Shown here in pieces: positions 1-64,000 of a stretch of 64,000 nucleotides of DNA. The stretch lies in assembly GCA_014239365.1 (NCBI GenBank), contig JAAZZB010000044.1:197320-261319 (forward strand). The letters are read 5' to 3'. The notes beneath the pieces are model-generated. The model saw only the letters and a list, made by a program, of their open reading frames with translations. It searched no databases and was not told the DNA's origin. This stretch comes from Verrucomicrobiia bacterium. Its GTDB lineage: Bacteria > Verrucomicrobiota > Verrucomicrobiia > Limisphaerales > UBA1100. A program made the position numbers and the translations under genes. Each line of letters starts with the position of its first letter. Positions within the stretch are counted from its first letter, which is position 1.

Positions 1-203
1 GGCCGGACACTTGCGTCGCGCTTGAGCAAACCCTTGCCGGTCATAATTTGCATCAGCTTTAGCACCGTGGTGTAGCCCATATCTTCGCGGGCGTTCAATT
101 GCTCAAACACCTCGCGTACCGTCGCTTCACCGCACTCCCAAATCACGCCGAGTATCTTTGATTCGGCTTCCGTTGGCTTTCGTATTTTTATTTTGCTGTC
201 CAT
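1..203 (-). CDS. BlaI/MecI/CopY-family transcriptional repressor (partial, truncated by window edge)
   Basis: Reverse translation from the CAT at 201-203: MDSKIKIRKPTEAESKILGVIWECGEATVREVFEQLNAREDMGYTTVLKLMQIMTGKGLLKRD, typical BlaI winged helix. Confidence 0.85.
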   Translation of the reverse strand, partial: MDSKIKIRKPTEAESKILGVIWECGEATVREVFEQLNAREDMGYTTVLKLMQIMTGKGLLKRDASVR

Positions 204-218
204 CGCTGGAGGCAAATT

Positions 219-274
219 CCACGAAAACTTTCGTCACGTCAACCCTTTTTCCACGAAATCTTTCGTCACATCAA
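219..274. promoter_or_regulatory. Two tandem operator-like palindromes CCACGAAAnCTTTCGTCAC upstream of the BlaI-like gene
   Basis: ccacgaaaactttcgtcacgtcaa (219-242) and ccacgaaatctttcgtcacatcaa (251-274), each with a CGAAA-NN-TTTCG dyad, 32 bp apart. Confidence 0.6.
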
Positions 275-346
275 AAAAGCCCCTCGCAAAACACTGAATT
301 AGCCCTATTATAACTGCTTTTACGCAATCTAACGCCCACGAACTAA

Positions 347-1315
347 ATGCCCGCGCAGCACAATTCTGTCCCCGATCAACACGAATACCGCGGCCAACCC
401 TTCCCGCTGGCGCTGGAGGTGAACGCCGTCAGCCTTGAGGACGCCTGTGCGTGGGCGCGAGAACACGCCGATGAACTTGACGCCCAAGCCGCCGCTCACG
501 GCGCGGTACTGTTGCGCGGAATGCCGCTGGCTACGCCCGAAGATTTTGATGCCGTCGTGACCGCGTTTGGATTCCCCGTTTTTTCGTACGCCGATTCCCT
601 CTCCAACGCTTACCGCATCAACTACACCCCACGCGTTTTCTCCGCCAATGAAGCGCCGTCCGAGGTTACCATTTTTCTCCATCACGAAATGGCGCAGACG
701 CCTTCGCCGCCGAGCAAACTTTTTTTCTTCTGCCAAACCGCGCCCACCGAAGGCGGTGCCACGCCTATTTGCCGCTCGGATATTTTGTGGGAACACCTCG
801 CCGAACAACGCCCCGCCTTCGCCGCCGATTGCAAAAACAAGGGCCTGAAATATTCAAACGTGATGCCCGCCGAGGCCGACAAAGAATCCGGAATGGGCCG
901 CAGCTGGCAAAGCACTTTCAGCGCCGAAACCCGCGAAGCCGCCGAGGCCCAAATGACCACCCTCGGCTACACATGGCAATGGCAACCCAACGGCGATCTT
1001 CGCGCCACCACGCCCGTGCTCCCCGCCGTGTGCGATTTGGGCGATGGCCGCCACAGCTTTTTCAACCAACTCATCGCCGCCTTCAACGGCTGGAAAGACA
1101 CCCGAAACGACCCCGCCAAATCCATCACCTTCGGCGACGACACCCCGCTAAACCCCGAAGACGTCGCCACAGCCAGCACCCTCGCCGACCAATTCACCTT
1201 CGATCACAACTGGCAACCCGGCGACCTCGTCCTCATCGACAACCACACCGCCATGCACGGCCGCCGCACCTTCAAAGGCACCCGCAAAGTGCTGGCCAGC
1301 CTCGTGGCGGGATGA
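347..1315 (+). CDS. TauD/TfdA-family Fe(II)/2-oxoglutarate dioxygenase
   Basis: HHEMAQTPSPPSKLFFFCQTAPTEGGATPICRS and C-terminal DNHTAMHGRRTFKGTRKVLASL motifs. Confidence 0.85.
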   Translation: MPAQHNSVPDQHEYRGQPFPLALEVNAVSLEDACAWAREHADELDAQAAAHGAVLLRGMPLATPEDFDAVVTAFGFPVFSYADSLSNAYRINYTPRVFSANEAPSEVTIFLHHEMAQTPSPPSKLFFFCQTAPTEGGATPICRSDILWEHLAEQRPAFAADCKNKGLKYSNVMPAEADKESGMGRSWQSTFSAETREAAEAQMTTLGYTWQWQPNGDLRATTPVLPAVCDLGDGRHSFFNQLIAAFNGWKDTRNDPAKSITFGDDTPLNPEDVATASTLADQFTFDHNWQPGDLVLIDNHTAMHGRRTFKGTRKVLASLVAG

Positions 1316-1361
1316 CCTTTTCGGTTGAGCAAATTGGCTTGATGCCGTGTAATCAACGGCG

Positions 1362-4300
1362 ATGCATTGTTTCCTGAAAATCATTTCGCTTGGGGTGGTG
1401 CTTTCGGCAACGTGCGTCTTGGGCGCGCCGACTGCGGCTCAATTGGAATTTTTTGAAAAGAACATTCGGCCGGTGTTGGTGGAACGTTGTTACGAATGCC
1501 ACAACAGTGACGGCAAAGCGAAGGGCGATTTAGTTCTGGATTGGCGCGGTGGCTGGATGGCGGGCGGCGACAGTGGGTTGTTGTTCACGCCGGGCAAGCC
1601 GGAGGGGAGCTTGCTGCTGCGCGTGTTGCGGCATCAGGAAAAGGATCTGAAAATGCCGAAGGATGGGCCGAAGCTTTCGGCGGCAGTGGTCAAAAATTTT
1701 GAGCGGTGGATTGCGATGGGCGCGCCGGATCCGCGATTGAAACCGCCCACGAAAGAACAAATCGCCAAGGCTACCTCGTGGAAAACGACGCTGGAGCGAC
1801 GGAAAAAATGGTGGAGCTTCCAGCCCATCCGCGATGCCAAGCCGCCGAAAGTGAACGGCAATTGGGCCGCGACGGACATCGACCAATTTATCCAAGCCGG
1901 TTGGAGTAAAAAAAATCTAAAGCCCACCGCTGACGCCCGGCCGGAAATTTTTATCCGTCGACTCTCTTTCGCGCTCACCGGTTTGCCGCCGACGCCGGAG
2001 GAAACTATTGCGTTCACGAAGGGCGCAGTCATCAATCGTAAATCGGCAATCGAAAATGCGACCGATCGTCTGTTGGCGTCAGCGCATTTTGGCGAACGCT
2101 GGGCGCGGCATTGGATGGATTGGGTGCGCTATGCCGAATCGCTCGGTAGCGAGGGCGACCCGCGAATTCCACACGCCGCGCAGTATCGCAATTATCTCAT
2201 CCGCGCGCTGAACGCCGACGTGCCGTACGACCAACTTTTGCGCGAGCACCTCGCCGGCGATCTCCTGCCCAAGCCGCGCGTGAACGCCAAGCTCGGCCTC
2301 AACGAATCGGCCATCGGCCCCGCGCATTATCGGTTTGTGCTGCAGGGCTTTGCGCCGACCGACGCGCTCGATGAACTCGTCCGCACCACCGAGGACCAAA
2401 TCGACGTCGTCTCCAAAGCCTTCCTCGGCCTCACTGTTTCCTGCGCGCGCTGTCACAATCACAAATTCGATGCCATCAGCCAAAAAGATTACCACGCGTT
2501 TTACAGCATCATGACCAGCACACGGCCGGCGACGATTAATGTCGATTCTCCCGCGCGGCAGCAACTGCACGTGCCGGCGATGAAAAAAATGAAAACCGAG
2601 ATTCGCGCGGCGCTGGCCAAGCAATGGTTGGCAGAGGCTGATCGGTTTGGCGGGCGTTTGCTGAAGCCCGATGGTCCTATGAAAGACGCCGTCAGCAAGG
2701 CTGGCGGGAACGCCAATCCGCTACACGCCTGGCACCGGTTGCAGGCAACAGAGGGCGAAGTGTTCCGGGCCCAGTGGACGCAACTGGAGGCGGACATGAA
2801 AGCCAGCTTTGAGCGTTTGCAGGCGCAGCGCGCGCAGCCGTACGCGGAGCATTGGGATTTTCGTCGGGGCGCAGCAACGGCGTGGGTGCAAGCGGGCAAC
2901 GACATAGGGCACGACCAACCCGCCGGCAGTCTTGCGGGACAGTTTCGCGTGTTGCCCAAGGGCGACCGCCTTATTGGCGACATTTTGCCCACGGGTATTT
3001 ACACGCATCTATTGTCGGATAAACACACTGGTTGGCTTGGCTCGCCGAGGTTTCGCATCGGGCCAAACCAAACGCTGTGGGTGCGCGTGCGCGGTAGCGG
3101 CGGCGTGATGGCGCGGTACGTTGTCCAAAACTACACGCGCAACGGCACGGTGTATCCTGCCACGCGGCTCAACGACGGCAAGTGGCGTTGGCAAAAATGG
3201 AGCCTGAAATATTGGGAAGGCGATGACGCGCACTTGGAAATTTCCACCGCTGGCGAACAAGCCGTGCTCACCGCGGGCAACGCCAACTCGTGGTTCGGCG
3301 TCACCGAAGCACTCGTGCAAAAGCCCGGCCAACCCGCTCCGCGCGATGAACCTGCGGAAACTGTCCTGCCACTTTTCACCGGCAAAGCGCCGGTCGATCG
3401 CGAGGCATTGGCCGCCAAATATGCCGCCACGCTGCGCGATTGTATTGAGTCGTTTCGCCGCGACAAGATGAGCGATTTTAAGGCGAACTTTCTCAATTAT
3501 TTTGTGCACGCCAATTTGCTTTCCAACACCGCCGCTGCCGCGCCCGCCGCCGCCCAGCTCGCGGCCGCCTACCGCCAGCTCGAGGCCGCCGTGCCCGTGC
3601 CGCAGCGCGCGCCGGGCGTGCTGGAGGGCGACGCGCGGGACATGCCGCTCTTTGTGCGCGGCAGTCACAAACAGCCGGGCGCGCCCGTGCCGCGGAGATT
3701 CCTTGAGGCGTTTGACGCAAAGCCGTTTGATACAAAACAATCCGGCCGGCGCGAATTGGCCGAGGCGATGTTGCGGCCGGACAATCCGCTCGTCGCGCGC
3801 GTGATTGTCAACCGCGTGTGGCATCATCTTTTTGGGCGTGGACTCGTGGGCACGCCGGATAATTTTGGAAAGCTCGGCGAACTGCCGACGCATCCGGAGT
3901 TGCTCGACTACCTCGCCACGCGCTTTGTGCGGGAAGGTTGGTCGCTGAAAAAACTCATCCGCGAACTCGCCCTCACACGAACTTTCCAGCTGAGCGCCGT
4001 CAGCACCGCCGGCGCGCGCGACGCCGATCCCGACAACCACTTGCTCGCGCGCGCGCATTTGCGCCGACTTGAAGCCGAGGCCATCCGCGACGCCATGCTG
4101 CAAGCCAGCGGCTCGCTCGACCACAACGCGCTCGGCGGCTCGGACGCGTTTAACACCAATCGCCGCAGCCTTTACGTGCGTGTCATCCGCAACAACCTCG
4201 ACCCTTTCCTGAGTGTATTCGATATGCCCGTGCCCGCCACCGCCAAAGGCCGTCGCGACGAAACCAACGTGCCCGCGCAATCGCTCACGCTGATGAATGA

Positions 4301-5426
4301 CCCTTTCGTTATCAGCCTCGCCGCGCGCCTTGCTCAACGCGTGCGTGATGATGGAAATTTGAAAACTGCCGAGGCGCAGATTCGTCGCTTGTTTCAATTG
4401 ACCCTCAACCGTGAACCGTCCGCGCAAGAAATCGCCCGCGCAAAAGCTTTTCTCCAAAACGTCGGCAGTCGTCAATTCGTGGCGCGGGAAAAAATGAACG
4501 CCGTGCGCGAACGCCTCAACACCGCCAGCGCAAAGGTTGCCGCCATTCGCGCGCCCATTCGCAAACGGCTTTTGGCCGAACGCAAGCGTGAGAATGAGAA
4601 CCCAAAACCCGCCGGTCCCAAGCCCTTTGCCGCGTGGGATTTTGGCAAAGGCACGGACGACCAAATTGGCAAACTGAACTTGAGCCTGCACGGCGGCGCC
4701 AAAGTGGAGAACGGTGCGCTTGTCCTCGACGGCCGAGCCGCCTTCGCCCGCAGCGCGCCGCTTACCCAACCGCTCCGCGCGAAGACGCTCGAAGCGTGGG
4801 TGCAATTGAACAATCTTAGCCAACGCGGCGGCGGCGTGATGACCGTGCAAACGCGCAACGGCGTTCTATTCGACGCCATCGTCTTTGGCGAACAACAGCC
4901 AGGGCACTGGATGGCCGGCAGCAATAATTTCAAACGCACGCAGTCGTTCAATGGCCCCGCCGAAAAAGAAACTCAACCCGTTCAGGTGGCCATCGTTTAC
5001 AAGACTGACGGCACCCTCATCGGCTATCGCAACGGCAAACCTTACGGCCGTTCGTACAAAACGAGTTTGCAATCTTTCGCCGCTGGAAGCTCAGAAATCC
5101 TGTTCGGTCTGCGCCACGGCACCGGCGCGGGTGCTGGCCGGATGCTGTCAGGCAAAGTGCTGAAAGCCCGCCTCTACGACCGCGCGCTGAATCCCGCCGA
5201 CGTGCTTGCCTCGACCGGTGGCAATCCGAATTATATTCCCGAGAAAGAAATGCTCGCCGCGATGAGCGCTGCGCAACGGAAACAGCTTGAGAAACTGAAT
5301 GTCTCACTGCAAAAACTAAACGCCCAAATGAGCGCGCTGGAAAAAATCGGAGCCGATGCGCCTGACCCGTGGCGTGATTTGGCGCAGGCGATGTTTAATC
5401 TTAAAGAATTTATTTACGTGCAATGA
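1362..5426 (+). CDS. PSCyt1-DUF1549-DUF1553 planctomycete-type cytochrome protein with C-terminal LamG-like module
   Basis: CYECHNSDGKAKGDL heme motif; FIRRLSFALTGLPPTPEE; SCARCHNHKFDAIS; NRVWHHLFGRGLV; C-terminal LamG-like RAKTLEAWVQL...FGLRHG. Confidence 0.9.
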   Translation: MHCFLKIISLGVVLSATCVLGAPTAAQLEFFEKNIRPVLVERCYECHNSDGKAKGDLVLDWRGGWMAGGDSGLLFTPGKPEGSLLLRVLRHQEKDLKMPKDGPKLSAAVVKNFERWIAMGAPDPRLKPPTKEQIAKATSWKTTLERRKKWWSFQPIRDAKPPKVNGNWAATDIDQFIQAGWSKKNLKPTADARPEIFIRRLSFALTGLPPTPEETIAFTKGAVINRKSAIENATDRLLASAHFGERWARHWMDWVRYAESLGSEGDPRIPHAAQYRNYLIRALNADVPYDQLLREHLAGDLLPKPRVNAKLGLNESAIGPAHYRFVLQGFAPTDALDELVRTTEDQIDVVSKAFLGLTVSCARCHNHKFDAISQKDYHAFYSIMTSTRPATINVDSPARQQLHVPAMKKMKTEIRAALAKQWLAEADRFGGRLLKPDGPMKDAVSKAGGNANPLHAWHRLQATEGEVFRAQWTQLEADMKASFERLQAQRAQPYAEHWDFRRGAATAWVQAGNDIGHDQPAGSLAGQFRVLPKGDRLIGDILPTGIYTHLLSDKHTGWLGSPRFRIGPNQTLWVRVRGSGGVMARYVVQNYTRNGTVYPATRLNDGKWRWQKWSLKYWEGDDAHLEISTAGEQAVLTAGNANSWFGVTEALVQKPGQPAPRDEPAETVLPLFTGKAPVDREALAAKYAATLRDCIESFRRDKMSDFKANFLNYFVHANLLSNTAAAAPAAAQLAAAYRQLEAAVPVPQRAPGVLEGDARDMPLFVRGSHKQPGAPVPRRFLEAFDAKPFDTKQSGRRELAEAMLRPDNPLVARVIVNRVWHHLFGRGLVGTPDNFGKLGELPTHPELLDYLATRFVREGWSLKKLIRELALTRTFQLSAVSTAGARDADPDNHLLARAHLRRLEAEAIRDAMLQASGSLDHNALGGSDAFNTNRRSLYVRVIRNNLDPFLSVFDMPVPATAKGRRDETNVPAQSLTLMNDPFVISLAARLAQRVRDDGNLKTAEAQIRRLFQLTLNREPSAQEIARAKAFLQNVGSRQFVAREKMNAVRERLNTASAKVAAIRAPIRKRLLAERKRENENPKPAGPKPFAAWDFGKGTDDQIGKLNLSLHGGAKVENGALVLDGRAAFARSAPLTQPLRAKTLEAWVQLNNLSQRGGGVMTVQTRNGVLFDAIVFGEQQPGHWMAGSNNFKRTQSFNGPAEKETQPVQVAIVYKTDGTLIGYRNGKPYGRSYKTSLQSFAAGSSEILFGLRHGTGAGAGRMLSGKVLKARLYDRALNPADVLASTGGNPNYIPEKEMLAAMSAAQRKQLEKLNVSLQKLNAQMSALEKIGADAPDPWRDLAQAMFNLKEFIYVQ

Positions 5427-5432
5427 AATTAT

Positions 5433-5542
5433 TACCGCAGAAACACAGAGGCCACAGAGAATGAATGGTAGGGCGGTTTCTCCGAAACCGCCTTGGCGCG
5501 CTCGGAGAGCACGCCCTACCTCTCTGTGCCTCTGTGGTGAAT
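5433..5542. repeat. CACAGAG-armed intergenic palindrome with a second palindromic element (GGTAGGGCGG...) in its loop
   Basis: Left arm accgcagaaacacagaggccacagaga, right arm tctctgtgcctctgtggtgaa; inner ggtagggcggtttctccgaaaccgcc...gcacgccctacc at 5467-5520. Confidence 0.75.
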
Positions 5543-5549
5543 TAAAACG

Positions 5550-6962
5550 ATGAAAACAAAAACACTCTCCCGCCGCGAGATGCTCGCGCAGTGTTCCACG
5601 GGGTTTGGGCTGATGGCGTTGAAGGGGTTGATGGCGAACCCAGCGTTTGCGGGGGCGGGGCGGAAGCCGCACTTCACGCCGCGGGCGAAGCATGTGATTC
5701 TTTGTTATATGTCCGGCGGAGCGTCGCAGGTGGATACGTTTGACCCGAAGCCGAAGCTCAGGGAACTGCACGGCAAGCCGATGCCGGTGAAGGTGATGCG
5801 CACGCAGTTTAATAATAACGGCAACGTGATGGCTTCGCCGTTTTCGTTTAAAAAATATGGGCAGAGCGGTTTGCCGGTGAGCAGTTTGTTTCCGCACGTG
5901 GCGGAGAGCGCGGATGAGTTGGCGGTGATTCGGTCGCTGACGAGCAAGGTGAACGAGCACGCGCAGGGAAATTACGCATTCCACACGGGCATGCCGTTCA
6001 TGGGGCATCCGACGGCAGGCGCGTGGATGACTTACGGACTGGGCACGGAAAATCAAAATCTGCCGGGCTTTGTGGTATTGCAAGCGGGCGGGGCGAAGGT
6101 GCCGCACGGCGGGGTGGGGTTGTTCAGCAACGGCTATTTGCCGGCGGAAAATCAGGGCAGCATTATCGTGGGCGATAAGCAGCCGGCGGTGCGCAACATC
6201 CAGCCGCGCGAAGCCGATGCCGCGCAGCGTTCGCGGCTGGAGTTTGTAAAGGGGCTGGACACGGATTTTATTAAAAAGATTGGCGGCAACAATGACGTGG
6301 AGGCGGCGGTGCAAAATTACGAAACCGCTTATCGAATGCAAACCGCCGTGCCGGAGTTGTGCGATTTGCGCGGCGAGACGGCGGCCACCAAAAAAATGTA
6401 CGGCATGGATTCGCCCAACGGCGTTACGGCGGCGTACGGACACCAAGCCCTGCTCGCGCGACGGCTCGTGGAACGCGGCGTGCGGTTTGTGGAGCTGAGT
6501 TGTCTGCCCGAAAAAATGGGCGGCGGTCAAGCGCCCAACCCGTGGGACCAACACGGCAATCTAAAAGGCGGCCACGAAAACATGGCGCGCCAAGTCGACC
6601 AACCCATCGGGGGGTTGCTCAAAGACCTCAAAGGGCGCGGGTTGCTCAAGGACACGCTCGTTATTTGGGCCGGCGAATTTGGCCGCACGCCATTCTCGCA
6701 AGGCAGCAACGGGCGCGACCACAATCCCCACGGCTACAGCGCGTGGCTCGCCGGCGGCGGTGCGAAAGGCGGCACGGTGTACGGCGCCACCGACGAACTC
6801 GGCTACCACGCCACCGAAAACAAATGCGACGTCTACGACCTCTGGGCCACGGTGCTGCACTTGTTGGGTGTGGATCACGAGGAACTCACCTACCGCCACG
6901 GCGGCCGCGATTTGCGATTGACCGATGTGCACGGGAAAGTGATTCAGAAGATTATCAACTGA
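5550..6962 (+). CDS. DUF1501 domain-containing secreted protein
   Basis: Tat-like [72 protein letters not shown]. Confidence 0.92.
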
Positions 6963-7037
6963 TGGGCGGAATTGATCGTGAATGCATGAATAAATCGTTG
7001 TTCTTGTGGGTCAGGATTTGAACTGGGACAAAAGCTA

Positions 7038-8399
7038 ATGAGTATTTCTAGGAGAACATTTCTGAAAGCGGGCGGGGCAACGATGGCACTACCGGTTTTG
7101 CACTCGGCGCCGGGGGCGATGGCGGCGGCGAAGAAGGCGGGCAAGCCGGACAAAAAGCTGGTGATCATGTATATCCCCAACGGCATCGTGCGGCGGTGTT
7201 TTTTTCCGGGGGAGGAAGAAGGGGTGTTGCCGAAGTTTGTGGGCGGTTTCAACGCGGACAAGACGAAGAACCTGCGCAAGCAGAACAAGCCGGGGATTTA
7301 TCCGTTGGAGTTGACGGAGACGATGCTGCCGTTGAAGGAGCACACGAAGGACGTGACGCTGATCACCGGATTGGATCGCACTTTTAAAAACGGGCAGGAC
7401 GTGCACGCGCAAGGGGCGTCGTGCTACCTCACGAGCCTATCGCCGGTGCAGGCGGCCGCGCAGGGCGTTCGGCATCCGAACGGGCGCAGCCTCGATCAGG
7501 TGATTGGCGATCAGGTGGGCCACAAGACGGCGCTCAACACGCTGGAGATCGGCTGCAACGGGTTCACCGCCGGCAAGGAGTCGATTGAATTCGACAACAT
7601 CTCGTGGTACGGGCCGGACAAAATCGCGCCGTCCATCCGCAATCCGCGCAAGCTCTATGACCGATTGTTTGCGAAGAGCAGCCTGCGTGCACACGTGAAC
7701 GATGTGAGTGATCTCGTGCTGGCCGATGCCAAGTCACTTTCCAAAAAACTGGCGAGCGAAGACCGTGCGGCGCTGGATGAATTCATGACGATGGTCCGCA
7801 ACATCGAGGTGCGCATGGCCAAGCTGGAGAAGCTGCTGGCGGGTGCCGATGTGCGTGTGCCAAAGAACGAGGTGCTGCCGCGCGGCAAGTACATTCAATT
7901 GCAGGCGGACCTGATGTTGCTGGCGTTCCAGATGGGTATCACAAACATCGCCACATTCATGATTGGCCCCGAGCGTTGGGAAGCCACCCTGCGATACGAG
8001 GGCGTGTTTGACAACCCGGTGAATCATCACACCATGACGCACAACCAAAAGGGGAAGGGCTACCTTCCAGTGGCGAAGATCGACCGCTTCCACATGCAGC
8101 AATACGCTTACGTGCTCAAGCGGATGAAGGAGATCAAGGAATCCGATGGAAGCACGATGCTGGACAATTCGCTGATCACCTATGGCGCCGCGCTGGGCGA
8201 CGGCTCAACGCACCAATATTATGACCTGCCGATGATCGTCGCCGGCCGCGGGCAGGGGCAAGTGAAGCAGGGCCGATTCATCCAGGCCAAAAGTGGTACG
8301 CTCAATTCAAACTTATGGCTGACGCTCGCGAAATTGATGGGCGTGGAAACGAATTCATTCGCCGACAGCACGGGCGTCATTTCTGATTTGTGGACATAG
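7038..8399 (+). CDS. DUF1552 domain-containing protein
   Basis: SRRTFLKAGGATMALPVL N-terminus; YIPNGIV; HAQGASCYLTS; commonly paired with DUF1592 proteins. Confidence 0.88.
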   Translation: MSISRRTFLKAGGATMALPVLHSAPGAMAAAKKAGKPDKKLVIMYIPNGIVRRCFFPGEEEGVLPKFVGGFNADKTKNLRKQNKPGIYPLELTETMLPLKEHTKDVTLITGLDRTFKNGQDVHAQGASCYLTSLSPVQAAAQGVRHPNGRSLDQVIGDQVGHKTALNTLEIGCNGFTAGKESIEFDNISWYGPDKIAPSIRNPRKLYDRLFAKSSLRAHVNDVSDLVLADAKSLSKKLASEDRAALDEFMTMVRNIEVRMAKLEKLLAGADVRVPKNEVLPRGKYIQLQADLMLLAFQMGITNIATFMIGPERWEATLRYEGVFDNPVNHHTMTHNQKGKGYLPVAKIDRFHMQQYAYVLKRMKEIKESDGSTMLDNSLITYGAALGDGSTHQYYDLPMIVAGRGQGQVKQGRFIQAKSGTLNSNLWLTLAKLMGVETNSFADSTGVISDLWT

Positions 8400-8405
8400 C
8401 CGACC

Positions 8406-11345
8406 ATGCTTGCCCGACGGTTTATTTTCTGGAGTTGTCTGCTCCTCGTGTTCGCGGGCTTCGCTTCGGCACAGGCGGCGGATGAGTTTGAGCAATTCCT
8501 GAAACCGCTCTTCGCCAAGAGTTGTGTGAAATGTCATGGCGGCGAAAAGGTGAAGGGCAAGGTCAACCTCAAGGCAATCACCACCGCCAAGGCATTCCTC
8601 GCCAAACCCAAGTTGATCCAAGAATTGATCGAGGTCATCGACGCGGTCGACATGCCGCCCGAGGACGAGCCGCAACTCACCCAAGCGCAGCGCACAACAA
8701 TGCTGGCCACGCTGAAGACTCAACTGCGCGTGGCCACCGCCGGTGTCAAGACGAGGCACTCGCGCGTCCGCCGCCTCAACCGCTTTCAGTACAACAACGC
8801 CGTGCGCGACCTCTTCGGGCTCAACCGCGATGTGTTCGCACTGTCGGAAAAGCTGATGACGCGCGAGACGATTTACCTCAACGCGCCCAAAATCCCCGAC
8901 CGCGTCAACGTCCGCTCGCTGGCGCTGAACCCCGCGCCCGGCATGCGTGCGGTGCGGGCGTTCCCCAAAGATTTGCGCGCCGCCCACGGGTTTGACAATC
9001 AATCCAACCAGCTCACCCTCTCGCCGCTGCTGCTCGATGCCTTCCTGAGCTTGAGCGTTTCCATCGTCGAAAGCCCCGATTTCAACGAGCAGACCGTCGG
9101 CATTTGGAAAATTATTTTCCAGCCGCCCGCCGAGGGCGCGGACCTTCCCGCCGAAACCCGTAAACGAATCGCGGCCTTTTTAGAGCTCGCCTTCCGCGGC
9201 CCCGTCGAGCCGGCCACCCTCGACCGCTATACCGCCTACGCGCTCGGCAAAATGAAGCAGGAAATCCCCTTCACCATCGCCATGAAAAAGGTCGCCTCAG
9301 CCGCGCTGTCCTCGCCGCTTTTTCTCTATCGCTATCAACTCGCTAACGCGAAGAACTCGCAGTACACCCTCGCCTCCAACCTCTCATTTTTCCTTTGGGC
9401 CAGCGGGCCGGACGCCGAGCTGCTGCGCCTGGCCAAAACCGGTGAGCTGACCCAGCCCGCCGTGCTGGAAAAAACCATCGACCGCATGCTGGCCGACCCG
9501 AAAATCGAGCGCTTCCTCGATACCTTCCCCGCGCAATGGATGCAGCTCGAAAATGTATTGGCCGCCACACCCGACCCCAAACAACACCGACTGTTCGCGC
9601 TGGACAAAAACAACCCGGCCAGCTTGCAGATGTTGATGGAGCCGCTGCTATTGTTTGATGCGGTATTCGTCGAGGATCGACCCATCGCGGACCTCATCAC
9701 GCCGAAGTTTGGCTACCAAAGTGACTTCCTGAAAACATGGTACACCACCGACTTGAAACCGCCGACGGTGGATGTCCGCGAGATTGTGGAGATGAACCGG
9801 CACAATGCGGAACGGCGGAAAGGCCTGGAGACGCTCATCAAAAACACCAAGACCGATCTGGAAGCGGTGATTAAGCCCGTGCGGGCCAAGTTGCTGGCAG
9901 AACGCAAAAAAAATACCGGCGGAAAAAAACCAGTGGACTTGAAGCCCTACGCAGCCTGGGAATTTAATGGCGACCTGAAAAGCTCAGTCAATTCACTCGA
10001 GCTCAAGGCGCACGGCAAGATTCAATTCAAGGACGGCATGGTCGTGCTCAATCGCGCCTATCTGTTGAGCACAAATTTGCCAATTGATTTACGCGCCAAG
10101 AGCCTCGAGGTTTGGTGCAAGGTGGGCAACGTGAACCAACGCGGCGGCGGCGTGATGGGCATCCAAGGCCCGGGCGATTTCTTCGACACCATTGTGCTCG
10201 GTGAACGCAAGCCGCGCCATTGGATTTCCGGCAGCAACGGATTCAGCCGCACCCTCGACTTTCCCGACTCCACCCCAGAGACCGCGGCCAACGAATTGTT
10301 GCACCTCGTCATGGTTTATCAGCCCGACGGCACCACTCGAATGTATCGCAATGGCAAACCCTACGGCCAACCCTTCCGACGCAGCTCGGCCACGTTTCCC
10401 AAGAATCGCAGCTCGGTCATTTTCGGCCTGCGCCATCTGCCGCCGGGCGGAAACAAATACCTCAACGTGAGCATCGACAAAGCCCGCCTGTACAACCGCG
10501 CACTCACCGCCGCCGAGGTCGCCGCCTCGAGCAGTGGCAAAAACCTTTTCATCTCAGAGGCCGATGCGTTGCAGGCGATGACCGCCGGTCAGAAAAAGAA
10601 ACACACGGCCCTGAACGATACGCTCAAACAGGCCGAAGCTGCATTGAAGAGCATTCCCAAGCCTCGCGACACCGGCAAAATTCAGCAGGCCGCCCGCCAA
10701 AAATTTGACAATGAAATACGCAACAAACTGCGGTCGCACATGTTCAACCGTGTGCCCGCCACCGACCCCCGCTACGGCGGGGTCATCACCAGCGCCGCCA
10801 TGCTCAGCATGACCGCCGGGCCCAAGCGAACCCATCCAATCGGGCGCGGAGCCTGGATTATCGAGGTGATCTTCAATAACCCGCCGCCCCCGCCGCCCAA
10901 CGACGTGCCGCCGCTCAACGAGGATGCCTTGGACAAAAAACTAACCATTCGCGAAAAATTCGCCCAGCATCGCAAGAACCCCAGCTGCGCCGGCTGCCAT
11001 TCCCGCCTCGACCCGCTCGGCTTCGCGCTGGAGAATTTCGACATCACCGGCCGCTGGCGCGACAAGTATCCCAACGGCCGCACCGTCGATGCCACCGGAA
11101 CCTTGCTGCGAAAATACAAATTCGACAACATCGTCGACTTCAAAAAATCCATCGCGAAGGAAGACCGCCGTTTCGCCAAAGCCTTAACCGGGCATTTGTT
11201 GCGATTCGCCCTAACCCGCGAACTCAGCCCGGGCGACACACTCACGATAGAAAGCATCGTCAACCAAACCGAGCAAGAAGGATTCAAGCTCAAGTCCCTG
11301 ATCCGAAAAGTGATTCAAAGCGATGGGTTCCTTCAATCGAACTAG
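8406..11345 (+). CDS. DUF1587/DUF1592/DUF1588/DUF1585 cytochrome-type protein with an internal LamG-like module
   Basis: CVKCHGGEKVKGKVNL; RLNRFQYNNAVRDLFGL; HRKNPSCAGCHSRLDPLGFALENFD; internal AKSLEVWCKVGNVNQRGGGVMG...FGLRH. Confidence 0.9.
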   Translation: MLARRFIFWSCLLLVFAGFASAQAADEFEQFLKPLFAKSCVKCHGGEKVKGKVNLKAITTAKAFLAKPKLIQELIEVIDAVDMPPEDEPQLTQAQRTTMLATLKTQLRVATAGVKTRHSRVRRLNRFQYNNAVRDLFGLNRDVFALSEKLMTRETIYLNAPKIPDRVNVRSLALNPAPGMRAVRAFPKDLRAAHGFDNQSNQLTLSPLLLDAFLSLSVSIVESPDFNEQTVGIWKIIFQPPAEGADLPAETRKRIAAFLELAFRGPVEPATLDRYTAYALGKMKQEIPFTIAMKKVASAALSSPLFLYRYQLANAKNSQYTLASNLSFFLWASGPDAELLRLAKTGELTQPAVLEKTIDRMLADPKIERFLDTFPAQWMQLENVLAATPDPKQHRLFALDKNNPASLQMLMEPLLLFDAVFVEDRPIADLITPKFGYQSDFLKTWYTTDLKPPTVDVREIVEMNRHNAERRKGLETLIKNTKTDLEAVIKPVRAKLLAERKKNTGGKKPVDLKPYAAWEFNGDLKSSVNSLELKAHGKIQFKDGMVVLNRAYLLSTNLPIDLRAKSLEVWCKVGNVNQRGGGVMGIQGPGDFFDTIVLGERKPRHWISGSNGFSRTLDFPDSTPETAANELLHLVMVYQPDGTTRMYRNGKPYGQPFRRSSATFPKNRSSVIFGLRHLPPGGNKYLNVSIDKARLYNRALTAAEVAASSSGKNLFISEADALQAMTAGQKKKHTALNDTLKQAEAALKSIPKPRDTGKIQQAARQKFDNEIRNKLRSHMFNRVPATDPRYGGVITSAAMLSMTAGPKRTHPIGRGAWIIEVIFNNPPPPPPNDVPPLNEDALDKKLTIREKFAQHRKNPSCAGCHSRLDPLGFALENFDITGRWRDKYPNGRTVDATGTLLRKYKFDNIVDFKKSIAKEDRRFAKALTGHLLRFALTRELSPGDTLTIESIVNQTEQEGFKLKSLIRKVIQSDGFLQSN

Positions 11346-11435
11346 GCCAGACGATATAAACCGAACATCGGCCCACACCATGGCATTTTAGGCTTTATCA
11401 TTTCCATTGGCTTTGGGTGTGTGTGCGTGTAATCC

Positions 11436-13979
11436 TTGCGGCACGACATGTTACGTTTTTTTGTTACTCTCATTGTATTCACGCTGGGCATCTTTGCTCA
11501 GGCTCAATCGGTGCAGGATTCAGCCACACCGGTTCGGAATATCAAAGCGCCCGACGGCTTCAAGGTGGAGTTGCTGTATTCAGTGCCCAAGCCGGTTCAG
11601 GGTTCATGGGTAAACCTCTGCACCGATAACAAGGGGCGCATCATCGTCAGCGATCAATTCGGCGGGCTGTATCGCTTCAAGCCGCCGACGGCCGGACAGC
11701 CGCTAAAGGCCAAGGATATCGAGAAGGTGCCGGCCAAAATCCGTGCGGCGAATGGGTTGTTGTGGGCGTTCGGGGCGTTGTACGTGGGGGTGAACGATTA
11801 CGAGCGCAAGATGGAGAGTGGTCTTTATCGGGTGACCGATTCGAATGGGGACGACCGGCTGGACAAGGTGGAGAAACTGCGCGGCATGACGGCCCGCGGC
11901 GATCATGGCATCCACGCGATTTTGCCGGGACCGCAGAACTCGCTGTACTTGATCACGGGCAACAACACGACGCCGCTAAACACGCAGAAGTCGCGCGTGC
12001 CGTTGCATTGGGGCGAGGATCATCTGCTGCCGCGCATGCCGGACGGGCGCGGGCACAACCGCGATCGGCTGGCGCCGGGCGGGATTATTTACAAGGTGTC
12101 GCCGGATGGAAAAAAGTGGGAGATTGTTTCGTCGGGCTATCGCAACATTTTCGACGGCGGCTTCAATCGCGATGGCGAGCTCTTCACGTACGACGCGGAC
12201 ATGGAGTACGATTTCAACACCTCATGGTATCGCCCCACCCGCATCAATCACGTGACCAGCGGCAGCATGTGGGGCTGGCGCAACGGCACGGGTAAGCGAC
12301 CGGAGTTTTATCCGGACACCCTGCCGCCGGCGATCAACATCGGCCCCGGTTCGCCCACGGGCACGGTGTTCGGCTACGGCGCGAAGTTCCCCGCCAAATA
12401 TCAAAACGCCTTTTTCATCCTCGACTGGAGTTGGGGCAAGATTCACGCGATCCACCTCAAGCCGCATGGCTCCAGCTACACGGGCACGAAGGAGACCTTC
12501 ATCACCGGCAGTCCTCTGCCGGTCACGGACGTGATCATCCATCCGAAGGACGGCGCGATGTATTTCACCATCGGCGGACGCAAGGTGCAGTCGGGCTTGT
12601 ATCGCGTGACGTACTCGGGCAAGGAATCCACGAAGCCGGCGGTGAAGCGCACGATGCATTACGGACGCATTCTGCGGCAGAAGCTGGAGAATTTTCACGG
12701 GGTGCAACACAAGGATGCGGTAAACCAATCGTGGCCGCACTTGGATCACGGCGATCGCTTTATTCGCTGGGCAGCGTTGACGGCGGTGCAGCATCAACCG
12801 TTGGCACAATGGAAAGCCCGCGCGTTGAATGAAAAGAATTTCAACAAACGCGTGGCGGCGTTGCTTGGGCTTTGCAAAGTTGCGGCGAGCGATCCGGCTA
12901 ATGGCAAAGCTGCGCCAGTGGACAAGCAACTCGCGGCGGCGGTTTACAAATCGTTGGCGGAAGTGAAGTGGGACAAGCTGAATCACGCAGGCAAACTCAC
13001 GTTAGTGAGGACTTATCAAATCGCGCTCGTGCGTTTTGGCAAACCAAACGCGGTTGCCGTGAAAAAAATTATCGCGCAACTGAACCCGCATTTCCCAGCA
13101 CCCACTTTTGAGGAGAATTGGCTGCTCTGCGAAACGCTCGTTTTCCTGCAAGCGCCCGGCACGGCGGCCAAGGGGATCAAGCTTTTGCAGGCGGCGGACA
13201 CGCAGGAGGAGCAGATTGAGTACGCGCGCTCACTGCGGATGCTCAAGGCCGGCTGGACGACGGAGCTGCGCACGGCTTATTTCAACTGGTTTTTAAAAGC
13301 GGCCAGTTACCGCGGCGGGCGGAGCTTCAGCATTTTTATTGGGTTCATTCGGCGCGATGCCGTGGCGAGCTTGAGTGCCAAGGAGAAACTGGAGTTGAAA
13401 GATTTGCTTGCGAAAAAGCCGGTGGTGAAGTCGCCTTTCGAAATCATGGCGGAAGCGATGATCGGTCGGAAGTACGTGAAGCAATGGAAGCTCGACGAGC
13501 TCAGCACGGCGGCCAAGACAAAGCTGAAGCAGCGCGATTTCGCACGCGGGCGAAAGATGTTTTCCGCGGGCGGCTGTTTCGCCTGCCATCGTTTTGATAA
13601 CAAAGGCGGCATGACGGGGCCGGATCTTACCAGCGCGGGCGGCCGATATTCGGCGCATGATTTGCTTGAGCAGATCATCAACCCGAGCAAGGAAATCAAC
13701 GAACAGTTTGTGCCGGTGGTGGTGAAAATGAAAGACGGCTCCACCGTCACCGGCGTGGTGGTGAACATGAACGGCGACCGCGTGAGCGTAAACACGGACA
13801 TGTTCGACCCGAATCAGCAAGTCAACGTCAATCGCCCCGACGTCGTGAGCATCGAACCCTCCAAGGTTTCGCCGATGCCTCCGGGTTTGCTAAATTTGAT
13901 GCGCGAGGATGAAGTGATGGATTTGCTTGCATACATTTTAAGCGGCGGTGATCGCAATCATCCGGCCTTTAAAAAATGA
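11436..13979 (+). CDS. PVC-type heme-binding domain c-type cytochrome / membrane-bound dehydrogenase-like protein
   Basis: N-terminal propeller-like region; GCFACHRFDNKGGMTGPDLTSAGGRYSAHDLLEQIINPSKEINEQF. Confidence 0.88.
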   Translation: MRHDMLRFFVTLIVFTLGIFAQAQSVQDSATPVRNIKAPDGFKVELLYSVPKPVQGSWVNLCTDNKGRIIVSDQFGGLYRFKPPTAGQPLKAKDIEKVPAKIRAANGLLWAFGALYVGVNDYERKMESGLYRVTDSNGDDRLDKVEKLRGMTARGDHGIHAILPGPQNSLYLITGNNTTPLNTQKSRVPLHWGEDHLLPRMPDGRGHNRDRLAPGGIIYKVSPDGKKWEIVSSGYRNIFDGGFNRDGELFTYDADMEYDFNTSWYRPTRINHVTSGSMWGWRNGTGKRPEFYPDTLPPAINIGPGSPTGTVFGYGAKFPAKYQNAFFILDWSWGKIHAIHLKPHGSSYTGTKETFITGSPLPVTDVIIHPKDGAMYFTIGGRKVQSGLYRVTYSGKESTKPAVKRTMHYGRILRQKLENFHGVQHKDAVNQSWPHLDHGDRFIRWAALTAVQHQPLAQWKARALNEKNFNKRVAALLGLCKVAASDPANGKAAPVDKQLAAAVYKSLAEVKWDKLNHAGKLTLVRTYQIALVRFGKPNAVAVKKIIAQLNPHFPAPTFEENWLLCETLVFLQAPGTAAKGIKLLQAADTQEEQIEYARSLRMLKAGWTTELRTAYFNWFLKAASYRGGRSFSIFIGFIRRDAVASLSAKEKLELKDLLAKKPVVKSPFEIMAEAMIGRKYVKQWKLDELSTAAKTKLKQRDFARGRKMFSAGGCFACHRFDNKGGMTGPDLTSAGGRYSAHDLLEQIINPSKEINEQFVPVVVKMKDGSTVTGVVVNMNGDRVSVNTDMFDPNQQVNVNRPDVVSIEPSKVSPMPPGLLNLMREDEVMDLLAYILSGGDRNHPAFKK

Positions 13980-14941
13980 TTATGAAACAATTCATTCAAC
14001 TAACTTACGCTGTGCTGGTGTCGACACTCATCAGCTGTGGTGGTGGAGGCGAAAACGCCGAAGTAGAAACACCGGTGATCGGTTACACCACGAAAGATTT
14101 GTCGAATCCGTTTTTCAATATCATTGGCGACACTTTGAAGGCAGAGGCGACCAAACACGGTTACGAGGTGATCGTGGTGGATGGCGGGGATCGTGCGGAA
14201 ACACAGGACAAGCAGATTGATGATTTCATTTCGCGCAAGGTGAAGGCGATCGTGGTGAGTCCGTGCGACAGCAAGTCGGTGGCGGCTTCGATCCGCAAGG
14301 CGAATAAAGCGGGTATCCCAGTGTTCACGGTGGACTTGGCGTGCACGGACGAGACGGCGGAAATCGTGAGCCACGTGGAGACGGATAATTACGGCGGCGG
14401 CAAGCTGGCGGGCGATGCGATGGTGAAAGCGATCGGCACGGTCGGCGGCAAGGTGCTCATTCTGCATTTGGCCACGGCGGATTCCTGCGTGCAGCGGGTG
14501 ACGGGTTTCACCGAGGTGATCGAGGCGCACAACGCAAAGAACGGAAGTGCGAAGATCGTGATTTCGGAAACACTTCCGGGCGGCGGCAATCAGCAGGACA
14601 GCAAAAAATCTACCGCGGCGTTTGTGCAGGGCAACAAGGATTTGCGCGCGATTTTTGCGATCAATGATCCCTCGGCGCTGGGCGCATACGCGGCATTGAA
14701 GCAGGCGGGCATGGAAGGCGGGGTAACGATTGTGGGGTTCGACGGCGAGAAGGCGGGGAAGCAGGCGATCAAGGATGGGAAAATTTTTGCCGATCCAATT
14801 CAGTATCCTGATGAGATGGCGCGCATCACGATGGACAGCATTTTGAAATACATCGACGGCCGGAAGCCGGAACGGGTGATCAAAATTCCCGCCAAGCTGT
14901 ATTATAAGGAGGACGCGGACAAGGATCCTGAATTGAAATAA
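13976..14941 (+). CDS. Ribose-type sugar ABC transporter substrate-binding lipoprotein
   Basis: Lipobox-like LVSTLISCGGG; NPFFNIIGDTLKAEATKHGYEVIVVDGGD; upstream of matching ATPase and permease. Confidence 0.88.
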   Translation: MIMKQFIQLTYAVLVSTLISCGGGGENAEVETPVIGYTTKDLSNPFFNIIGDTLKAEATKHGYEVIVVDGGDRAETQDKQIDDFISRKVKAIVVSPCDSKSVAASIRKANKAGIPVFTVDLACTDETAEIVSHVETDNYGGGKLAGDAMVKAIGTVGGKVLILHLATADSCVQRVTGFTEVIEAHNAKNGSAKIVISETLPGGGNQQDSKKSTAAFVQGNKDLRAIFAINDPSALGAYAALKQAGMEGGVTIVGFDGEKAGKQAIKDGKIFADPIQYPDEMARITMDSILKYIDGRKPERVIKIPAKLYYKEDADKDPELK

Positions 14942-14942
14942 T

Positions 14943-16466
14943 ATGGCGGATCGCGCCTCCACCACCGCCGTGCCGTTGCTGCGGATGGCCGGCATTGAAA
15001 AAGGATTTCCGGGAGTGCGGGCGCTGGACGGGGTGGATTTGGAATTATACGCGGGCGAAGTGCTGGGGTTGCTCGGCGAAAATGGCGCGGGCAAAAGCAC
15101 GCTGATCAAGATGCTCGGCGGGGCTCATCGGCCGGACGCGGGGTCGGTGGAGATGAATGGGACACCGCTGGATATTCGGAGTCCGGCGGATTCTCAAGCG
15201 GCGGGGATTGCGGTCATTTATCAGGAATTCAATCTCGTGCCCGGATTGTCGGCACGGGAAAATATTTTTCTCGGGCAGGAAACCACGCGCGCGGGTTTTA
15301 TTGCGGCAGATGAAGAACGGCAGCGCGCGCGCGAGTTGTTCGATCGGCTTGGCGTGAAGATTGATCCTGAAACACGCTGCGCCGAATTATCTGTCGCCGA
15401 GCAACAGGAGGTGGAAATTGCCAAAGCGCTGGCGCGTGATGCGCGACTGATCGTGATGGACGAGCCGAGTTCGGCGTTGTCGCCCACCGAGGTGGCGCGG
15501 CTGCTGGCGGTGGTGCGCGAGCTGAAGGCGCAGGGCATCGGAGTGATTTATATCAGCCACCGGTTGGATGAAATTTTTGAAATCGCGGATCGCGTGACGG
15601 TGCTTCGTGATGGCGGGCTGGTGGGCACACAATCGATTGGTGAGTACACGCGGGCGAGCATGATCGAGATGATGGTGGGCCGCAAACTGGATCAGGAATT
15701 CCCGAAAGTCACCGCGGAGATCGGCGAGGAACGGTTGGTGGTGAATGGGCTTGCGCGTGGACGGCACGTGCGCGAGGTGTCCTTCGGCATTCGGCGTGGC
15801 GAGGTGCTGGGGCTCACCGGTTTGGTGGGTGCGGGGCGCACGGAAACCGCGCGGCTGATCTTCGGTGCGGACACACGCGAGGCCGGCACCATCACGCTGG
15901 ATGGCCAGAATCTTTCGCTTCGTTCCCCGCGCGAAGCCGTGGCGGCGGGCATTTGCCTGCTTCCGGAAGATCGCAAATTGCAGGGGCTGGTGCTGGGCCA
16001 ATCGGTGCGCGAAAATTTCGGCCTGCCGAATCTGACATCGTTCGCGCGTTTCGGTTTCATTGATGCCAAGCGCGAGGCCGAGGCACTCGATGCGCACGTA
16101 GACAAACTGCAAATTAAATTATCCAGCGCCGATCAATCTGCCGACACGCTCTCGGGCGGCAATCAGCAAAAAGTGGTGCTCGCGAAATGGCTGGAGCGTA
16201 ACGCGGAGGTGATCATATTCGACGAACCCACGCGCGGCATCGATGTGGGCGCGAAGTACGAAATCTATCAACTCATCAACCGGCTCGCCGCGGCGGGCAA
16301 GGCAATCCTGATGATCAGCTCCGAGCTGCCGGAAGTGCTGGGAATGAGCGACCGGATTTTGGTGATGCACGAGGGCCGCATCACCGGCGAGATCACCGAT
16401 GTGGCCGGTGCCACGCAGTCGGATCTCATGCGGCTCGCCGTAGGGCAAGCGGAACTGGCGGCATGA
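14943..16466 (+). CDS. Ribose-type sugar ABC transporter, duplicated ATP-binding protein
   Basis: GENGAGKSTLIKML; LSVAEQQEVEIAKALARDARLIVMDEPSSAL; second half LSGGNQQKVVLAKWL. Confidence 0.93.
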   Translation: MADRASTTAVPLLRMAGIEKGFPGVRALDGVDLELYAGEVLGLLGENGAGKSTLIKMLGGAHRPDAGSVEMNGTPLDIRSPADSQAAGIAVIYQEFNLVPGLSARENIFLGQETTRAGFIAADEERQRARELFDRLGVKIDPETRCAELSVAEQQEVEIAKALARDARLIVMDEPSSALSPTEVARLLAVVRELKAQGIGVIYISHRLDEIFEIADRVTVLRDGGLVGTQSIGEYTRASMIEMMVGRKLDQEFPKVTAEIGEERLVVNGLARGRHVREVSFGIRRGEVLGLTGLVGAGRTETARLIFGADTREAGTITLDGQNLSLRSPREAVAAGICLLPEDRKLQGLVLGQSVRENFGLPNLTSFARFGFIDAKREAEALDAHVDKLQIKLSSADQSADTLSGGNQQKVVLAKWLERNAEVIIFDEPTRGIDVGAKYEIYQLINRLAAAGKAILMISSELPEVLGMSDRILVMHEGRITGEITDVAGATQSDLMRLAVGQAELAA

Positions 16467-17836
16467 AAAAAATTTTCCAATCCAGGATCGTTTCTGAATT
16501 TGGCACGCTGTTGGTGTTGCTGCTGCTCTTTGCCTATTTCACCGTGGCGACTTGGCGGGTGATCCATCCCGTCACCGACGAGGCCGCCCGCGAAGTTGCG
16601 GGTAAAATCTCCAGCCAAAATTCATCCGCCCGCGTGCTCATTGCCGTTCGCGGCGGCGGTGGCGAACAGCCGTTTGCAGAGGAATTGAAAGCCAGTTTGG
16701 AACAGGCGGGTTGCCATGTGATCGCGGTGGAATCCGGCTCACCTGCGGATTTTTCGGCAACGCTTCAAAAACTGGGTGAGCAAAACCAGACCGTGCATTT
16801 CATCGCCGCCACTTTCGAAGCCTCCGCCAATGGCGTGCTCCGGCCCGAGCCGGGCAAGGCTGGGGATCACACTTTGCCGGGCCTTCAGCAGCGGCATCCA
16901 TCGTTGGCCGGAGCCACGGTCGTCGTGCCCGAAAGTTACGAGTCATCACAATTCCTCACACGCGGCAACGTGCTAAATATTGCCAACCACATTTCCTATA
17001 CCGCCATCATCGCGATCGGGATGACGCTCGTCATCATCACCGCCGGCATTGATCTTTCCGTTGGAAGCCTGATGGCCTTCGCGGCGGTAACCACCGCGTG
17101 GATGATCGAGCACTGGGGCGGCGCGGCGGATGCCACGGCCATTGGCATGATCTGCTGTTGCGTGGGCGGTCTGGGATTGTGCGGCTTGTTCGGCGCTTTT
17201 TCCGGCGTGATGATCACCGCGTTTCGCATCCCGGCTTTCATTTGCACGCTGGGCGTGATGATGATCGCCCGCGGCTTGGCGCACACCATCGCCCCGCGCG
17301 AAAACATTAGCGTGGACGCCGCCGGCTTTGATTGGCTCGGTAGTCAGTCCACACTTTTCGGCGTGCCCAATCCTGTCATGCTCATGATTCTCCTGTTCAT
17401 CGGCGCGCATATCCTCATGACGCGCACCACGCTCGGCCGCTACATTTACGCCGTGGGCGGCAATGCCGAGGCCGCGCGACTTTCCGGCGTGCCAGTGAAG
17501 TGGGTGTTGATTTTCGTGTACGCGTTGTGTGGTCTGCTCGCCGGCGTCGCGGGCATTATCAACGCGTCACTATTTGGAAACGGCAACCCGCGGTTTGGCG
17601 AAGGCGAGGAATTACAAGTCATCGCCGCCGTCGTCGTGGGCGGCACCAGCTTGGCCGGCGGCGAAGGGCGCATCCTCGGCACGCTCATTGGCGCGCTCAT
17701 CATCGCGGTGATTTACAGTGGCATGAACCAAACCGGCGTGGGCGAGCACATGCAAAAAGTCGTCTTCGGCCTCCTCATTCTCGCCGCCGTGCTGCTGGAT
17801 CAATTAAAAAAACGCGGCTTGAAACAAACCACCTAA
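16463..17836 (+). CDS. Ribose-type sugar ABC transporter permease with a long soluble insertion after TM1
   Basis: GMTLVIITAGIDLSVGSLMAF and AAVVVGGTSLAGGEGRILGT motifs; about 130 aa between the first hydrophobic helix and the canonical core. Confidence 0.9.
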   Translation: MKKIFQSRIVSEFGTLLVLLLLFAYFTVATWRVIHPVTDEAAREVAGKISSQNSSARVLIAVRGGGGEQPFAEELKASLEQAGCHVIAVESGSPADFSATLQKLGEQNQTVHFIAATFEASANGVLRPEPGKAGDHTLPGLQQRHPSLAGATVVVPESYESSQFLTRGNVLNIANHISYTAIIAIGMTLVIITAGIDLSVGSLMAFAAVTTAWMIEHWGGAADATAIGMICCCVGGLGLCGLFGAFSGVMITAFRIPAFICTLGVMMIARGLAHTIAPRENISVDAAGFDWLGSQSTLFGVPNPVMLMILLFIGAHILMTRTTLGRYIYAVGGNAEAARLSGVPVKWVLIFVYALCGLLAGVAGIINASLFGNGNPRFGEGEELQVIAAVVVGGTSLAGGEGRILGTLIGALIIAVIYSGMNQTGVGEHMQKVVFGLLILAAVLLDQLKKRGLKQTT

Positions 17837-18621
17837 ACCAACTCCCCGCGCAAAATCGTCACCGCTTGGCCGCGCAGCAGAACGCGGTTGCCCGCCAATT
17901 TCACTTTCACCACGCCACCGCGTGGCGAGGCTTGGAAGGCGGTCATTTCATTTTTGCCCAAACGCTCTGCCCAAAATGGCGCGAGCGCGCAATGGGCCGA
18001 GCCGGTGACGGGGTCTTCATTGATGCACTCGGCCGGAGCGAAAAAGCGCGAAAGGAAATCGTACTCCGGCACATCGGATGGCGCGGTGACGATGAACCCG
18101 CGCACGGGCAAACGGCTAAGGCCGGCGAAGTCTGGATTCAAGTCACGCAACTCCTCGGCATCGGTCAGCTCCAACAACAAATCAAACCGACTGCGCCCGA
18201 CAAATTTTGGCACGCTGCCGAGCAAATCCGATAACCCTGACGGCATCTCTATGGCCTCGGCGGGTGTGGCCGGAAAATCCAATTCAATCCAATCACCCAC
18301 ACGCTTCGCCGTGAGCAAGCCACTGCGCGTGTGAAAGCGCGCCGTGACATCCTCCGGCAATCGTTTCGTTTCCCAAAGCGTGTGCGCGCTGGCGAGCGTG
18401 GCGTGCCCGCACAAATCCACCTCCGTCGCAGGCGTGAACCATCGCAGCCCAAAACCATCCGAATGCGGTGTAATGAAAGCCGTCTCCGAAAGATTCATCT
18501 CCGCCGCCATCGATTGCATCCAATCGGCGTCCGCCTCCTTTTCCAAAAAACACACCGCCGCTGGATTACCGGTGAAGGGACCGGAAGCAAAAGCATCAAC
18601 TTGATAAATGGGCAGGCTCAT
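17833..18621 (-). CDS. PhzF-family isomerase/phenazine biosynthesis-like protein
   Basis: MSLPIYQVDAFASGPFTGNPAAVCFLE...; CGHATLASAHTLWE; DPVTGSAHCALAPFWAERLGK. Start placed at internal ATG (MSLPIYQ). Confidence 0.92.
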   Translation of the reverse strand: MSLPIYQVDAFASGPFTGNPAAVCFLEKEADADWMQSMAAEMNLSETAFITPHSDGFGLRWFTPATEVDLCGHATLASAHTLWETKRLPEDVTARFHTRSGLLTAKRVGDWIELDFPATPAEAIEMPSGLSDLLGSVPKFVGRSRFDLLLELTDAEELRDLNPDFAGLSRLPVRGFIVTAPSDVPEYDFLSRFFAPAECINEDPVTGSAHCALAPFWAERLGKNEMTAFQASPRGGVVKVKLAGNRVLLRGQAVTILRGELV

Positions 18622-18661
18622 ACGCCAAACAATAAAATAGGAAAAAATGAAAACCAATCTT

Positions 18662-18730
18662 TAACACGGATGGGCACGATATTCAGGATGGGAAAAAACA
18701 AATCCTGTGCATCGTGAATATCTGTGTTCA
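18662..18730. repeat. Intergenic inverted repeat, ATATTCAGGAT family
   Basis: taacacggatgggcacgatattcaggat...aatcctgtgcatcgtgaatatctgtgtt. Confidence 0.7.
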
Positions 18731-18732
18731 AT

Positions 18733-20214
18733 TTATTCATACCGCAGTGCCGCGACGGGGTCGAGGCGTGATGCTCGCCAAGCGGGGTACACGCCGGCCA
18801 CGAGGCCGAGCAGTGTGGTGAAGATGAGCAACACGGGGAAGAGCCAACCGGGCATCACGAATAAATCTGCCGAGCCGATGATGTGGCCCCATTTGTAATG
18901 TGAAAAGGCATTGCCGACTTGGGCCATTCCCCACCCAAAAAGGCCGCCGAGCATTCCGCCGAGCAATCCGATGGCGGCGGCTTCGCAGGCGAACATTTTA
19001 AGAATGTGGGCACGCGCGGCGCCGAGGGCTTGCAGCACGCCGATCTCGCGCTTGCGCTCCACCACGGCCATCAACAGCGTGTTCACGATGGAAAACGTGG
19101 CGACAAAAAACGCGATGCTGCCGAAGAGGATCATAATGCTCTGCAGCGTAGCGAAGAAGTCGTGCAGTTTGCCGATGAGATCTTCCATCGTGTGCGCGCG
19201 GAAGCCCAGCTCTTTCACGGCGGCTTTCACGCGCGGGATATCTTCTTTGCTTTTAGCGAGCAGCACCATGCCCATGCCCCAGTTTTTTTCGGTGTACATT
19301 TCTTCGTTATTAAAAAGCACGCGACCCATTTGCATCGCGAAACCGTCGGGCACATAAACGATGTTGGTGAGCAATCCTTTTTTGGAGATGCCCACCACTT
19401 TGGCGCGGAACTCCACCGGTTCGCCTTCGGGCTCCGCCATGGCTTTGAGCTCCTCGGAATTGGCAAGGTCGCGCAGCAGAAAAAACAGGCTGAACACCAT
19501 CCGCACGCGGTTCTTGGGAGGGTCTTTCAATAGCGTGGCGATGCCCTGAAATTTCTGCAATGCCGATGAATCCAAACCGCCGCGCCCAACGAGCGCGAAC
19601 ATCGGATGTTCCGTCACGCGAATGGTCACTGTGCGGCCCATCAATTGGTCGGGGCGCTCGAACCCCATCGACTCCAGATAAGCCTCGGAGATGATGCACT
19701 CCCGCGCGTCGATGGACGAAAAGCCCGGGCCGGTGGAAAGCACTTGCGCGCCGGCATCGATCCACGGCACCACGATGGTGTCGAACTCGCGCGCGTCGTC
19801 GTCGAGTTGCACCGAGCGCGCCAGCACGAACACTTTCGGTTGCACGCGTTCCACGCCTTCGATCTTGCGCATTTTTTCAACCATCTCATTTTCGATGGTC
19901 TTGATTTTCAGCGAGCCGAAAAAATCGTCCTCCTTGTCCTCTTTAATTTCCTGCGGCGCTTTGCCGATGTTTTTGAACATGCCGCGTGCGGCGCGATTGG
20001 GGCTGCCGCCTTTCTTGGGCCACGCCTCCACGGTGAGCGGATTGGCCACCGCACGCACTTGTTGATCCAGAAAAAACGAAAGGCCGTGCCCGAGCGAAAC
20101 GGTGGTGACCACCGCCAACGCGCCGATGATCACGCCCACCATCGTGAGCGCCGTGCGCATTTTTTTGCGCGTCAAATTCAGGAAAACATCGGAGAGCAAG
20201 TCGCGCGTTTTCAT
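18733..20214 (-). CDS. MacB/FtsX-type ABC transporter permease
   Basis: N-terminal RKKMRTALTMVGVIIGALAVVTTVSLG; C-terminal KREIGVLQALGAARAHILKMFACEA; GVYPAWRASRLDPVAALRYE. Confidence 0.92.
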   Translation of the reverse strand: MKTRDLLSDVFLNLTRKKMRTALTMVGVIIGALAVVTTVSLGHGLSFFLDQQVRAVANPLTVEAWPKKGGSPNRAARGMFKNIGKAPQEIKEDKEDDFFGSLKIKTIENEMVEKMRKIEGVERVQPKVFVLARSVQLDDDAREFDTIVVPWIDAGAQVLSTGPGFSSIDARECIISEAYLESMGFERPDQLMGRTVTIRVTEHPMFALVGRGGLDSSALQKFQGIATLLKDPPKNRVRMVFSLFFLLRDLANSEELKAMAEPEGEPVEFRAKVVGISKKGLLTNIVYVPDGFAMQMGRVLFNNEEMYTEKNWGMGMVLLAKSKEDIPRVKAAVKELGFRAHTMEDLIGKLHDFFATLQSIMILFGSIAFFVATFSIVNTLLMAVVERKREIGVLQALGAARAHILKMFACEAAAIGLLGGMLGGLFGWGMAQVGNAFSHYKWGHIIGSADLFVMPGWLFPVLLIFTTLLGLVAGVYPAWRASRLDPVAALRYE

Positions 20215-20897
20215 GGCTTCACGGTCTCCTCAATTAACTTCCCGCTGCCTAGCCGAAACTGCCGCTGCGCGCGATCGGCCACCAACGGATTGTGCGTTAC
20301 GAGCACCATCGTCATTTTTTGGGCCGCATTGAGTTTTACCAAAATCTCGATAATCTCATTTCCAATTTTTTCATCAAGATTCCCCGTGGGTTCATCGGCC
20401 AAAACGAGTTTGGGCCGATTAGACAGCGCGCGCGCAATGGCCACGCGCTGGCGTTCGCCGCCGGAAAGTTGATTGGGCAAATGCCCGCCGCGATGGCCGA
20501 GCCCCACTAGCTCAATCAATTCCCGCGCGCGGGCGAGGCGTTCGGTGCGTTCCATTCCGGCGAGCTTGAGTGGCACCTCTACATTTTCCTCCGCAGTGAG
20601 ATGGCCCAGCAAAAAGAAATCCTGAAAAATAAACCCCACCGAATCAAGCCGGTAAGCTGCCAATTCATCGGCCGATTTCTTTTCCAACGCCTCACCGTGC
20701 ACACTCACGCGCCCCGCCGTGGCGGTGTCCAGCCCGCCCAATAGCGCGAGCAGCGTGGACTTGCCCGAACCGCTCGGCCCCACCACCGCCGCCAGTTCAC
20801 CCTCGGGAACCGAAAGGCTCAAGCCATCCAAAGCCCGCACCTCTTCATCGCCCACTTGATAAATGCGCGTCAAATTTTCCGCCTCAATGGCTGCCAT
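20211..20897 (-). CDS. MacB/LolD-type ABC transporter ATP-binding protein
   Basis: VVGPSGSGKSTLLALLGGLD; LSGGERQRVAIARALSNRPKLVLADEPTGNLD. Confidence 0.94.
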   Translation of the reverse strand: MAAIEAENLTRIYQVGDEEVRALDGLSLSVPEGELAAVVGPSGSGKSTLLALLGGLDTATAGRVSVHGEALEKKSADELAAYRLDSVGFIFQDFFLLGHLTAEENVEVPLKLAGMERTERLARARELIELVGLGHRGGHLPNQLSGGERQRVAIARALSNRPKLVLADEPTGNLDEKIGNEIIEILVKLNAAQKMTMVLVTHNPLVADRAQRQFRLGSGKLIEETVKP

Positions 20898-20936
20898 ATG
20901 TCGGGGGGTACGATGCCGAAACAGAGGGGGTTACGG

Positions 20937-21017
20937 CTAGTTCAAAAACACAAATTCCTTCACATTGAAGAGCGCGAGGCAGAGATCAGTCCAGGGGGTT
21001 TCGTCTCGTGGTGGGCC
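20937..21017 (-). pseudogene. 3'-terminal fossil of a DUF1553 gene (about 24 codons plus stop)
   Basis: Reverse strand reads ...PRDETPWTDLCLALFNVKEFVFLN*, closely matching the intact DUF1553 terminus ...AEKAWSDLCHVLFNVKEFVFLD* at 21891. Confidence 0.75.
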
Positions 21018-21782
21018 CTAGTCTGATCTCAGACTTCTTAAATGATCATTGAGTGCTTTTGTCTCATCATCTTGGTCATCATTAAGAAGTTTCTTAATTT
21101 TCTCAAAATTCGCTCTCTTTTCCGCATTTGGATCCACTCCTTCCACCATTTCCCATGGCCTTTCCTTTACATTACAATTGGACCATTTTTTGCGTTTGGC
21201 AAGCTCAGCCACTTTCTCCGTGCAAAATACGTCCATCACCATTTCATCAGCCCGTTTTCCAAGGAATTTATTTCTGTAACCAAATAAATCTTTTTGATTC
21301 CAGGATGCAAAATCTAAACCATAAAAGGGTTCCCATAACGGATCATCCCCAAGTATATACTCCAAAGGGGGAGTTCCATCTGCTTCTGGGCTAAAATTAC
21401 ACTTGCTGAAATCCACGCTCACTCCTGGCTCGGGGAGCAGGACATAGTAATCCCGAGGCGGCGGCTTTTTCCATCCATCAAGGTGCTTTTTCAGTTTCAG
21501 TTTTTCACATTTCAACCCCGTTATTCCAGCCTTTTCCATATCATCAATGACGCGCTGGGAACAAACAACCGAATTATGCCAAACTGTAGGCAGGCCAAAA
21601 CCAACATCCAGAAAATCAGACCACACACTTCCTGATTCAATGCAAACCCATTTCTTTCCTCGCAAAAAATCAGACCTGGATTGGCAATGAACACCGGTGC
21701 CCCTCCCCCCGACGCGCACAAAGCGAGCACCTCCCCACGAGCAAGTATTTTTATTAGAGTCCAAGATATAAGCTTTATCCAT
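21018..21782 (-). CDS. AT-rich orphan protein; weak resemblance to DUF1629/imm11-type immunity proteins
   Basis: 254-aa ORF, visibly lower GC than neighbours; CIESGSVWSDFLDVGFGLPTVWHNSVVCSQRVIDDMEKAGITGLKCEKL resembles imm11-like patterns by eye only. Confidence 0.6.
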   Translation of the reverse strand: MDKAYILDSNKNTCSWGGARFVRVGGRGTGVHCQSRSDFLRGKKWVCIESGSVWSDFLDVGFGLPTVWHNSVVCSQRVIDDMEKAGITGLKCEKLKLKKHLDGWKKPPPRDYYVLLPEPGVSVDFSKCNFSPEADGTPPLEYILGDDPLWEPFYGLDFASWNQKDLFGYRNKFLGKRADEMVMDVFCTEKVAELAKRKKWSNCNVKERPWEMVEGVDPNAEKRANFEKIKKLLNDDQDDETKALNDHLRSLRSD

Positions 21783-21890
21783 TATAATGCCTCATTTTCT
21801 CTATGTGTTTTCGGATTAAAAGGTCTGCTTGGTTTTCGGTGATCATTTTTGACTCTAATAGTTTTAATGGGATCATTTAGGTTATCAAAC

Positions 21891-24767
21891 CTAGTCCAAA
21901 AACACAAACTCCTTCACGTTGAAAAGCACGTGACAGAGATCGCTCCAGGCTTTTTCGGCGGGTTGTTTTTCGCCGTGGGCTTTGGCTTGCGTTTGGAGGA
22001 AAGTGAAGGCGGCGTTTTTTTCGTTGGCATTGGGTGGGCGACTGAAGGCGGTTTCGTAGGCGGCGTCGATGCGGTCGGGTTCGTTTACTGTGAGTATGCG
22101 TTTGGCCCAGAGTTTGGATTGCTCCACCACGAAGGGGTCGTTCATCAGAATGAGCGCTTGCGCGGGGACGTTCGACGAAGTGCGGCGGCCGAAGGTGGTG
22201 AGCGGCAGCGGGAGGTCGAAGGCGAGCATCATCGGCGAAAGAAAATTGCGGCGCACCTCCTGATAAATTGTGCGGCGGCCCGCGCCATCGAGCGGCCCTT
22301 TGCGCCCCGGACGGCCGCGGCCTTCCATAAATGGCGTGAGGTGCACGGCCACGGGCGGGCCGTACATTTTTTTGTCCAACCGGCCGGACACCGCGAGGAT
22401 GGCGTCGCGGATGGCTTCGCCTTGCAACCGCCGCACGCGCATTCGATGCAGCATCGTGTTGGCGGGGTCTTTGGTTTCGTTGGCAGCGTCGGTGGGTTTG
22501 CTGCTCATTTGATAGGTGCGCGAGAGCATGATTTCGCGAATGAGTTTTTTGGTGGACCATCCGTTTTTCACCAGCCGTTGCGCCAGCCAATCGAGCAATT
22601 CCGGATGCGTTGGTGCTTCGCCGAGCACGCCAAAATTATCCGTGCTCGGTACAATGCCGCGTCCTAAAAGATGATGCCAAATTCGGTTGGCGTACACGCG
22701 GGCGGTCAGCGGATTTGCCGCATCGGCGATGTGATTGGCCAGCGTGATACGGCCGGAACCGGCGGGCATCGGCGGATGTTCGCCCACGAGTGCGGTGAGG
22801 AAACGCCGCGGCACTTCCGCGCCAAGATTTCCGTGCCCGCCGCGGATGAACACTTTTTCATTCCGCGCCGTGCCCTCGAGCATCACCGGCACCGTGGCCG
22901 GACGCGGCACGGCGTTGGCGAGTTGCTGATATTTTTTTAACAACGCTGCCGCTTTGGGGTCGCTCAACTTGACGATCGGCGCTAAGCGGGGCAACGCGCC
23001 GGTGGGAGGCTTGCCGTTTTCAGAAACCCAAAGCTCACGCACCGCCGCGTAGCCATCGGGCTTCAATCCTTTGCCGTTGTGATTTGGGATGGAGAGGTCG
23101 GCGAATTCCAAATAGCAGTGGTGGCCTTTCCACATCGCCACGTTGAACGTCACCCAATGGGGCTGCTCGTTGTTGAGCGTGCGGGTGTTGCCGCCGTAAA
23201 TTGGATTTTGAATGATCTTGAAATTATCGATCACCACATTCACGCGCACATCGCGGCCGAGCGCCAAAAGGTGAATATGATTTTCCTTAATCTCAAATGT
23301 CTGCGACCGCAGCGTGCCCTGAAATTTTCGGCCCAACAGCCCGCTGTGCAGCCAACCGGTCGGCACCGCACGAAGGCCAGTAGCTTCCACGGTGAACTCG
23401 CCCGCTTTCGTCAACGCATTCGCCCAGGCCGTGCCGTCGGCAAACCAATCCTTTCCGGCGCTGCGACGGATGTCGGAAATCAATCGGTAGCCCTTTGGCG
23501 TGGCGGTGGCATTGGTAACGGGTTTGAGTTTCGCTGCGAACATTTTTCCCAACGCTCCTTTCATTTCCGCCAATGCCTTTTGCGTGTCGCCAAATTTCGC
23601 GGGGCCATCCACTGCGCCGTGCGAGAAACTGCCGCTTTCGATCATGCCGTACAGCGCATAAAAATCGCGGGTGCTGATGGCGTCGAACTTGTGATCGTGG
23701 CAGCGCGCGCAGGCGATGGTCATTCCTTGAAACGCTTTGCCGATGACGTCGATTTGGTTGTCGATTATTTCGGCTTGGTATTCGCGGATGTCCACCGGCG
23801 AGTGGCAGTGCTGCCCCATCCACCACCACGCGGTGGCGAGGCGGCTCTCGTTCCAGCCGCCGTCCTTTGCAAAGCGCGGTTTGATTTGGTCGCCGGCGAG
23901 GTGCTCTTTCACAAAGCGATCGTACGGCACGTCTGCGTTGAAGGCGCGGATGACATAATCGCGATAGCGCCATACTTCCTGGTTTTGGAAATCGAATTCG
24001 TGGCCGAAAGTTTCCGCGTAGCGCACGAGGTCCAGCCAATGCCGTCCCCAACGTTCACCAAAATGCGGCGAGGCAAGCAGACCGTCGATGAGATTTTCGA
24101 TTGCGGATTGACGATTGACGATTGCGGCTTGCTCAAAATCCGCGATGGCTTTTGGCGTGGGCGGCAAACCGGTGAGATCAAAATACGCGCGCCGGATAAA
24201 CGTACGATTGGATGCGGGGCCAGCGGGTTTGAGTTTTGCGGCCTCGAGCTTCGCAAGAATAAAATTATCAATCGGCGAGGCGGGCCAGTTGCTTTGCTTT
24301 ACTTTGGGTGGCGTTTGTTTTTTCACCGGCTGCCACGCCCAATGTTTGGCTTTGCGTTCGGCGAGGTTAAATTTTTTTTGGGTGTCGCCCGCCACCGCTT
24401 CCTTGGGCCACGGTGCGCCGCGTTTTACCCATTCGGTGAGGTCAGCGATTTGTGTGGCGGACAGCTTGCCGCTTGGCGGCATTTCCAAATCCACGTTGTC
24501 GAAACCGATGGCCTCGATGAGCAGACTTTGCTCCGGCTTGCGCGCAACAATGGCGGGGCCGGTGTCGCCGCCTTTGAGCACGCCCGCGCGATGATCCAGC
24601 CGGAGACCGGCCTTGAGTTTTTTGGATTTCGCGCTGTGGCATTTGTAACAATGCTCCGCGAGCATCGGCCGGATTTTCTTTTCAAAAAATTCTAAATCCG
24701 CCGCCGCGAATTCAGCAGCGGTAAGCGGCCAAGCCGTCAAAAAAATCAAAGTGAACAGTCGTCTCAT
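21891..24767 (-). CDS. PSCyt1-DUF1549-DUF1553 protein
   Basis: CYKCHSAKSKKLKAGLRLD; FIRRAYFDLTGLPPTP; ACARCHDHKFDAISTRDFYALYG; NRIWHHLLGRGIV. Confidence 0.92.
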   Translation of the reverse strand: MRRLFTLIFLTAWPLTAAEFAAADLEFFEKKIRPMLAEHCYKCHSAKSKKLKAGLRLDHRAGVLKGGDTGPAIVARKPEQSLLIEAIGFDNVDLEMPPSGKLSATQIADLTEWVKRGAPWPKEAVAGDTQKKFNLAERKAKHWAWQPVKKQTPPKVKQSNWPASPIDNFILAKLEAAKLKPAGPASNRTFIRRAYFDLTGLPPTPKAIADFEQAAIVNRQSAIENLIDGLLASPHFGERWGRHWLDLVRYAETFGHEFDFQNQEVWRYRDYVIRAFNADVPYDRFVKEHLAGDQIKPRFAKDGGWNESRLATAWWWMGQHCHSPVDIREYQAEIIDNQIDVIGKAFQGMTIACARCHDHKFDAISTRDFYALYGMIESGSFSHGAVDGPAKFGDTQKALAEMKGALGKMFAAKLKPVTNATATPKGYRLISDIRRSAGKDWFADGTAWANALTKAGEFTVEATGLRAVPTGWLHSGLLGRKFQGTLRSQTFEIKENHIHLLALGRDVRVNVVIDNFKIIQNPIYGGNTRTLNNEQPHWVTFNVAMWKGHHCYLEFADLSIPNHNGKGLKPDGYAAVRELWVSENGKPPTGALPRLAPIVKLSDPKAAALLKKYQQLANAVPRPATVPVMLEGTARNEKVFIRGGHGNLGAEVPRRFLTALVGEHPPMPAGSGRITLANHIADAANPLTARVYANRIWHHLLGRGIVPSTDNFGVLGEAPTHPELLDWLAQRLVKNGWSTKKLIREIMLSRTYQMSSKPTDAANETKDPANTMLHRMRVRRLQGEAIRDAILAVSGRLDKKMYGPPVAVHLTPFMEGRGRPGRKGPLDGAGRRTIYQEVRRNFLSPMMLAFDLPLPLTTFGRRTSSNVPAQALILMNDPFVVEQSKLWAKRILTVNEPDRIDAAYETAFSRPPNANEKNAAFTFLQTQAKAHGEKQPAEKAWSDLCHVLFNVKEFVFLD

Positions 24768-25213
24768 TTTAGGTTTTCAGTTTCTGTTTTTGTGATGCCG
24801 CCGTGTTGGCGCAGGAAATCGGAAACCTCTGGATGTTCCGTTGCAAGGTCGAGTGGTCGATCACCGGCGCGGTCTTTGGTGTTCACCTTTGCGCCATGGG
24901 CCACCAGCAGTTTGACCACCGCCAAATGCCCGTCGCGCGCGGCCAAATGCAGAGGCGTCCACGCGGGGCCGTACGCGGTGGCGTTCACGTTCGCGCCGTC
25001 GGCGATGAGTTCTTTGGCGGCGGCGATGTCGCCGGATTGGGCGGCTTGGTGGAGGGGTTTGGGGTCGTTGATGAACGGGCGAATGATGATGTACTGAATC
25101 CCCGTGGAAATAGCGGTGCATCCGGCCAACAACGCCGTGGCCAAAATGAGTAATGAAATTCGCGTGAGCATCTGCATTGAGTGTACGACGCTACCGGCGA
25201 AAAAACAATTCAC
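24764..25213 (-). CDS. Ankyrin-repeat lipoprotein
   Basis: Lipobox-like ALLAGCTA; LHQAAQSGDIAAAKELIADGANVNA...TPLHLAARDGHLAVVKLLVAHGAKVN. Confidence 0.85.
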   Translation of the reverse strand: MNCFFAGSVVHSMQMLTRISLLILATALLAGCTAISTGIQYIIIRPFINDPKPLHQAAQSGDIAAAKELIADGANVNATAYGPAWTPLHLAARDGHLAVVKLLVAHGAKVNTKDRAGDRPLDLATEHPEVSDFLRQHGGITKTETENLK

Positions 25214-25261
25214 CGATTGCTTGGATTACGGGGCAATTTTGCGCATCGTCGCGGGCCGTTG

Positions 25262-26761
25262 ATGAGTAGTTCCAAACATATTGAAAATCCGGATGTGGTT
25301 TTGATCGGCAGTGGCGTGATGAGTGCCACGCTGGGGGCGTTGTTGAAAAACCTGCAGCCGGATTTGAAAATACAGCTATACGAAGTCACTGAGGAACTCG
25401 CGCAGGAAAGCTCCAACGGCTGGCACAACGCCGGCACCGGCCACGCGGGGATTTGTGAGCTGAGCTACACGCCCAATCGCGGCGCGGATGGCGAGGTGGA
25501 TGTGAGCAAGGCGATCGAGATTTTCGAACAGTTCGAGCAGTCGAAATATTTCTGGGGCTACGCAGTGCGCAACGGGATGATTGATGATCCCAAAAAATTC
25601 GTGAACCCACTGCCCCACATCGCGTTTGTGTATGGTCAGGAGCAGGTGGATTTTCTCAAATCACGCCACGCGGGGATGAGCGCGCATCATTTTTTCCGCG
25701 AAATGGAATACACGGACAATCGCGAAACCATCCGCGACTGGGCGCCGCTACTGCTCGCCGGCCGCGATGACACGCCGATTGCCGCCACCAAAATGGATCG
25801 CGGCACTGATGTGAATTTCGGCACGTTGTCTGAGTTGCTCGTGGAATGGCTCGGCAAACAGAATGGCGGCGGCTACGCCACTCAACATCGCGTCACCGAC
25901 CTCACCCGCACGCGGGAAGGTTGGGCTGTGGAGGTGAAGGATTTAAAAACCGGTCGCACGTTTACTAATCAAACAAAGTTTGTGTTCATCGGCGCGGGTG
26001 GCGGCAGTTTGCCGTTGTTGCAAAAATCCGGCATCGCCGAAAGCAAAGGCTTCGGCGGATTCCCCATCGGCGGCCAATGGCTCGTGAGCCACAAACCGGA
26101 ACTCGTCAAACAACACGAAGCCAAAGTGTACGGAATGTCGCCGGGCGCCGCGCCCACGATGGCTGTGCCGCACATCGACACGCGCATCATCGATGGCAAA
26201 AAGGCGCTGCTCTTTGGCCCGTACGCCGCGTGGACCACCAAGTTTTTGCACGAAGGCGGCAGCTTCTGGGATTTGCCCGGCTCCATTCGGCCCGACAACA
26301 TCGCCTCGCTCATCAAAGTCGGTCTGCACAATATCCCGCTCGTCACGTATCTGATGCAGCAAGGCACGCAAAGTATGACCACGCGAATGCGCGAACTGCA
26401 GAATTTTTTCCCCGCCGCCAAGGCCGAAGATTGGGAACTCATCGACGCCGGCATCCGCGTGCAAGCCATCAAAAAAGAAGACGGCGACGCCGGCATCGTC
26501 CACTTCGGCACCGAGGTTTTATCTGACAAAGACAAAACCCTCTCCGCCCTACTCGGCGCCTCCCCCGGCGCATCCGTCTCCGTAAACATCATCCTCGAAA
26601 TCGTGCAAGACTGCTTCAGCCATCTCCTAAAAACCCAAGCCGGCCACAAGCGAATGAAAGAAATGATCCCCTCCTACGACGAAAAACTTATCGACCCCAA
26701 AAACGCCGACCACCAAGCCGCCCTCAGCAAAGAAGCTGAAAAATCGCTGCAGTTGATTTAA
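25262..26761 (+). CDS. mqo: Malate:quinone oxidoreductase
   Basis: VVLIGSGVMSATLGALLKNLQPDLKIQLYEVTEELAQESSNGWHNAGTGHAGICELSYTP; start placed at internal ATG (MSSSKH). Confidence 0.95.
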   Translation: MSSSKHIENPDVVLIGSGVMSATLGALLKNLQPDLKIQLYEVTEELAQESSNGWHNAGTGHAGICELSYTPNRGADGEVDVSKAIEIFEQFEQSKYFWGYAVRNGMIDDPKKFVNPLPHIAFVYGQEQVDFLKSRHAGMSAHHFFREMEYTDNRETIRDWAPLLLAGRDDTPIAATKMDRGTDVNFGTLSELLVEWLGKQNGGGYATQHRVTDLTRTREGWAVEVKDLKTGRTFTNQTKFVFIGAGGGSLPLLQKSGIAESKGFGGFPIGGQWLVSHKPELVKQHEAKVYGMSPGAAPTMAVPHIDTRIIDGKKALLFGPYAAWTTKFLHEGGSFWDLPGSIRPDNIASLIKVGLHNIPLVTYLMQQGTQSMTTRMRELQNFFPAAKAEDWELIDAGIRVQAIKKEDGDAGIVHFGTEVLSDKDKTLSALLGASPGASVSVNIILEIVQDCFSHLLKTQAGHKRMKEMIPSYDEKLIDPKNADHQAALSKEAEKSLQLI

Positions 26762-26768
26762 GAAAACT

Positions 26769-26836
26769 TTAACACTGATAAGCATGATATTCAGGATTAA
26801 AAAAAATCCTGTAAATCCTGTCCATCCCTGTTCAAA
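26769..26836. repeat. Intergenic inverted repeat, ATATTCAGGAT family (degenerate copy)
   Basis: aacactgataagcatgatattcaggattaaaaaaaatcctgtaaatcctgtccatccctgttc. Confidence 0.6.
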
Positions 26837-26838
26837 CC

Positions 26839-27738
26839 ATGACCCGAATTGGCATTGAGATTGGCGGCACGAAGCAGCAGCTCGTGGCCGGTGATGCGGA
26901 GGGTAACATCATCGATCGCTGCCGTTTCAGTGTGGACGCCGAAGGCGGCGGCCCCGTCATTCGCGAACGTATTGCGGAGGAATTGACCGCGCTCATTGCC
27001 GCCCACAAACCCGAACGCATCGGCGTGGGCTTTGGCGGGCCGGTGGATATTGCGAAGGGCACCGTGGCGGTTTCGCATCAGGTTGAGGGTTGGAGTGGGT
27101 TTCCGCTGCGGGAATGGTTGCACGAAATTACTGGATTGCCGGTGGTCATTGAAAACGATGCGAACACCGCCGCGTTGGCCGAGGCGATGCGCGGTGCGGG
27201 GCGTGGATTCAATCCGGCCTTTTATATCAATATGGGCAGCGGCGTGGGCGGCGGGTTGGTGATCGATGGGAAAATTTATCACGGCGCTGCGCCGGGCGAA
27301 GTGGAGGTGGGGCATTTGCGATTGGACCCCGAAGGCGCCACCGTGGAAGATCGTTGCTCCGGTTGGGCGGTGGATCGCGCCATCTGCGAAGCCATCCGAG
27401 CCAATCCCGATTGTCCACTCGCCCAACTCGTTGGCAACGAAACCGGTGGCGAAGCCAAATACCTCACTACTGCCCTCGCGCAAAACGATTCCATTGCCGA
27501 AAGCATTCTCGCAAACGTCACGCGCGACCTCGCCTTTGCCCTCTCGCACGTCACGCATCTTTTCCATCCCCAAAGCATCACCCTCGGCGGCGGCCTTGCG
27601 GGTGTTGGCGAGCCCCTTCGCGCGGGCATTGCCGAAACGCTGCCGGATTTTTTGATGGAAATTTACGGCACCGGCCCGCACATCAAACTCACTGAACTGG
27701 GGGAAGACGCTGTACCCGTTGGGGCGTTACTCCTTTGA
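26839..27738 (+). CDS. ROK-family sugar kinase/transcriptional regulator-like protein
   Basis: [63 protein letters not shown]. Confidence 0.92.
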
Positions 27739-28422
27739 GCTAGAGTGGGAGTCCACCTCGTCCTTGCCATAAAACTTTATTCCGCGTTCGATTTTTTCGC
27801 GGTGGTTTTCTTGGCGCCAGTCGTTGGTGTCGCGGAGGCTGTAGATGCAGCCGCAGTATTCTTGTTGGTAAAATTCTTCGCGTTTGGAGAGCTCGATCAT
27901 TCGGGCGGCGCCGCCTTGTTTGCGCCAGTTGAAGGTCCAGTAATTCATATCGTCCCAGCGCGCAGCGGCGCGGTTTCCGCTGGCGTTGATTTGATCCATA
28001 TTTTTCCAGCGCGAAATACCGAGGGTGCTGCTGATTAAATTGAACCCGTGCTCGGCGGCGTACAGCGCGGTGCGTTCGAAGCGCATATCAAAACACACCG
28101 TGCAACGCGCGCCACGTTCGGGTTCTTGTTCCAAGCCGCGCACGCGTTCGAACCAATTTTCCATGTCGTAATCGGCATCCACAAAATCCATCCCAAGCTT
28201 TTCGGCGTAGCGGATATTTTCCTCCTTGCGCAAATCGTATTCACTGCGTGGATGGATGTTGGGGTTATAAAAGAAAATCGTTGTCTCAATGCCACTCGCC
28301 GCCATCGCATCCATCACCTCGCCCGAACACGGCGCACAACACGAGTGCAGCAGAATGCGCTGCTCGCCGTTGGGGGCGTTCAGTTTTGGCCGCTCAAAAT
28401 TTTCCAATGAATAGTCGGGCAT
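27727..28422 (-). CDS. queH: Epoxyqueuosine reductase QueH (DUF208 family)
   Basis: [59 protein letters not shown]; start moved to MPDYSLENF. Confidence 0.9.
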
Positions 28423-28501
28423 TGCGTGAATGAGCAGCAAGGTGTCACTCGCTGCTTGGACGGGCATCATCCACATCGAGCACAAAAATGCAATTGGATT
28501 G

Positions 28502-28580
28502 AACCACAGAGGCACGGAAAGCCCGGAGAAAAATAGGGCGCTATCCTCATCCCTCGGTGTTCTCTGTGTCTCTGTGGTAA
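28502..28580. repeat. CACAGAG-armed intergenic palindrome
   Basis: aaccacagaggcacgg...ttctctgtgtctctgtggta; lies inside the over-extended 5' part of the queH ORF in the track. Confidence 0.7.
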
Positions 28581-28634
28581 AAAAAGCCCTCATAAAAGCT
28601 GGTCACAATTCACTCAATCGGGCACATTTCGCGG

Positions 28635-29060
28635 ATGCAAATGAACACGATTCTTAAACTCATTCCGATCACCTTCGTTGCCGCCGGATTATTCCTCGGC
28701 TGCGGAGAAGCCCACGACCACCACGACGGCGATGGCCACGACCACGACGGCCACGATCACGATGGCCACGACCACGGCGATGGAGGCGGCAAAGAAAATG
28801 TCGCAGCCACAGATGATTATCCGATGACCACCTGCTTGGTGGAGGATTCAAAACTAGACAGTATGGGCGAGCCTTTTGTACACGTGCACAAGGGCATCAC
28901 AGTTAAATTTTGCTGTGAAGGATGCTTGAAAGATTTCAACGAAGATCCTGAGAAATACCTCGCCAAGCTTGAAGCTGCAAAAAGCGGCAACACTCCTGCA
29001 ACCGGCCCCGAAGAGACTCCCAATGAAGGGGGCGAAAGCAAGGAAGGCGAAGACAAATAA
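28635..29060 (+). CDS. His/Asp-repeat lipoprotein with YHS/TRASH-like metal-binding motif
   Basis: GLFLGCGEAHDHHDGDGHDHDGHDHDGHDHGDGGG; TTCLVEDSKLDSMGEPFVHVHKGITVKFCCEGCLKDFNEDPEKYLAKL. Confidence 0.8.
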   Translation: MQMNTILKLIPITFVAAGLFLGCGEAHDHHDGDGHDHDGHDHDGHDHGDGGGKENVAATDDYPMTTCLVEDSKLDSMGEPFVHVHKGITVKFCCEGCLKDFNEDPEKYLAKLEAAKSGNTPATGPEETPNEGGESKEGEDK

Positions 29061-29092
29061 TTTTTTGGCAGAACGCCAAATAAAATTTTTGC

Positions 29093-29119
29093 AAGGAGCG
29101 CATTATGCGCTCCTTTTTT
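29093..29119. terminator. Intrinsic terminator hairpin
   Basis: aaggagcgca-tta-tgcgctcctt followed by T-run, just downstream of the 28635 gene. Confidence 0.75.
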
Positions 29120-31937
29120 AATTCAAAAACCGAAAGTCCAGGCTGGCATAAAGGCCGTGGAGGATTTGGGGCCAGGCTTTGACGGGGTCTTTTTCATGGG
29201 CGAGAAAGTTGAGGATGATTTTGCGCTCACGCTCGGTGGGGTTGCGGCCGAGGGTTTGTCGGTAAGCGTGATGGATGCGGGCGGGGTTGTCGGGGAGTTT
29301 TTCGGCGAGCAAACGCTGGGCGGCGGCGGCGGCTTGGGCGCGGACGAAAGGGCTGTTCATCAGGAAAAGCGCTTGGGTGGGGACGCTGCTGGTGGTGCGG
29401 CTGCCGACGACGAGGTTGGGGTCGGCGAAGTCGAACACGGCGAGAATTTCCAGCGGCGTGTTGCGGAACACAGGCGCGTAAAGGCTGCGGCGGGTGTCCT
29501 CAAATTGGTAGCCGTATTCGGTGGTTGTGCCGGGTTTGATGGTGTTCCCGCCGGACTTTGTATCAAGCCTGCCACTGACGGAAAGCACCGCGTCGCGGAT
29601 GGCTTCAGCTTGGAGGCGGCGGCGGTTTTGTCGCCAGTGCAGTTTGTTTTCAAAATCAATCGCAGATTGGGAATGCATCGTTGGCGCGGTGTGGCTCGAC
29701 AATTGGTAAACCCGCGAGAGGACAATTTCGCGAATGAGTTTTTTTACCGACCAACCTTCATCGACGAAGCGCACGGCAAGGTGATCCAGTAAGGCTTGAT
29801 GGGTCGGTAGCCGCCCGCTGTGGCCAAAGTTGTCGACGCTCGGCACGATGCCTTTTCCAAAAAGATGATGCCACACGCGGTTCACAAACACACGCGCGGT
29901 GAGTGGATGCTTGGCGCTGGCGAGCCAGTTGGCGAGCTCGACGCGGCCGCTGGCTTGGGCGGCGATTTTCGGCGCGGGGCCACGGTGCAGCACGCGAATA
30001 AAACTGCGCGGCGTTTTCGACCCCGCGTTGTGCGCATTGCCGCGAATGGCGATTGGGATGTCGCCGGGCTTCTCGCCTTCATCGGCAGCGATGATTTGCG
30101 GTTGCTTCACGGCGGACTTTTGCAGCGCCTTCAACTCCGCCTCCATTTTTTTCAACATCGCCTGCGCGGCCTTGCCTTCCAGCTTGGGCGCGGGCTTTGC
30201 AATGTCCGGTGCATCCTCTGATAAAAATTGAATCGCATCGGCAATCACGTGCGCAGTGGTACCCTTGGTGGAAATCACCACCGCCTCCCATTCGCCCACC
30301 AGAAAATCAAACGTGCCCAGCGAAATAAAATGACCGTCAATTGGTGGCCGTTTCGTTTGGTCGATGAATTTTGTCACCTCGCCATCCGCGTGGCGAATGA
30401 GCACCGGCACTTTGGCATCGCGATTGGTGCCGTGCGTGTACGCCACCCGCACCTCAAATTTTCCGTCGCCGGGAATTTTCACTTTGAACGTCACCGACTT
30501 GTCGCCCTTGCCCACCGCGCGGTCGTGAATGTAATTCGCGCCCACATAACCCTTGTTCGAGGTTGACTGCATCCAATCTCCTTTCAACTTCGCCTGCAAA
30601 TCGTCCACCACAATGCCCGGCAAACTCGCCACCGGCAGCGGCCCGTCGTTGCCGCCGAGCTGTTTCTTGAGCGCGGCGATTTCCTTTTGCTTCGCGCCAA
30701 TCGTTGCCTTCTGTTTTGCAGCCAATGCCGCCTGCTCCGGCGTCAACGGTAGGGGACGTTTATTCCAAGCGGATACATTGCTATGAATCACCACCTTCGT
30801 ACTTTTGAAAATGCCCGCCATGCCATAGTAATCCTCCGTGCGGATGGGATCGAACTTGTGGTCGTGACAGCGCGCGCAGCCGATGGTGAGCCCCATGAAC
30901 GCTTTGCCCATCGTGTCGAGTTGCTCGTCGACGATGTCCATTTCTAAAACCGTTTTATCCTGCAGCTCGTAATTCGTCGGGCCGAGCAACAGAAACGCCG
31001 TCGCCGTGAGCCGTTCACGCTGTTGCGCCAGCGTGCCGTCGCCGATGAGGTCGCCCGCGATTTGTTCGCGAATGAATTCTGTGAACGGCTTGTCCGCGTT
31101 AAATGCATCCACCACATAATCCCGATAGCGCCACGCGTCTTTCATTAGCAACGTGCGGCCGCCGCCGGTGGATTCTGAAAAGCGCACGACATCCAGCCAG
31201 TGCCGTCCCCAACGTTCGCCAAAGTGTGGACTGGCCAAAAGCGCATCGACCGTATTTGCGATTGCCGATTTACGATTGCTGATTGCCGCTTTCTCGAACG
31301 CCGCCATTTGCGCGGGCGTGGGCGGCAGGCCGATGAGGTCAAAATAAATACGCCGCAACAAAGTGAGGTCATCCGCATCACCCACCGGCCCGATGCCTTT
31401 CGTTTCCAACGCCGCGAGCACAAAACGGTCGATATCCGTTTGCGGCCAATCGGCACGCTTTACCTTCGGCGCGGGAAGTTTGCGCACCGGCTGGAAGGCC
31501 CAAAACTTCCGCGCCGCCGCGAGATCCAATTCCTTTTCCTCCGCCGTGGCCTTGCTGGAAGTGCGGGGATCAGGCGCGCCCATGGCCACCCACTTTTCGA
31601 AATCCGCAATTTGCGCTGCCGTCAGTTTTTTCTTCGGCGGCATTTTCAAATCCGCATCCGCATGCCGGATGGCTTGGATCAACAAACTCTTCCCCACGCG
31701 CCCCGGAATAATCGCCGCTCCGCTTTCGCCGCCCTTCTGCCAACCGCCCCGCCAATCCAGCCGAAGTTCACCCTTAGTTTTCTTCTCCGCACTGTGGCAC
31801 TTGTAACACTCACTCACGAGCACCGGCCGAATCTTTTTTTCAAAAAATTCAATACCGGCCAAATCAGCAGAATCCGCCGCACCCAAAGCTCCGCCCCAAA
31901 CCGTCAGCGAAACAATAATAGCGCGCGCGAAATTCAT
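29118..31937 (-). CDS. PSCyt1-DUF1549-DUF1553 protein with golvesin/xanthan-lyase-like CBD insertion
   Basis: CYKCHSAEKKTKGELRLDWRGGWQKGGESG; LLRRIYFDLIGLPPTP; GCARCHDHKFDPIRTEDYYGMAG; insert LPGIVVDDLQAKLKGDWMQST...ADAIQFL. Confidence 0.92.
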   Translation of the reverse strand: MNFARAIIVSLTVWGGALGAADSADLAGIEFFEKKIRPVLVSECYKCHSAEKKTKGELRLDWRGGWQKGGESGAAIIPGRVGKSLLIQAIRHADADLKMPPKKKLTAAQIADFEKWVAMGAPDPRTSSKATAEEKELDLAAARKFWAFQPVRKLPAPKVKRADWPQTDIDRFVLAALETKGIGPVGDADDLTLLRRIYFDLIGLPPTPAQMAAFEKAAISNRKSAIANTVDALLASPHFGERWGRHWLDVVRFSESTGGGRTLLMKDAWRYRDYVVDAFNADKPFTEFIREQIAGDLIGDGTLAQQRERLTATAFLLLGPTNYELQDKTVLEMDIVDEQLDTMGKAFMGLTIGCARCHDHKFDPIRTEDYYGMAGIFKSTKVVIHSNVSAWNKRPLPLTPEQAALAAKQKATIGAKQKEIAALKKQLGGNDGPLPVASLPGIVVDDLQAKLKGDWMQSTSNKGYVGANYIHDRAVGKGDKSVTFKVKIPGDGKFEVRVAYTHGTNRDAKVPVLIRHADGEVTKFIDQTKRPPIDGHFISLGTFDFLVGEWEAVVISTKGTTAHVIADAIQFLSEDAPDIAKPAPKLEGKAAQAMLKKMEAELKALQKSAVKQPQIIAADEGEKPGDIPIAIRGNAHNAGSKTPRSFIRVLHRGPAPKIAAQASGRVELANWLASAKHPLTARVFVNRVWHHLFGKGIVPSVDNFGHSGRLPTHQALLDHLAVRFVDEGWSVKKLIREIVLSRVYQLSSHTAPTMHSQSAIDFENKLHWRQNRRRLQAEAIRDAVLSVSGRLDTKSGGNTIKPGTTTEYGYQFEDTRRSLYAPVFRNTPLEILAVFDFADPNLVVGSRTTSSVPTQALFLMNSPFVRAQAAAAAQRLLAEKLPDNPARIHHAYRQTLGRNPTERERKIILNFLAHEKDPVKAWPQILHGLYASLDFRFLN

Positions 31938-32015
31938 CTCCCAATTCTAGGCAATATGGACGCCCCGCACGAGCAGAACCTTCAGGCAAATCCAAAGTCC
32001 GCACAGCACGAAGCC

Positions 32016-32068
32016 GGTAAGGCACGCTCACCGAGCCCGCGCAGCGGTTTCGGAGAAACCGCCCTACC
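32016..32068. repeat. Second copy of the GGTAGGGCGG palindromic element, inverted relative to the copy at 5467
   Basis: ggtaaggcacgctcaccgagcccgcgcagcggtttcggagaaaccgccctacc; its reverse complement aligns with 5467-5520. Confidence 0.75.
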
Positions 32069-32143
32069 TTCCTTCGGGGGGGACTCACACATCTCAAAAG
32101 CGTTTCGGCTTGTCAGTAGCGGGGTGGCGGTTTATCAGGCGGT

Positions 32144-33331
32144 ATGCTGTTTCACCGATTGATTGTTTGTGCCGTATTCGTTGCGGGGATGGGTTTGTCT
32201 GCCGCACCAAAAGTCACTGCGCCGCCGCCCAAAGTACGGGCCGCGTTGAAGCTCGATGCGTTTTACCAAAAGCACGTGGACGTGGGCGGGTTCTCGATTG
32301 TGTCCTCCAAAAATGTTTCGGACTACGCGCTGTTGGAGGCGGCGTATCTCATCCGGCAAATGGTCGGCCCGCGCGATGATATTTTGCGGGCGATGGCCAA
32401 AAACAAAACGCGCTTTGGCATCATGGCCTACAACGAAATGACCACGCAGATTCCTGAGCATCGCACGTTGCAGCCGCGCTTGTATTGGAACAAACGCGCG
32501 CGCGGCCTCGGCGCATCGGCCGCGCGACCGGTGGTGACTTGCGGCGAGGAAAATTTGCTGGGTTACCAAGGCGACCCCTACTCGAAGGAAAATATTTTGA
32601 TTCACGAACTGGCGCACGCGATTCACGAAATGGCGCTGAACGATTTGGATCGCACCTTCGATCCACGACTGAAAGCCGCTTACAACGCCGCGATGAAAGG
32701 CGGTTTGTGGAAAGGCAAATACGCCGCGCGCAACCGAATGGAATACTGGGCCGAAGGCGTGCAGTCGTGGTTCGACACCAATCGCGAAAATGATTTTGAA
32801 CACAACCATGTGAACACCCGCGCGGAGTTGAAACAATATGACAAGCCATTGGCGACACTCATCAAGGAAGTTTTCGGTGACGGCAAGTGGCGCTACATGC
32901 GGCCGGAAAACCGCAAGCCAGCATCCGCGCATCTCGCGGATTACAACCCGAAAAAGTCACCCACCTTCGCCTGGCCCGCGCGCGAGACGGCGTGGTTCGA
33001 TCGCTTTAAACAAGGCAAAGAAACAATGGCCCCCGCCAACGCGGTGGAGGTGGAATTGCTCTCCGCCAATTCCAGCAACTGGCGCTCCCCGCGCACGCCG
33101 GACCGCACGCGCATCTACATCGCTAATGCCAGCCGCCGTTCGGTGCGATTGGAGTGGGTTGATTTCGATGGCAACACCAAAGCCTACGGCGTAGAAATCC
33201 GCCCCACCGATCACAAAACCGAATACACCTACGCCGGCCACGTTTGGCGCATCGTGGATGATAAAACCAACCGCGTCCTCCACCACTTCGTCGCCCCCAA
33301 AGCCCCGGGCAAAGTAGTGATCACTGATTGA
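32144..33331 (+). CDS. HExxH metalloprotease-like secreted protein with C-terminal VHL-beta-like domain
   Basis: NILIHELAHAIHE...MEYWAEGVQSWFDTN; C-terminus RTRIYIANASRRSVRLEWVDFDGNTKAYGVEIRPTDHKTEYTYAGHVWRIVDDKTNRVLHHF resembles pVHL beta domain. Confidence 0.8.
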   Translation: MLFHRLIVCAVFVAGMGLSAAPKVTAPPPKVRAALKLDAFYQKHVDVGGFSIVSSKNVSDYALLEAAYLIRQMVGPRDDILRAMAKNKTRFGIMAYNEMTTQIPEHRTLQPRLYWNKRARGLGASAARPVVTCGEENLLGYQGDPYSKENILIHELAHAIHEMALNDLDRTFDPRLKAAYNAAMKGGLWKGKYAARNRMEYWAEGVQSWFDTNRENDFEHNHVNTRAELKQYDKPLATLIKEVFGDGKWRYMRPENRKPASAHLADYNPKKSPTFAWPARETAWFDRFKQGKETMAPANAVEVELLSANSSNWRSPRTPDRTRIYIANASRRSVRLEWVDFDGNTKAYGVEIRPTDHKTEYTYAGHVWRIVDDKTNRVLHHFVAPKAPGKVVITD

Positions 33332-33344
33332 ACAGGTTTAATTG

Positions 33345-33409
33345 AACACAGATATTCACGATATTCAGGATAATAATATTAAATCCTGTTCATCGTGAAT
33401 ATCTGTGTT
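33345..33409. repeat. Intergenic inverted repeat, ATATTCAGGAT family, perfect 18-bp arms
   Basis: aacacagatattcacgat...atcgtgaatatctgtgtt. Confidence 0.8.
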
Positions 33410-33419
33410 AAATAAAAAA

Positions 33420-34184
33420 ATGAATAAAGAATTGTTTTCTCTAAAAGGCAAGGTAGCGCTGGTGACTGGCAGCTCTACTGGATTGGGCAAAGCTATGGCG
33501 ATCGCGCTGGGCAAGGCGGGCGCGAAGGTGGCACTGAATTATTTTAACAACGCCGAGCGCGCAGCCAAGACGTTTGCGGAGTTTGAGGCCGCCGGCTGCG
33601 AAGGCGCGATGCTGCGCGCGGATGTGACCGATGAGGCTTCCGTAAACCAACTCGTCGCCGAGGCCACCGAACAGCTCGGGCCGATTGATATTGTGGTGCT
33701 CAACGCCACGCCCGATCAACCGCTCAAACCCATCGAGGAATACGACTGGGCGTTTTACCAGAGCATGCTCGATTTTTTTATCAAGAGCCCGTTCCTCATC
33801 ACGCGCGCCGTGTTGCCGCACATGAAAGCGCAAAAGTGGGGCCGCATTATCAATATCGGCTCGGAGACATTTCATCTTGGCGTGCAGCCTTTCACTGCCT
33901 ACGTCGCGGCCAAAGGTGGGCAGAACGGATTCAACCGCAGCCTCGCCCACGAACTCGCCGAATGGAACATCACCGTGAACATGATTGCCCCCGGCTGGAT
34001 TCCCGTCGAGCGCCACGAAAAAGACCCACAGGAAATGAAGGACGGCTACCTCGCCAGCGTGCCCATGCAACGCTGGGGCGTCCCGCAGGATTTGGACGGC
34101 ACCGTCACCTACCTTGCCAGCGAAGCCTCCGGTTTCGTCACCGGCCAAAACATCCACGTCAACGGCGGCACCACGGTGCATTGA
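33420..34184 (+). CDS. SDR-family oxidoreductase
   Basis: GKVALVTGSSTGLGKAMAIALGKAGAKVAL; YVAAKGGQNGFNRSLAHELAEWNITVNMIAPGWI; start placed at ATG downstream of the hairpin. Confidence 0.92.
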   Translation: MNKELFSLKGKVALVTGSSTGLGKAMAIALGKAGAKVALNYFNNAERAAKTFAEFEAAGCEGAMLRADVTDEASVNQLVAEATEQLGPIDIVVLNATPDQPLKPIEEYDWAFYQSMLDFFIKSPFLITRAVLPHMKAQKWGRIINIGSETFHLGVQPFTAYVAAKGGQNGFNRSLAHELAEWNITVNMIAPGWIPVERHEKDPQEMKDGYLASVPMQRWGVPQDLDGTVTYLASEASGFVTGQNIHVNGGTTVH

Positions 34185-34195
34185 GATAAAATCTC

Positions 34196-34257
34196 GGACT
34201 CGCAAGCTCGTCCCTCCATCGCCAAACCGCTAATTGGAGGGACGAGCTTGCGAGTCC
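34196..34257. repeat. Perfect 23-bp inverted repeat (GGACTCGCAAGCTCGTCCCTCCA), copy 1
   Basis: ggactcgcaagctcgtccctcca-[16 nt]-tggagggacgagcttgcgagtcc. Confidence 0.9.
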
Positions 34258-34268
34258 GCGTATGCAAA

Positions 34269-35189
34269 ATGAATCACTTTTTCACCATCGTCGGATTAGG
34301 CGAAGCGGTCTTTGATGTCTTTCCCGACAAAGAAGTGCTCGGCGGCACCTCGCTCAACGTCGCCGTTCAAGCGCATCAACTGCTTGCGCCACTCAGCGGC
34401 AAAAGTGGTCGCGGCGTGTTGCTCAGTCGCATTGGCAACGACGACTTGGGCGCGCGCCTGCAAACTGAATTCCGCGCGCGTGATCTGCCGCTGGACTTCG
34501 TGCAAATCGACGACACCAAACCCACCGGCCAAGTGCTCGTCAGCTTCATCAACGGCTCGCCGAGCTACGACATCACGGCGGATTCCGCGTGGGATCATCT
34601 GCAATTCACCGAACACGAAGCCGCCCTCGCGCGCACGTGCGATGCCATCAGCTTCGGCAGCATGAGCCAGCGCCATCCCACTGTGCACACCTCCACCCAA
34701 GCCTTCCTCGCCGAAGCCAAAAACGCGCTCAAGATTTTCGACGTCAACCTCCGCATGGATTTGTTCACGCCGGAAATCCTCGACCAAGGCTGCCGCGCTG
34801 CCGACCTCATAAAACTCAACGACGAAGAAATCGCCACCGTCGCCGATCAACTTAATTTACCCGAGAGCAATCCACGCGCCCGCGCCGAAGCCCTCCTCGC
34901 CAAATACAATCTCCAAGCCCTCATCCTCACCCAAGGCAAACAAGGCACCGCCGCCCACACCGCCGAAGGCTGGATTGAAGGCGAACCCGCCACCTTCACC
35001 CCCGCCAAAAACGCCGACCCCGTCGGCGCCGGCGACGCCTGCACCGCCGCCCTCCTAACTGCGCGATTATTGGGCCGCGACTGGCCCTCCACCCTCACCC
35101 TCGCCAACCGCCACGCCGCCTACGTCGCCAACCAACCCGGCGCCACGCCGGTTTTGCCGGCAGAAATGTGGGCTAGCTACAGACTGTGA
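34269..35189 (+). CDS. PfkB-family carbohydrate kinase
   Basis: IVGLGEAVFDVFPDKEVLGGTSLNVAVQ; DPVGAGDACTAALLTARLLG. Confidence 0.9.
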   Translation: MNHFFTIVGLGEAVFDVFPDKEVLGGTSLNVAVQAHQLLAPLSGKSGRGVLLSRIGNDDLGARLQTEFRARDLPLDFVQIDDTKPTGQVLVSFINGSPSYDITADSAWDHLQFTEHEAALARTCDAISFGSMSQRHPTVHTSTQAFLAEAKNALKIFDVNLRMDLFTPEILDQGCRAADLIKLNDEEIATVADQLNLPESNPRARAEALLAKYNLQALILTQGKQGTAAHTAEGWIEGEPATFTPAKNADPVGAGDACTAALLTARLLGRDWPSTLTLANRHAAYVANQPGATPVLPAEMWASYRL

Positions 35190-35256
35190 TAACGCGGTTT
35201 TTGCGTATCAAATTGAATTGTGAGGGGGAAGGGTTTCGTCTATTCTCGACGTTCGG

Positions 35257-38217
35257 ATGATTGCTTTTATGAAAATAAAATTGGCGGGTTGGGGCTTGGT
35301 GGCAGGGCTTTCTACGTTTTTTTCACTATCGCTAAATGCGGCAGAAACTTTGCCGGCGACGGTGGATTATAATCGGGACATCAAGCCGATCCTTTCTAAT
35401 AATTGTTATGCCTGTCACGGGCCGGATGCGGAGCAGGTAAAGGGTGGGTTGCGGTTGGATTCGTTTGAGGCGGCGACGAAGGAATTGAAGTCGGGCGCGT
35501 TTGCGGTGGTGCCGAAGGATTCGGCGGAAAGCGAGCTGGTGTATCGCGTGATGACGGATGATGCGGATGAGATGATGCCGCCGACGGATTCGATTAAAAA
35601 ACTCACCGCGCGCCAAAAGGCGTTGCTCAAAAAATGGGTGGAACAGGGCGCGGAGTTTGCCAAGCATTGGGCGTATGTGGCGCCGGTGAAAACTGCCGCA
35701 CCGAAGGCGATGCAAAAGGGGTTCACGCAAAACGACATCGATCGCTTCACCCTCGCGCAAATGAAATCCAAGGGCTACGCGCCCGCGAAGGCCACGGATC
35801 GGCGGGGGTTGATTCGGCGATTGTCGTTTGATCTTACGGGGTTGCCGCCGACTTGGGCGCAGGTGCGGGCGTTTGTGAATGATCAATCGCCGGACGCTTA
35901 CGAAAAGCTGGTGGATCGCCTGATGGCCAGCCCGCAATACGGCGAGCGGATGGCGGTGTTTTGGCTGGACCAAGTGCGCTATGCGGACACGATCGGTTAT
36001 CATTCGGACAACCACGAGACGAAGCCGCTCTATCGCGAGTACGTCATCAACGCATTCAACGACAATAAGCGGTTTGATCAATTTACACGCGAGCAAATCG
36101 CCGGTGATCTTTTGAAAAATCGCACGGGCACGCAGCTCATTGCCTCGGGCTACAATCGCCTGAATATGAACACGCGAGAGGGCGGCGCGCAGCCGAAGGA
36201 GTACACGGCAAAATATCTCGCCGACCGCGTGCGCAATGCGTCCACGGTTTGGATGGCCAGCACGCTCGGTTGCTCGGAGTGTCACGACCACAAGTTCGAT
36301 CCATTTTCGACGAAAGATTTTTACAGCTTCGGCGCCTTCTTCGCTGACTTGCAAGAAACCCCCGTGGGCGCGCAGAAGGCCACACGCGTGTCGTTGCCGC
36401 GCGATGAAGAAAAGCTCGCCACCATCGAGGCCGCTCTCGCGGTGTTGACCCAGCAACTCACAGGCACAGACGTTTCCGCCGGCCAAGCCAAATGGGAGAT
36501 CGCCCAAAAAGCGGCGACCGCCAACAGCGTGGCGCTTTCGCCGTGGCATCGCATCGGGCCGTTCAGCGCACCGAACTTTGATCAGGCGCACGCGAAGTCG
36601 TTCGTGAACGAAGCGGCCGTGGACCTGAAAAAGGCGCACGGCAAATTGAAATGGGCCGTGGCGAAAAATCTTGTGGACGGCAAGGTGCATACGTTGACCG
36701 GCGCGAACAGTGCGCATTATTTTTATCGCACCATTCAATCCGGCTCGGCGCGGCCGCTGGAGCTTTCGCTGGGCAGTGATGACAGCTTCCGCATTTGGCT
36801 TAACGGCAAGCTGGTCGCCGACAAAAAAATCGCACGCGGCGTGGCGCCGGATCAGGACAAGGTGAAAGTGAATCTCGTGGCCGGCGAAAACAAGCTACTG
36901 CTCAAGGTGGCCAATGGCGGCGGCGGCTTTGGTTTTTATTTCAAGGCGCAGCAAATGACGCTGCCCGGCGCAGTGGTGACCGCACTGAAAATTGACGCCG
37001 CCAAGCGCACGCCCGCGCACAAGGCATCGATTGCCGCGCACTACCGCACCCTCGCCCCGGAGCTGGCCGCACTTCGCCAAAAAATTTCCGCCAAAAACGC
37101 CGAGAAGACGGCGGCCATCAACGCCAACCCCACCTCGCTCGTGTCCGTTTCCATGGCCAAGCCGCGTATGGTGCGCGTGTTGGCGCGCGGGAATTGGCTC
37201 GATGACACCGGCGAAATTGTGCAACCGGCGGTGCCGGGATATCTGCAATTGGGCAAAACTGCGAAGGGACGCGCCTCGCGTCAGGATTTGGCGAACTGGA
37301 TTACCGCGCGTAACAATCCGCTCACCGCGCGCGTGATGGTGAACCGTTTGTGGGCGATGTTCCACGGGCGCGGGCTCGCGATGCCGCTGGATGATTTCGG
37401 TTCGCAAGGCACGCCGCCCACGCATCCGGCGCTGCTCGATTGGCTGGCGGTTGAATTTATGGACAAAGGCTGGGACGTGAAACATATGGTGAAACTGATG
37501 GTCACCAGCGGCACGTACCGGCAAACCTCCATCGCCACCGCCGCCGGAATGGAAACCGACCCGTACAATTTCTGGCTCGCCCGCCAAGGCCGATGGCGGC
37601 TCGAAGCCGAGATGGTGCGCGACAACGCGCTCGCCGTCAGCGGCCTGCTCGTGAAAACCATCGGCGGTCCCAGCGTAAAGCCGTATCAACCCGCCGGCTA
37701 TTGGGCGCACTTGAATTTTCCGAAACGCAGCTGGAAAGCCGACACCGGCGATGCGCTGTATCGGCGCGGGATGTACACATATTTGTGCCGCACATTTATG
37801 CACCCCAGCCTCGCCGCCTTCGATGCCCCCAGCCGCGAGGAATGCACCGTCGAACGTGTCCGCTCCAACACCCCGCAACAGGCGCTTGTATTATTAAATG
37901 ATCCCACTTACGTCGAAACCGCCCGCATCTTCGCCGAACGAATCCTCCACGAACCTGGCAAGGACGCGAAAGCCCGCATCACCTTCGCCTATCAACAAGC
38001 GCTGCACCGGAACCCAAATGCGAAGGAGTTGGAATTACTTACCGTCCTCGCCGCAAAACATTTGAAGCAATATAAAGCCGACAACGCTGCAGCAATCGCC
38101 GTGCTAAAAGTCGGCGCCAAACCTGCCGATGCGAAATTGGATAAAGCAGAACTCGCCGCGTGGACGTCAATTGCGCGTGTGGTTTTGAATCTTCACGAAA
38201 ATATTACGCGGGATTAA
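35257..38217 (+). CDS. PSCyt1-DUF1549-DUF1553 protein with PA14/galactose-binding-like insertion
   Basis: CYACHGPDAEQVKGGLRLDSFEAATKELKSGAFAVVPKDSAESELVYR; LIRRLSFDLTGLPPT; GCSECHDHKFDPFSTKDFYSFGAFFADL. Confidence 0.93.
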   Translation: MIAFMKIKLAGWGLVAGLSTFFSLSLNAAETLPATVDYNRDIKPILSNNCYACHGPDAEQVKGGLRLDSFEAATKELKSGAFAVVPKDSAESELVYRVMTDDADEMMPPTDSIKKLTARQKALLKKWVEQGAEFAKHWAYVAPVKTAAPKAMQKGFTQNDIDRFTLAQMKSKGYAPAKATDRRGLIRRLSFDLTGLPPTWAQVRAFVNDQSPDAYEKLVDRLMASPQYGERMAVFWLDQVRYADTIGYHSDNHETKPLYREYVINAFNDNKRFDQFTREQIAGDLLKNRTGTQLIASGYNRLNMNTREGGAQPKEYTAKYLADRVRNASTVWMASTLGCSECHDHKFDPFSTKDFYSFGAFFADLQETPVGAQKATRVSLPRDEEKLATIEAALAVLTQQLTGTDVSAGQAKWEIAQKAATANSVALSPWHRIGPFSAPNFDQAHAKSFVNEAAVDLKKAHGKLKWAVAKNLVDGKVHTLTGANSAHYFYRTIQSGSARPLELSLGSDDSFRIWLNGKLVADKKIARGVAPDQDKVKVNLVAGENKLLLKVANGGGGFGFYFKAQQMTLPGAVVTALKIDAAKRTPAHKASIAAHYRTLAPELAALRQKISAKNAEKTAAINANPTSLVSVSMAKPRMVRVLARGNWLDDTGEIVQPAVPGYLQLGKTAKGRASRQDLANWITARNNPLTARVMVNRLWAMFHGRGLAMPLDDFGSQGTPPTHPALLDWLAVEFMDKGWDVKHMVKLMVTSGTYRQTSIATAAGMETDPYNFWLARQGRWRLEAEMVRDNALAVSGLLVKTIGGPSVKPYQPAGYWAHLNFPKRSWKADTGDALYRRGMYTYLCRTFMHPSLAAFDAPSREECTVERVRSNTPQQALVLLNDPTYVETARIFAERILHEPGKDAKARITFAYQQALHRNPNAKELELLTVLAAKHLKQYKADNAAAIAVLKVGAKPADAKLDKAELAAWTSIARVVLNLHENITRD

Positions 38218-38241
38218 GATGCGTTTTTACCGGAAATTGAA

Positions 38242-38871
38242 ATGTCAAACCTTACACTCATCAGATACGAAGACCTTGCAAATACGACCTATGTTTACAG
38301 TGAAGAAGTGAACGTCGTCATTGTGGGTGATGTCGTCGCCTTTGATTACCTGATTAAACAATTCACAAAGGCACGAAATGCAAAAGCCGGAATTGTGCTC
38401 GATGTAAACAAAGACACAAACGTGTCGATGCGTGGATTGTTATTGCCGGCCCAAAAAACAAAAATTCAAAGCGCGCTAATTCAAATCGGTGAACGGGTGA
38501 TTCATTTGGGCGGCAAACCGGTTATGGAAATGGTAGTGGCTGCGAATGACAAAGGTTATCAGGAATTGACTGAACTCATGGAGAAAGCGATCGAGCTGGG
38601 CGAAGATTCTATCGGGGAAAGAGCGTATGGAAGGGAAAGGCATTCGGGTGCCTGCGGCACTTTAACTGGAATGAGCAATGGGTTTACAATTCACCCACCT
38701 TTCGATAAATGGGATCGAAAAATAATGGATAAAGTCGATATACCTATGATTGGAATGGAATCTTTGTTTGATCCAAACCCGTATCGTTTGCCAAGATTTG
38801 CGAAAAAGAAAAAGCCTGAACCTTATAAGCCAATCGATCCCGATTTGCTGGGTCATTGGAACATTGATTAA
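38242..38871 (+). CDS. Orphan hypothetical protein, AT-rich
   Basis: 209-aa ORF starting ATG soon after the DUF1553 stop; no family recognised. Confidence 0.7.
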   Translation: MSNLTLIRYEDLANTTYVYSEEVNVVIVGDVVAFDYLIKQFTKARNAKAGIVLDVNKDTNVSMRGLLLPAQKTKIQSALIQIGERVIHLGGKPVMEMVVAANDKGYQELTELMEKAIELGEDSIGERAYGRERHSGACGTLTGMSNGFTIHPPFDKWDRKIMDKVDIPMIGMESLFDPNPYRLPRFAKKKKPEPYKPIDPDLLGHWNID

Positions 38872-38887
38872 ATCGAGACGGGAATCT

Positions 38888-40306
38888 ATGAAAAACCTTC
38901 AGCACTTCAACACCGACGTTAGCCGCCGTGCATTCCTAGGCCGCGCGGGGCTTGGGACGATGGGGTTGGCTTCGTTGCTTCAGGCGGCGGATCGGCCGAA
39001 AGTTGACAAGTGGCCGGGGGTGTTGGCGCAGTTGCATCATAAGCCGAAAATTAAGCGAGTGATTCATCTTTGTATGGCCGGTGGGGCGAGTCATTTGGAG
39101 ACGTTGGATTACAAGCCGAAGCTGCGGGAGATGCACGGGAAGCCGATGCCGAAGAGCATCACGGAGGGGCAGCCGATTGCGCAGTTGCAGGGGAGTCGGA
39201 ATAATCTCAAGTGTATGGGGCCGCAACACGATTTTGAAAAGTTCGGCAAATCGGGCCAGCACATTTGCAAACTCTTTCCGCACATCGGCAGTGTGGCGGA
39301 TGACCTCGCGATTATTCGGTCGATGACGACGGATGCGATCAATCACGATCCGGCGCATACGTTGATGAATACCGGCACGACGATTTCCGGCCGGCCGAGT
39401 ATGGGGTCGTGGATGCTTTATGGACTGGGCTCGGAGACGGAAAATTTGCCGGGCTATTGCGTGCTGATCTCACGCGGCGGCGGGCAGGATCAGCCGGTGG
39501 CCGCGCGTCAGTGGCATGCGGGATTTTTGCCGAGCCGTTTTCAGGGCGTGCAGTTGCGCGGGAAGGGTGATCCGGTGCTGTATGTAAAACGCCCCGGCGG
39601 CGTGGACGCCAATCGCCAACGCGATGTGGTGGACGCAGTCCAGCAGCTCAACCAAATTCAAAACGCCACGGTGAACGATCCGGAATTGGCCACGCGCATT
39701 TCGCAATACGAGATGGCTTTCCGCATGCAAATGAGCGTGCCGGAGTTGGTGGATATTTCCAAAGAACCGAAGGAAGTGCTCGACCTCTACGGCGCCAAGC
39801 CGGGCGATGGATCCTTCGCCAGCAACTGTTTGCTCGCGCGGCGTTTGGCGGAGCGCGGCGTGCGGTTCATCCAATTGTACCATCGCGGCTGGGATCATCA
39901 CGGCAACATCAAAGGCGCGATGCAAACCACCGCCAAGTTCGTAGACCAAGGCTGCGCCGCGCTCATCAAAGATCTCAAGCGCACCGGTCTTTGGGAGGAC
40001 ACACTTATTTTATGGGGCGCGGAATTCGGCCGCACGCCGATGGCGCAGGGCAGCGGTCGTGATCATCACATCAAAGGCTTCAGCTGCTGGTTCGCCGGCG
40101 GCGGCATCAAAGGCGGCATCAGCCACGGCGCCACCGATGACTTCGGCTACAACGCCGTGAAGGATGTTGTCCACGTCAACGATCTCCACGCCACCATCCT
40201 GCACCTCATGGGCATCGACCACGAGAAGTTAACCTACCAATTCCAAGGCCGCGATTTCCGCCTCACCGATGTGCACGGGAAAGTGTTGAAACCCATTTTG
40301 TCGTAG
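38888..40306 (+). CDS. DUF1501 domain-containing secreted protein
   Basis: SRRAFLGRAGLGTMGLASLL; HLCMAGGASHLETLDYKPKLREMHGKPMP; GAEFGRTPMAQGSGRDHHIKGFSCWFAGGG; start at MKNLQHF. Confidence 0.93.
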   Translation: MKNLQHFNTDVSRRAFLGRAGLGTMGLASLLQAADRPKVDKWPGVLAQLHHKPKIKRVIHLCMAGGASHLETLDYKPKLREMHGKPMPKSITEGQPIAQLQGSRNNLKCMGPQHDFEKFGKSGQHICKLFPHIGSVADDLAIIRSMTTDAINHDPAHTLMNTGTTISGRPSMGSWMLYGLGSETENLPGYCVLISRGGGQDQPVAARQWHAGFLPSRFQGVQLRGKGDPVLYVKRPGGVDANRQRDVVDAVQQLNQIQNATVNDPELATRISQYEMAFRMQMSVPELVDISKEPKEVLDLYGAKPGDGSFASNCLLARRLAERGVRFIQLYHRGWDHHGNIKGAMQTTAKFVDQGCAALIKDLKRTGLWEDTLILWGAEFGRTPMAQGSGRDHHIKGFSCWFAGGGIKGGISHGATDDFGYNAVKDVVHVNDLHATILHLMGIDHEKLTYQFQGRDFRLTDVHGKVLKPILS

Positions 40307-40357
40307 ACACGAATTCCACAGATTTTCACGGATAAAAATCTGTGTGAATCCGTGTTT
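40307..40357. repeat. Intergenic hairpin, CACAGATTTTCACGGAT family
   Basis: acacgaattccacagattttcacggataaaaatctgtgtgaatccgtgt. Confidence 0.65.
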
Positions 40358-40403
40358 AATCCAGACTGTTTGCAAACGGCGCGAAACGTGCTAGGATAAA
40401 TCC

Positions 40404-40649
40404 ATGACAATCACAATTCCAGACGGCTTAAAGCTAACCGAGGGCGAGGCCCTGCTAAGCATAGCGGTGGGCTTGGTGGCGGCGGGGGAAATTTCCTCGG
40501 GCAAGGGCGCAGAGATTTGCGAAATGGACGCCGAGGCATTCCGCCGAGTGCTCAAGGAACGACGGATTGAAACGTACACGGAGGAGTGTCTTGAGCAGGA
40601 CTTGCGAGTGGTTGATGAGATGCGCGCCAACGATGTGTGTCGGCCATGA
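40404..40649 (+). CDS. UPF0175-family antitoxin-like protein
   Basis: Small acidic protein LTEGEALLSIAVGLVAAGEISSGKGAEICEMDAEAFRRVLKERRI, 4-bp overlap with a DUF3368 gene. Confidence 0.75.
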   Translation: MTITIPDGLKLTEGEALLSIAVGLVAAGEISSGKGAEICEMDAEAFRRVLKERRIETYTEECLEQDLRVVDEMRANDVCRP

Positions 40650-41107
40650 TTGTCGTCAGCGACACCTCGCCGCTTTCTGCGCTGCTGGCCATCGAACAAG
40701 CGGAGTTACTTCTCAAGCTCTTCGATCGAGTGTTAGTTCCGCCGAAGGTGGAGGAAGAACTGTTGCAGCATCACGATAAGTTGCCGGAATTTCTTGAAGT
40801 TGTTTCCGCGACAAACCAACAGGCGCTGAAAGAGTTGCGGATGGAAATTGATGCCGCCGAAGCTGAGGCCATTGTCCTTGCCAAGGAACAGAATGCGGAT
40901 TTTCTCCTGATTGATGAGCGACTGGGAACATCAGTCGCATTGCGGCAAGGGCAGCCCACGATGGGTATGGTGGGTGTTTTAATTCGGGCCAAGGACTGCG
41001 GACACATCCCCAGCCTTCGCGAGCAACTGGATTTGCTTGAGGAGAAGACCTCATTTTATTTATCCTTTGCCTTCCGGAAACGTGTCTTGAAAAAAGTTGA
41101 CGAATGA
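40646..41107 (+). CDS. DUF3368 PIN-like toxin
   Basis: VVSDTSPLSALLAIEQAELLLKLFDRVLVPPKVEEEL; AEAEAIVLAKEQNADFLLIDERLGTSVA. Confidence 0.85.
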   Translation: MIVVSDTSPLSALLAIEQAELLLKLFDRVLVPPKVEEELLQHHDKLPEFLEVVSATNQQALKELRMEIDAAEAEAIVLAKEQNADFLLIDERLGTSVALRQGQPTMGMVGVLIRAKDCGHIPSLREQLDLLEEKTSFYLSFAFRKRVLKKVDE

Positions 41108-42528
41108 ATCCAATGAATGAAATCAACCGCCGCGCATTTCTTGGCCAATCGGGGCTTGGGCTGGGCGCGGTGGCGTTGTCTTCACTCTCGACACTCGGGG
41201 CGGATCGAAAATTGAAACAGTGGCCCGGGGTGGTGCAGCCGTTGCATCATGCGGCGAAGGTGAAGCGCGTGATTTATCTTTATATGTCCGGCGGGCCTTC
41301 GCATTTAGAAACGTTTGATGCGAACAAACCGGAGCTGGCGAAGATGCACGGACAGCCGATGCCGACGGAGTTTACGAAAGGGCAATCGATCGCGCAGTTG
41401 CAGAATCAGAAGCTCACGTGTTTTCGCCCGCAGTTTCCTTTTAAAAAACACGGGCAAAGCGGCACGGAAATGACGTCGCTTTTTCCGCATCTCGCGAAGC
41501 ACGTGGATGAGTTGGCGGTCATCCGCTCGATGCATACCGATGCCATCAACCACGATCCCGCCAACACCTTGATGAACACCGGCACCACCATCAGCGGTCG
41601 GCCGAGCATGGGGTCTTGGATTCAATACGGGCTCGGCAGCGAGGCGGAAGATTTGCCGGGGTTCGTGGTGCTCAGCTCACACGCGGGGCGGAGTCCGCAG
41701 CCGATCTCCACGCGCATGTGGCACAGCGGATTTTTGCCGAGCCGATTTCAGGGCATCCAACTGCGATCCACCGGCGACCCCGTGATGTACGTGCGCCGGC
41801 CCGGTGGCGTGAATGCCGCCCGCCAGCGGGATGTGGTGGATGCCGTTCAGTCGCTCAACAATTTGCAAGCGGGCACTACGCACGATCCGGAAATCGCCAC
41901 GCGCATTGCGCAGTACGAGATGGCGTTCCGAATGCAAACGAGCGTGCCGGATTTGATGGATGTTTCCAAAGAACCGAAAGAGGTGCTGGGCCTTTACGGG
42001 TGCAAACCGAGCGATGGCTCTTTTGGCAGCAACTGCCTGCTCGCGCGGCGCTTGGCCGAGCGCGGCGTGCGGTTCATCCAGCTGTACCATCGCGGCTGGG
42101 ATCACCACAACGGCATTGTCAACTTCATGAAAAACCACTGCTGCCCGTCGGTCGACCAAGCCATCGCCGGGCTCATCACCGACCTCAAACGGCGCGGGTT
42201 ATTTAAAGACACGCTCATCGTTTGGGGCGGCGAATTTGGTCGCACGCCAATGGCACAAACCAGCAAAGGCAGCGCCGGTCGCGATCATCATATCAAGGGA
42301 TTCAACATGTGGCTTGCCGGCGGCGGGATCAAAGGCGGCGTCACCCACGGCACCACGGATGCTCTCGGCTACAACGCCGAAGAGAACCGCACCCACGTCA
42401 ACGACCTCCACGCCACGCTGCTCCACCTGCTCGGCATCAACCACACCCGCCTCACCACCCGCTTCCAAGGCCGCGACTTCCGGCTAACGGATGTGCACGG
42501 GAAATTGATTAAGCCAATTCTTGCCTGA
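41104..42528 (+). CDS. DUF1501 domain-containing secreted protein
   Basis: NRRAFLGQSGLGLGAVALSSL; YLYMSGGPSHLETFDANKPELAKMHGQPMP; GGEFGRTPMAQTSKGSAGRDHHIKGFNMWLAGGG. Confidence 0.93.
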   Translation: MNPMNEINRRAFLGQSGLGLGAVALSSLSTLGADRKLKQWPGVVQPLHHAAKVKRVIYLYMSGGPSHLETFDANKPELAKMHGQPMPTEFTKGQSIAQLQNQKLTCFRPQFPFKKHGQSGTEMTSLFPHLAKHVDELAVIRSMHTDAINHDPANTLMNTGTTISGRPSMGSWIQYGLGSEAEDLPGFVVLSSHAGRSPQPISTRMWHSGFLPSRFQGIQLRSTGDPVMYVRRPGGVNAARQRDVVDAVQSLNNLQAGTTHDPEIATRIAQYEMAFRMQTSVPDLMDVSKEPKEVLGLYGCKPSDGSFGSNCLLARRLAERGVRFIQLYHRGWDHHNGIVNFMKNHCCPSVDQAIAGLITDLKRRGLFKDTLIVWGGEFGRTPMAQTSKGSAGRDHHIKGFNMWLAGGGIKGGVTHGTTDALGYNAEENRTHVNDLHATLLHLLGINHTRLTTRFQGRDFRLTDVHGKLIKPILA

Positions 42529-42534
42529 GAATAA

Positions 42535-42596
42535 GACACGGATGACCACAGATTTTCACGGATAAAAATCTGTGGTCATCCGTGAAATCCGTGTCA
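42535..42596. repeat. Intergenic hairpin with perfect 20-bp arms, CACAGATTTTCACGGAT family, between convergent genes
   Basis: cacggatgaccacagatttt ... aaaatctgtggtcatccgtg. Confidence 0.8.
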
Positions 42597-42602
42597 AAAA
42601 AA

Positions 42603-43331
42603 TCACTTCCCTCCCAAGGCGTGCATCGCAATGCCGGCGGCGACGCTTGCGTTTAGGGAATTCACTCGGCCGAATTGTTGGATGCCGATGGTGTGATCGG
42701 CCATGTTCAAAATAAATTGGCCGACGGATTTGTCTTCACCGCCGATGACGAGCATTAGCTTTTCCGGCGCGGCTTCGCGCAGGGTTTCAAGCGGGGTGTT
42801 GCCGTTCATATCGAGTGCGGCGATTTGGTAACCTTCCTCGGCGGCTTTGCGGGCGTATTGGTTGGCGGAACATTGCCGCGCGATTTGCATGAACTCGGTG
42901 GCGCCGGCGGAGACTTTTACGATTGAGGGATACACCTCGGGCACGCCGCGGTTGGGGAGGCACACGCCGTTGAAACCAAACACCTCGGCGCTGCGCAGAA
43001 TGGCGCCGACGTTTTGCGGGTCTTCAATGTTATCGAGCAAGAGCAACCGCGGATGGGCGAGCAAATCCTCAAAGGGTGTGTACGGGTACAGCGAAGTATT
43101 GAGCACCACGCCCTGATGATCGCGGCTGGTGGAGAGCTGAATGAGCCGACCTTTTTCCACCCACTCAATGCGCACGGAATGTTGCTCGAGCAGGCGCACG
43201 AGTTTTTGCGTGCGCGGCTTGTCACGGGCAGATTGGTTCAGCCACGCACCGTACACCTTGCGCCGCTGCGCGCGCAGCACTTCGAAGGCGGGGTTGATTC
43301 CGTAAACATATTCGCGAGTCGCTTTGGCCAT
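42603..43331 (-). CDS. rlmB: RlmB/TrmH-family 23S rRNA (guanosine-2'-O-)-methyltransferase
   Basis: YVYGINPAFEVLRAQRRKVYGAWL; LLLDNIEDPQNVGAILRSAEVFGFNGVCLP; IGGEDKSVGQFILNMADHTIGIQQFGRVNSLNASVAAGIAMHAL. Confidence 0.9.
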   Translation of the reverse strand: MAKATREYVYGINPAFEVLRAQRRKVYGAWLNQSARDKPRTQKLVRLLEQHSVRIEWVEKGRLIQLSTSRDHQGVVLNTSLYPYTPFEDLLAHPRLLLLDNIEDPQNVGAILRSAEVFGFNGVCLPNRGVPEVYPSIVKVSAGATEFMQIARQCSANQYARKAAEEGYQIAALDMNGNTPLETLREAAPEKLMLVIGGEDKSVGQFILNMADHTIGIQQFGRVNSLNASVAAGIAMHALGGK

Positions 43332-43369
43332 GGGCGGGGAGACTAGTGCACGGCGCGGGGCGGGGCACG

Positions 43370-43399
43370 AAAAAACCCCGCAGCGGTTGCCGCGGGGCT
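43370..43399 (-). terminator. Intrinsic terminator for the 43421-43735 gene
   Basis: On the minus strand: GC-rich stem gccccgcggcaaccgctgcgggg followed by TTTTTT. Confidence 0.8.
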
Positions 43400-43420
43400 G
43401 ATTGAGAGAAGTAACTCGAG

Positions 43421-43735
43421 TTACTTTTCCTTCGATTCGGTCAGCTTAGCCACGGTGAGCTTGTCGCCGTCGAGCTTGCCGCTCACCTTCACGTCCACCG
43501 AGGAATTCGGCTTGCAGATGCGGCCGTGCTTGACGGATTTGGAGGCTTTGCCGAGAAGGAAAACAATCGCTTCCTTGCCGTCCTTGCCTTTGTACACGAG
43601 CGCGGGGCCACATTTTTTGGCCTTTTTCAGCGTGCATTTCTGGCATTGGATTTTGCCTTCGAGGGTGGTCTCACCGGCGAACGCGACAGTCGCGCTCAGC
43701 CCGAGAGCCAATGCAGTCATTTTGAGGTATTTCAT
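43421..43735 (-). CDS. Small secreted protein, DUF6370-like
   Basis: Signal peptide MKYLKMTALALGLSATVAFA; GKIQCQKCTLKKAKKCGPALVYKGKDGKE. Confidence 0.7.
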   Translation of the reverse strand: MKYLKMTALALGLSATVAFAGETTLEGKIQCQKCTLKKAKKCGPALVYKGKDGKEAIVFLLGKASKSVKHGRICKPNSSVDVKVSGKLDGDKLTVAKLTESKEK

Positions 43736-43862
43736 AGCTATGTGTTTTTTTAACGCAATAATAGTCCTAGGAGCGTTAAATCCTTGGACGCACCGAGCCT
43801 AGGGGTTAATTCAATGAAAGCAAGCCCAGTGGTGGTAAATTGTGCCGAAACAATGCTGGAGT

Positions 43863-45023
43863 TCAGGCCAAATCCCACTGCGCTTGGCGCAGGACGGCGT
43901 TGGTGCTTTTAGCGAGTTTCTCGTACCACACCGTCACCAGCGAGCCGTTGTCGAGCTGGACGGTGGAAGGGTAGCCGAGATCGCCGCCGGGGCTATCGGC
44001 GGAAAGGGTGATGGGCTCGCTCCAAGTTTTGCCGTGATCAGCACTCACTCGGGCTTGGTTGCCGAAGGGTTTACGACGGTAGCCGTAGGTCATGAGCAAG
44101 CGACCGTCTTTGAGTTGCAACAGGTGGGCCGGCAACCCCCACACGCCGATGGAGTGCGGCTCGGTCCACGTCTTGCCGCCATCGCGCGACTCACTTTGGA
44201 GCGTTTCGCGGTGGTGTTTTTTATTGTGGTTGCGGATGTGCGCGATGAGCGTGCCATCGGCGGCTTCGACGGCGTGCAGCTCGTGATAATTTTTTGCGTC
44301 GTCACCTTTGCGTGTGGGGATTACTGCCAGCCGCCGCCAAGATTGGCCGTCGTCTTTTGATTCGCAAACGCCGATCCACGTTTTCTCATTCCGAAATTCA
44401 TTCCAAAGATTTTTGCCGCCGTAGAGCACGCGGCCGTCCTTCAAATTCACCGGGCCGTGCGGACTGTTCACGAGGCTGTCGTAGCGCGGGCTCCACGTCA
44501 CGCCGCCATCAGTGCTGCGGATCATCCAGTTGCCCAGTTCAGCATTGCGCGCGGCGGCGGGCACGCGATGGTGCGCGCCCAGCCAACGGGCGCGTTTTTC
44601 CGCCGACCATTTTTTCTGAACACCCTTTTTCAAATAATATTCGTCATACGCATTAGAGGTAAAGGTGGTGACCAAGAGCGAGCCCTTGGCAGTCTCGAGC
44701 ACGCCGGCATCGCGATCGTCGATGGGGCTGTCGAGCAACACGCGCGGAAAACTCCACGTATCGCCGCCGTCCCCCGAACGCATCAGCTCTACCTGCCCGA
44801 ACGGACACACATGGCTTTCGCGCCCGCCCGAACACACCAGGAGCAGTTCGCCATTCTTGCGCCGCGCCAGCGTGGGCCAGCCGTGGTAGTGGTTAGGGCG
44901 CAGACTGATCACGCGCGTGGACGCAATCTTCGCCTTGGGCAATGCGGCGCGAATGATGAACGGAAAAGCCAGGCCGGCCGCAGCCGTGGTGGTGAGCATT
45001 TGACGACGGGACAAAGTGGTCAT
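43863..45023 (-). CDS. Sialidase/BNR-repeat exo-alpha-sialidase-like protein, Tat signal
   Basis: SRRQMLTTTAAAGLAFPF; repeated Asp-box motifs SGDGGDTW, STDGGVTW, SKDDGQSW, SRDGGKTW, SADHGKTW. Confidence 0.9.
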   Translation of the reverse strand: MTTLSRRQMLTTTAAAGLAFPFIIRAALPKAKIASTRVISLRPNHYHGWPTLARRKNGELLLVCSGGRESHVCPFGQVELMRSGDGGDTWSFPRVLLDSPIDDRDAGVLETAKGSLLVTTFTSNAYDEYYLKKGVQKKWSAEKRARWLGAHHRVPAAARNAELGNWMIRSTDGGVTWSPRYDSLVNSPHGPVNLKDGRVLYGGKNLWNEFRNEKTWIGVCESKDDGQSWRRLAVIPTRKGDDAKNYHELHAVEAADGTLIAHIRNHNKKHHRETLQSESRDGGKTWTEPHSIGVWGLPAHLLQLKDGRLLMTYGYRRKPFGNQARVSADHGKTWSEPITLSADSPGGDLGYPSTVQLDNGSLVTVWYEKLAKSTNAVLRQAQWDLA

Positions 45024-45050
45024 ACCCCAAGTGTGCCGTAAACTCAAATC

Positions 45051-45170
45051 ATGACAAGTCTACAGTCATCCGATATTTTCCCGTACGTCACCCACGCCAC
45101 GCCGGCGGTGAGCAATGGCCGGATGTTCATTCACGGCTTCGAACACCTCTTTTGTCTCGAGGCAAGGTAG
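45051..45170 (+). pseudogene. 3'-terminal fossil of a PQQ-like beta-propeller gene
   Basis: Reads MTSLQSSDIFPYVTHATPAVSNGRMFIHGFEHLFCLEAR*, which looks like the last blade of PQQ-repeat proteins. Confidence 0.6.
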
Positions 45171-45743
45171 CTATTGCTTCACGGGAATAAATTGCACGGA
45201 ATCCACGATGACGTATTTGCCTTCGGTGCCGGTGGTGCGGATGGTGACGGAACCGGCGCGGCCTTTTTTGAATTCAAATTTTCCCAGCGAACGGAAAAGT
45301 CGTTTGATCGGAGCCGGCTCGCCCTCGTTAATTTTCACGAGCGTCTCACCGTTTGCGTGAGTGATGGTGATGGGCACGCCATTCGCACGGCGAATATTGG
45401 AGTTGTGCGACACGCGCACTTCATACCAACCGGCGCGCGGCAAGTCGGGCGTGAACGTGGCGCTTTTCCCGCCTTTTTTCTCCTTCATATCGTGGATGTA
45501 ACTGACGCCCACAAAGGGCGGGGTGTGCACGCTGTGTTTCCATTGGCCGACGAGCTTGGCCTCGGTGTTGTCCACCACGATGCCGGGGAGTTTGGCTTTA
45601 TCAAGGACGATGAACCTGATGTTTTCAGGCTTATCAACCTCATCCGGCCGAGGCAAACGCGGCTCATCAGCCGCAGTACTCATCACGATGATCAACAGAC
45701 CCAGTGCGTATGGCAATTGCATTGAATAAAAATGCCCTCCCAA
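45171..45743 (-). CDS. Secreted protein with golvesin/xanthan-lyase-like CBD domain
   Basis: LPGIVVDNTEAKLVGQWKHSVHTPPFVGVSYIHDMKEKKGGKSATFTPDLPRAGWYEVRVSH...VDSVQFI; similar to insert of the 29118 protein. Confidence 0.8.
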   Translation of the reverse strand: MGGHFYSMQLPYALGLLIIVMSTAADEPRLPRPDEVDKPENIRFIVLDKAKLPGIVVDNTEAKLVGQWKHSVHTPPFVGVSYIHDMKEKKGGKSATFTPDLPRAGWYEVRVSHNSNIRRANGVPITITHANGETLVKINEGEPAPIKRLFRSLGKFEFKKGRAGSVTIRTTGTEGKYVIVDSVQFIPVKQ

Positions 45744-45800
45744 AAGATCACTTGCAAATCAATTTGCGCTCCGGCGATTCACCCCCTATTCTGACGGCCA

Positions 45801-47033
45801 ATGAAACGCACTATTTTATTTCTCATATTCAGCACGGTACTGACGCTTCCAGCCGCGCAGTGGAATCAGTTTCGCGGGCCAAATGGCGCGGGCAAAACGG
45901 ATGCCGATCTGCCGCTCACCTTGGGCGAGGGGAACAATGTAAAATGGAAAACGCCGATGCCCGGCAAGGCGTGGAGTTCGCCGGTGGTTTGGGGCGATCA
46001 GATTTGGTTCACCAACGCCGAGCCGGACGGCCACAAGCTGTGGGCCGTGTGCCTCGATGCCGGCACGGGCAAGGTGGTGCACAACAAACTGGTGTTCGAA
46101 ATTGCCAAGCCACAGAAGAGCCCCGTAGCGATGAATAGCTACGCTTCGTCTACGCCGGTGATTGAGGCGGGGCGCGTGTATGTGACGTTCGGCGCGCACG
46201 GCACGGCTTGTCTCGACACCAAAACCGCCAAGACAATTTGGCAACGGCAAGACGACGAATTGTACTGCGATCATTTTCGGCTACCGGCCAGCTCACCCAT
46301 CCTCAGCGGCGACACGTTGTTTCTGCAGTTCGATGGCGCGGACAAACAATTCGTCGTGGCGCTCAATAAAAAAGATGGTGAAACCAAATGGCTACACAAA
46401 CGCGCCTTTGATTTTGGCACAGACAATGGCGATCGCAAAAAAGCGTACGGCACACCCGCGCTCATCACCAGTGGCGGCCGCAAGCAACTCATCACCCCCG
46501 CCGCCGTGGCCACCGAGGCGCTGGATCCGGACACAGGAAAATTATTGTGGACCGCCCGCACCGGCGGCATGAACGCCTCGGGCATCCCACAGTTTGGGCA
46601 CGGGCTGGTGTTCGTGAACAACGGGATGGGATCGATGAGCGCCATTCGCCCAAATAAAAAAGACAACCTCGATGCCGTGTGGAGCACGCGCCGCAATGTT
46701 GCCAAAAAATCTTCCATGCTCGTCCACGGCGATTACATTTATATGGTGGCCGACAACGGCGTGGCGACGTGTCTCGAAGCCAAAACCGGAAAATCAATCT
46801 GGAGCGAACGTCTCAATGCCGGCGAGTTCGCCGCCTCACCCATCCTGTGCGGCAACCGAATTTACTGCTTCGGTATAAAAGGCAACGCAGTGATTTTCGC
46901 CGCCGCACCAAAATTCAAAATTCTGTCCCAAGGCAAATATGAAGCCGGTTTTATGGCCTCTCCCGCTGTGACGGGCAACGCGTTGATTCTGCGAACCAAA
47001 TCGGCAGTCTATCGCGTGGAAGGCAGGGAATGA
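45801..47033 (+). CDS. PQQ-like beta-propeller repeat protein
   Basis: WNQFRGPNGAGKTDADLPLTLGEGNNVKWKTPMPGKAWSSPVVWGDQIWFTNAE; repeated GKxxW motifs. Confidence 0.9.
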   Translation: MKRTILFLIFSTVLTLPAAQWNQFRGPNGAGKTDADLPLTLGEGNNVKWKTPMPGKAWSSPVVWGDQIWFTNAEPDGHKLWAVCLDAGTGKVVHNKLVFEIAKPQKSPVAMNSYASSTPVIEAGRVYVTFGAHGTACLDTKTAKTIWQRQDDELYCDHFRLPASSPILSGDTLFLQFDGADKQFVVALNKKDGETKWLHKRAFDFGTDNGDRKKAYGTPALITSGGRKQLITPAAVATEALDPDTGKLLWTARTGGMNASGIPQFGHGLVFVNNGMGSMSAIRPNKKDNLDAVWSTRRNVAKKSSMLVHGDYIYMVADNGVATCLEAKTGKSIWSERLNAGEFAASPILCGNRIYCFGIKGNAVIFAAAPKFKILSQGKYEAGFMASPAVTGNALILRTKSAVYRVEGRE

Positions 47034-47125
47034 CCCAAACGGACATTGGGAATTGGCCATTGAGAATTTTTTAAATCTCTCTAAATGTTTGCGTGCCCTT
47101 CTGCGTCTGATTCATCAGCACTACA

Positions 47126-48514
47126 ATGCTGCATTTAACTGACAACTCATCCAGCCGCCGGAATTTCCTTTCCGTGGGCAGCCTTGCGCTTGGGGGACTG
47201 GCGTTGCCGGAGTTTTTACAGGCGCAAGATGCGTTGCAAAAACTCGGCGGCGTGGCGAAGGATAAAACCGTGGTGTTCCTCTTTATGCACGGCGGGCCTT
47301 CGCAGACGGAGACGTTTGATCCCAAAATGGGCGCGCCCTCGGGCATTCGCAGTATGACGGGTGAAATTCCCACGCGCATTCCGGGGGTCACGTTTGGGGC
47401 CACGTTTGAAAAACTTGCTAAGCTCAACGACAAATTTTCCATTGTGCGTTCCTTCACTACCGGAAGTGGTGCGCATGACTCCAAGCCCATCGTCAGCAAT
47501 TTTTCAAAGGACGCCCATGTCGGTTCGCATTACTCGCGGGTGGCGGGGGCAAGCCATCCGGTTTCGGGCATGCCGCGCAACATTTGGCTACACCCGCAAG
47601 CAGTGGACGCGAAGGCGGCGGATCCCATTATGTCGCTGGGCAAGTTCGATGTCACCGGGCCGTTGGGGCCTGCGCACGCGCCTTTCCAGCCAAGCGGCAA
47701 GGGAGACGCACGCGCCGACATGCGGCTGACGGTGGACCCCAACCGGCTCGGAGACCGGAAGACGTTGCTCGCCAGCCTCAATCAGTTCCGGCGCTCGGTA
47801 GAAAGCGGCGAGGTGACGGGGGGGTTGGACAAATTTCAAAGCCAAGCCTTTGAGACGTTGACCGGCGGCGTGTCAGACGCGTTTGACATCGCAAAAGAAG
47901 ATCCAAACGTGCTGGCGCGATACGACACCTCCACGCTAATGAACGTGGAGCGCATCAGCAAACGCTGGAACAATCGCAAACGATATCAAAACCACGTGAA
48001 CAATCTCGGTAAGCTTATGCTGATGGCGCGGCGGTTGGCCGAGCGCGGCGCGGGCTTTGTGACCGTGACCACTGATTTCGTTTGGGACATGCACGCGGAC
48101 AGCAACAACGCGACGATGACCGAAGGCATGGGCTACGTGGGCACGCCGTTTGATCACGCAGTGAGTGCCTTCATCGAGGACGTGGAAGCGCGCGGATTGC
48201 GCGACAAAATTCTGCTCGTCTGCTGCGGCGAGATGGGGCGTACGCCTAAAGTGAACGCCAAAGGTGGCCGCAATCATTGGGCCGGCAGCGCGCCTTTGCT
48301 ACTGTATGGCGGCGGCCTGAAGATGGGGCAAGTCGTCGGCGCTTCCACCAAAGACGGCGGCGAACCGGCCAGCGATCGCGTGACCATCCCCAACCTTTAC
48401 GCCACGCTGATGGAGCAACTGCTCGACACCGGCGCCGTCCGCGCAATGGCCGGCATCCCCAAAGAAGTCAACGACGTGATCAACGGTGCCGCGCCGATTC
48501 GTCAGTTGATGTGA
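47126..48514 (+). CDS. DUF1501 domain-containing secreted protein
   Basis: SRRNFLSVGSLALGGLALPEF; FLFMHGGPSQTETFDPKMGAPSGIRSMTGEIPTRIPGVTFG; CCGEMGRTPKVNAKGGRNHWAGSAPLLLYGGGL. Confidence 0.92.
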   Translation: MLHLTDNSSSRRNFLSVGSLALGGLALPEFLQAQDALQKLGGVAKDKTVVFLFMHGGPSQTETFDPKMGAPSGIRSMTGEIPTRIPGVTFGATFEKLAKLNDKFSIVRSFTTGSGAHDSKPIVSNFSKDAHVGSHYSRVAGASHPVSGMPRNIWLHPQAVDAKAADPIMSLGKFDVTGPLGPAHAPFQPSGKGDARADMRLTVDPNRLGDRKTLLASLNQFRRSVESGEVTGGLDKFQSQAFETLTGGVSDAFDIAKEDPNVLARYDTSTLMNVERISKRWNNRKRYQNHVNNLGKLMLMARRLAERGAGFVTVTTDFVWDMHADSNNATMTEGMGYVGTPFDHAVSAFIEDVEARGLRDKILLVCCGEMGRTPKVNAKGGRNHWAGSAPLLLYGGGLKMGQVVGASTKDGGEPASDRVTIPNLYATLMEQLLDTGAVRAMAGIPKEVNDVINGAAPIRQLM

Positions 48515-48518
48515 GGTG

Positions 48519-48547
48519 CTGTCGGCAAGATGCCGACACAATTTTTT
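48519..48547 (+). terminator. Intrinsic terminator-like hairpin after DUF1501 gene
   Basis: gtcggca-aga-tgccgac then acaatttttt. Confidence 0.6.
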
Positions 48548-48721
48548 CTGTGAATTTTCCGGCGGGTTTCGTTGTCATACCTGCAAGTTTCAAACCCATA
48601 AAACTGGCGTTTTTTATTGCAAAAAACGGCTTTTCGGGCCATTTTACGCGGGTTTTAGAGGAGGTTTGTTTCCAGTGAATGCCGACGGGACAGGTGTGTT
48701 CCGGCGGCACAGTGGTATTTT

Positions 48722-50230
48722 ATGAATTTTGTGTCCCGCATTTGGCTGCCTTCGGCGGTGTTTGTGGCGTTTCTTTTGGCGCTGCTCAACCGTGAAGGCT
48801 TGTATAAAGACTTTGTCGAAAACGGCAGGTTTGTGTCGGAGGGGTTGTTTACTCACGGCGTGCAAATCGGCGCGTGGATCTCGGCGGCGTTTTTGGTGAA
48901 CCGGTTGATCACGGTTTTTTTCTGGGATGGTTTCATCGGCGCGTTGTCGGAACGGCGGATTCCGCGTTTGCCAAAGGACGTGACGGGGATTGTGATTTTC
49001 TCTATCGCGGGTCTTGCGATTGCGTCCACAGTGTTTCATCAGGACACCACAAAAATTATCGCCGCCTCGGGCGCGGTGAGCATTGTGGTGGGGCTGGCGT
49101 TGCGCACGGTGATTCTCGATTTGTTTATGGGCTTGGCCATTCACGTGGATCGGCCGTTCAAAATGGGCGACTGGATTATGGTGCATCAAAACCGCGTGGA
49201 GACGCACATCGTCGCGGAGATTATCGAGATCAACTGGCGCACCACACGGCTGCGCACCACGGCGAATAATATGGTGGTAGTGCCCAACAGCAAACTGGGC
49301 GAAACGATTGTGACCAATTATATGGAGCCCACGCCGCATTTCCGGATGGAGCTGGATTTTGTGATAGATTTCGAAGTGCCCGTCGAGCGGGCCACGCGGG
49401 TATTGACCGGAGGCATCCGCGCCGCGTGCGGGCTCAAGGGCATTCTGGCCAAGCCGGTCCCGGAAGTGCGGATGAAGGAATCTTCCCTCAACGGGATGGT
49501 GTACGAGGTGCGTTATTTCATTTTGCCAAAGGATATTTCCCCCAATGAATCGCGGCATGAAGTGAACCGAACGGTGCTTGAACATTTGGTGCATTCAGGT
49601 ATCATGCCAGCGCACTCGAAGGAGGAGGTGACCTTGACGCGCGGGAAACAGCGAATGCTGGATGCGTCGCTGGATGAGGACTTGTACCAACTGCTCACGC
49701 GCACGGAATTGTTCCGGAGCTTGAGCGCAGGCGAATTTGCGGCGGTGTTTCCCCAAATGCAAAAGCGCACGCTCGCGGAAGGCGAGAAGCTGTACGCGCA
49801 AGGCGATGCGGGCGATTCACTGTTCGTTTGCCTCGAGGGTTTGCTAGAGCGGTTTGTGGATGGCTCGAAGGAGCGGTTGAAAGTAGACACGTTGCGGGCG
49901 GGTCAACATTTTGGAGTGGCCTCGGTGCTGAACGGCACGGCGCGGGCCACCACGGTGGAAGCCGGCACGGAGGCTTTGGTTTATGAAATCCCGAAGGCCG
50001 CCATCACGCCGTTGCTGGAACAACACGGCGAGTTGCGGGAATTGCTGAAGAAGAGCGCGAAACAAACGGCCAAACAGGCGCGGGCGAAATGTGAGGAAGC
50101 ACAACGCGCCAAACAATCCGAGGCGAAGGGGGAAAAGAAAACGGCGATGCAAAAGGTGATGCAATCGTTTTTCCCGGGCTTCACGGGTTCAAACAAAAAC
50201 AAGGGGGATGAAGGGGATGAACAAACATAA
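48722..50230 (+). CDS. MscS-family mechanosensitive channel with C-terminal cyclic-nucleotide-binding domain
   Basis: AASGAVSIVVGLALRTVILDLFMGLAIHVDRPFKMGDWIMV; TANNMVVVPNSKLGETIVTNY; C-terminal LFRSLSAGEFAAVFPQMQKRTLAEGEKLYAQGDAGDSLFVCLEG. Confidence 0.92.
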   Translation: MNFVSRIWLPSAVFVAFLLALLNREGLYKDFVENGRFVSEGLFTHGVQIGAWISAAFLVNRLITVFFWDGFIGALSERRIPRLPKDVTGIVIFSIAGLAIASTVFHQDTTKIIAASGAVSIVVGLALRTVILDLFMGLAIHVDRPFKMGDWIMVHQNRVETHIVAEIIEINWRTTRLRTTANNMVVVPNSKLGETIVTNYMEPTPHFRMELDFVIDFEVPVERATRVLTGGIRAACGLKGILAKPVPEVRMKESSLNGMVYEVRYFILPKDISPNESRHEVNRTVLEHLVHSGIMPAHSKEEVTLTRGKQRMLDASLDEDLYQLLTRTELFRSLSAGEFAAVFPQMQKRTLAEGEKLYAQGDAGDSLFVCLEGLLERFVDGSKERLKVDTLRAGQHFGVASVLNGTARATTVEAGTEALVYEIPKAAITPLLEQHGELRELLKKSAKQTAKQARAKCEEAQRAKQSEAKGEKKTAMQKVMQSFFPGFTGSNKNKGDEGDEQT

Positions 50231-52331
50231 AATTCGGTTAATGGCGGCGCTGTGGGTGGCGACTGCCGGAACACTGTTAGCGCAACCACTGCCGGGCACC
50301 GGCCCCACGCGCAGCCGCATCAAGCCGTGGTTAAAAAATGCCCTCGGCGAATTGGCGGCACTCAAAACCACCAACGACGTGAAAGTGGTTTCCAGCCGCA
50401 TCACGCTCAGCTACATCGACCCCGTACGTGCCACGCAATTGCTGGCGCTGCACGGCTACACCATCGGCAAAGCGGAGGAAGCGGTGGATCACGCGAAACT
50501 GCCGGTGATCATTTCCCTACCGGGCACGGCCTTTCACGAAACGATTCCCAAACCGGAAGAAAAGTTTCCCCAAACGGAAACCGATCCGATGAATGAACTC
50601 ATCGTGTTTCATAATGAAAACGAGCCCGCGCAGTTAAGCCGATTGCTGGATTTGCTGAAACGCGATATCGATAAGCCGGCAAAACAAATCATCATCGAAG
50701 CCATGATTTTAGAAATCTCTTCCACCGCGCTGGAAGAGATGGGCGTGAAATGGTCGCGCTCTGGCAACCCCACCGGCAGCGGGTTTACCGATAAAACCAG
50801 CACGCTTACTTTTGGTACGCTGAAATATCCCAGCACCGACGAAGCGCTCAACCTCGCCACCGCCGGTGTGTTCCACGGACTCAACGCGCAGGTGAAAGCG
50901 CTCGTGCGCGACGGCAAAGCGGAAGTGCTTTCGCGCCCAAGCGTGCTCGCGCTGAATAATCGGATGGCGTTTATTAATGTGGCCAAGGAAATTCCCGTGG
51001 CGAATACGACGTACGCGCCGGGCAATAATTATCAGCGCACTTCGTTTGAAATGAAAAAGGCGGGTATCTCGCTCGCGGTGCGCCCGCGCGCCAGCGCCAG
51101 TGGCGGCGAAGTGAGTATGCAAATCAACGCGATGGTGACCGCCCAAGTGCCCAACGAAGATGTGGAGGTAAAGCAGGGCGCCAACGTGGTGGCCAAGTCG
51201 CCGACTATTTCCATCCGCGAAGTGAAGACCACCGCGCGCGTGTCCAACAACACCCCTTTCATCATCGGCGGCCTCATCGCGCGCGATAAACAAAGCAGCG
51301 TGGACAAAGTGCCGTTGCTCGGCGACCTCCCGCTGCTCGGCGGATTGTTCCGCAGCAAACAGGAAAAAGCCGTGAAGCGCGAAGTCATCATCGTCCTCAC
51401 GCCCACGGTGTTGCCCGAAAATTCCATGGCTGGCAAACACATGCCCAAGGATGAAGATTCCTTCGATAGCTTTGGCAATCAACTTTTCCGCGACGCCTAT
51501 CGCATTCGCGCCGAGGACACGTTTGACCTGAATTACCTCACCCAAAACCGCCAGCTCCAGCGCATGAAATCTCTGGCCAGCCGCATTGTAGCCGGTAACG
51601 TGCAACTGCGCGGGCAGTATCCGTACAACCATTTCGTGGACCGCGCCGTGCCGGGTGAAGAAATTTTATGTTACCGGCAAATTTATGAAGTGCTCAAGCG
51701 ACAGGATATGCAGGTGCAACTGGCCTCCACAAAAATCATTTTCTTTGAGCCGGACAAAAACATCGAGGCCGGCCATCGCGTGCGTTTTCTGGAGGCGTAT
51801 CTGAAAGCCAACGCACCGGAAGTGCTTACCGAAAAAGGCGGTACCAAAGCGGTGGCGATTTCGTTCACGATGCAGCGTTTTTCCGACAGCGCCAAAACGA
51901 TTTTTAATGAACCCGTGCCCGAATTGCAGCTCGTGGACTGCGCCAATGAAGCGAATTGGGCGCGCCAACTTTGGACGCTCAATCAGCCCACGGAGGAAGG
52001 GCAGGAAAAATTCACGGTGCTGTTGCGTCACCAAAAAGATATCGAACGACTCAAGTACGCGGTGCTGATGAAAAAAACCGTGGAGTTGAACACCGAAAAG
52101 CAAGTGCTCAGTCTGGGCAACTTCACCCGCGGACGACTGCTGATGATGCCCCGTGTGAAGGAGGCGGATATCGAATTGGTGGACGGCGACGTGGCGCGCG
52201 CGTTCTTTTTCTCGGAGATGTATTATCAGGCGTTGCAGGTGGAAATGGAAAAAGACCTCGCGGCGTTCCGAAAAGTGATTGAAGACAAAAATCATTTGCA
52301 GCAGATGTTGAATCCCGGCCCACGCCGGTAA
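50208..52331 (+). CDS. Secretin-like (GspD/PilQ-related) protein with long C-terminal extension
   Basis: PLLGDLPLLGGLFRSKQEKAVKREVIIVLTPTVLPE secretin signature; about 280 further residues. Confidence 0.82.
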   Translation: MKGMNKHKIRLMAALWVATAGTLLAQPLPGTGPTRSRIKPWLKNALGELAALKTTNDVKVVSSRITLSYIDPVRATQLLALHGYTIGKAEEAVDHAKLPVIISLPGTAFHETIPKPEEKFPQTETDPMNELIVFHNENEPAQLSRLLDLLKRDIDKPAKQIIIEAMILEISSTALEEMGVKWSRSGNPTGSGFTDKTSTLTFGTLKYPSTDEALNLATAGVFHGLNAQVKALVRDGKAEVLSRPSVLALNNRMAFINVAKEIPVANTTYAPGNNYQRTSFEMKKAGISLAVRPRASASGGEVSMQINAMVTAQVPNEDVEVKQGANVVAKSPTISIREVKTTARVSNNTPFIIGGLIARDKQSSVDKVPLLGDLPLLGGLFRSKQEKAVKREVIIVLTPTVLPENSMAGKHMPKDEDSFDSFGNQLFRDAYRIRAEDTFDLNYLTQNRQLQRMKSLASRIVAGNVQLRGQYPYNHFVDRAVPGEEILCYRQIYEVLKRQDMQVQLASTKIIFFEPDKNIEAGHRVRFLEAYLKANAPEVLTEKGGTKAVAISFTMQRFSDSAKTIFNEPVPELQLVDCANEANWARQLWTLNQPTEEGQEKFTVLLRHQKDIERLKYAVLMKKTVELNTEKQVLSLGNFTRGRLLMMPRVKEADIELVDGDVARAFFFSEMYYQALQVEMEKDLAAFRKVIEDKNHLQQMLNPGPRR

Positions 52332-52361
52332 CGTCCAAACCTAGTTAAGGGAAAAGGTGAA

Positions 52362-53792
52362 ATGAAAACGAACCGCACCGAACTCGCAATCGGCGTCGCG
52401 CTCCTGTTCGGAGTGGCCGCACTGTTTATTGTTTCCAAACCCAAACCAACGGAGCCCGCTCCTGCGCCGGAACAAACCGCCGCCGCGCCCCAGCCCATTC
52501 CAGCTCCGACCCCTCAGCCGGAGGCGGCCCCCGAGCCCGAACCGATAGAACCCGCCGAAGGCGAAACGCCTGAACCGCCGGAAGGTGAAGGGAATGAATC
52601 CAACCCCGCCGAAGGCGAAGGCGGCGAACCGACTGAAGAACCCGAAGTGCCCACCGATCCGGTGTTAGCGTTGGTGGATAAAATCGACAGCCCCGCGGGC
52701 AAGGTCCGCGTGCTTGCTAATCTCGCCGGCACGCTCGCCCAAACGGGCGACACCGAACGCGCGGTCATCATCCTCGCACAATCGCAAGCCATCGTGGATG
52801 AAATCGAAGACGCCACTTCATTGGCGCCCGCATTGAGCTTTATGGCCGGCGCGCAAATTCGCCTCGGGCTCAAAGACGATGCCCGCGCCACCTTAGTTAA
52901 GGCCTTGGCGACAGTCGAAAAAATCAAGGGCGTCGATGCTAAAGTGCAAACGCTCGGCAAGCTCACGATCGCGCTCAATGAACTGGGCGACCACGAACAA
53001 ATCCAAGCCGTGCTCGCGCAGTCGCTCGTGTTGGCCAATGAAATTCAGCAGCAAGCGCAGGCGGTGCTGCAACAATCGCTCACCCTCGTGGGCCGTATGA
53101 AAGACGGCGAAGGCAAAGCCAACGCGCTGCAACAAATCGCCGCCGCAATGGCGCAGCCGGGGAATGCGCAGCAAGCGGAAGAAATTTTTGTGCAAGCGCT
53201 CACCATCGCCACGCAAATTGCCGATGCCGAAAAGAAAGCCATCGCGCTGGACAAGATCGCCAAGTCCTTCGAACAATCCGGCCCGGGCGGCGAGTTTACC
53301 GCGCTCCAATTCAGCATCGGTTGGATGTATTATGAAGGCAACAATTTGCCACGCGATTATGCGCGCGCCGCTGCGTGGTATCACAAGGCCGCCGAGCAAG
53401 GCCACGCACAGGCGCAAGTGAACCTCGCCGTGATGTACACCGAAGGCGAAGGCGTGGCCGCCAGCAAAGTGGAGGCGCTCAAGTGGTTTCGGCAAGCCGC
53501 CGAGCAGGGCTTCGCCGAAGGCCAAACGGCGCTGGGCGTGATGTACGCGCTTGGCCAGGGCGTGGAGGCGGATCTCGTGCAAGCCAACAAATGGCTCGCG
53601 CTCGCGGCCGCCCAAGGCGATGCCGACGCCAAAGTGGCGCATACCGAATTGGCAAACAAGCTTTCGCCGGCACAATTGGCGGAGTCCAAAAAACTCACCG
53701 AACAATGGCACGCCCAACGAAATCCAGTAACGGCACCCGCGCCCGCTCCGGAGCCGACGCCAGAGATTCCCGAAGCGCCGAAGCCGGAATGA
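52362..53792 (+). CDS. TPR/Sel1-repeat protein with N-terminal TM and Pro/Glu-rich linker
   Basis: AAAWYHKAAEQGHAQAQVNLAVMYTEGEGVAASKVEALKWFRQAAEQGFAEGQTALGVMYALGQGV. Confidence 0.88.
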   Translation: MKTNRTELAIGVALLFGVAALFIVSKPKPTEPAPAPEQTAAAPQPIPAPTPQPEAAPEPEPIEPAEGETPEPPEGEGNESNPAEGEGGEPTEEPEVPTDPVLALVDKIDSPAGKVRVLANLAGTLAQTGDTERAVIILAQSQAIVDEIEDATSLAPALSFMAGAQIRLGLKDDARATLVKALATVEKIKGVDAKVQTLGKLTIALNELGDHEQIQAVLAQSLVLANEIQQQAQAVLQQSLTLVGRMKDGEGKANALQQIAAAMAQPGNAQQAEEIFVQALTIATQIADAEKKAIALDKIAKSFEQSGPGGEFTALQFSIGWMYYEGNNLPRDYARAAAWYHKAAEQGHAQAQVNLAVMYTEGEGVAASKVEALKWFRQAAEQGFAEGQTALGVMYALGQGVEADLVQANKWLALAAAQGDADAKVAHTELANKLSPAQLAESKKLTEQWHAQRNPVTAPAPAPEPTPEIPEAPKPE

Positions 53793-53871
53793 TTTGAACC
53801 GCCCGGCTTATTCCCTGCCAGTGAATAACCTTGAGTTATCCACCTCCCCCTGTTAATAATCCTTCTTTCGC

Positions 53872-54195
53872 ATGAGCGAACGGAGGATCGATACTGGAAT
53901 TTGGGGCAAGCTCACCAAGGCAGTGGTGTTTCTTTTCGTCGTTGCCGCATTGCTTGCGGTCGCGGTGTGGTATCTTCCGCTCATCAAACAAAACGAACGC
54001 ATGCGCTCGGAGATCTTGCGGCTGCAGCAGGAAGTCACCACCGAAGAGGATACGGCCCGCCAAATAAAAATCCAGATCGACGCACTGCGCAACGATCCAG
54101 AAACCGTGGAGCGTTACGCACGCGAAAAACTTGGGCTCGCACGCACAGGCGAAACAGTCATCCGTTTCGAGCAGCCCGATTCCAACGCTCCGTAG
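53872..54195 (+). CDS. FtsB/DivIC-type septum formation initiator
   Basis: Single TM followed by coiled coil LIKQNERMRSEILRLQQEV and NDPETVERYAREKLGLARTGETVIRF. Confidence 0.85.
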   Translation: MSERRIDTGIWGKLTKAVVFLFVVAALLAVAVWYLPLIKQNERMRSEILRLQQEVTTEEDTARQIKIQIDALRNDPETVERYAREKLGLARTGETVIRFEQPDSNAP

Positions 54196-54271
54196 CCCGC
54201 TTGCATTCAAGCTTGCATTCGGCCCTCGCTCGGCTACTTTCCCGACCCGTTTTTGAACCCCAAAATTTTTT

Positions 54272-54829
54272 ATGGCTATTGCAAATGACCTTCGGCGCGG
54301 CAACGCGATTAAATACAACGGCGCGGTTTGTGTCGTGATGGATACCGGCCACGTGAAGCCCGGCAAAGGCCCCGCTTACATTCAAGCCAAGCTGCGCAAC
54401 TTGAGCACCGGCAAATCATCCGACAATCGATTCAACTCATCCGAGACTGTCGAGATTGTGCCGATGACCACCCGCAAGCTGGAGTTCAGCTATATGGAGG
54501 GCGACGACTTTGTGCTGGTGGATCCCGAAACGTACGAGCAGGAAAATGTGCGCGCCGAGTTGATGGCCGAGGTGAAAGATTTTATGACCGAGAACACGCC
54601 GCTCACCGCCACTTACGTGGACGGCAATCTCGCAATGGTGGAACTGCCCGCCAACGTGGTGCTCACCGTCAGCGATGCGCCCGATGGCGTGCGCGGCGAT
54701 TCCGCCAGCAACGTGCAAAAGCCCGTCACCCTCGAAACCGGCGTGATCATCCAAGTGCCCCTCTTCATCAAGACCGGCGAGAAAATCAAGATCGACGTGA
54801 AGAACCAAAAATACCTCGAGCGCGCGTGA
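54272..54829 (+). CDS. efp: Elongation factor P
   Basis: LRRGNAIKYNGAVCVVMDTGHVKPGKGPAYIQAKLRNLSTGKSSDNRFNSSETVE; YMEGDDFVLVDPETYEQ. Confidence 0.95.
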   Translation: MAIANDLRRGNAIKYNGAVCVVMDTGHVKPGKGPAYIQAKLRNLSTGKSSDNRFNSSETVEIVPMTTRKLEFSYMEGDDFVLVDPETYEQENVRAELMAEVKDFMTENTPLTATYVDGNLAMVELPANVVLTVSDAPDGVRGDSASNVQKPVTLETGVIIQVPLFIKTGEKIKIDVKNQKYLERA

Positions 54830-54850
54830 GGTGGATTGATGAGTTTTGAT

Positions 54851-55264
54851 TAACGAATTACGATTTACGAATTACGATTTACGAATGACGATTTACGAAT
54901 GACGATTTACGAATGATCGATTGACGATCTGAAAACCATTTTAATTGCCTGAAAGGCAATCCCTTAATAGCCGGGGGCAACGCCCCCGGAAATTCCCCCA
55001 AACAAACGATGTGCCCTGAAGGGGCACTCCAACTTTCCACAAAACGACAATTGGAGTGCCCCTCCAGGGCACAGTCATTTTCCACCCACACATCCGAGGG
55101 CGTTGCCCTCGGCTAAAGTGGTATTGCCTTTCAGGCAATGAAGGAGACGGTGAGGGGAAATTGACGAATTATGATTTACGAATGACGAATGGTTTTCAAT
55201 TCGTAAATCGTAAATCGTAAATCGTCATTCGTAAATCGTAAATCGTAAATCATAATTCGTCAAT
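54851..55264. repeat. Nested array of palindromes (matryoshka intergenic repeat)
   Basis: Outer GATTTACGAAT repeats; inverted pairs attgcctgaaaggcaat/attgcctttcaggcaat, ccgggggcaacgcccccgg/ccgagggcgttgccctcgg, gtgccctgaaggggcactccaa/ttggagtgcccctccagggcac. Confidence 0.9.
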
Positions 55265-56284
55265 CCGCCCCCGCGGTTTGTATTTCTTGGCCAGCGCCAA
55301 CACGGTGTTGAGGCGTTTCATTCCGCCGGTGCAGGTGGGGTCGCTGAGGTTGGCGGCCGCGGCGCAGACGGCGGTGAATAAACTTCGCTGAATTTCCCAA
55401 CCTTCGTGAATGCCCATCAACATTCCGGTGCAAAAGGCATCGCCGGCGCCGGCTGCGCCTTGGATGTATTTTTGCGGCAGCTTCAATGACGATTGCCAAT
55501 GATCCGCGCCGCCACGCGTGCGCGCAAAGCCCCCTTCGGGAAAGTGCACGCAAACGAGTTCCTTAACGCCGAGCTGCAGCAATGCGCCGGCGGCGTGTCG
55601 CAGCGCCACGGTGTCCAGCGTGCCGTCGCTGCGGCGGATGGTGAAGCCGGTGGTTTTGCCTGCTTCGAATTCGTTGAGGATGCAGTAGTCTACAAACGGC
55701 AGCGTGGGCGAAACGATTTTGGCAAAGCGATCGCTGTCTTCGCTCACGCAATCGATGCTGGTTTTTAGTCCCGCACGTTGGGCCTTGGCGCAGAGGGCGG
55801 CGGCGCGGGTGCCGTATTTTTTATCGGGCGCATCCACCGCATCGAGCAACAACAGATAACCGATGTGAAAAATTTTGGCCTTCGATTGTTTGAAGTCCAA
55901 CCCCTTGCCATTCCAAAGCGCATTGGCACCGCGACAGTGAAAAAATGTGCGCCGCCCCGTGTCCACTTCCGTCATCACATCGGTGTACGACGTGGGGGCG
56001 CGATCGGTGATTTGGATTTGTTGGGCGTCAATCTTGTGTTGCTTGAGATCGGCGAGGATGTACTTGCCGAGATCATCCTTGCCCACGAGGCCCGCCGCGC
56101 TGAGCGGAATCTTCGCGCCCAGCTTGGCGAGGTTCACCAGCAAATTATAGGGCGACCCGCCCGAGCCCTGGCTTTGGCGCAAAATGTTAGCCAACGTTTC
56201 CCGTTGCGGAAACACGTCCACCATCTTCACCTGATCGACGATCCAGTTCCCCGCCGCCAAAATTCCATTGCGTTTCATAAGCAA
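55250..56284 (-). CDS. PfkB-family carbohydrate kinase
   Basis: GGSPYNLLVNLAKLGAKIPLSAAGLVGKDDLGKYI; GAAGAGDAFCTGMLMGIHEG. Confidence 0.9.
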   Translation of the reverse strand: MLMKRNGILAAGNWIVDQVKMVDVFPQRETLANILRQSQGSGGSPYNLLVNLAKLGAKIPLSAAGLVGKDDLGKYILADLKQHKIDAQQIQITDRAPTSYTDVMTEVDTGRRTFFHCRGANALWNGKGLDFKQSKAKIFHIGYLLLLDAVDAPDKKYGTRAAALCAKAQRAGLKTSIDCVSEDSDRFAKIVSPTLPFVDYCILNEFEAGKTTGFTIRRSDGTLDTVALRHAAGALLQLGVKELVCVHFPEGGFARTRGGADHWQSSLKLPQKYIQGAAGAGDAFCTGMLMGIHEGWEIQRSLFTAVCAAAANLSDPTCTGGMKRLNTVLALAKKYKPRGRIDEL

Positions 56285-56365
56285 AAATAACCAAAAAAAG
56301 AGACGACCGTTTATAGCGGTCGCCTTGGGAAAGTGTCGAGCCTGACGTGACGCACCCGTTGGTGA

Positions 56366-56875
56366 TTATCGCAAACTCATTTGCTGCTTCAAATTTACCG
56401 TCACGGTAAATTTCAACGTCACGGTCAATCGACCACCATTGGGATGATAAATCTCGACCTTTTTGATTTCTCCGGATCTGGCGGTGCCTTCAAAAAAAGC
56501 TTCGCGAGAATGAAAAGCGGCTGTCTTGAGATTTAACCGATTACTTCGACCGGCAGATCGATTCACCGAACATGATCCTCGGAAGGCTATTTTTCCGGCG
56601 CGAATCTTCGGCAGAATAGTCAACACCGTGCCAATTTTCACTGAGTCAGTCTGCCCGGGCACCTCGGCCATTTGGCTGGTCTCAATAGTTGCTTCCTCGC
56701 CGCTGACCATCAGCGTACGCGGCGCGGCCAACAATACCCCGCCCTCCGTAAAATTAGCTTCCACCATCACCTGATTCGGCTCTAATTTAAGCGACGAGTT
56801 GGCAGGATTTTTCACCGTACCACAACCCACCAAGGCGAGCGCGCTGGCCAATATTATCATTGGTCCGTACTTCAT
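56366..56875 (-). CDS. Hypothetical lipoprotein
   Basis: Lipobox-like SALALVGCGTVKNPANSS. Confidence 0.7.
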   Translation of the reverse strand: MKYGPMIILASALALVGCGTVKNPANSSLKLEPNQVMVEANFTEGGVLLAAPRTLMVSGEEATIETSQMAEVPGQTDSVKIGTVLTILPKIRAGKIAFRGSCSVNRSAGRSNRLNLKTAAFHSREAFFEGTARSGEIKKVEIYHPNGGRLTVTLKFTVTVNLKQQMSLR

Positions 56876-57459
56876 TTCACCTCCTTAGATTCTTTTTCGC
56901 TGGGCCATTTCTCGATCTTCATTTTCAATATGCGCTGAGGCTCGCCTTTGGGGTTGATGGACAACTCAACCCATTGGCCCGGCTTCGCATCGAATGCAAA
57001 CCGAATGCCTTTGATGTTTTCGTGAATCACCACGCGAGGATCATCGGTTTTAAGATTGGAATTCTCGCTATAAGCCGCTTGGTGATTCATCATTGATCCT
57101 CCCATATGAATCCCGCGTTTTGTTTTCCGGATGCGACCGGTGATGTGAACGCCCAAGTCTCGTTCCACTGTGATGAGCTGTAATCCATTAGGCCGACAAC
57201 GATCCACTTGATGGCCCACAATGGACAATTTGGAATTCATTCCCGCTAAGTGGAAATAATGATCTTCTCCCGCCAATATTGCTTTTTGAAAATCATCGCC
57301 ATCGGTTTCCATCCGGGCGGTTATCTTCCAAGCCAAGTCGGTTGGCTCGGCTGGCTTGATGTTCCGCGGTATCGGAGAAATTTCTGCTGTGGTTTTATCC
57401 GCCACACAACCCACCAAGGCGAGCGCGGACACTAGAGTTAAGATTTTTGTGATGTTCAT
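56872..57459 (-). CDS. Hypothetical lipoprotein
   Basis: Lipobox-like SALALVGCVADKTT; 4-bp overlap with the 56366-56875 gene. Confidence 0.7.
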   Translation of the reverse strand: MNITKILTLVSALALVGCVADKTTAEISPIPRNIKPAEPTDLAWKITARMETDGDDFQKAILAGEDHYFHLAGMNSKLSIVGHQVDRCRPNGLQLITVERDLGVHITGRIRKTKRGIHMGGSMMNHQAAYSENSNLKTDDPRVVIHENIKGIRFAFDAKPGQWVELSINPKGEPQRILKMKIEKWPSEKESKEVK

Positions 57460-57590
57460 TTTGGTTCGTTTTGTTGGATGGCTCTTTTGCCATAAGGAAT
57501 GGTGTGGTCGAGGTGGGTGAACCCCAACAAAAATTTATTCACACCATTTGACGAACTGGCATTTGTGGCGTAGGTTGCCCTCATTGCGCT

Positions 57591-57809
57591 ATGAACACGC
57601 CGCATTATCACATCAACATTTTCTGGAGTGCCGAGGAAGATTGCTTCATCGCCGAAATCCCCGACCTCAAACACTGCACCGGCCAGGGCGATACCCCCGA
57701 GGAAGCGCTGGCCGATGTGATGGAGGCGCAGGACACATGGATCGTCGCCTGCCTCAGCGCCGGCGAGCCCGTGCCCGTGCCGGAGTACACCTCCGCCGTG
57801 GAGGCGTGA
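57591..57809 (+). CDS. hicB: HicB-like antitoxin (copy 1)
   Basis: MNTPHYHINIFWSAEEDCFIAEIPDLKHCTGQGDTPEEALADVMEAQDTW. Confidence 0.9.
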   Translation: MNTPHYHINIFWSAEEDCFIAEIPDLKHCTGQGDTPEEALADVMEAQDTWIVACLSAGEPVPVPEYTSAVEA

Positions 57810-57824
57810 ACCCGTTGCGGAATT

Positions 57825-58073
57825 ATGCAGCCCCGCAAAACGCTGGCTCGTCTTCGCAGCGGTTCGCGGAATATTCGCTTTGGGGATGCGCAATCGTTGG
57901 CCATCGCGTTGGGGTTTGTGCTTGAGCGCACGCGCGGCAGCCATCATATTTACAGGCATCCGCGAGGCGCGATGTTGAATTTGCAGCCGGACCGCAACCG
58001 ACAGGCCAAGCCTTACCAAATGCGCCAATTGCTGCAATCGATTAACGAGCACGAACTGGAATTGCCCAAATGA
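57825..58073 (+). CDS. hicA: HicA-like mRNA interferase toxin
   Basis: LGFVLERTRGSHHIYRHPRGAMLNLQPDRNRQAKPYQMRQLLQSI. Confidence 0.88.
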   Translation: MQPRKTLARLRSGSRNIRFGDAQSLAIALGFVLERTRGSHHIYRHPRGAMLNLQPDRNRQAKPYQMRQLLQSINEHELELPK

Positions 58074-58288
58074 ACACACCGCATTATCACATCAACGTTT
58101 TCTGGAGCGAAGAGGACGACAGTTTCATTGCCAACATCCCCGACCTCACCCACTGCTCGGCCCACGGCGACACGCCGGAAGAGGCGATGCAAGAAGTGCT
58201 CGAGGCGCAGGCAGCGTGGTTAGCTGTCCGAATCGCATCCGGCGAGCCCGTGCCCGAGCCGGAGTACAGCGCGCCGGTGGAGGCGTGA
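58070..58288 (+). CDS. hicB: HicB-like antitoxin (copy 2)
   Basis: MNTPHYHINVFWSEEDDSFIANIPDLTHCSAHGDTPEEAMQEVLEAQAAW; 4-bp overlap with hicA stop. Confidence 0.9.
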   Translation: MNTPHYHINVFWSEEDDSFIANIPDLTHCSAHGDTPEEAMQEVLEAQAAWLAVRIASGEPVPEPEYSAPVEA

Positions 58289-58372
58289 GGCAATTTCCGA
58301 TTGTAAATTGACGAGTGAGGATTGCCTCACTCAACTCTCGACCCTCACCGCTCGACGCCTTACCCTCCCGCC

Positions 58373-59137
58373 GTGTTCCGCCCCTGCATTGATCTGCACG
58401 AAGGACGGGTGAAACAAATTATCGGCGGCACGCTTTCCGATTCTGCGGAAGGGCCGCAGACTAACTTTGTTTCTGACCGTCCCGCTTCCTGGTACGCCGA
58501 GCTGTATCGCAAGGACGACTTGCGCGGCGGTCACGTCATTCAGCTTGGCCCCGGCAATGAGACGGCGGCGCGCGAAGCCCTTGCCGCATTTCCTGACGGC
58601 CTCCAACTCGGCGGCGGCGTGAATGCCGATAACGCCGCCGGTTGGCTCGATGCCGGCGCGTCGCACGTCATCGTCACCTCGTGGGTTTTCCGCGAAGGCC
58701 GCCTCGATGCCGAACGCCTTGCCGCGCTCGTAAAATCCATTGGCCGCGAACGCCTCGTGCTCGATCTTTCCTGCCGCCAACGCGACGGCCAATATTGGGT
58801 GGTCACCGATCGCTGGCAGAATTTTACTGAACTGCCCGTCAACCAAGCCACGCTGAAAACTCTCGCCGCCAGTTGCGCCGAATACCTCGTGCACGCCGTC
58901 GATGTGGAAGGCCAACAAACCGGCATCGACCTCGCCCTCGTGCAAACTCTCGCCGCCCATTCCCCCCTCCCCGTCACCTACGCCGGCGGCGCAAATTCAT
59001 TGGCCGACCTCGAAGCCGTGCAACAAGCCAGCGGCGGCCGCGTCCACCTCACCATCGGCAGCGCCCTGGATATTTTTGGTGGCGAATTGAAATACACCGA
59101 CTGCGTCGCTTACAATCGCCGACACGCGGCACAATAA
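58373..59137 (+). CDS. hisA: Eukaryote-type HisA (ProFAR isomerase)
   Basis: FRPCIDLHEGRVKQIIGGTLSDS...TNFVSDRPASWYAELYRKDDLRGGHVIQLGPGNETAAREAL; VDLTIGSALDIFGG-like C-terminus; GTG start. Confidence 0.88.
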   Translation: MFRPCIDLHEGRVKQIIGGTLSDSAEGPQTNFVSDRPASWYAELYRKDDLRGGHVIQLGPGNETAAREALAAFPDGLQLGGGVNADNAAGWLDAGASHVIVTSWVFREGRLDAERLAALVKSIGRERLVLDLSCRQRDGQYWVVTDRWQNFTELPVNQATLKTLAASCAEYLVHAVDVEGQQTGIDLALVQTLAAHSPLPVTYAGGANSLADLEAVQQASGGRVHLTIGSALDIFGGELKYTDCVAYNRRHAAQ

Positions 59138-59139
59138 TT

Positions 59140-59270
59140 TTCACCACAGAGGCACAGAGGGAAACCACGGACTCGCAAGCTCGTCCCTCCATTTCGCGTA
59201 CGTCTTGGAGGGACGAGCTTGCGAGTCCGGAGATTTTTATTCTCTGTGCCCTCTGTGCCTCTGTGGTAAA
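59140..59270. repeat. CACAGAG-armed palindrome with the 23-bp-arm element (copy 2, 59169-59228) in its loop
   Basis: ttcaccacagaggcacagaggga ... tctctgtgccctctgtgcctctgtggtaaa enclosing ggactcgcaagctcgtccctcca-[14 nt]-tggagggacgagcttgcgagtcc. Confidence 0.9.
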
Positions 59271-59312
59271 TCAAAACTTGGTCATTGGGGCAATCCGCAT
59301 TACCCTCTGCGT

Positions 59313-59996
59313 ATGCGAATCACCCTTTTTCTTCTTCTGGCAATTCTTATTGCTCCAAATCTGCGCGCACAATCTGCCAAAGGACCGTATGCCAAAATCA
59401 CAGACAACCCCAAGCTGCCGCGCGTGTTGTTGATTGGCGATTCGATTTCCATTGGGTACACGCTGCCGACGCGGGAGTTTTTGAAAGGCAAAGCAAACCT
59501 GCATCGCATCCCCACCAACGGCGGCCCGACCACGAAGGGGTTGGCGAGCATCGACGCTTGGTTGGGCAAAAGCAAATGGGACGTGATCCATTTCAACTGG
59601 GGCCTGCACGATCTCAAATATATGGGGCCGCAAGGACAGAATTTGTTTCCCAAAGATAAAGGCGGCAAACCGCAGGTGGCCCTCGCAGCGTATGAGAAAA
59701 ATCTGGAAACACTGGTCGCGCGTTTGAAAAAGACGGGCGCGAAATTGATTTGGCGCAACACCACGCCCGTGCCGCCCGGCGCGAAGGGGCGTTACGTGGG
59801 CGACTCCATTAAATACAACGCCGCCGCCGCGCGCGTGATGAAAAAACACGGCATCCCCACGCACGATCTGTTCACGATGAGCAAAGCGCGCATGAAAGAA
59901 CTGATGCTGCCGGCCAATGTGCATTACAAAAAAGAAGGCTCGCGCGTGCTCGGCAAAGATGTCGCGCGCGTGATTGTAAAAGCTCTAGAAAAATAA
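59313..59996 (+). CDS. SGNH/GDSL-type hydrolase, secreted
   Basis: Signal peptide [45 protein letters not shown]. Confidence 0.85.
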
Positions 59997-59998
59997 CG

Positions 59999-60595
59999 GT
60001 GGCCAAACTGTTTTTTTATTACTCGTCGATGAACGCGGGGAAGTCCACCACCCTGCTGCAATCGGCGCACAACTACCGCGAGCGCGGGATGCGCCCGTGG
60101 CTTTTCACGCCGCAGTTGGATACCCGCGCCACCGAGGGCCGCGTCACCTCGCGCATTGGGCTCGACGCCGAGGCGCACGCCTTCACGCCCGCCGATGATT
60201 TGCACGCCATCGTGCGCGACCAAGCTGAACCCATCCATTGCGTGCTCGTCGATGAAGCGCAGTTTTTGTCGCGCGCGCAGGTTTTTCAATTGGGCGAGAT
60301 CGCCGACGCCCTCGGCGTGCCCGTGTTGGCCTACGGATTGCGCACTGATTTTCAGGGTAACCTTTTCGAGGGCAGCCAACATTTGCTCGCGTGGGCGGAC
60401 AAGCTGGTTGAAATCAAAACCATCTGCCACTGCGGCAGCAAAGCCACGATGGTGCTGCGCACTGATCCCGACGGAACCGTCCTGCGCGAAGGCGCCCAAG
60501 TTGAAATCGGCGGCAACGAACGCTACGTCTCCGTCTGCCGCAAACATTTCAAAGAAGGAATGGCGACGCAGCAACCCGGCGACTTGCCCCTGTAG
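59999..60595 (+). CDS. tdk: Thymidine kinase
   Basis: [61 protein letters not shown]. Confidence 0.93.
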
Positions 60596-60653
60596 CCCGG
60601 GCCGGTGGCCCGCGGGCCGGTGGCCCGGGGCCCAAACCACCGGGCCGGGCTAC
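60592..60653. repeat. GC-rich palindromic element GTAGCCCGGGCCGGTGGCCC...CCGGGCTAC overlapping the tdk stop codon
   Basis: tgtagcccgggccggtggcccgcgggccggtggcccggggcccaaaccaccgggccgggctac. Confidence 0.8.
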
Positions 60654-60707
60654 AAATGCACTGGATTTACGATTTCAGATTGATGATTAACGAATGCAAA
60701 CCAATCG

Positions 60708-61526
60708 TCATTTCACCTCATATTTCCCGTCGGGCAAACGCGAGGGCAGTTTGTATTTTGCGTCCGTGATAAGTTTGAAGATGTTCGGATCCCGCGTGCG
60801 GACGAGTTCGCGGGTGGGCAGTTTCCACTCGCGGGAAATTTCCTCGCGCCGTTGCTTGGCCGACTGCGCGCCGAGAGCGGAGGTGACTGCCCAATATAGA
60901 TACTCTGTGCATTGGCAGCCGTAATCGCAGGTGCGGTCATCGTACGTGAACCACGCGCCTTTTGGATACCGGCGGGGCACTCGGCGAAAATGTCCGCCGC
61001 GCGCGCGGTCGAGGCACTCGGCCAATACCGTGCCGGGGCGTTCACCGAATATTTTCGGATACGCATTCGCGTAGCCTTCGTGCGTGATGAGATGCAGCAC
61101 CTCCTCCAGCGTAGCATCAAAGCGCCCGCCGCCGGGCAGCGTCTCCGTGGCGAACTGGCCTTGACCCGCGTGAAACCCCGCGCGCTCGAACGCCTCGCCG
61201 TTCAGCCGATCCATCGCGCGCTCATCCTCGGCCACGGCCATAAACGCATTGCGCTTCACCAGCTCGGCCACCACGGCGGGATTGTCCGGCTTGCCGTCCT
61301 CGTCGTTGTCCAAATATTCCGCGAGCACGATGGCGATGTGGCGGAGCTTGGCCGGTGGCGTTTTCGCCGTGCCGAACACGCGCACGCCAAAGACGTTGAT
61401 GTGTTGGCTGAACACTTTTTGAAAGGGAGTGTGATTGCCTCCGGGCACCGGAGTAATTTTGAAATCCGGAATGGCGGCGGTGACCGTAAGCGCACCACTC
61501 AAAAAGAGAATGGTGATTTTCATCAA
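60708..61526 (-). CDS. Secreted hypothetical protein
   Basis: Signal peptide MMKITILFLSGALTVTAA; 272-aa ORF with coding-like composition; EEVLHLITHEGYANAYP motif. Confidence 0.7.
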   Translation of the reverse strand: MMKITILFLSGALTVTAAIPDFKITPVPGGNHTPFQKVFSQHINVFGVRVFGTAKTPPAKLRHIAIVLAEYLDNDEDGKPDNPAVVAELVKRNAFMAVAEDERAMDRLNGEAFERAGFHAGQGQFATETLPGGGRFDATLEEVLHLITHEGYANAYPKIFGERPGTVLAECLDRARGGHFRRVPRRYPKGAWFTYDDRTCDYGCQCTEYLYWAVTSALGAQSAKQRREEISREWKLPTRELVRTRDPNIFKLITDAKYKLPSRLPDGKYEVK

Positions 61527-62846
61527 TTATTCGTCATTTGCGAATTGCAAATCTGCCACATTCGACTGATCCGATTCGAAGAAAAATTTCTCATCGCCAA
61601 ACGCCGGTTCCAAGTCTTCGAGCCAAGTTGCCTTGGGATCGAATTTGGCGAAGAACACTTGATTCGCCCAATCGGGATCGCGGCCTTGGATGAACTTGAG
61701 CACGAAGACGCGTTCGCCGTGGATTTTGGCCAAGCCGTCCACCAATACTTTGCCGGGTGTGCAACTCATGCTTGGGCCGCGCACGGTGCGGGCGAGTCCG
61801 CTCACTTGGCGATAGGCGCGCGTGAAAATATTGTGCGCACGGGCGAGGGGTACTTCGAAATATTGTTTCGGGCCCGTGTCGCGTTCCACGAACATATAAT
61901 AGGGCACTGCGCCGAGCGAAACTTGTTTGCGCCACAACGCGGCCCACACGTCTTGGTGATCGTTCACGTGTTTGATGAGCGGCGCTTGGCAGCGCACCAC
62001 CGCGCCGGCATCGATCACCCGCCGCACGGCCGCCTCGGCTGCAGTGGTGGAGAGCTCCACGGGATGACTGCTGTGGGCCATGAGCGCAAAATGTTTGCCC
62101 GCTGCGCGGACTTCGCCGATGAGCCGCAGAAAGTCGTCGGCATCCTCGCCGTCGGTAAATCGATACGGCCAATACGCGAGCGCTTTGGTGCCGATGCGGA
62201 TGCTGTTGAGATGCGGGATAGTGAGCAGCGGCTCGATGTATTTTCGCAGGAATTTTGTTTTCATCACCATCGGATCGCCGCCGGTGATGAGCACGCTGCT
62301 GATTTCCGGATTGTCGCTCACGTACTGCACGAGTTGGCCGGCTTCCTTGCTGGCAAATTTCAAATCGCCATCGCCAATGAATTGCGCCCAGCGAAAGCAG
62401 TACGTGCAATAGGCGTGGCAGGTTTGGCCTTGGGTGGGGAAGAAGAGAACGGTCTCGTTGTACTTGTGCTGCATGCCCTCAAGCGGCTCGCCGCCGAAGT
62501 GCGGCTTGTTCAAATCCATTTGTCCGGCGGGATGCGGATTGAGCGTGGCGCGAATTTCATCCGCGGCCAACCGCAGCTCGGCATCGCTTGCGCCGCGTGT
62601 CACGAGATCGCGCATCCGATTAAAATCGCCATCGGCCAACATCCCGCGCTGCGGAAAGGTGAGCTGGAACATCGGATCGTGCGGAAGGTCATCGCGATCG
62701 ATGAGCTGCTCGAGCACATAGTCGTTTACCTTAAACGGCAGCACCGCACTCACCGCCTGCATCTCAATCACCTGCTCGCGACCGAGCCCCAGCATCTCGC
62801 CCACACGCGGCAGGTCGTTTCGGTTATTTACGCGGTATTTGGCCAT
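61527..62846 (-). CDS. KamA/lysine 2,3-aminomutase-family radical SAM protein
   Basis: CHAYCTYCFRWAQF radical SAM CxxxCxxC; SSVLITGGDPMVMKTKFL; RIGTKALAYWPYRF. Confidence 0.88.
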   Translation of the reverse strand: MAKYRVNNRNDLPRVGEMLGLGREQVIEMQAVSAVLPFKVNDYVLEQLIDRDDLPHDPMFQLTFPQRGMLADGDFNRMRDLVTRGASDAELRLAADEIRATLNPHPAGQMDLNKPHFGGEPLEGMQHKYNETVLFFPTQGQTCHAYCTYCFRWAQFIGDGDLKFASKEAGQLVQYVSDNPEISSVLITGGDPMVMKTKFLRKYIEPLLTIPHLNSIRIGTKALAYWPYRFTDGEDADDFLRLIGEVRAAGKHFALMAHSSHPVELSTTAAEAAVRRVIDAGAVVRCQAPLIKHVNDHQDVWAALWRKQVSLGAVPYYMFVERDTGPKQYFEVPLARAHNIFTRAYRQVSGLARTVRGPSMSCTPGKVLVDGLAKIHGERVFVLKFIQGRDPDWANQVFFAKFDPKATWLEDLEPAFGDEKFFFESDQSNVADLQFANDE

Positions 62847-63040
62847 GAGTCCTATCGTTGATTCTTAGAAACAGCCACGGCGATTGCATTGCCATATTGC
62901 CTATTGCGGCTGCGGTAAGTGAATCATGCCACAAAACCGAGCCAATTGAAAGGCCGTTGAACTGCAAAAAACCGCTGTTTTTTCGCAAAAAACTCAATTC
63001 CGCCATTGCCCGCGCTGCTTGAGAGCGATAAGCTCCGCGC

Positions 63041-63967
63041 ATGAAAATCCTTCCCCATTTGGCGGTGGCTCTATTGTTTGTGGCGCTTGGCTGCGCGGAA
63101 TTTCACCAGAAACAACGCGCGCGTGCTGCGCAACAATATGAAAATCTGCACACGTTCATACAGGACACCAACGCTCTGGCGCAGTTGCCTCAGCCCACGG
63201 CCCAACCTTCGGCGTGGGCTTCGCTCTTTAATGGCACCGACCTCACCGGCTGGAAGGAAACTGACTACGCCGGACGCGGCAATGTGAAAATCGAGAACGG
63301 CGAACTGCACATCGAAAACGGCCTCGTCATCACCGGCGTTACTTTTACCAACGCCACCGTGCTGCCGAAAACGAATTATGAAATCAGCTACCAAGCCAAG
63401 CGCGTGAACGGCAGCGATTTCTTTGCGCTACTCACATTTCCCGTGGGCGACCAGCACGCCTCGTTCGTTACCGGCGGTTGGGGCGGCGCGGTCACCGGCA
63501 TCTCCAGCATCAACAGCATGGACGCCTCCGAAAACGACACCACCGTTTATCTCAAATACAATCAGGATCAATGGTACACGTTTCGCCTGCGCGTCACGCC
63601 GGAAAACCTCAGCGTATGGATGACGCCCAAGGAACATCCCATCCCCCTCAACGCCACCGTGGCCAGCGTGGTGAAGGCGTACCAAACCGAAGCCGCCACC
63701 ACCGGCCAAACGCTCACCGCCAAAGAAGCCGAAGCCGCACTGCGCGCGATCAATCCTGCGCTCGACAAAAACATTCCCGCCCGCGAAACAATTTATTTTC
63801 CCGGCGAAGCCCAAATCATCGACGAGCCCATCAAAGATAAAGTCGTAGAAATGCGCGCCGGCGAAATCGAACTCTCCGCCCCATTCGGCTTCGCCTCCTT
63901 CCAAAGCTACGGCGTCATCCGCAACGCGCGCATTCGGCGGTTGCCGAAAAAATCAGACGGGAAATAA
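63041..63967 (+). CDS. DUF1080 (3-keto-disaccharide hydrolase-like) lipoprotein
   Basis: Lipobox-like LFVALGCAEFH; SLFNGTDLTGWKETDYAGRGNVKIENGELHIENG; C-terminal FASFQSYGVIRNARIRRL. Confidence 0.82.
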   Translation: MKILPHLAVALLFVALGCAEFHQKQRARAAQQYENLHTFIQDTNALAQLPQPTAQPSAWASLFNGTDLTGWKETDYAGRGNVKIENGELHIENGLVITGVTFTNATVLPKTNYEISYQAKRVNGSDFFALLTFPVGDQHASFVTGGWGGAVTGISSINSMDASENDTTVYLKYNQDQWYTFRLRVTPENLSVWMTPKEHPIPLNATVASVVKAYQTEAATTGQTLTAKEAEAALRAINPALDKNIPARETIYFPGEAQIIDEPIKDKVVEMRAGEIELSAPFGFASFQSYGVIRNARIRRLPKKSDGK

Positions 63968-64000
63968 TCACCACAGAAGCACAGAAAACACAGAGGAAAA
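63968..64000. repeat. Left arm of another CACAGAG-type element, cut by window end
   Basis: caccacagaagcacagaaaacacagagg after the DUF1080 stop. Confidence 0.5.

Follow-up and report, generated by a model that had tools for sequence, protein, structure and literature searches.

The locus analyzed here raises the question of what a bacterial protein with an HExxH metalloprotease motif does with a C-terminal domain resembling the one through which human pVHL reads hydroxyproline. The gene lies at 32144..33331 on the + strand of the window, i.e., the whole 64,000-nucleotide stretch of Verrucomicrobiota DNA analyzed, and encodes 395 residues. Its product comprises a putative signal-peptide-like N-terminus as judged by inspection (residues 1-21, MLFHRLIVCAVFVAGMGLSAA; 32144..32206, +), a PPEP-like zinc endopeptidase domain (residues 22-290; 32207..33013, +), and a VHL beta domain (Pfam match at residues 323-379; 33110..33280, +). 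Based on the N-terminus, the protein is probably exported. The open reading frame and its fusion of an HExxH motif to a VHL-like C-terminus, as reported in a preliminary description of this DNA, are real: the same architecture recurs in orthologues of independent assemblies with 49-73% identity, and the fusion is therefore not an assembly artefact. NCBIfam matched nothing in the window protein. Directly 3' of the gene, at 33337-33417, is an inverted repeat with 35-nt arms (86% complementary) and an 11-nt loop, possibly a terminator or a small repeat element. The source genome probably encodes a secreted protein-cutting enzyme that carries the hydroxyproline-reading domain of pVHL. Specifically, we consider it likely that the protein is a secreted proline-directed PPEP-like endopeptidase with a VHL reader of trans-4-hydroxyproline that tethers it to hydroxyproline-rich extracellular proteins.

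The preliminary description had placed the VHL-like C-terminus at 33026-33331 and had made this assignment depend on a PF01847 match and a pVHL-like beta-sandwich in an AlphaFold model; both were found. In a Pfam profile search, PF01847 matched the window protein significantly (30.9 bits, E = 2.8e-7, cut-off 21) and within the interval given. Using phmmer against the PDB, we also retrieved pVHL chains at an E value of ~0.03, a weak match for a comparison that starts from one sequence. The VHL beta-sandwich was present in an AlphaFold2 model for which six orthologues were used (mean pLDDT 80.8), and all PDB matches listed by Foldseek were pVHL (best E = 3e-7, probability 1.00), including 4ajy, which contains a HIF peptide, and 4awj, which contains capped hydroxyproline. 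The model superimposed on pVHL with an rmsd of ~1.6-3.0 A over ~90 columns. While the beta-sandwich is common to both proteins, the window protein differs from pVHL in that it has no alpha domain or elongin box and ends right after the beta domain at residue 395; lacking the elongin C box and alpha domain, it was rejected as a pVHL-type E3 ligase subunit. Here, the VHL domain is instead joined to a protease whose N-terminus resembles a signal peptide, and no ubiquitin system is implied.

The hydroxyproline pocket of pVHL consists of W88, Y98, H110, S111, H115, and W117, of which S111 and H115 hold the hydroxyl and Y98 holds the backbone carbonyl (PMC9528729). In the alignment, W88, Y98, S111, H115, and W117 correspond to W338 (codon at 33155), Y348 (33185), T362 (33227), H366 (33239), and W368 (33245), all on the + strand, so that the window protein has the same pocket residues with T for S111. 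When 31 bacterial VHL domains were compared over 61 columns, variability was lowest in eight, namely N78, W88, W117, Y98, H115, S111 (mostly T), G114, and G93. All five pocket columns are within these eight, for which the chance expectation is ~9e-6 in a set that was gathered in its majority with the PF01847 profile and is thereby biased toward conserved columns; the domains from loci L058-L062 were gathered by whole-protein homology and a homologous protease or a nearby epimerase gene led us to those from L138-L155. In the latter set, the C-terminal VHL copies of proteases all kept W88, S/T111, and H115, while the Y98 position was Y, F, R, or M, and W117 was replaced by F in L152 and L153. 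The VHL domains of S9 peptidases at epimerase loci kept the whole pocket in seven of seven cases, with S111 as T, and H115 was replaced by A in the copies on the L138 and L144 sulfatases. Divergent VHL-like domains at the N-terminus of other members of the protease family (see below) retained S/T111 and H115 and had lost Y98 and W117.

These patterns can be read in a second way, in which the VHL-like domain would be a secreted beta-sandwich of a generic kind that binds proline-rich or other peptides, or a glycan, without selectivity for the 4-hydroxyl, and the enzyme would be a general protease of proline-rich proteins; the hydroxyproline link would then be indirect, because proline-rich proteins also contain hydroxyproline. 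The inconstant Y98 in protease-fused copies and the loss of H115 in sulfatase-fused copies agree with this explanation and indicate that hydroxyproline binding is not required of every copy; the lack of Y98 and W117 in the N-terminal domains likewise agrees with it. Moreover, folding may account for the conservation of W88, N78, G93, and G114. However, the residues that would read the hydroxyl, S/T111 together with H115, are present in every C-terminal protease copy examined and in every S9-borne copy at epimerase loci, and several VHL genes are located within operons specific to 4-hydroxyproline rather than proline. We therefore regard a generic binder as unlikely, and a VHL reader of trans-4-hydroxyproline remains the reading that we prefer.

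For the protease domain, Pfam returned matches to M90, ATLF, and M91, all of which were below threshold, and Peptidase M90 (PF06167; 17 bits versus a cut-off of 26.2) and ATLF (PF07737; 16.1 versus 27.4 bits) were rejected as formal families. Using a structure model of residues 22-290 (pLDDT 81.5, pTM 0.83), we found that the best PDB matches in Foldseek were PPEP-3 (E = 5e-4) and PPEP-2, with E values ranging to 1e-2, a probability of ~1.0, and TM scores of 0.4-0.6, while other M34-type folds ranked after these. Similarly, PPEPs made up 10 of the 11 hits in a profile search of PDB sequences, none of which was significant alone (best E = 0.045). H154, E155, H158, Y193, E200, and E204 were invariant in 22/22 relatives. 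The HELAH motif, which provides the zinc ligands H154 and H158 and the catalytic E155, was correctly recognized in the preliminary description, as was EYWAEGVQ, but is located at 32603..32617 (+), one base from the position given there (32602-32616). E200 (32741..32743, +) aligns with Glu185 of PPEP-1, which we take to be the zinc ligand instead of Glu184 based on our reading of the alignment and established knowledge. Y193 (32720..32722, +) aligns with the oxyanion residue Tyr178 of PPEP-1 (residue roles from PMC12828418). We conclude that the domain is PPEP-like without being a certified member of a family. The Pro-Pro endopeptidases PPEP-1/2/3 are its nearest solved folds, with the HExxH motif, the oxyanion Tyr, and the third zinc-ligand Glu in alignment, but the similarity is distant (~17% identity), the domain has ~270 residues versus ~200, and VHL or cyclophilin domains are present in addition. 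We infer that cleavage by the window protease would be Pro/Hyp-directed.

In a PF01847 scan of the phylum sample, 21 of 388 genomes had VHL domains, mostly as modules of secreted-looking peptidases and sulfatases. The commonest carrier was a DPPIV/S9 peptidase of ~800 residues with the domain inserted near the N-terminus (here, VHL-S9); sulfatases, one LRR protein, and the domain alone accounted for the others. Sulfatases with a C-terminal VHL domain were present in L138 (4149-7735, +), L144 (2908-4749, +), L025, and L027. Within the protease family, the VHL domain is C-terminal in the clade of the window protein, and other members have a divergent VHL-like domain at the N-terminus (profile-profile comparison with hhalign, probability 97.7, E = 1.7e-12). 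Proline-related fusions recur in this family, namely with a cyclophilin prolyl isomerase and, in another clade, with a VHL-like domain at the opposite terminus. The cyclophilin-type prolyl isomerase is C-terminal to the protease domain in L036 and L141 (15274-17037, -), i.e., in two genomes of different lineages. In L155 (4457-6688, +), protease, VHL, and SASA (sialate O-acetylesterase-like) domains are combined in one polypeptide, the gene for which sits just 3' of a Xaa-Pro aminopeptidase gene. A distant family member in L044 (G050:C1) is fused to a GH127 beta-L-arabinofuranosidase; GH127 enzymes are reported, in the available part of PMC4454575, to act on the hydroxyproline-linked arabinose of extensins. 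The second VHL domain in the window's genome (L002, G000:C72:126904-127059; ORF 1432-2547, -) forms the C-terminus of a probably secreted LRR protein and has Ala in place of the pocket His. Two small stand-alone VHL proteins are encoded on plasmids of Nostoc (L107) and Jannaschia (L108), i.e., in Cyanobacteria and Alphaproteobacteria, and no hydroxyproline genes are annotated near them. Candidate plasmid relatives of VHL-S9 were rejected: among the best matches listed, those from Rhizobium and Sinorhizobium begin past the VHL part of the query, and the VHL domain therefore appears to be lacking there.

The genomic context of VHL and protease genes links them to the catabolism of 4-hydroxyproline. 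The known trans-4-hydroxyproline pathway, as described in the available part of PMC4113996, involves 4HypE, DAAO, DHDPS, and KGSA dehydrogenase. In L066, all four enzyme families are clustered with VHL-S9: a tight cluster encodes a D-hydroxyproline dehydrogenase (DAO family), an AraC regulator, the epimerase, a DHDPS-type deaminase, an aldehyde dehydrogenase, and a VHL-S9 peptidase. The PF05544 member of this locus scored 421.8 bits as a 4-hydroxyproline epimerase versus 183.8 as a proline racemase, with the epimerases of L066 and L068 both under the equivalog cut-off of 450 bits; by sequence inspection, the PF05544 members of these genomes retain both catalytic cysteines. L067 repeats most parts of L066, including VHL-S9, and L065 has genes for the deaminase, a Xaa-Pro aminopeptidase, the epimerase, VHL-S9, an oligopeptide symporter, and DAO. 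Subsets of the pathway together with protease and/or VHL genes were found in L138, L139, L140, L141, L144, and L148. In L138, genes that overlap or nearly do so encode a protease with VHL, two sulfatases with VHL, the deaminase, the epimerase, a DUF885 protein, and a dehydrogenase, giving three VHL proteins in one operon. L139, with a member of the window's own protease family, has protease, deaminase, DUF885, epimerase, and dehydrogenase genes; L140 has protease, Xaa-Pro aminopeptidase, epimerase, and dehydrogenase genes; L141 has genes for the protease-cyclophilin fusion, a POT transporter, the epimerase, sulfatases, a dehydrogenase, and VHL-S9; and L144 has genes for a sulfatase with VHL, a protease with an N-terminal VHL-like domain, the deaminase, the epimerase, and a dehydrogenase. 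The VHL domains of the second L138 sulfatase and the L144 protease were missed by Pfam and detected only with our in-house profile. We note that the DUF885 gene adjoins the epimerase gene in both L138 (9587-11359) and L139 (2866-4767); its product is possibly another peptidase of the hydroxyproline pathway. These operons resemble those in the available part of PMC4113996 in that the same four enzyme families form the same clusters, and differ from the operons described there by the addition of VHL peptidases, VHL sulfatases, and the PPEP-like protease.

The association also held in counts across genomes. In the phylum sample, the epimerase was present in 14/15 genomes with a close protease homologue versus 26/373 others (Fisher test, p = 2e-14), and at the genus level, the furthest to which these tests account for phylogeny, in 7/8 (p = 8e-7). 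In the order sample, the protease and epimerase genes were at most 10 kb apart in 9 of the 45 genomes with both, compared to 0.28 expected based on a uniform 5-Mb genome (Poisson, 2e-11). With the close protease homologues set aside, VHL genes were located within 10 kb of an epimerase gene in 4/21 genomes (0.09 expected). The operon clusters stand independently of the Fisher tests. P4H-like PF13640 proteins were likewise found above background in protease-bearing genomes (6/15, p = 0.001), as might be expected if the VHL domain read one of the bacterium's own proteins after prolyl hydroxylation and the protease then degraded that protein, in a counterpart of PHD-VHL oxygen sensing. However, at the phylum level this association is weaker than that of the epimerase, so that the link to hydroxyproline catabolism is the stronger one; the signal-peptide-like N-terminus speaks for an exported protein; and the sole PF13640 match in the window's genome is below the cut-off (26.4 versus 27 bits) and adjoins galE, methyltransferase, and glycosyltransferase-like genes. 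An oxygen-sensing role is therefore highly improbable in our view, and the data support a link of the probably secreted protease and its putative VHL reader with 4-hydroxyproline catabolism.

The window gene itself is in a different setting. Its neighbors are PSD1/DUF1501, SDR, and PfkB genes, and hydroxyproline genes are absent from the neighborhood; the PSD1/DUF1501 neighbors are partly common to its close orthologues. The PSD1/DUF1549 protein encoded upstream of the protease gene (29118-31937, -) has an internal Golvesin_C domain. Adjacency of the window gene to a hydroxyproline operon was rejected, because the protease gene is on contig C17, while the genes for the epimerase and a D-amino-acid dehydrogenase are side by side on contig C50. 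Among the three DHDPS-family genes in this 94% complete draft genome, there is no clear orthologue of the operon-type deaminase. This context would suit a scenario in which the window copy has taken on a different function among its PSD1/DUF1501 neighbors while its relatives still act on hydroxyproline-rich proteins. We consider such drift improbable, since the window protein has lost none of its catalytic residues and none of the five in the pocket, and the genome keeps the adjacent epimerase and dehydrogenase genes. Based on the intact pocket and catalytic residues, we transferred the function by family, and the window copy would act like its operon-borne relatives, for which the support is more direct.

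The proposal in the preliminary description that a VHL-guided protease acts on hydroxyproline-rich extracellular substrates is well supported, though by inference, by the pocket conservation, the PPEP folds, and the operon-borne relatives. In the mechanism that we propose, the VHL pocket would tether the enzyme to hydroxyproline-rich extracellular proteins, for which algal or plant hydroxyproline-rich glycoproteins and animal collagen are candidates. The catalytic domain would cut the tethered proteins and thereby start their digestion, and other peptidases (DPPIV/S9 and Xaa-Pro aminopeptidase), some of them VHL-tagged, would trim the products for import. Imported hydroxyproline would then be catabolized by the epimerase, D-hydroxyproline dehydrogenase, deaminase, and semialdehyde dehydrogenase. 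The sulfatases and GH127 are hints toward algal or plant hydroxyproline-rich glycoproteins as substrates, and the VHL sulfatases in hydroxyproline operons hint that these substrates are sulfated. In the available part of PMC4454575, Latescibacteria are predicted to digest algal hydroxyproline-rich glycoproteins, with GH127 implicated; unlike in that prediction, we propose a VHL reader and a dedicated protease.

VHL domains in bacteria are not new in themselves; they are known to Pfam and from one paper, which in its available part reports that a hypothetical protein of Litorilituus sediminis matches the VHL domain and describes the domain as linked with tumor suppressor activity (PMC9002001). 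That protein is an earlier instance of a bacterial VHL match, while the protease, the hydroxyproline operons, and the pocket analysis come from the present work. In a search of open-access journal papers, we found only this paper and no published account of a link between bacterial VHL domains and hydroxyproline catabolism. The presence of VHL protease and peptidase genes in operons with which relatives consume hydroxyproline suggests a digestive use of the reader domain in bacteria. Tentatively, and based on VHL domains sampled in one phylum, bacterial VHL domains might serve generally to read hydroxyproline and direct secreted peptidases and sulfatases to hydroxyproline-rich glycoproteins, together making up a system dedicated to their utilization. 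Animal pVHL might then be a domesticated version of this older digestive module and not have originated in animals, which we see as a possibility rather than a favored conclusion. Bacterial VHL domains with the pVHL pocket in hydroxyproline-degrading operons represent a testable bacterial counterpart of the reader and point to a candidate path for the bacterial digestion of hydroxyproline-rich proteins. They are also a candidate source of Pro/Hyp-directed proteases and of small, naturally occurring modules that bind hydroxyproline.
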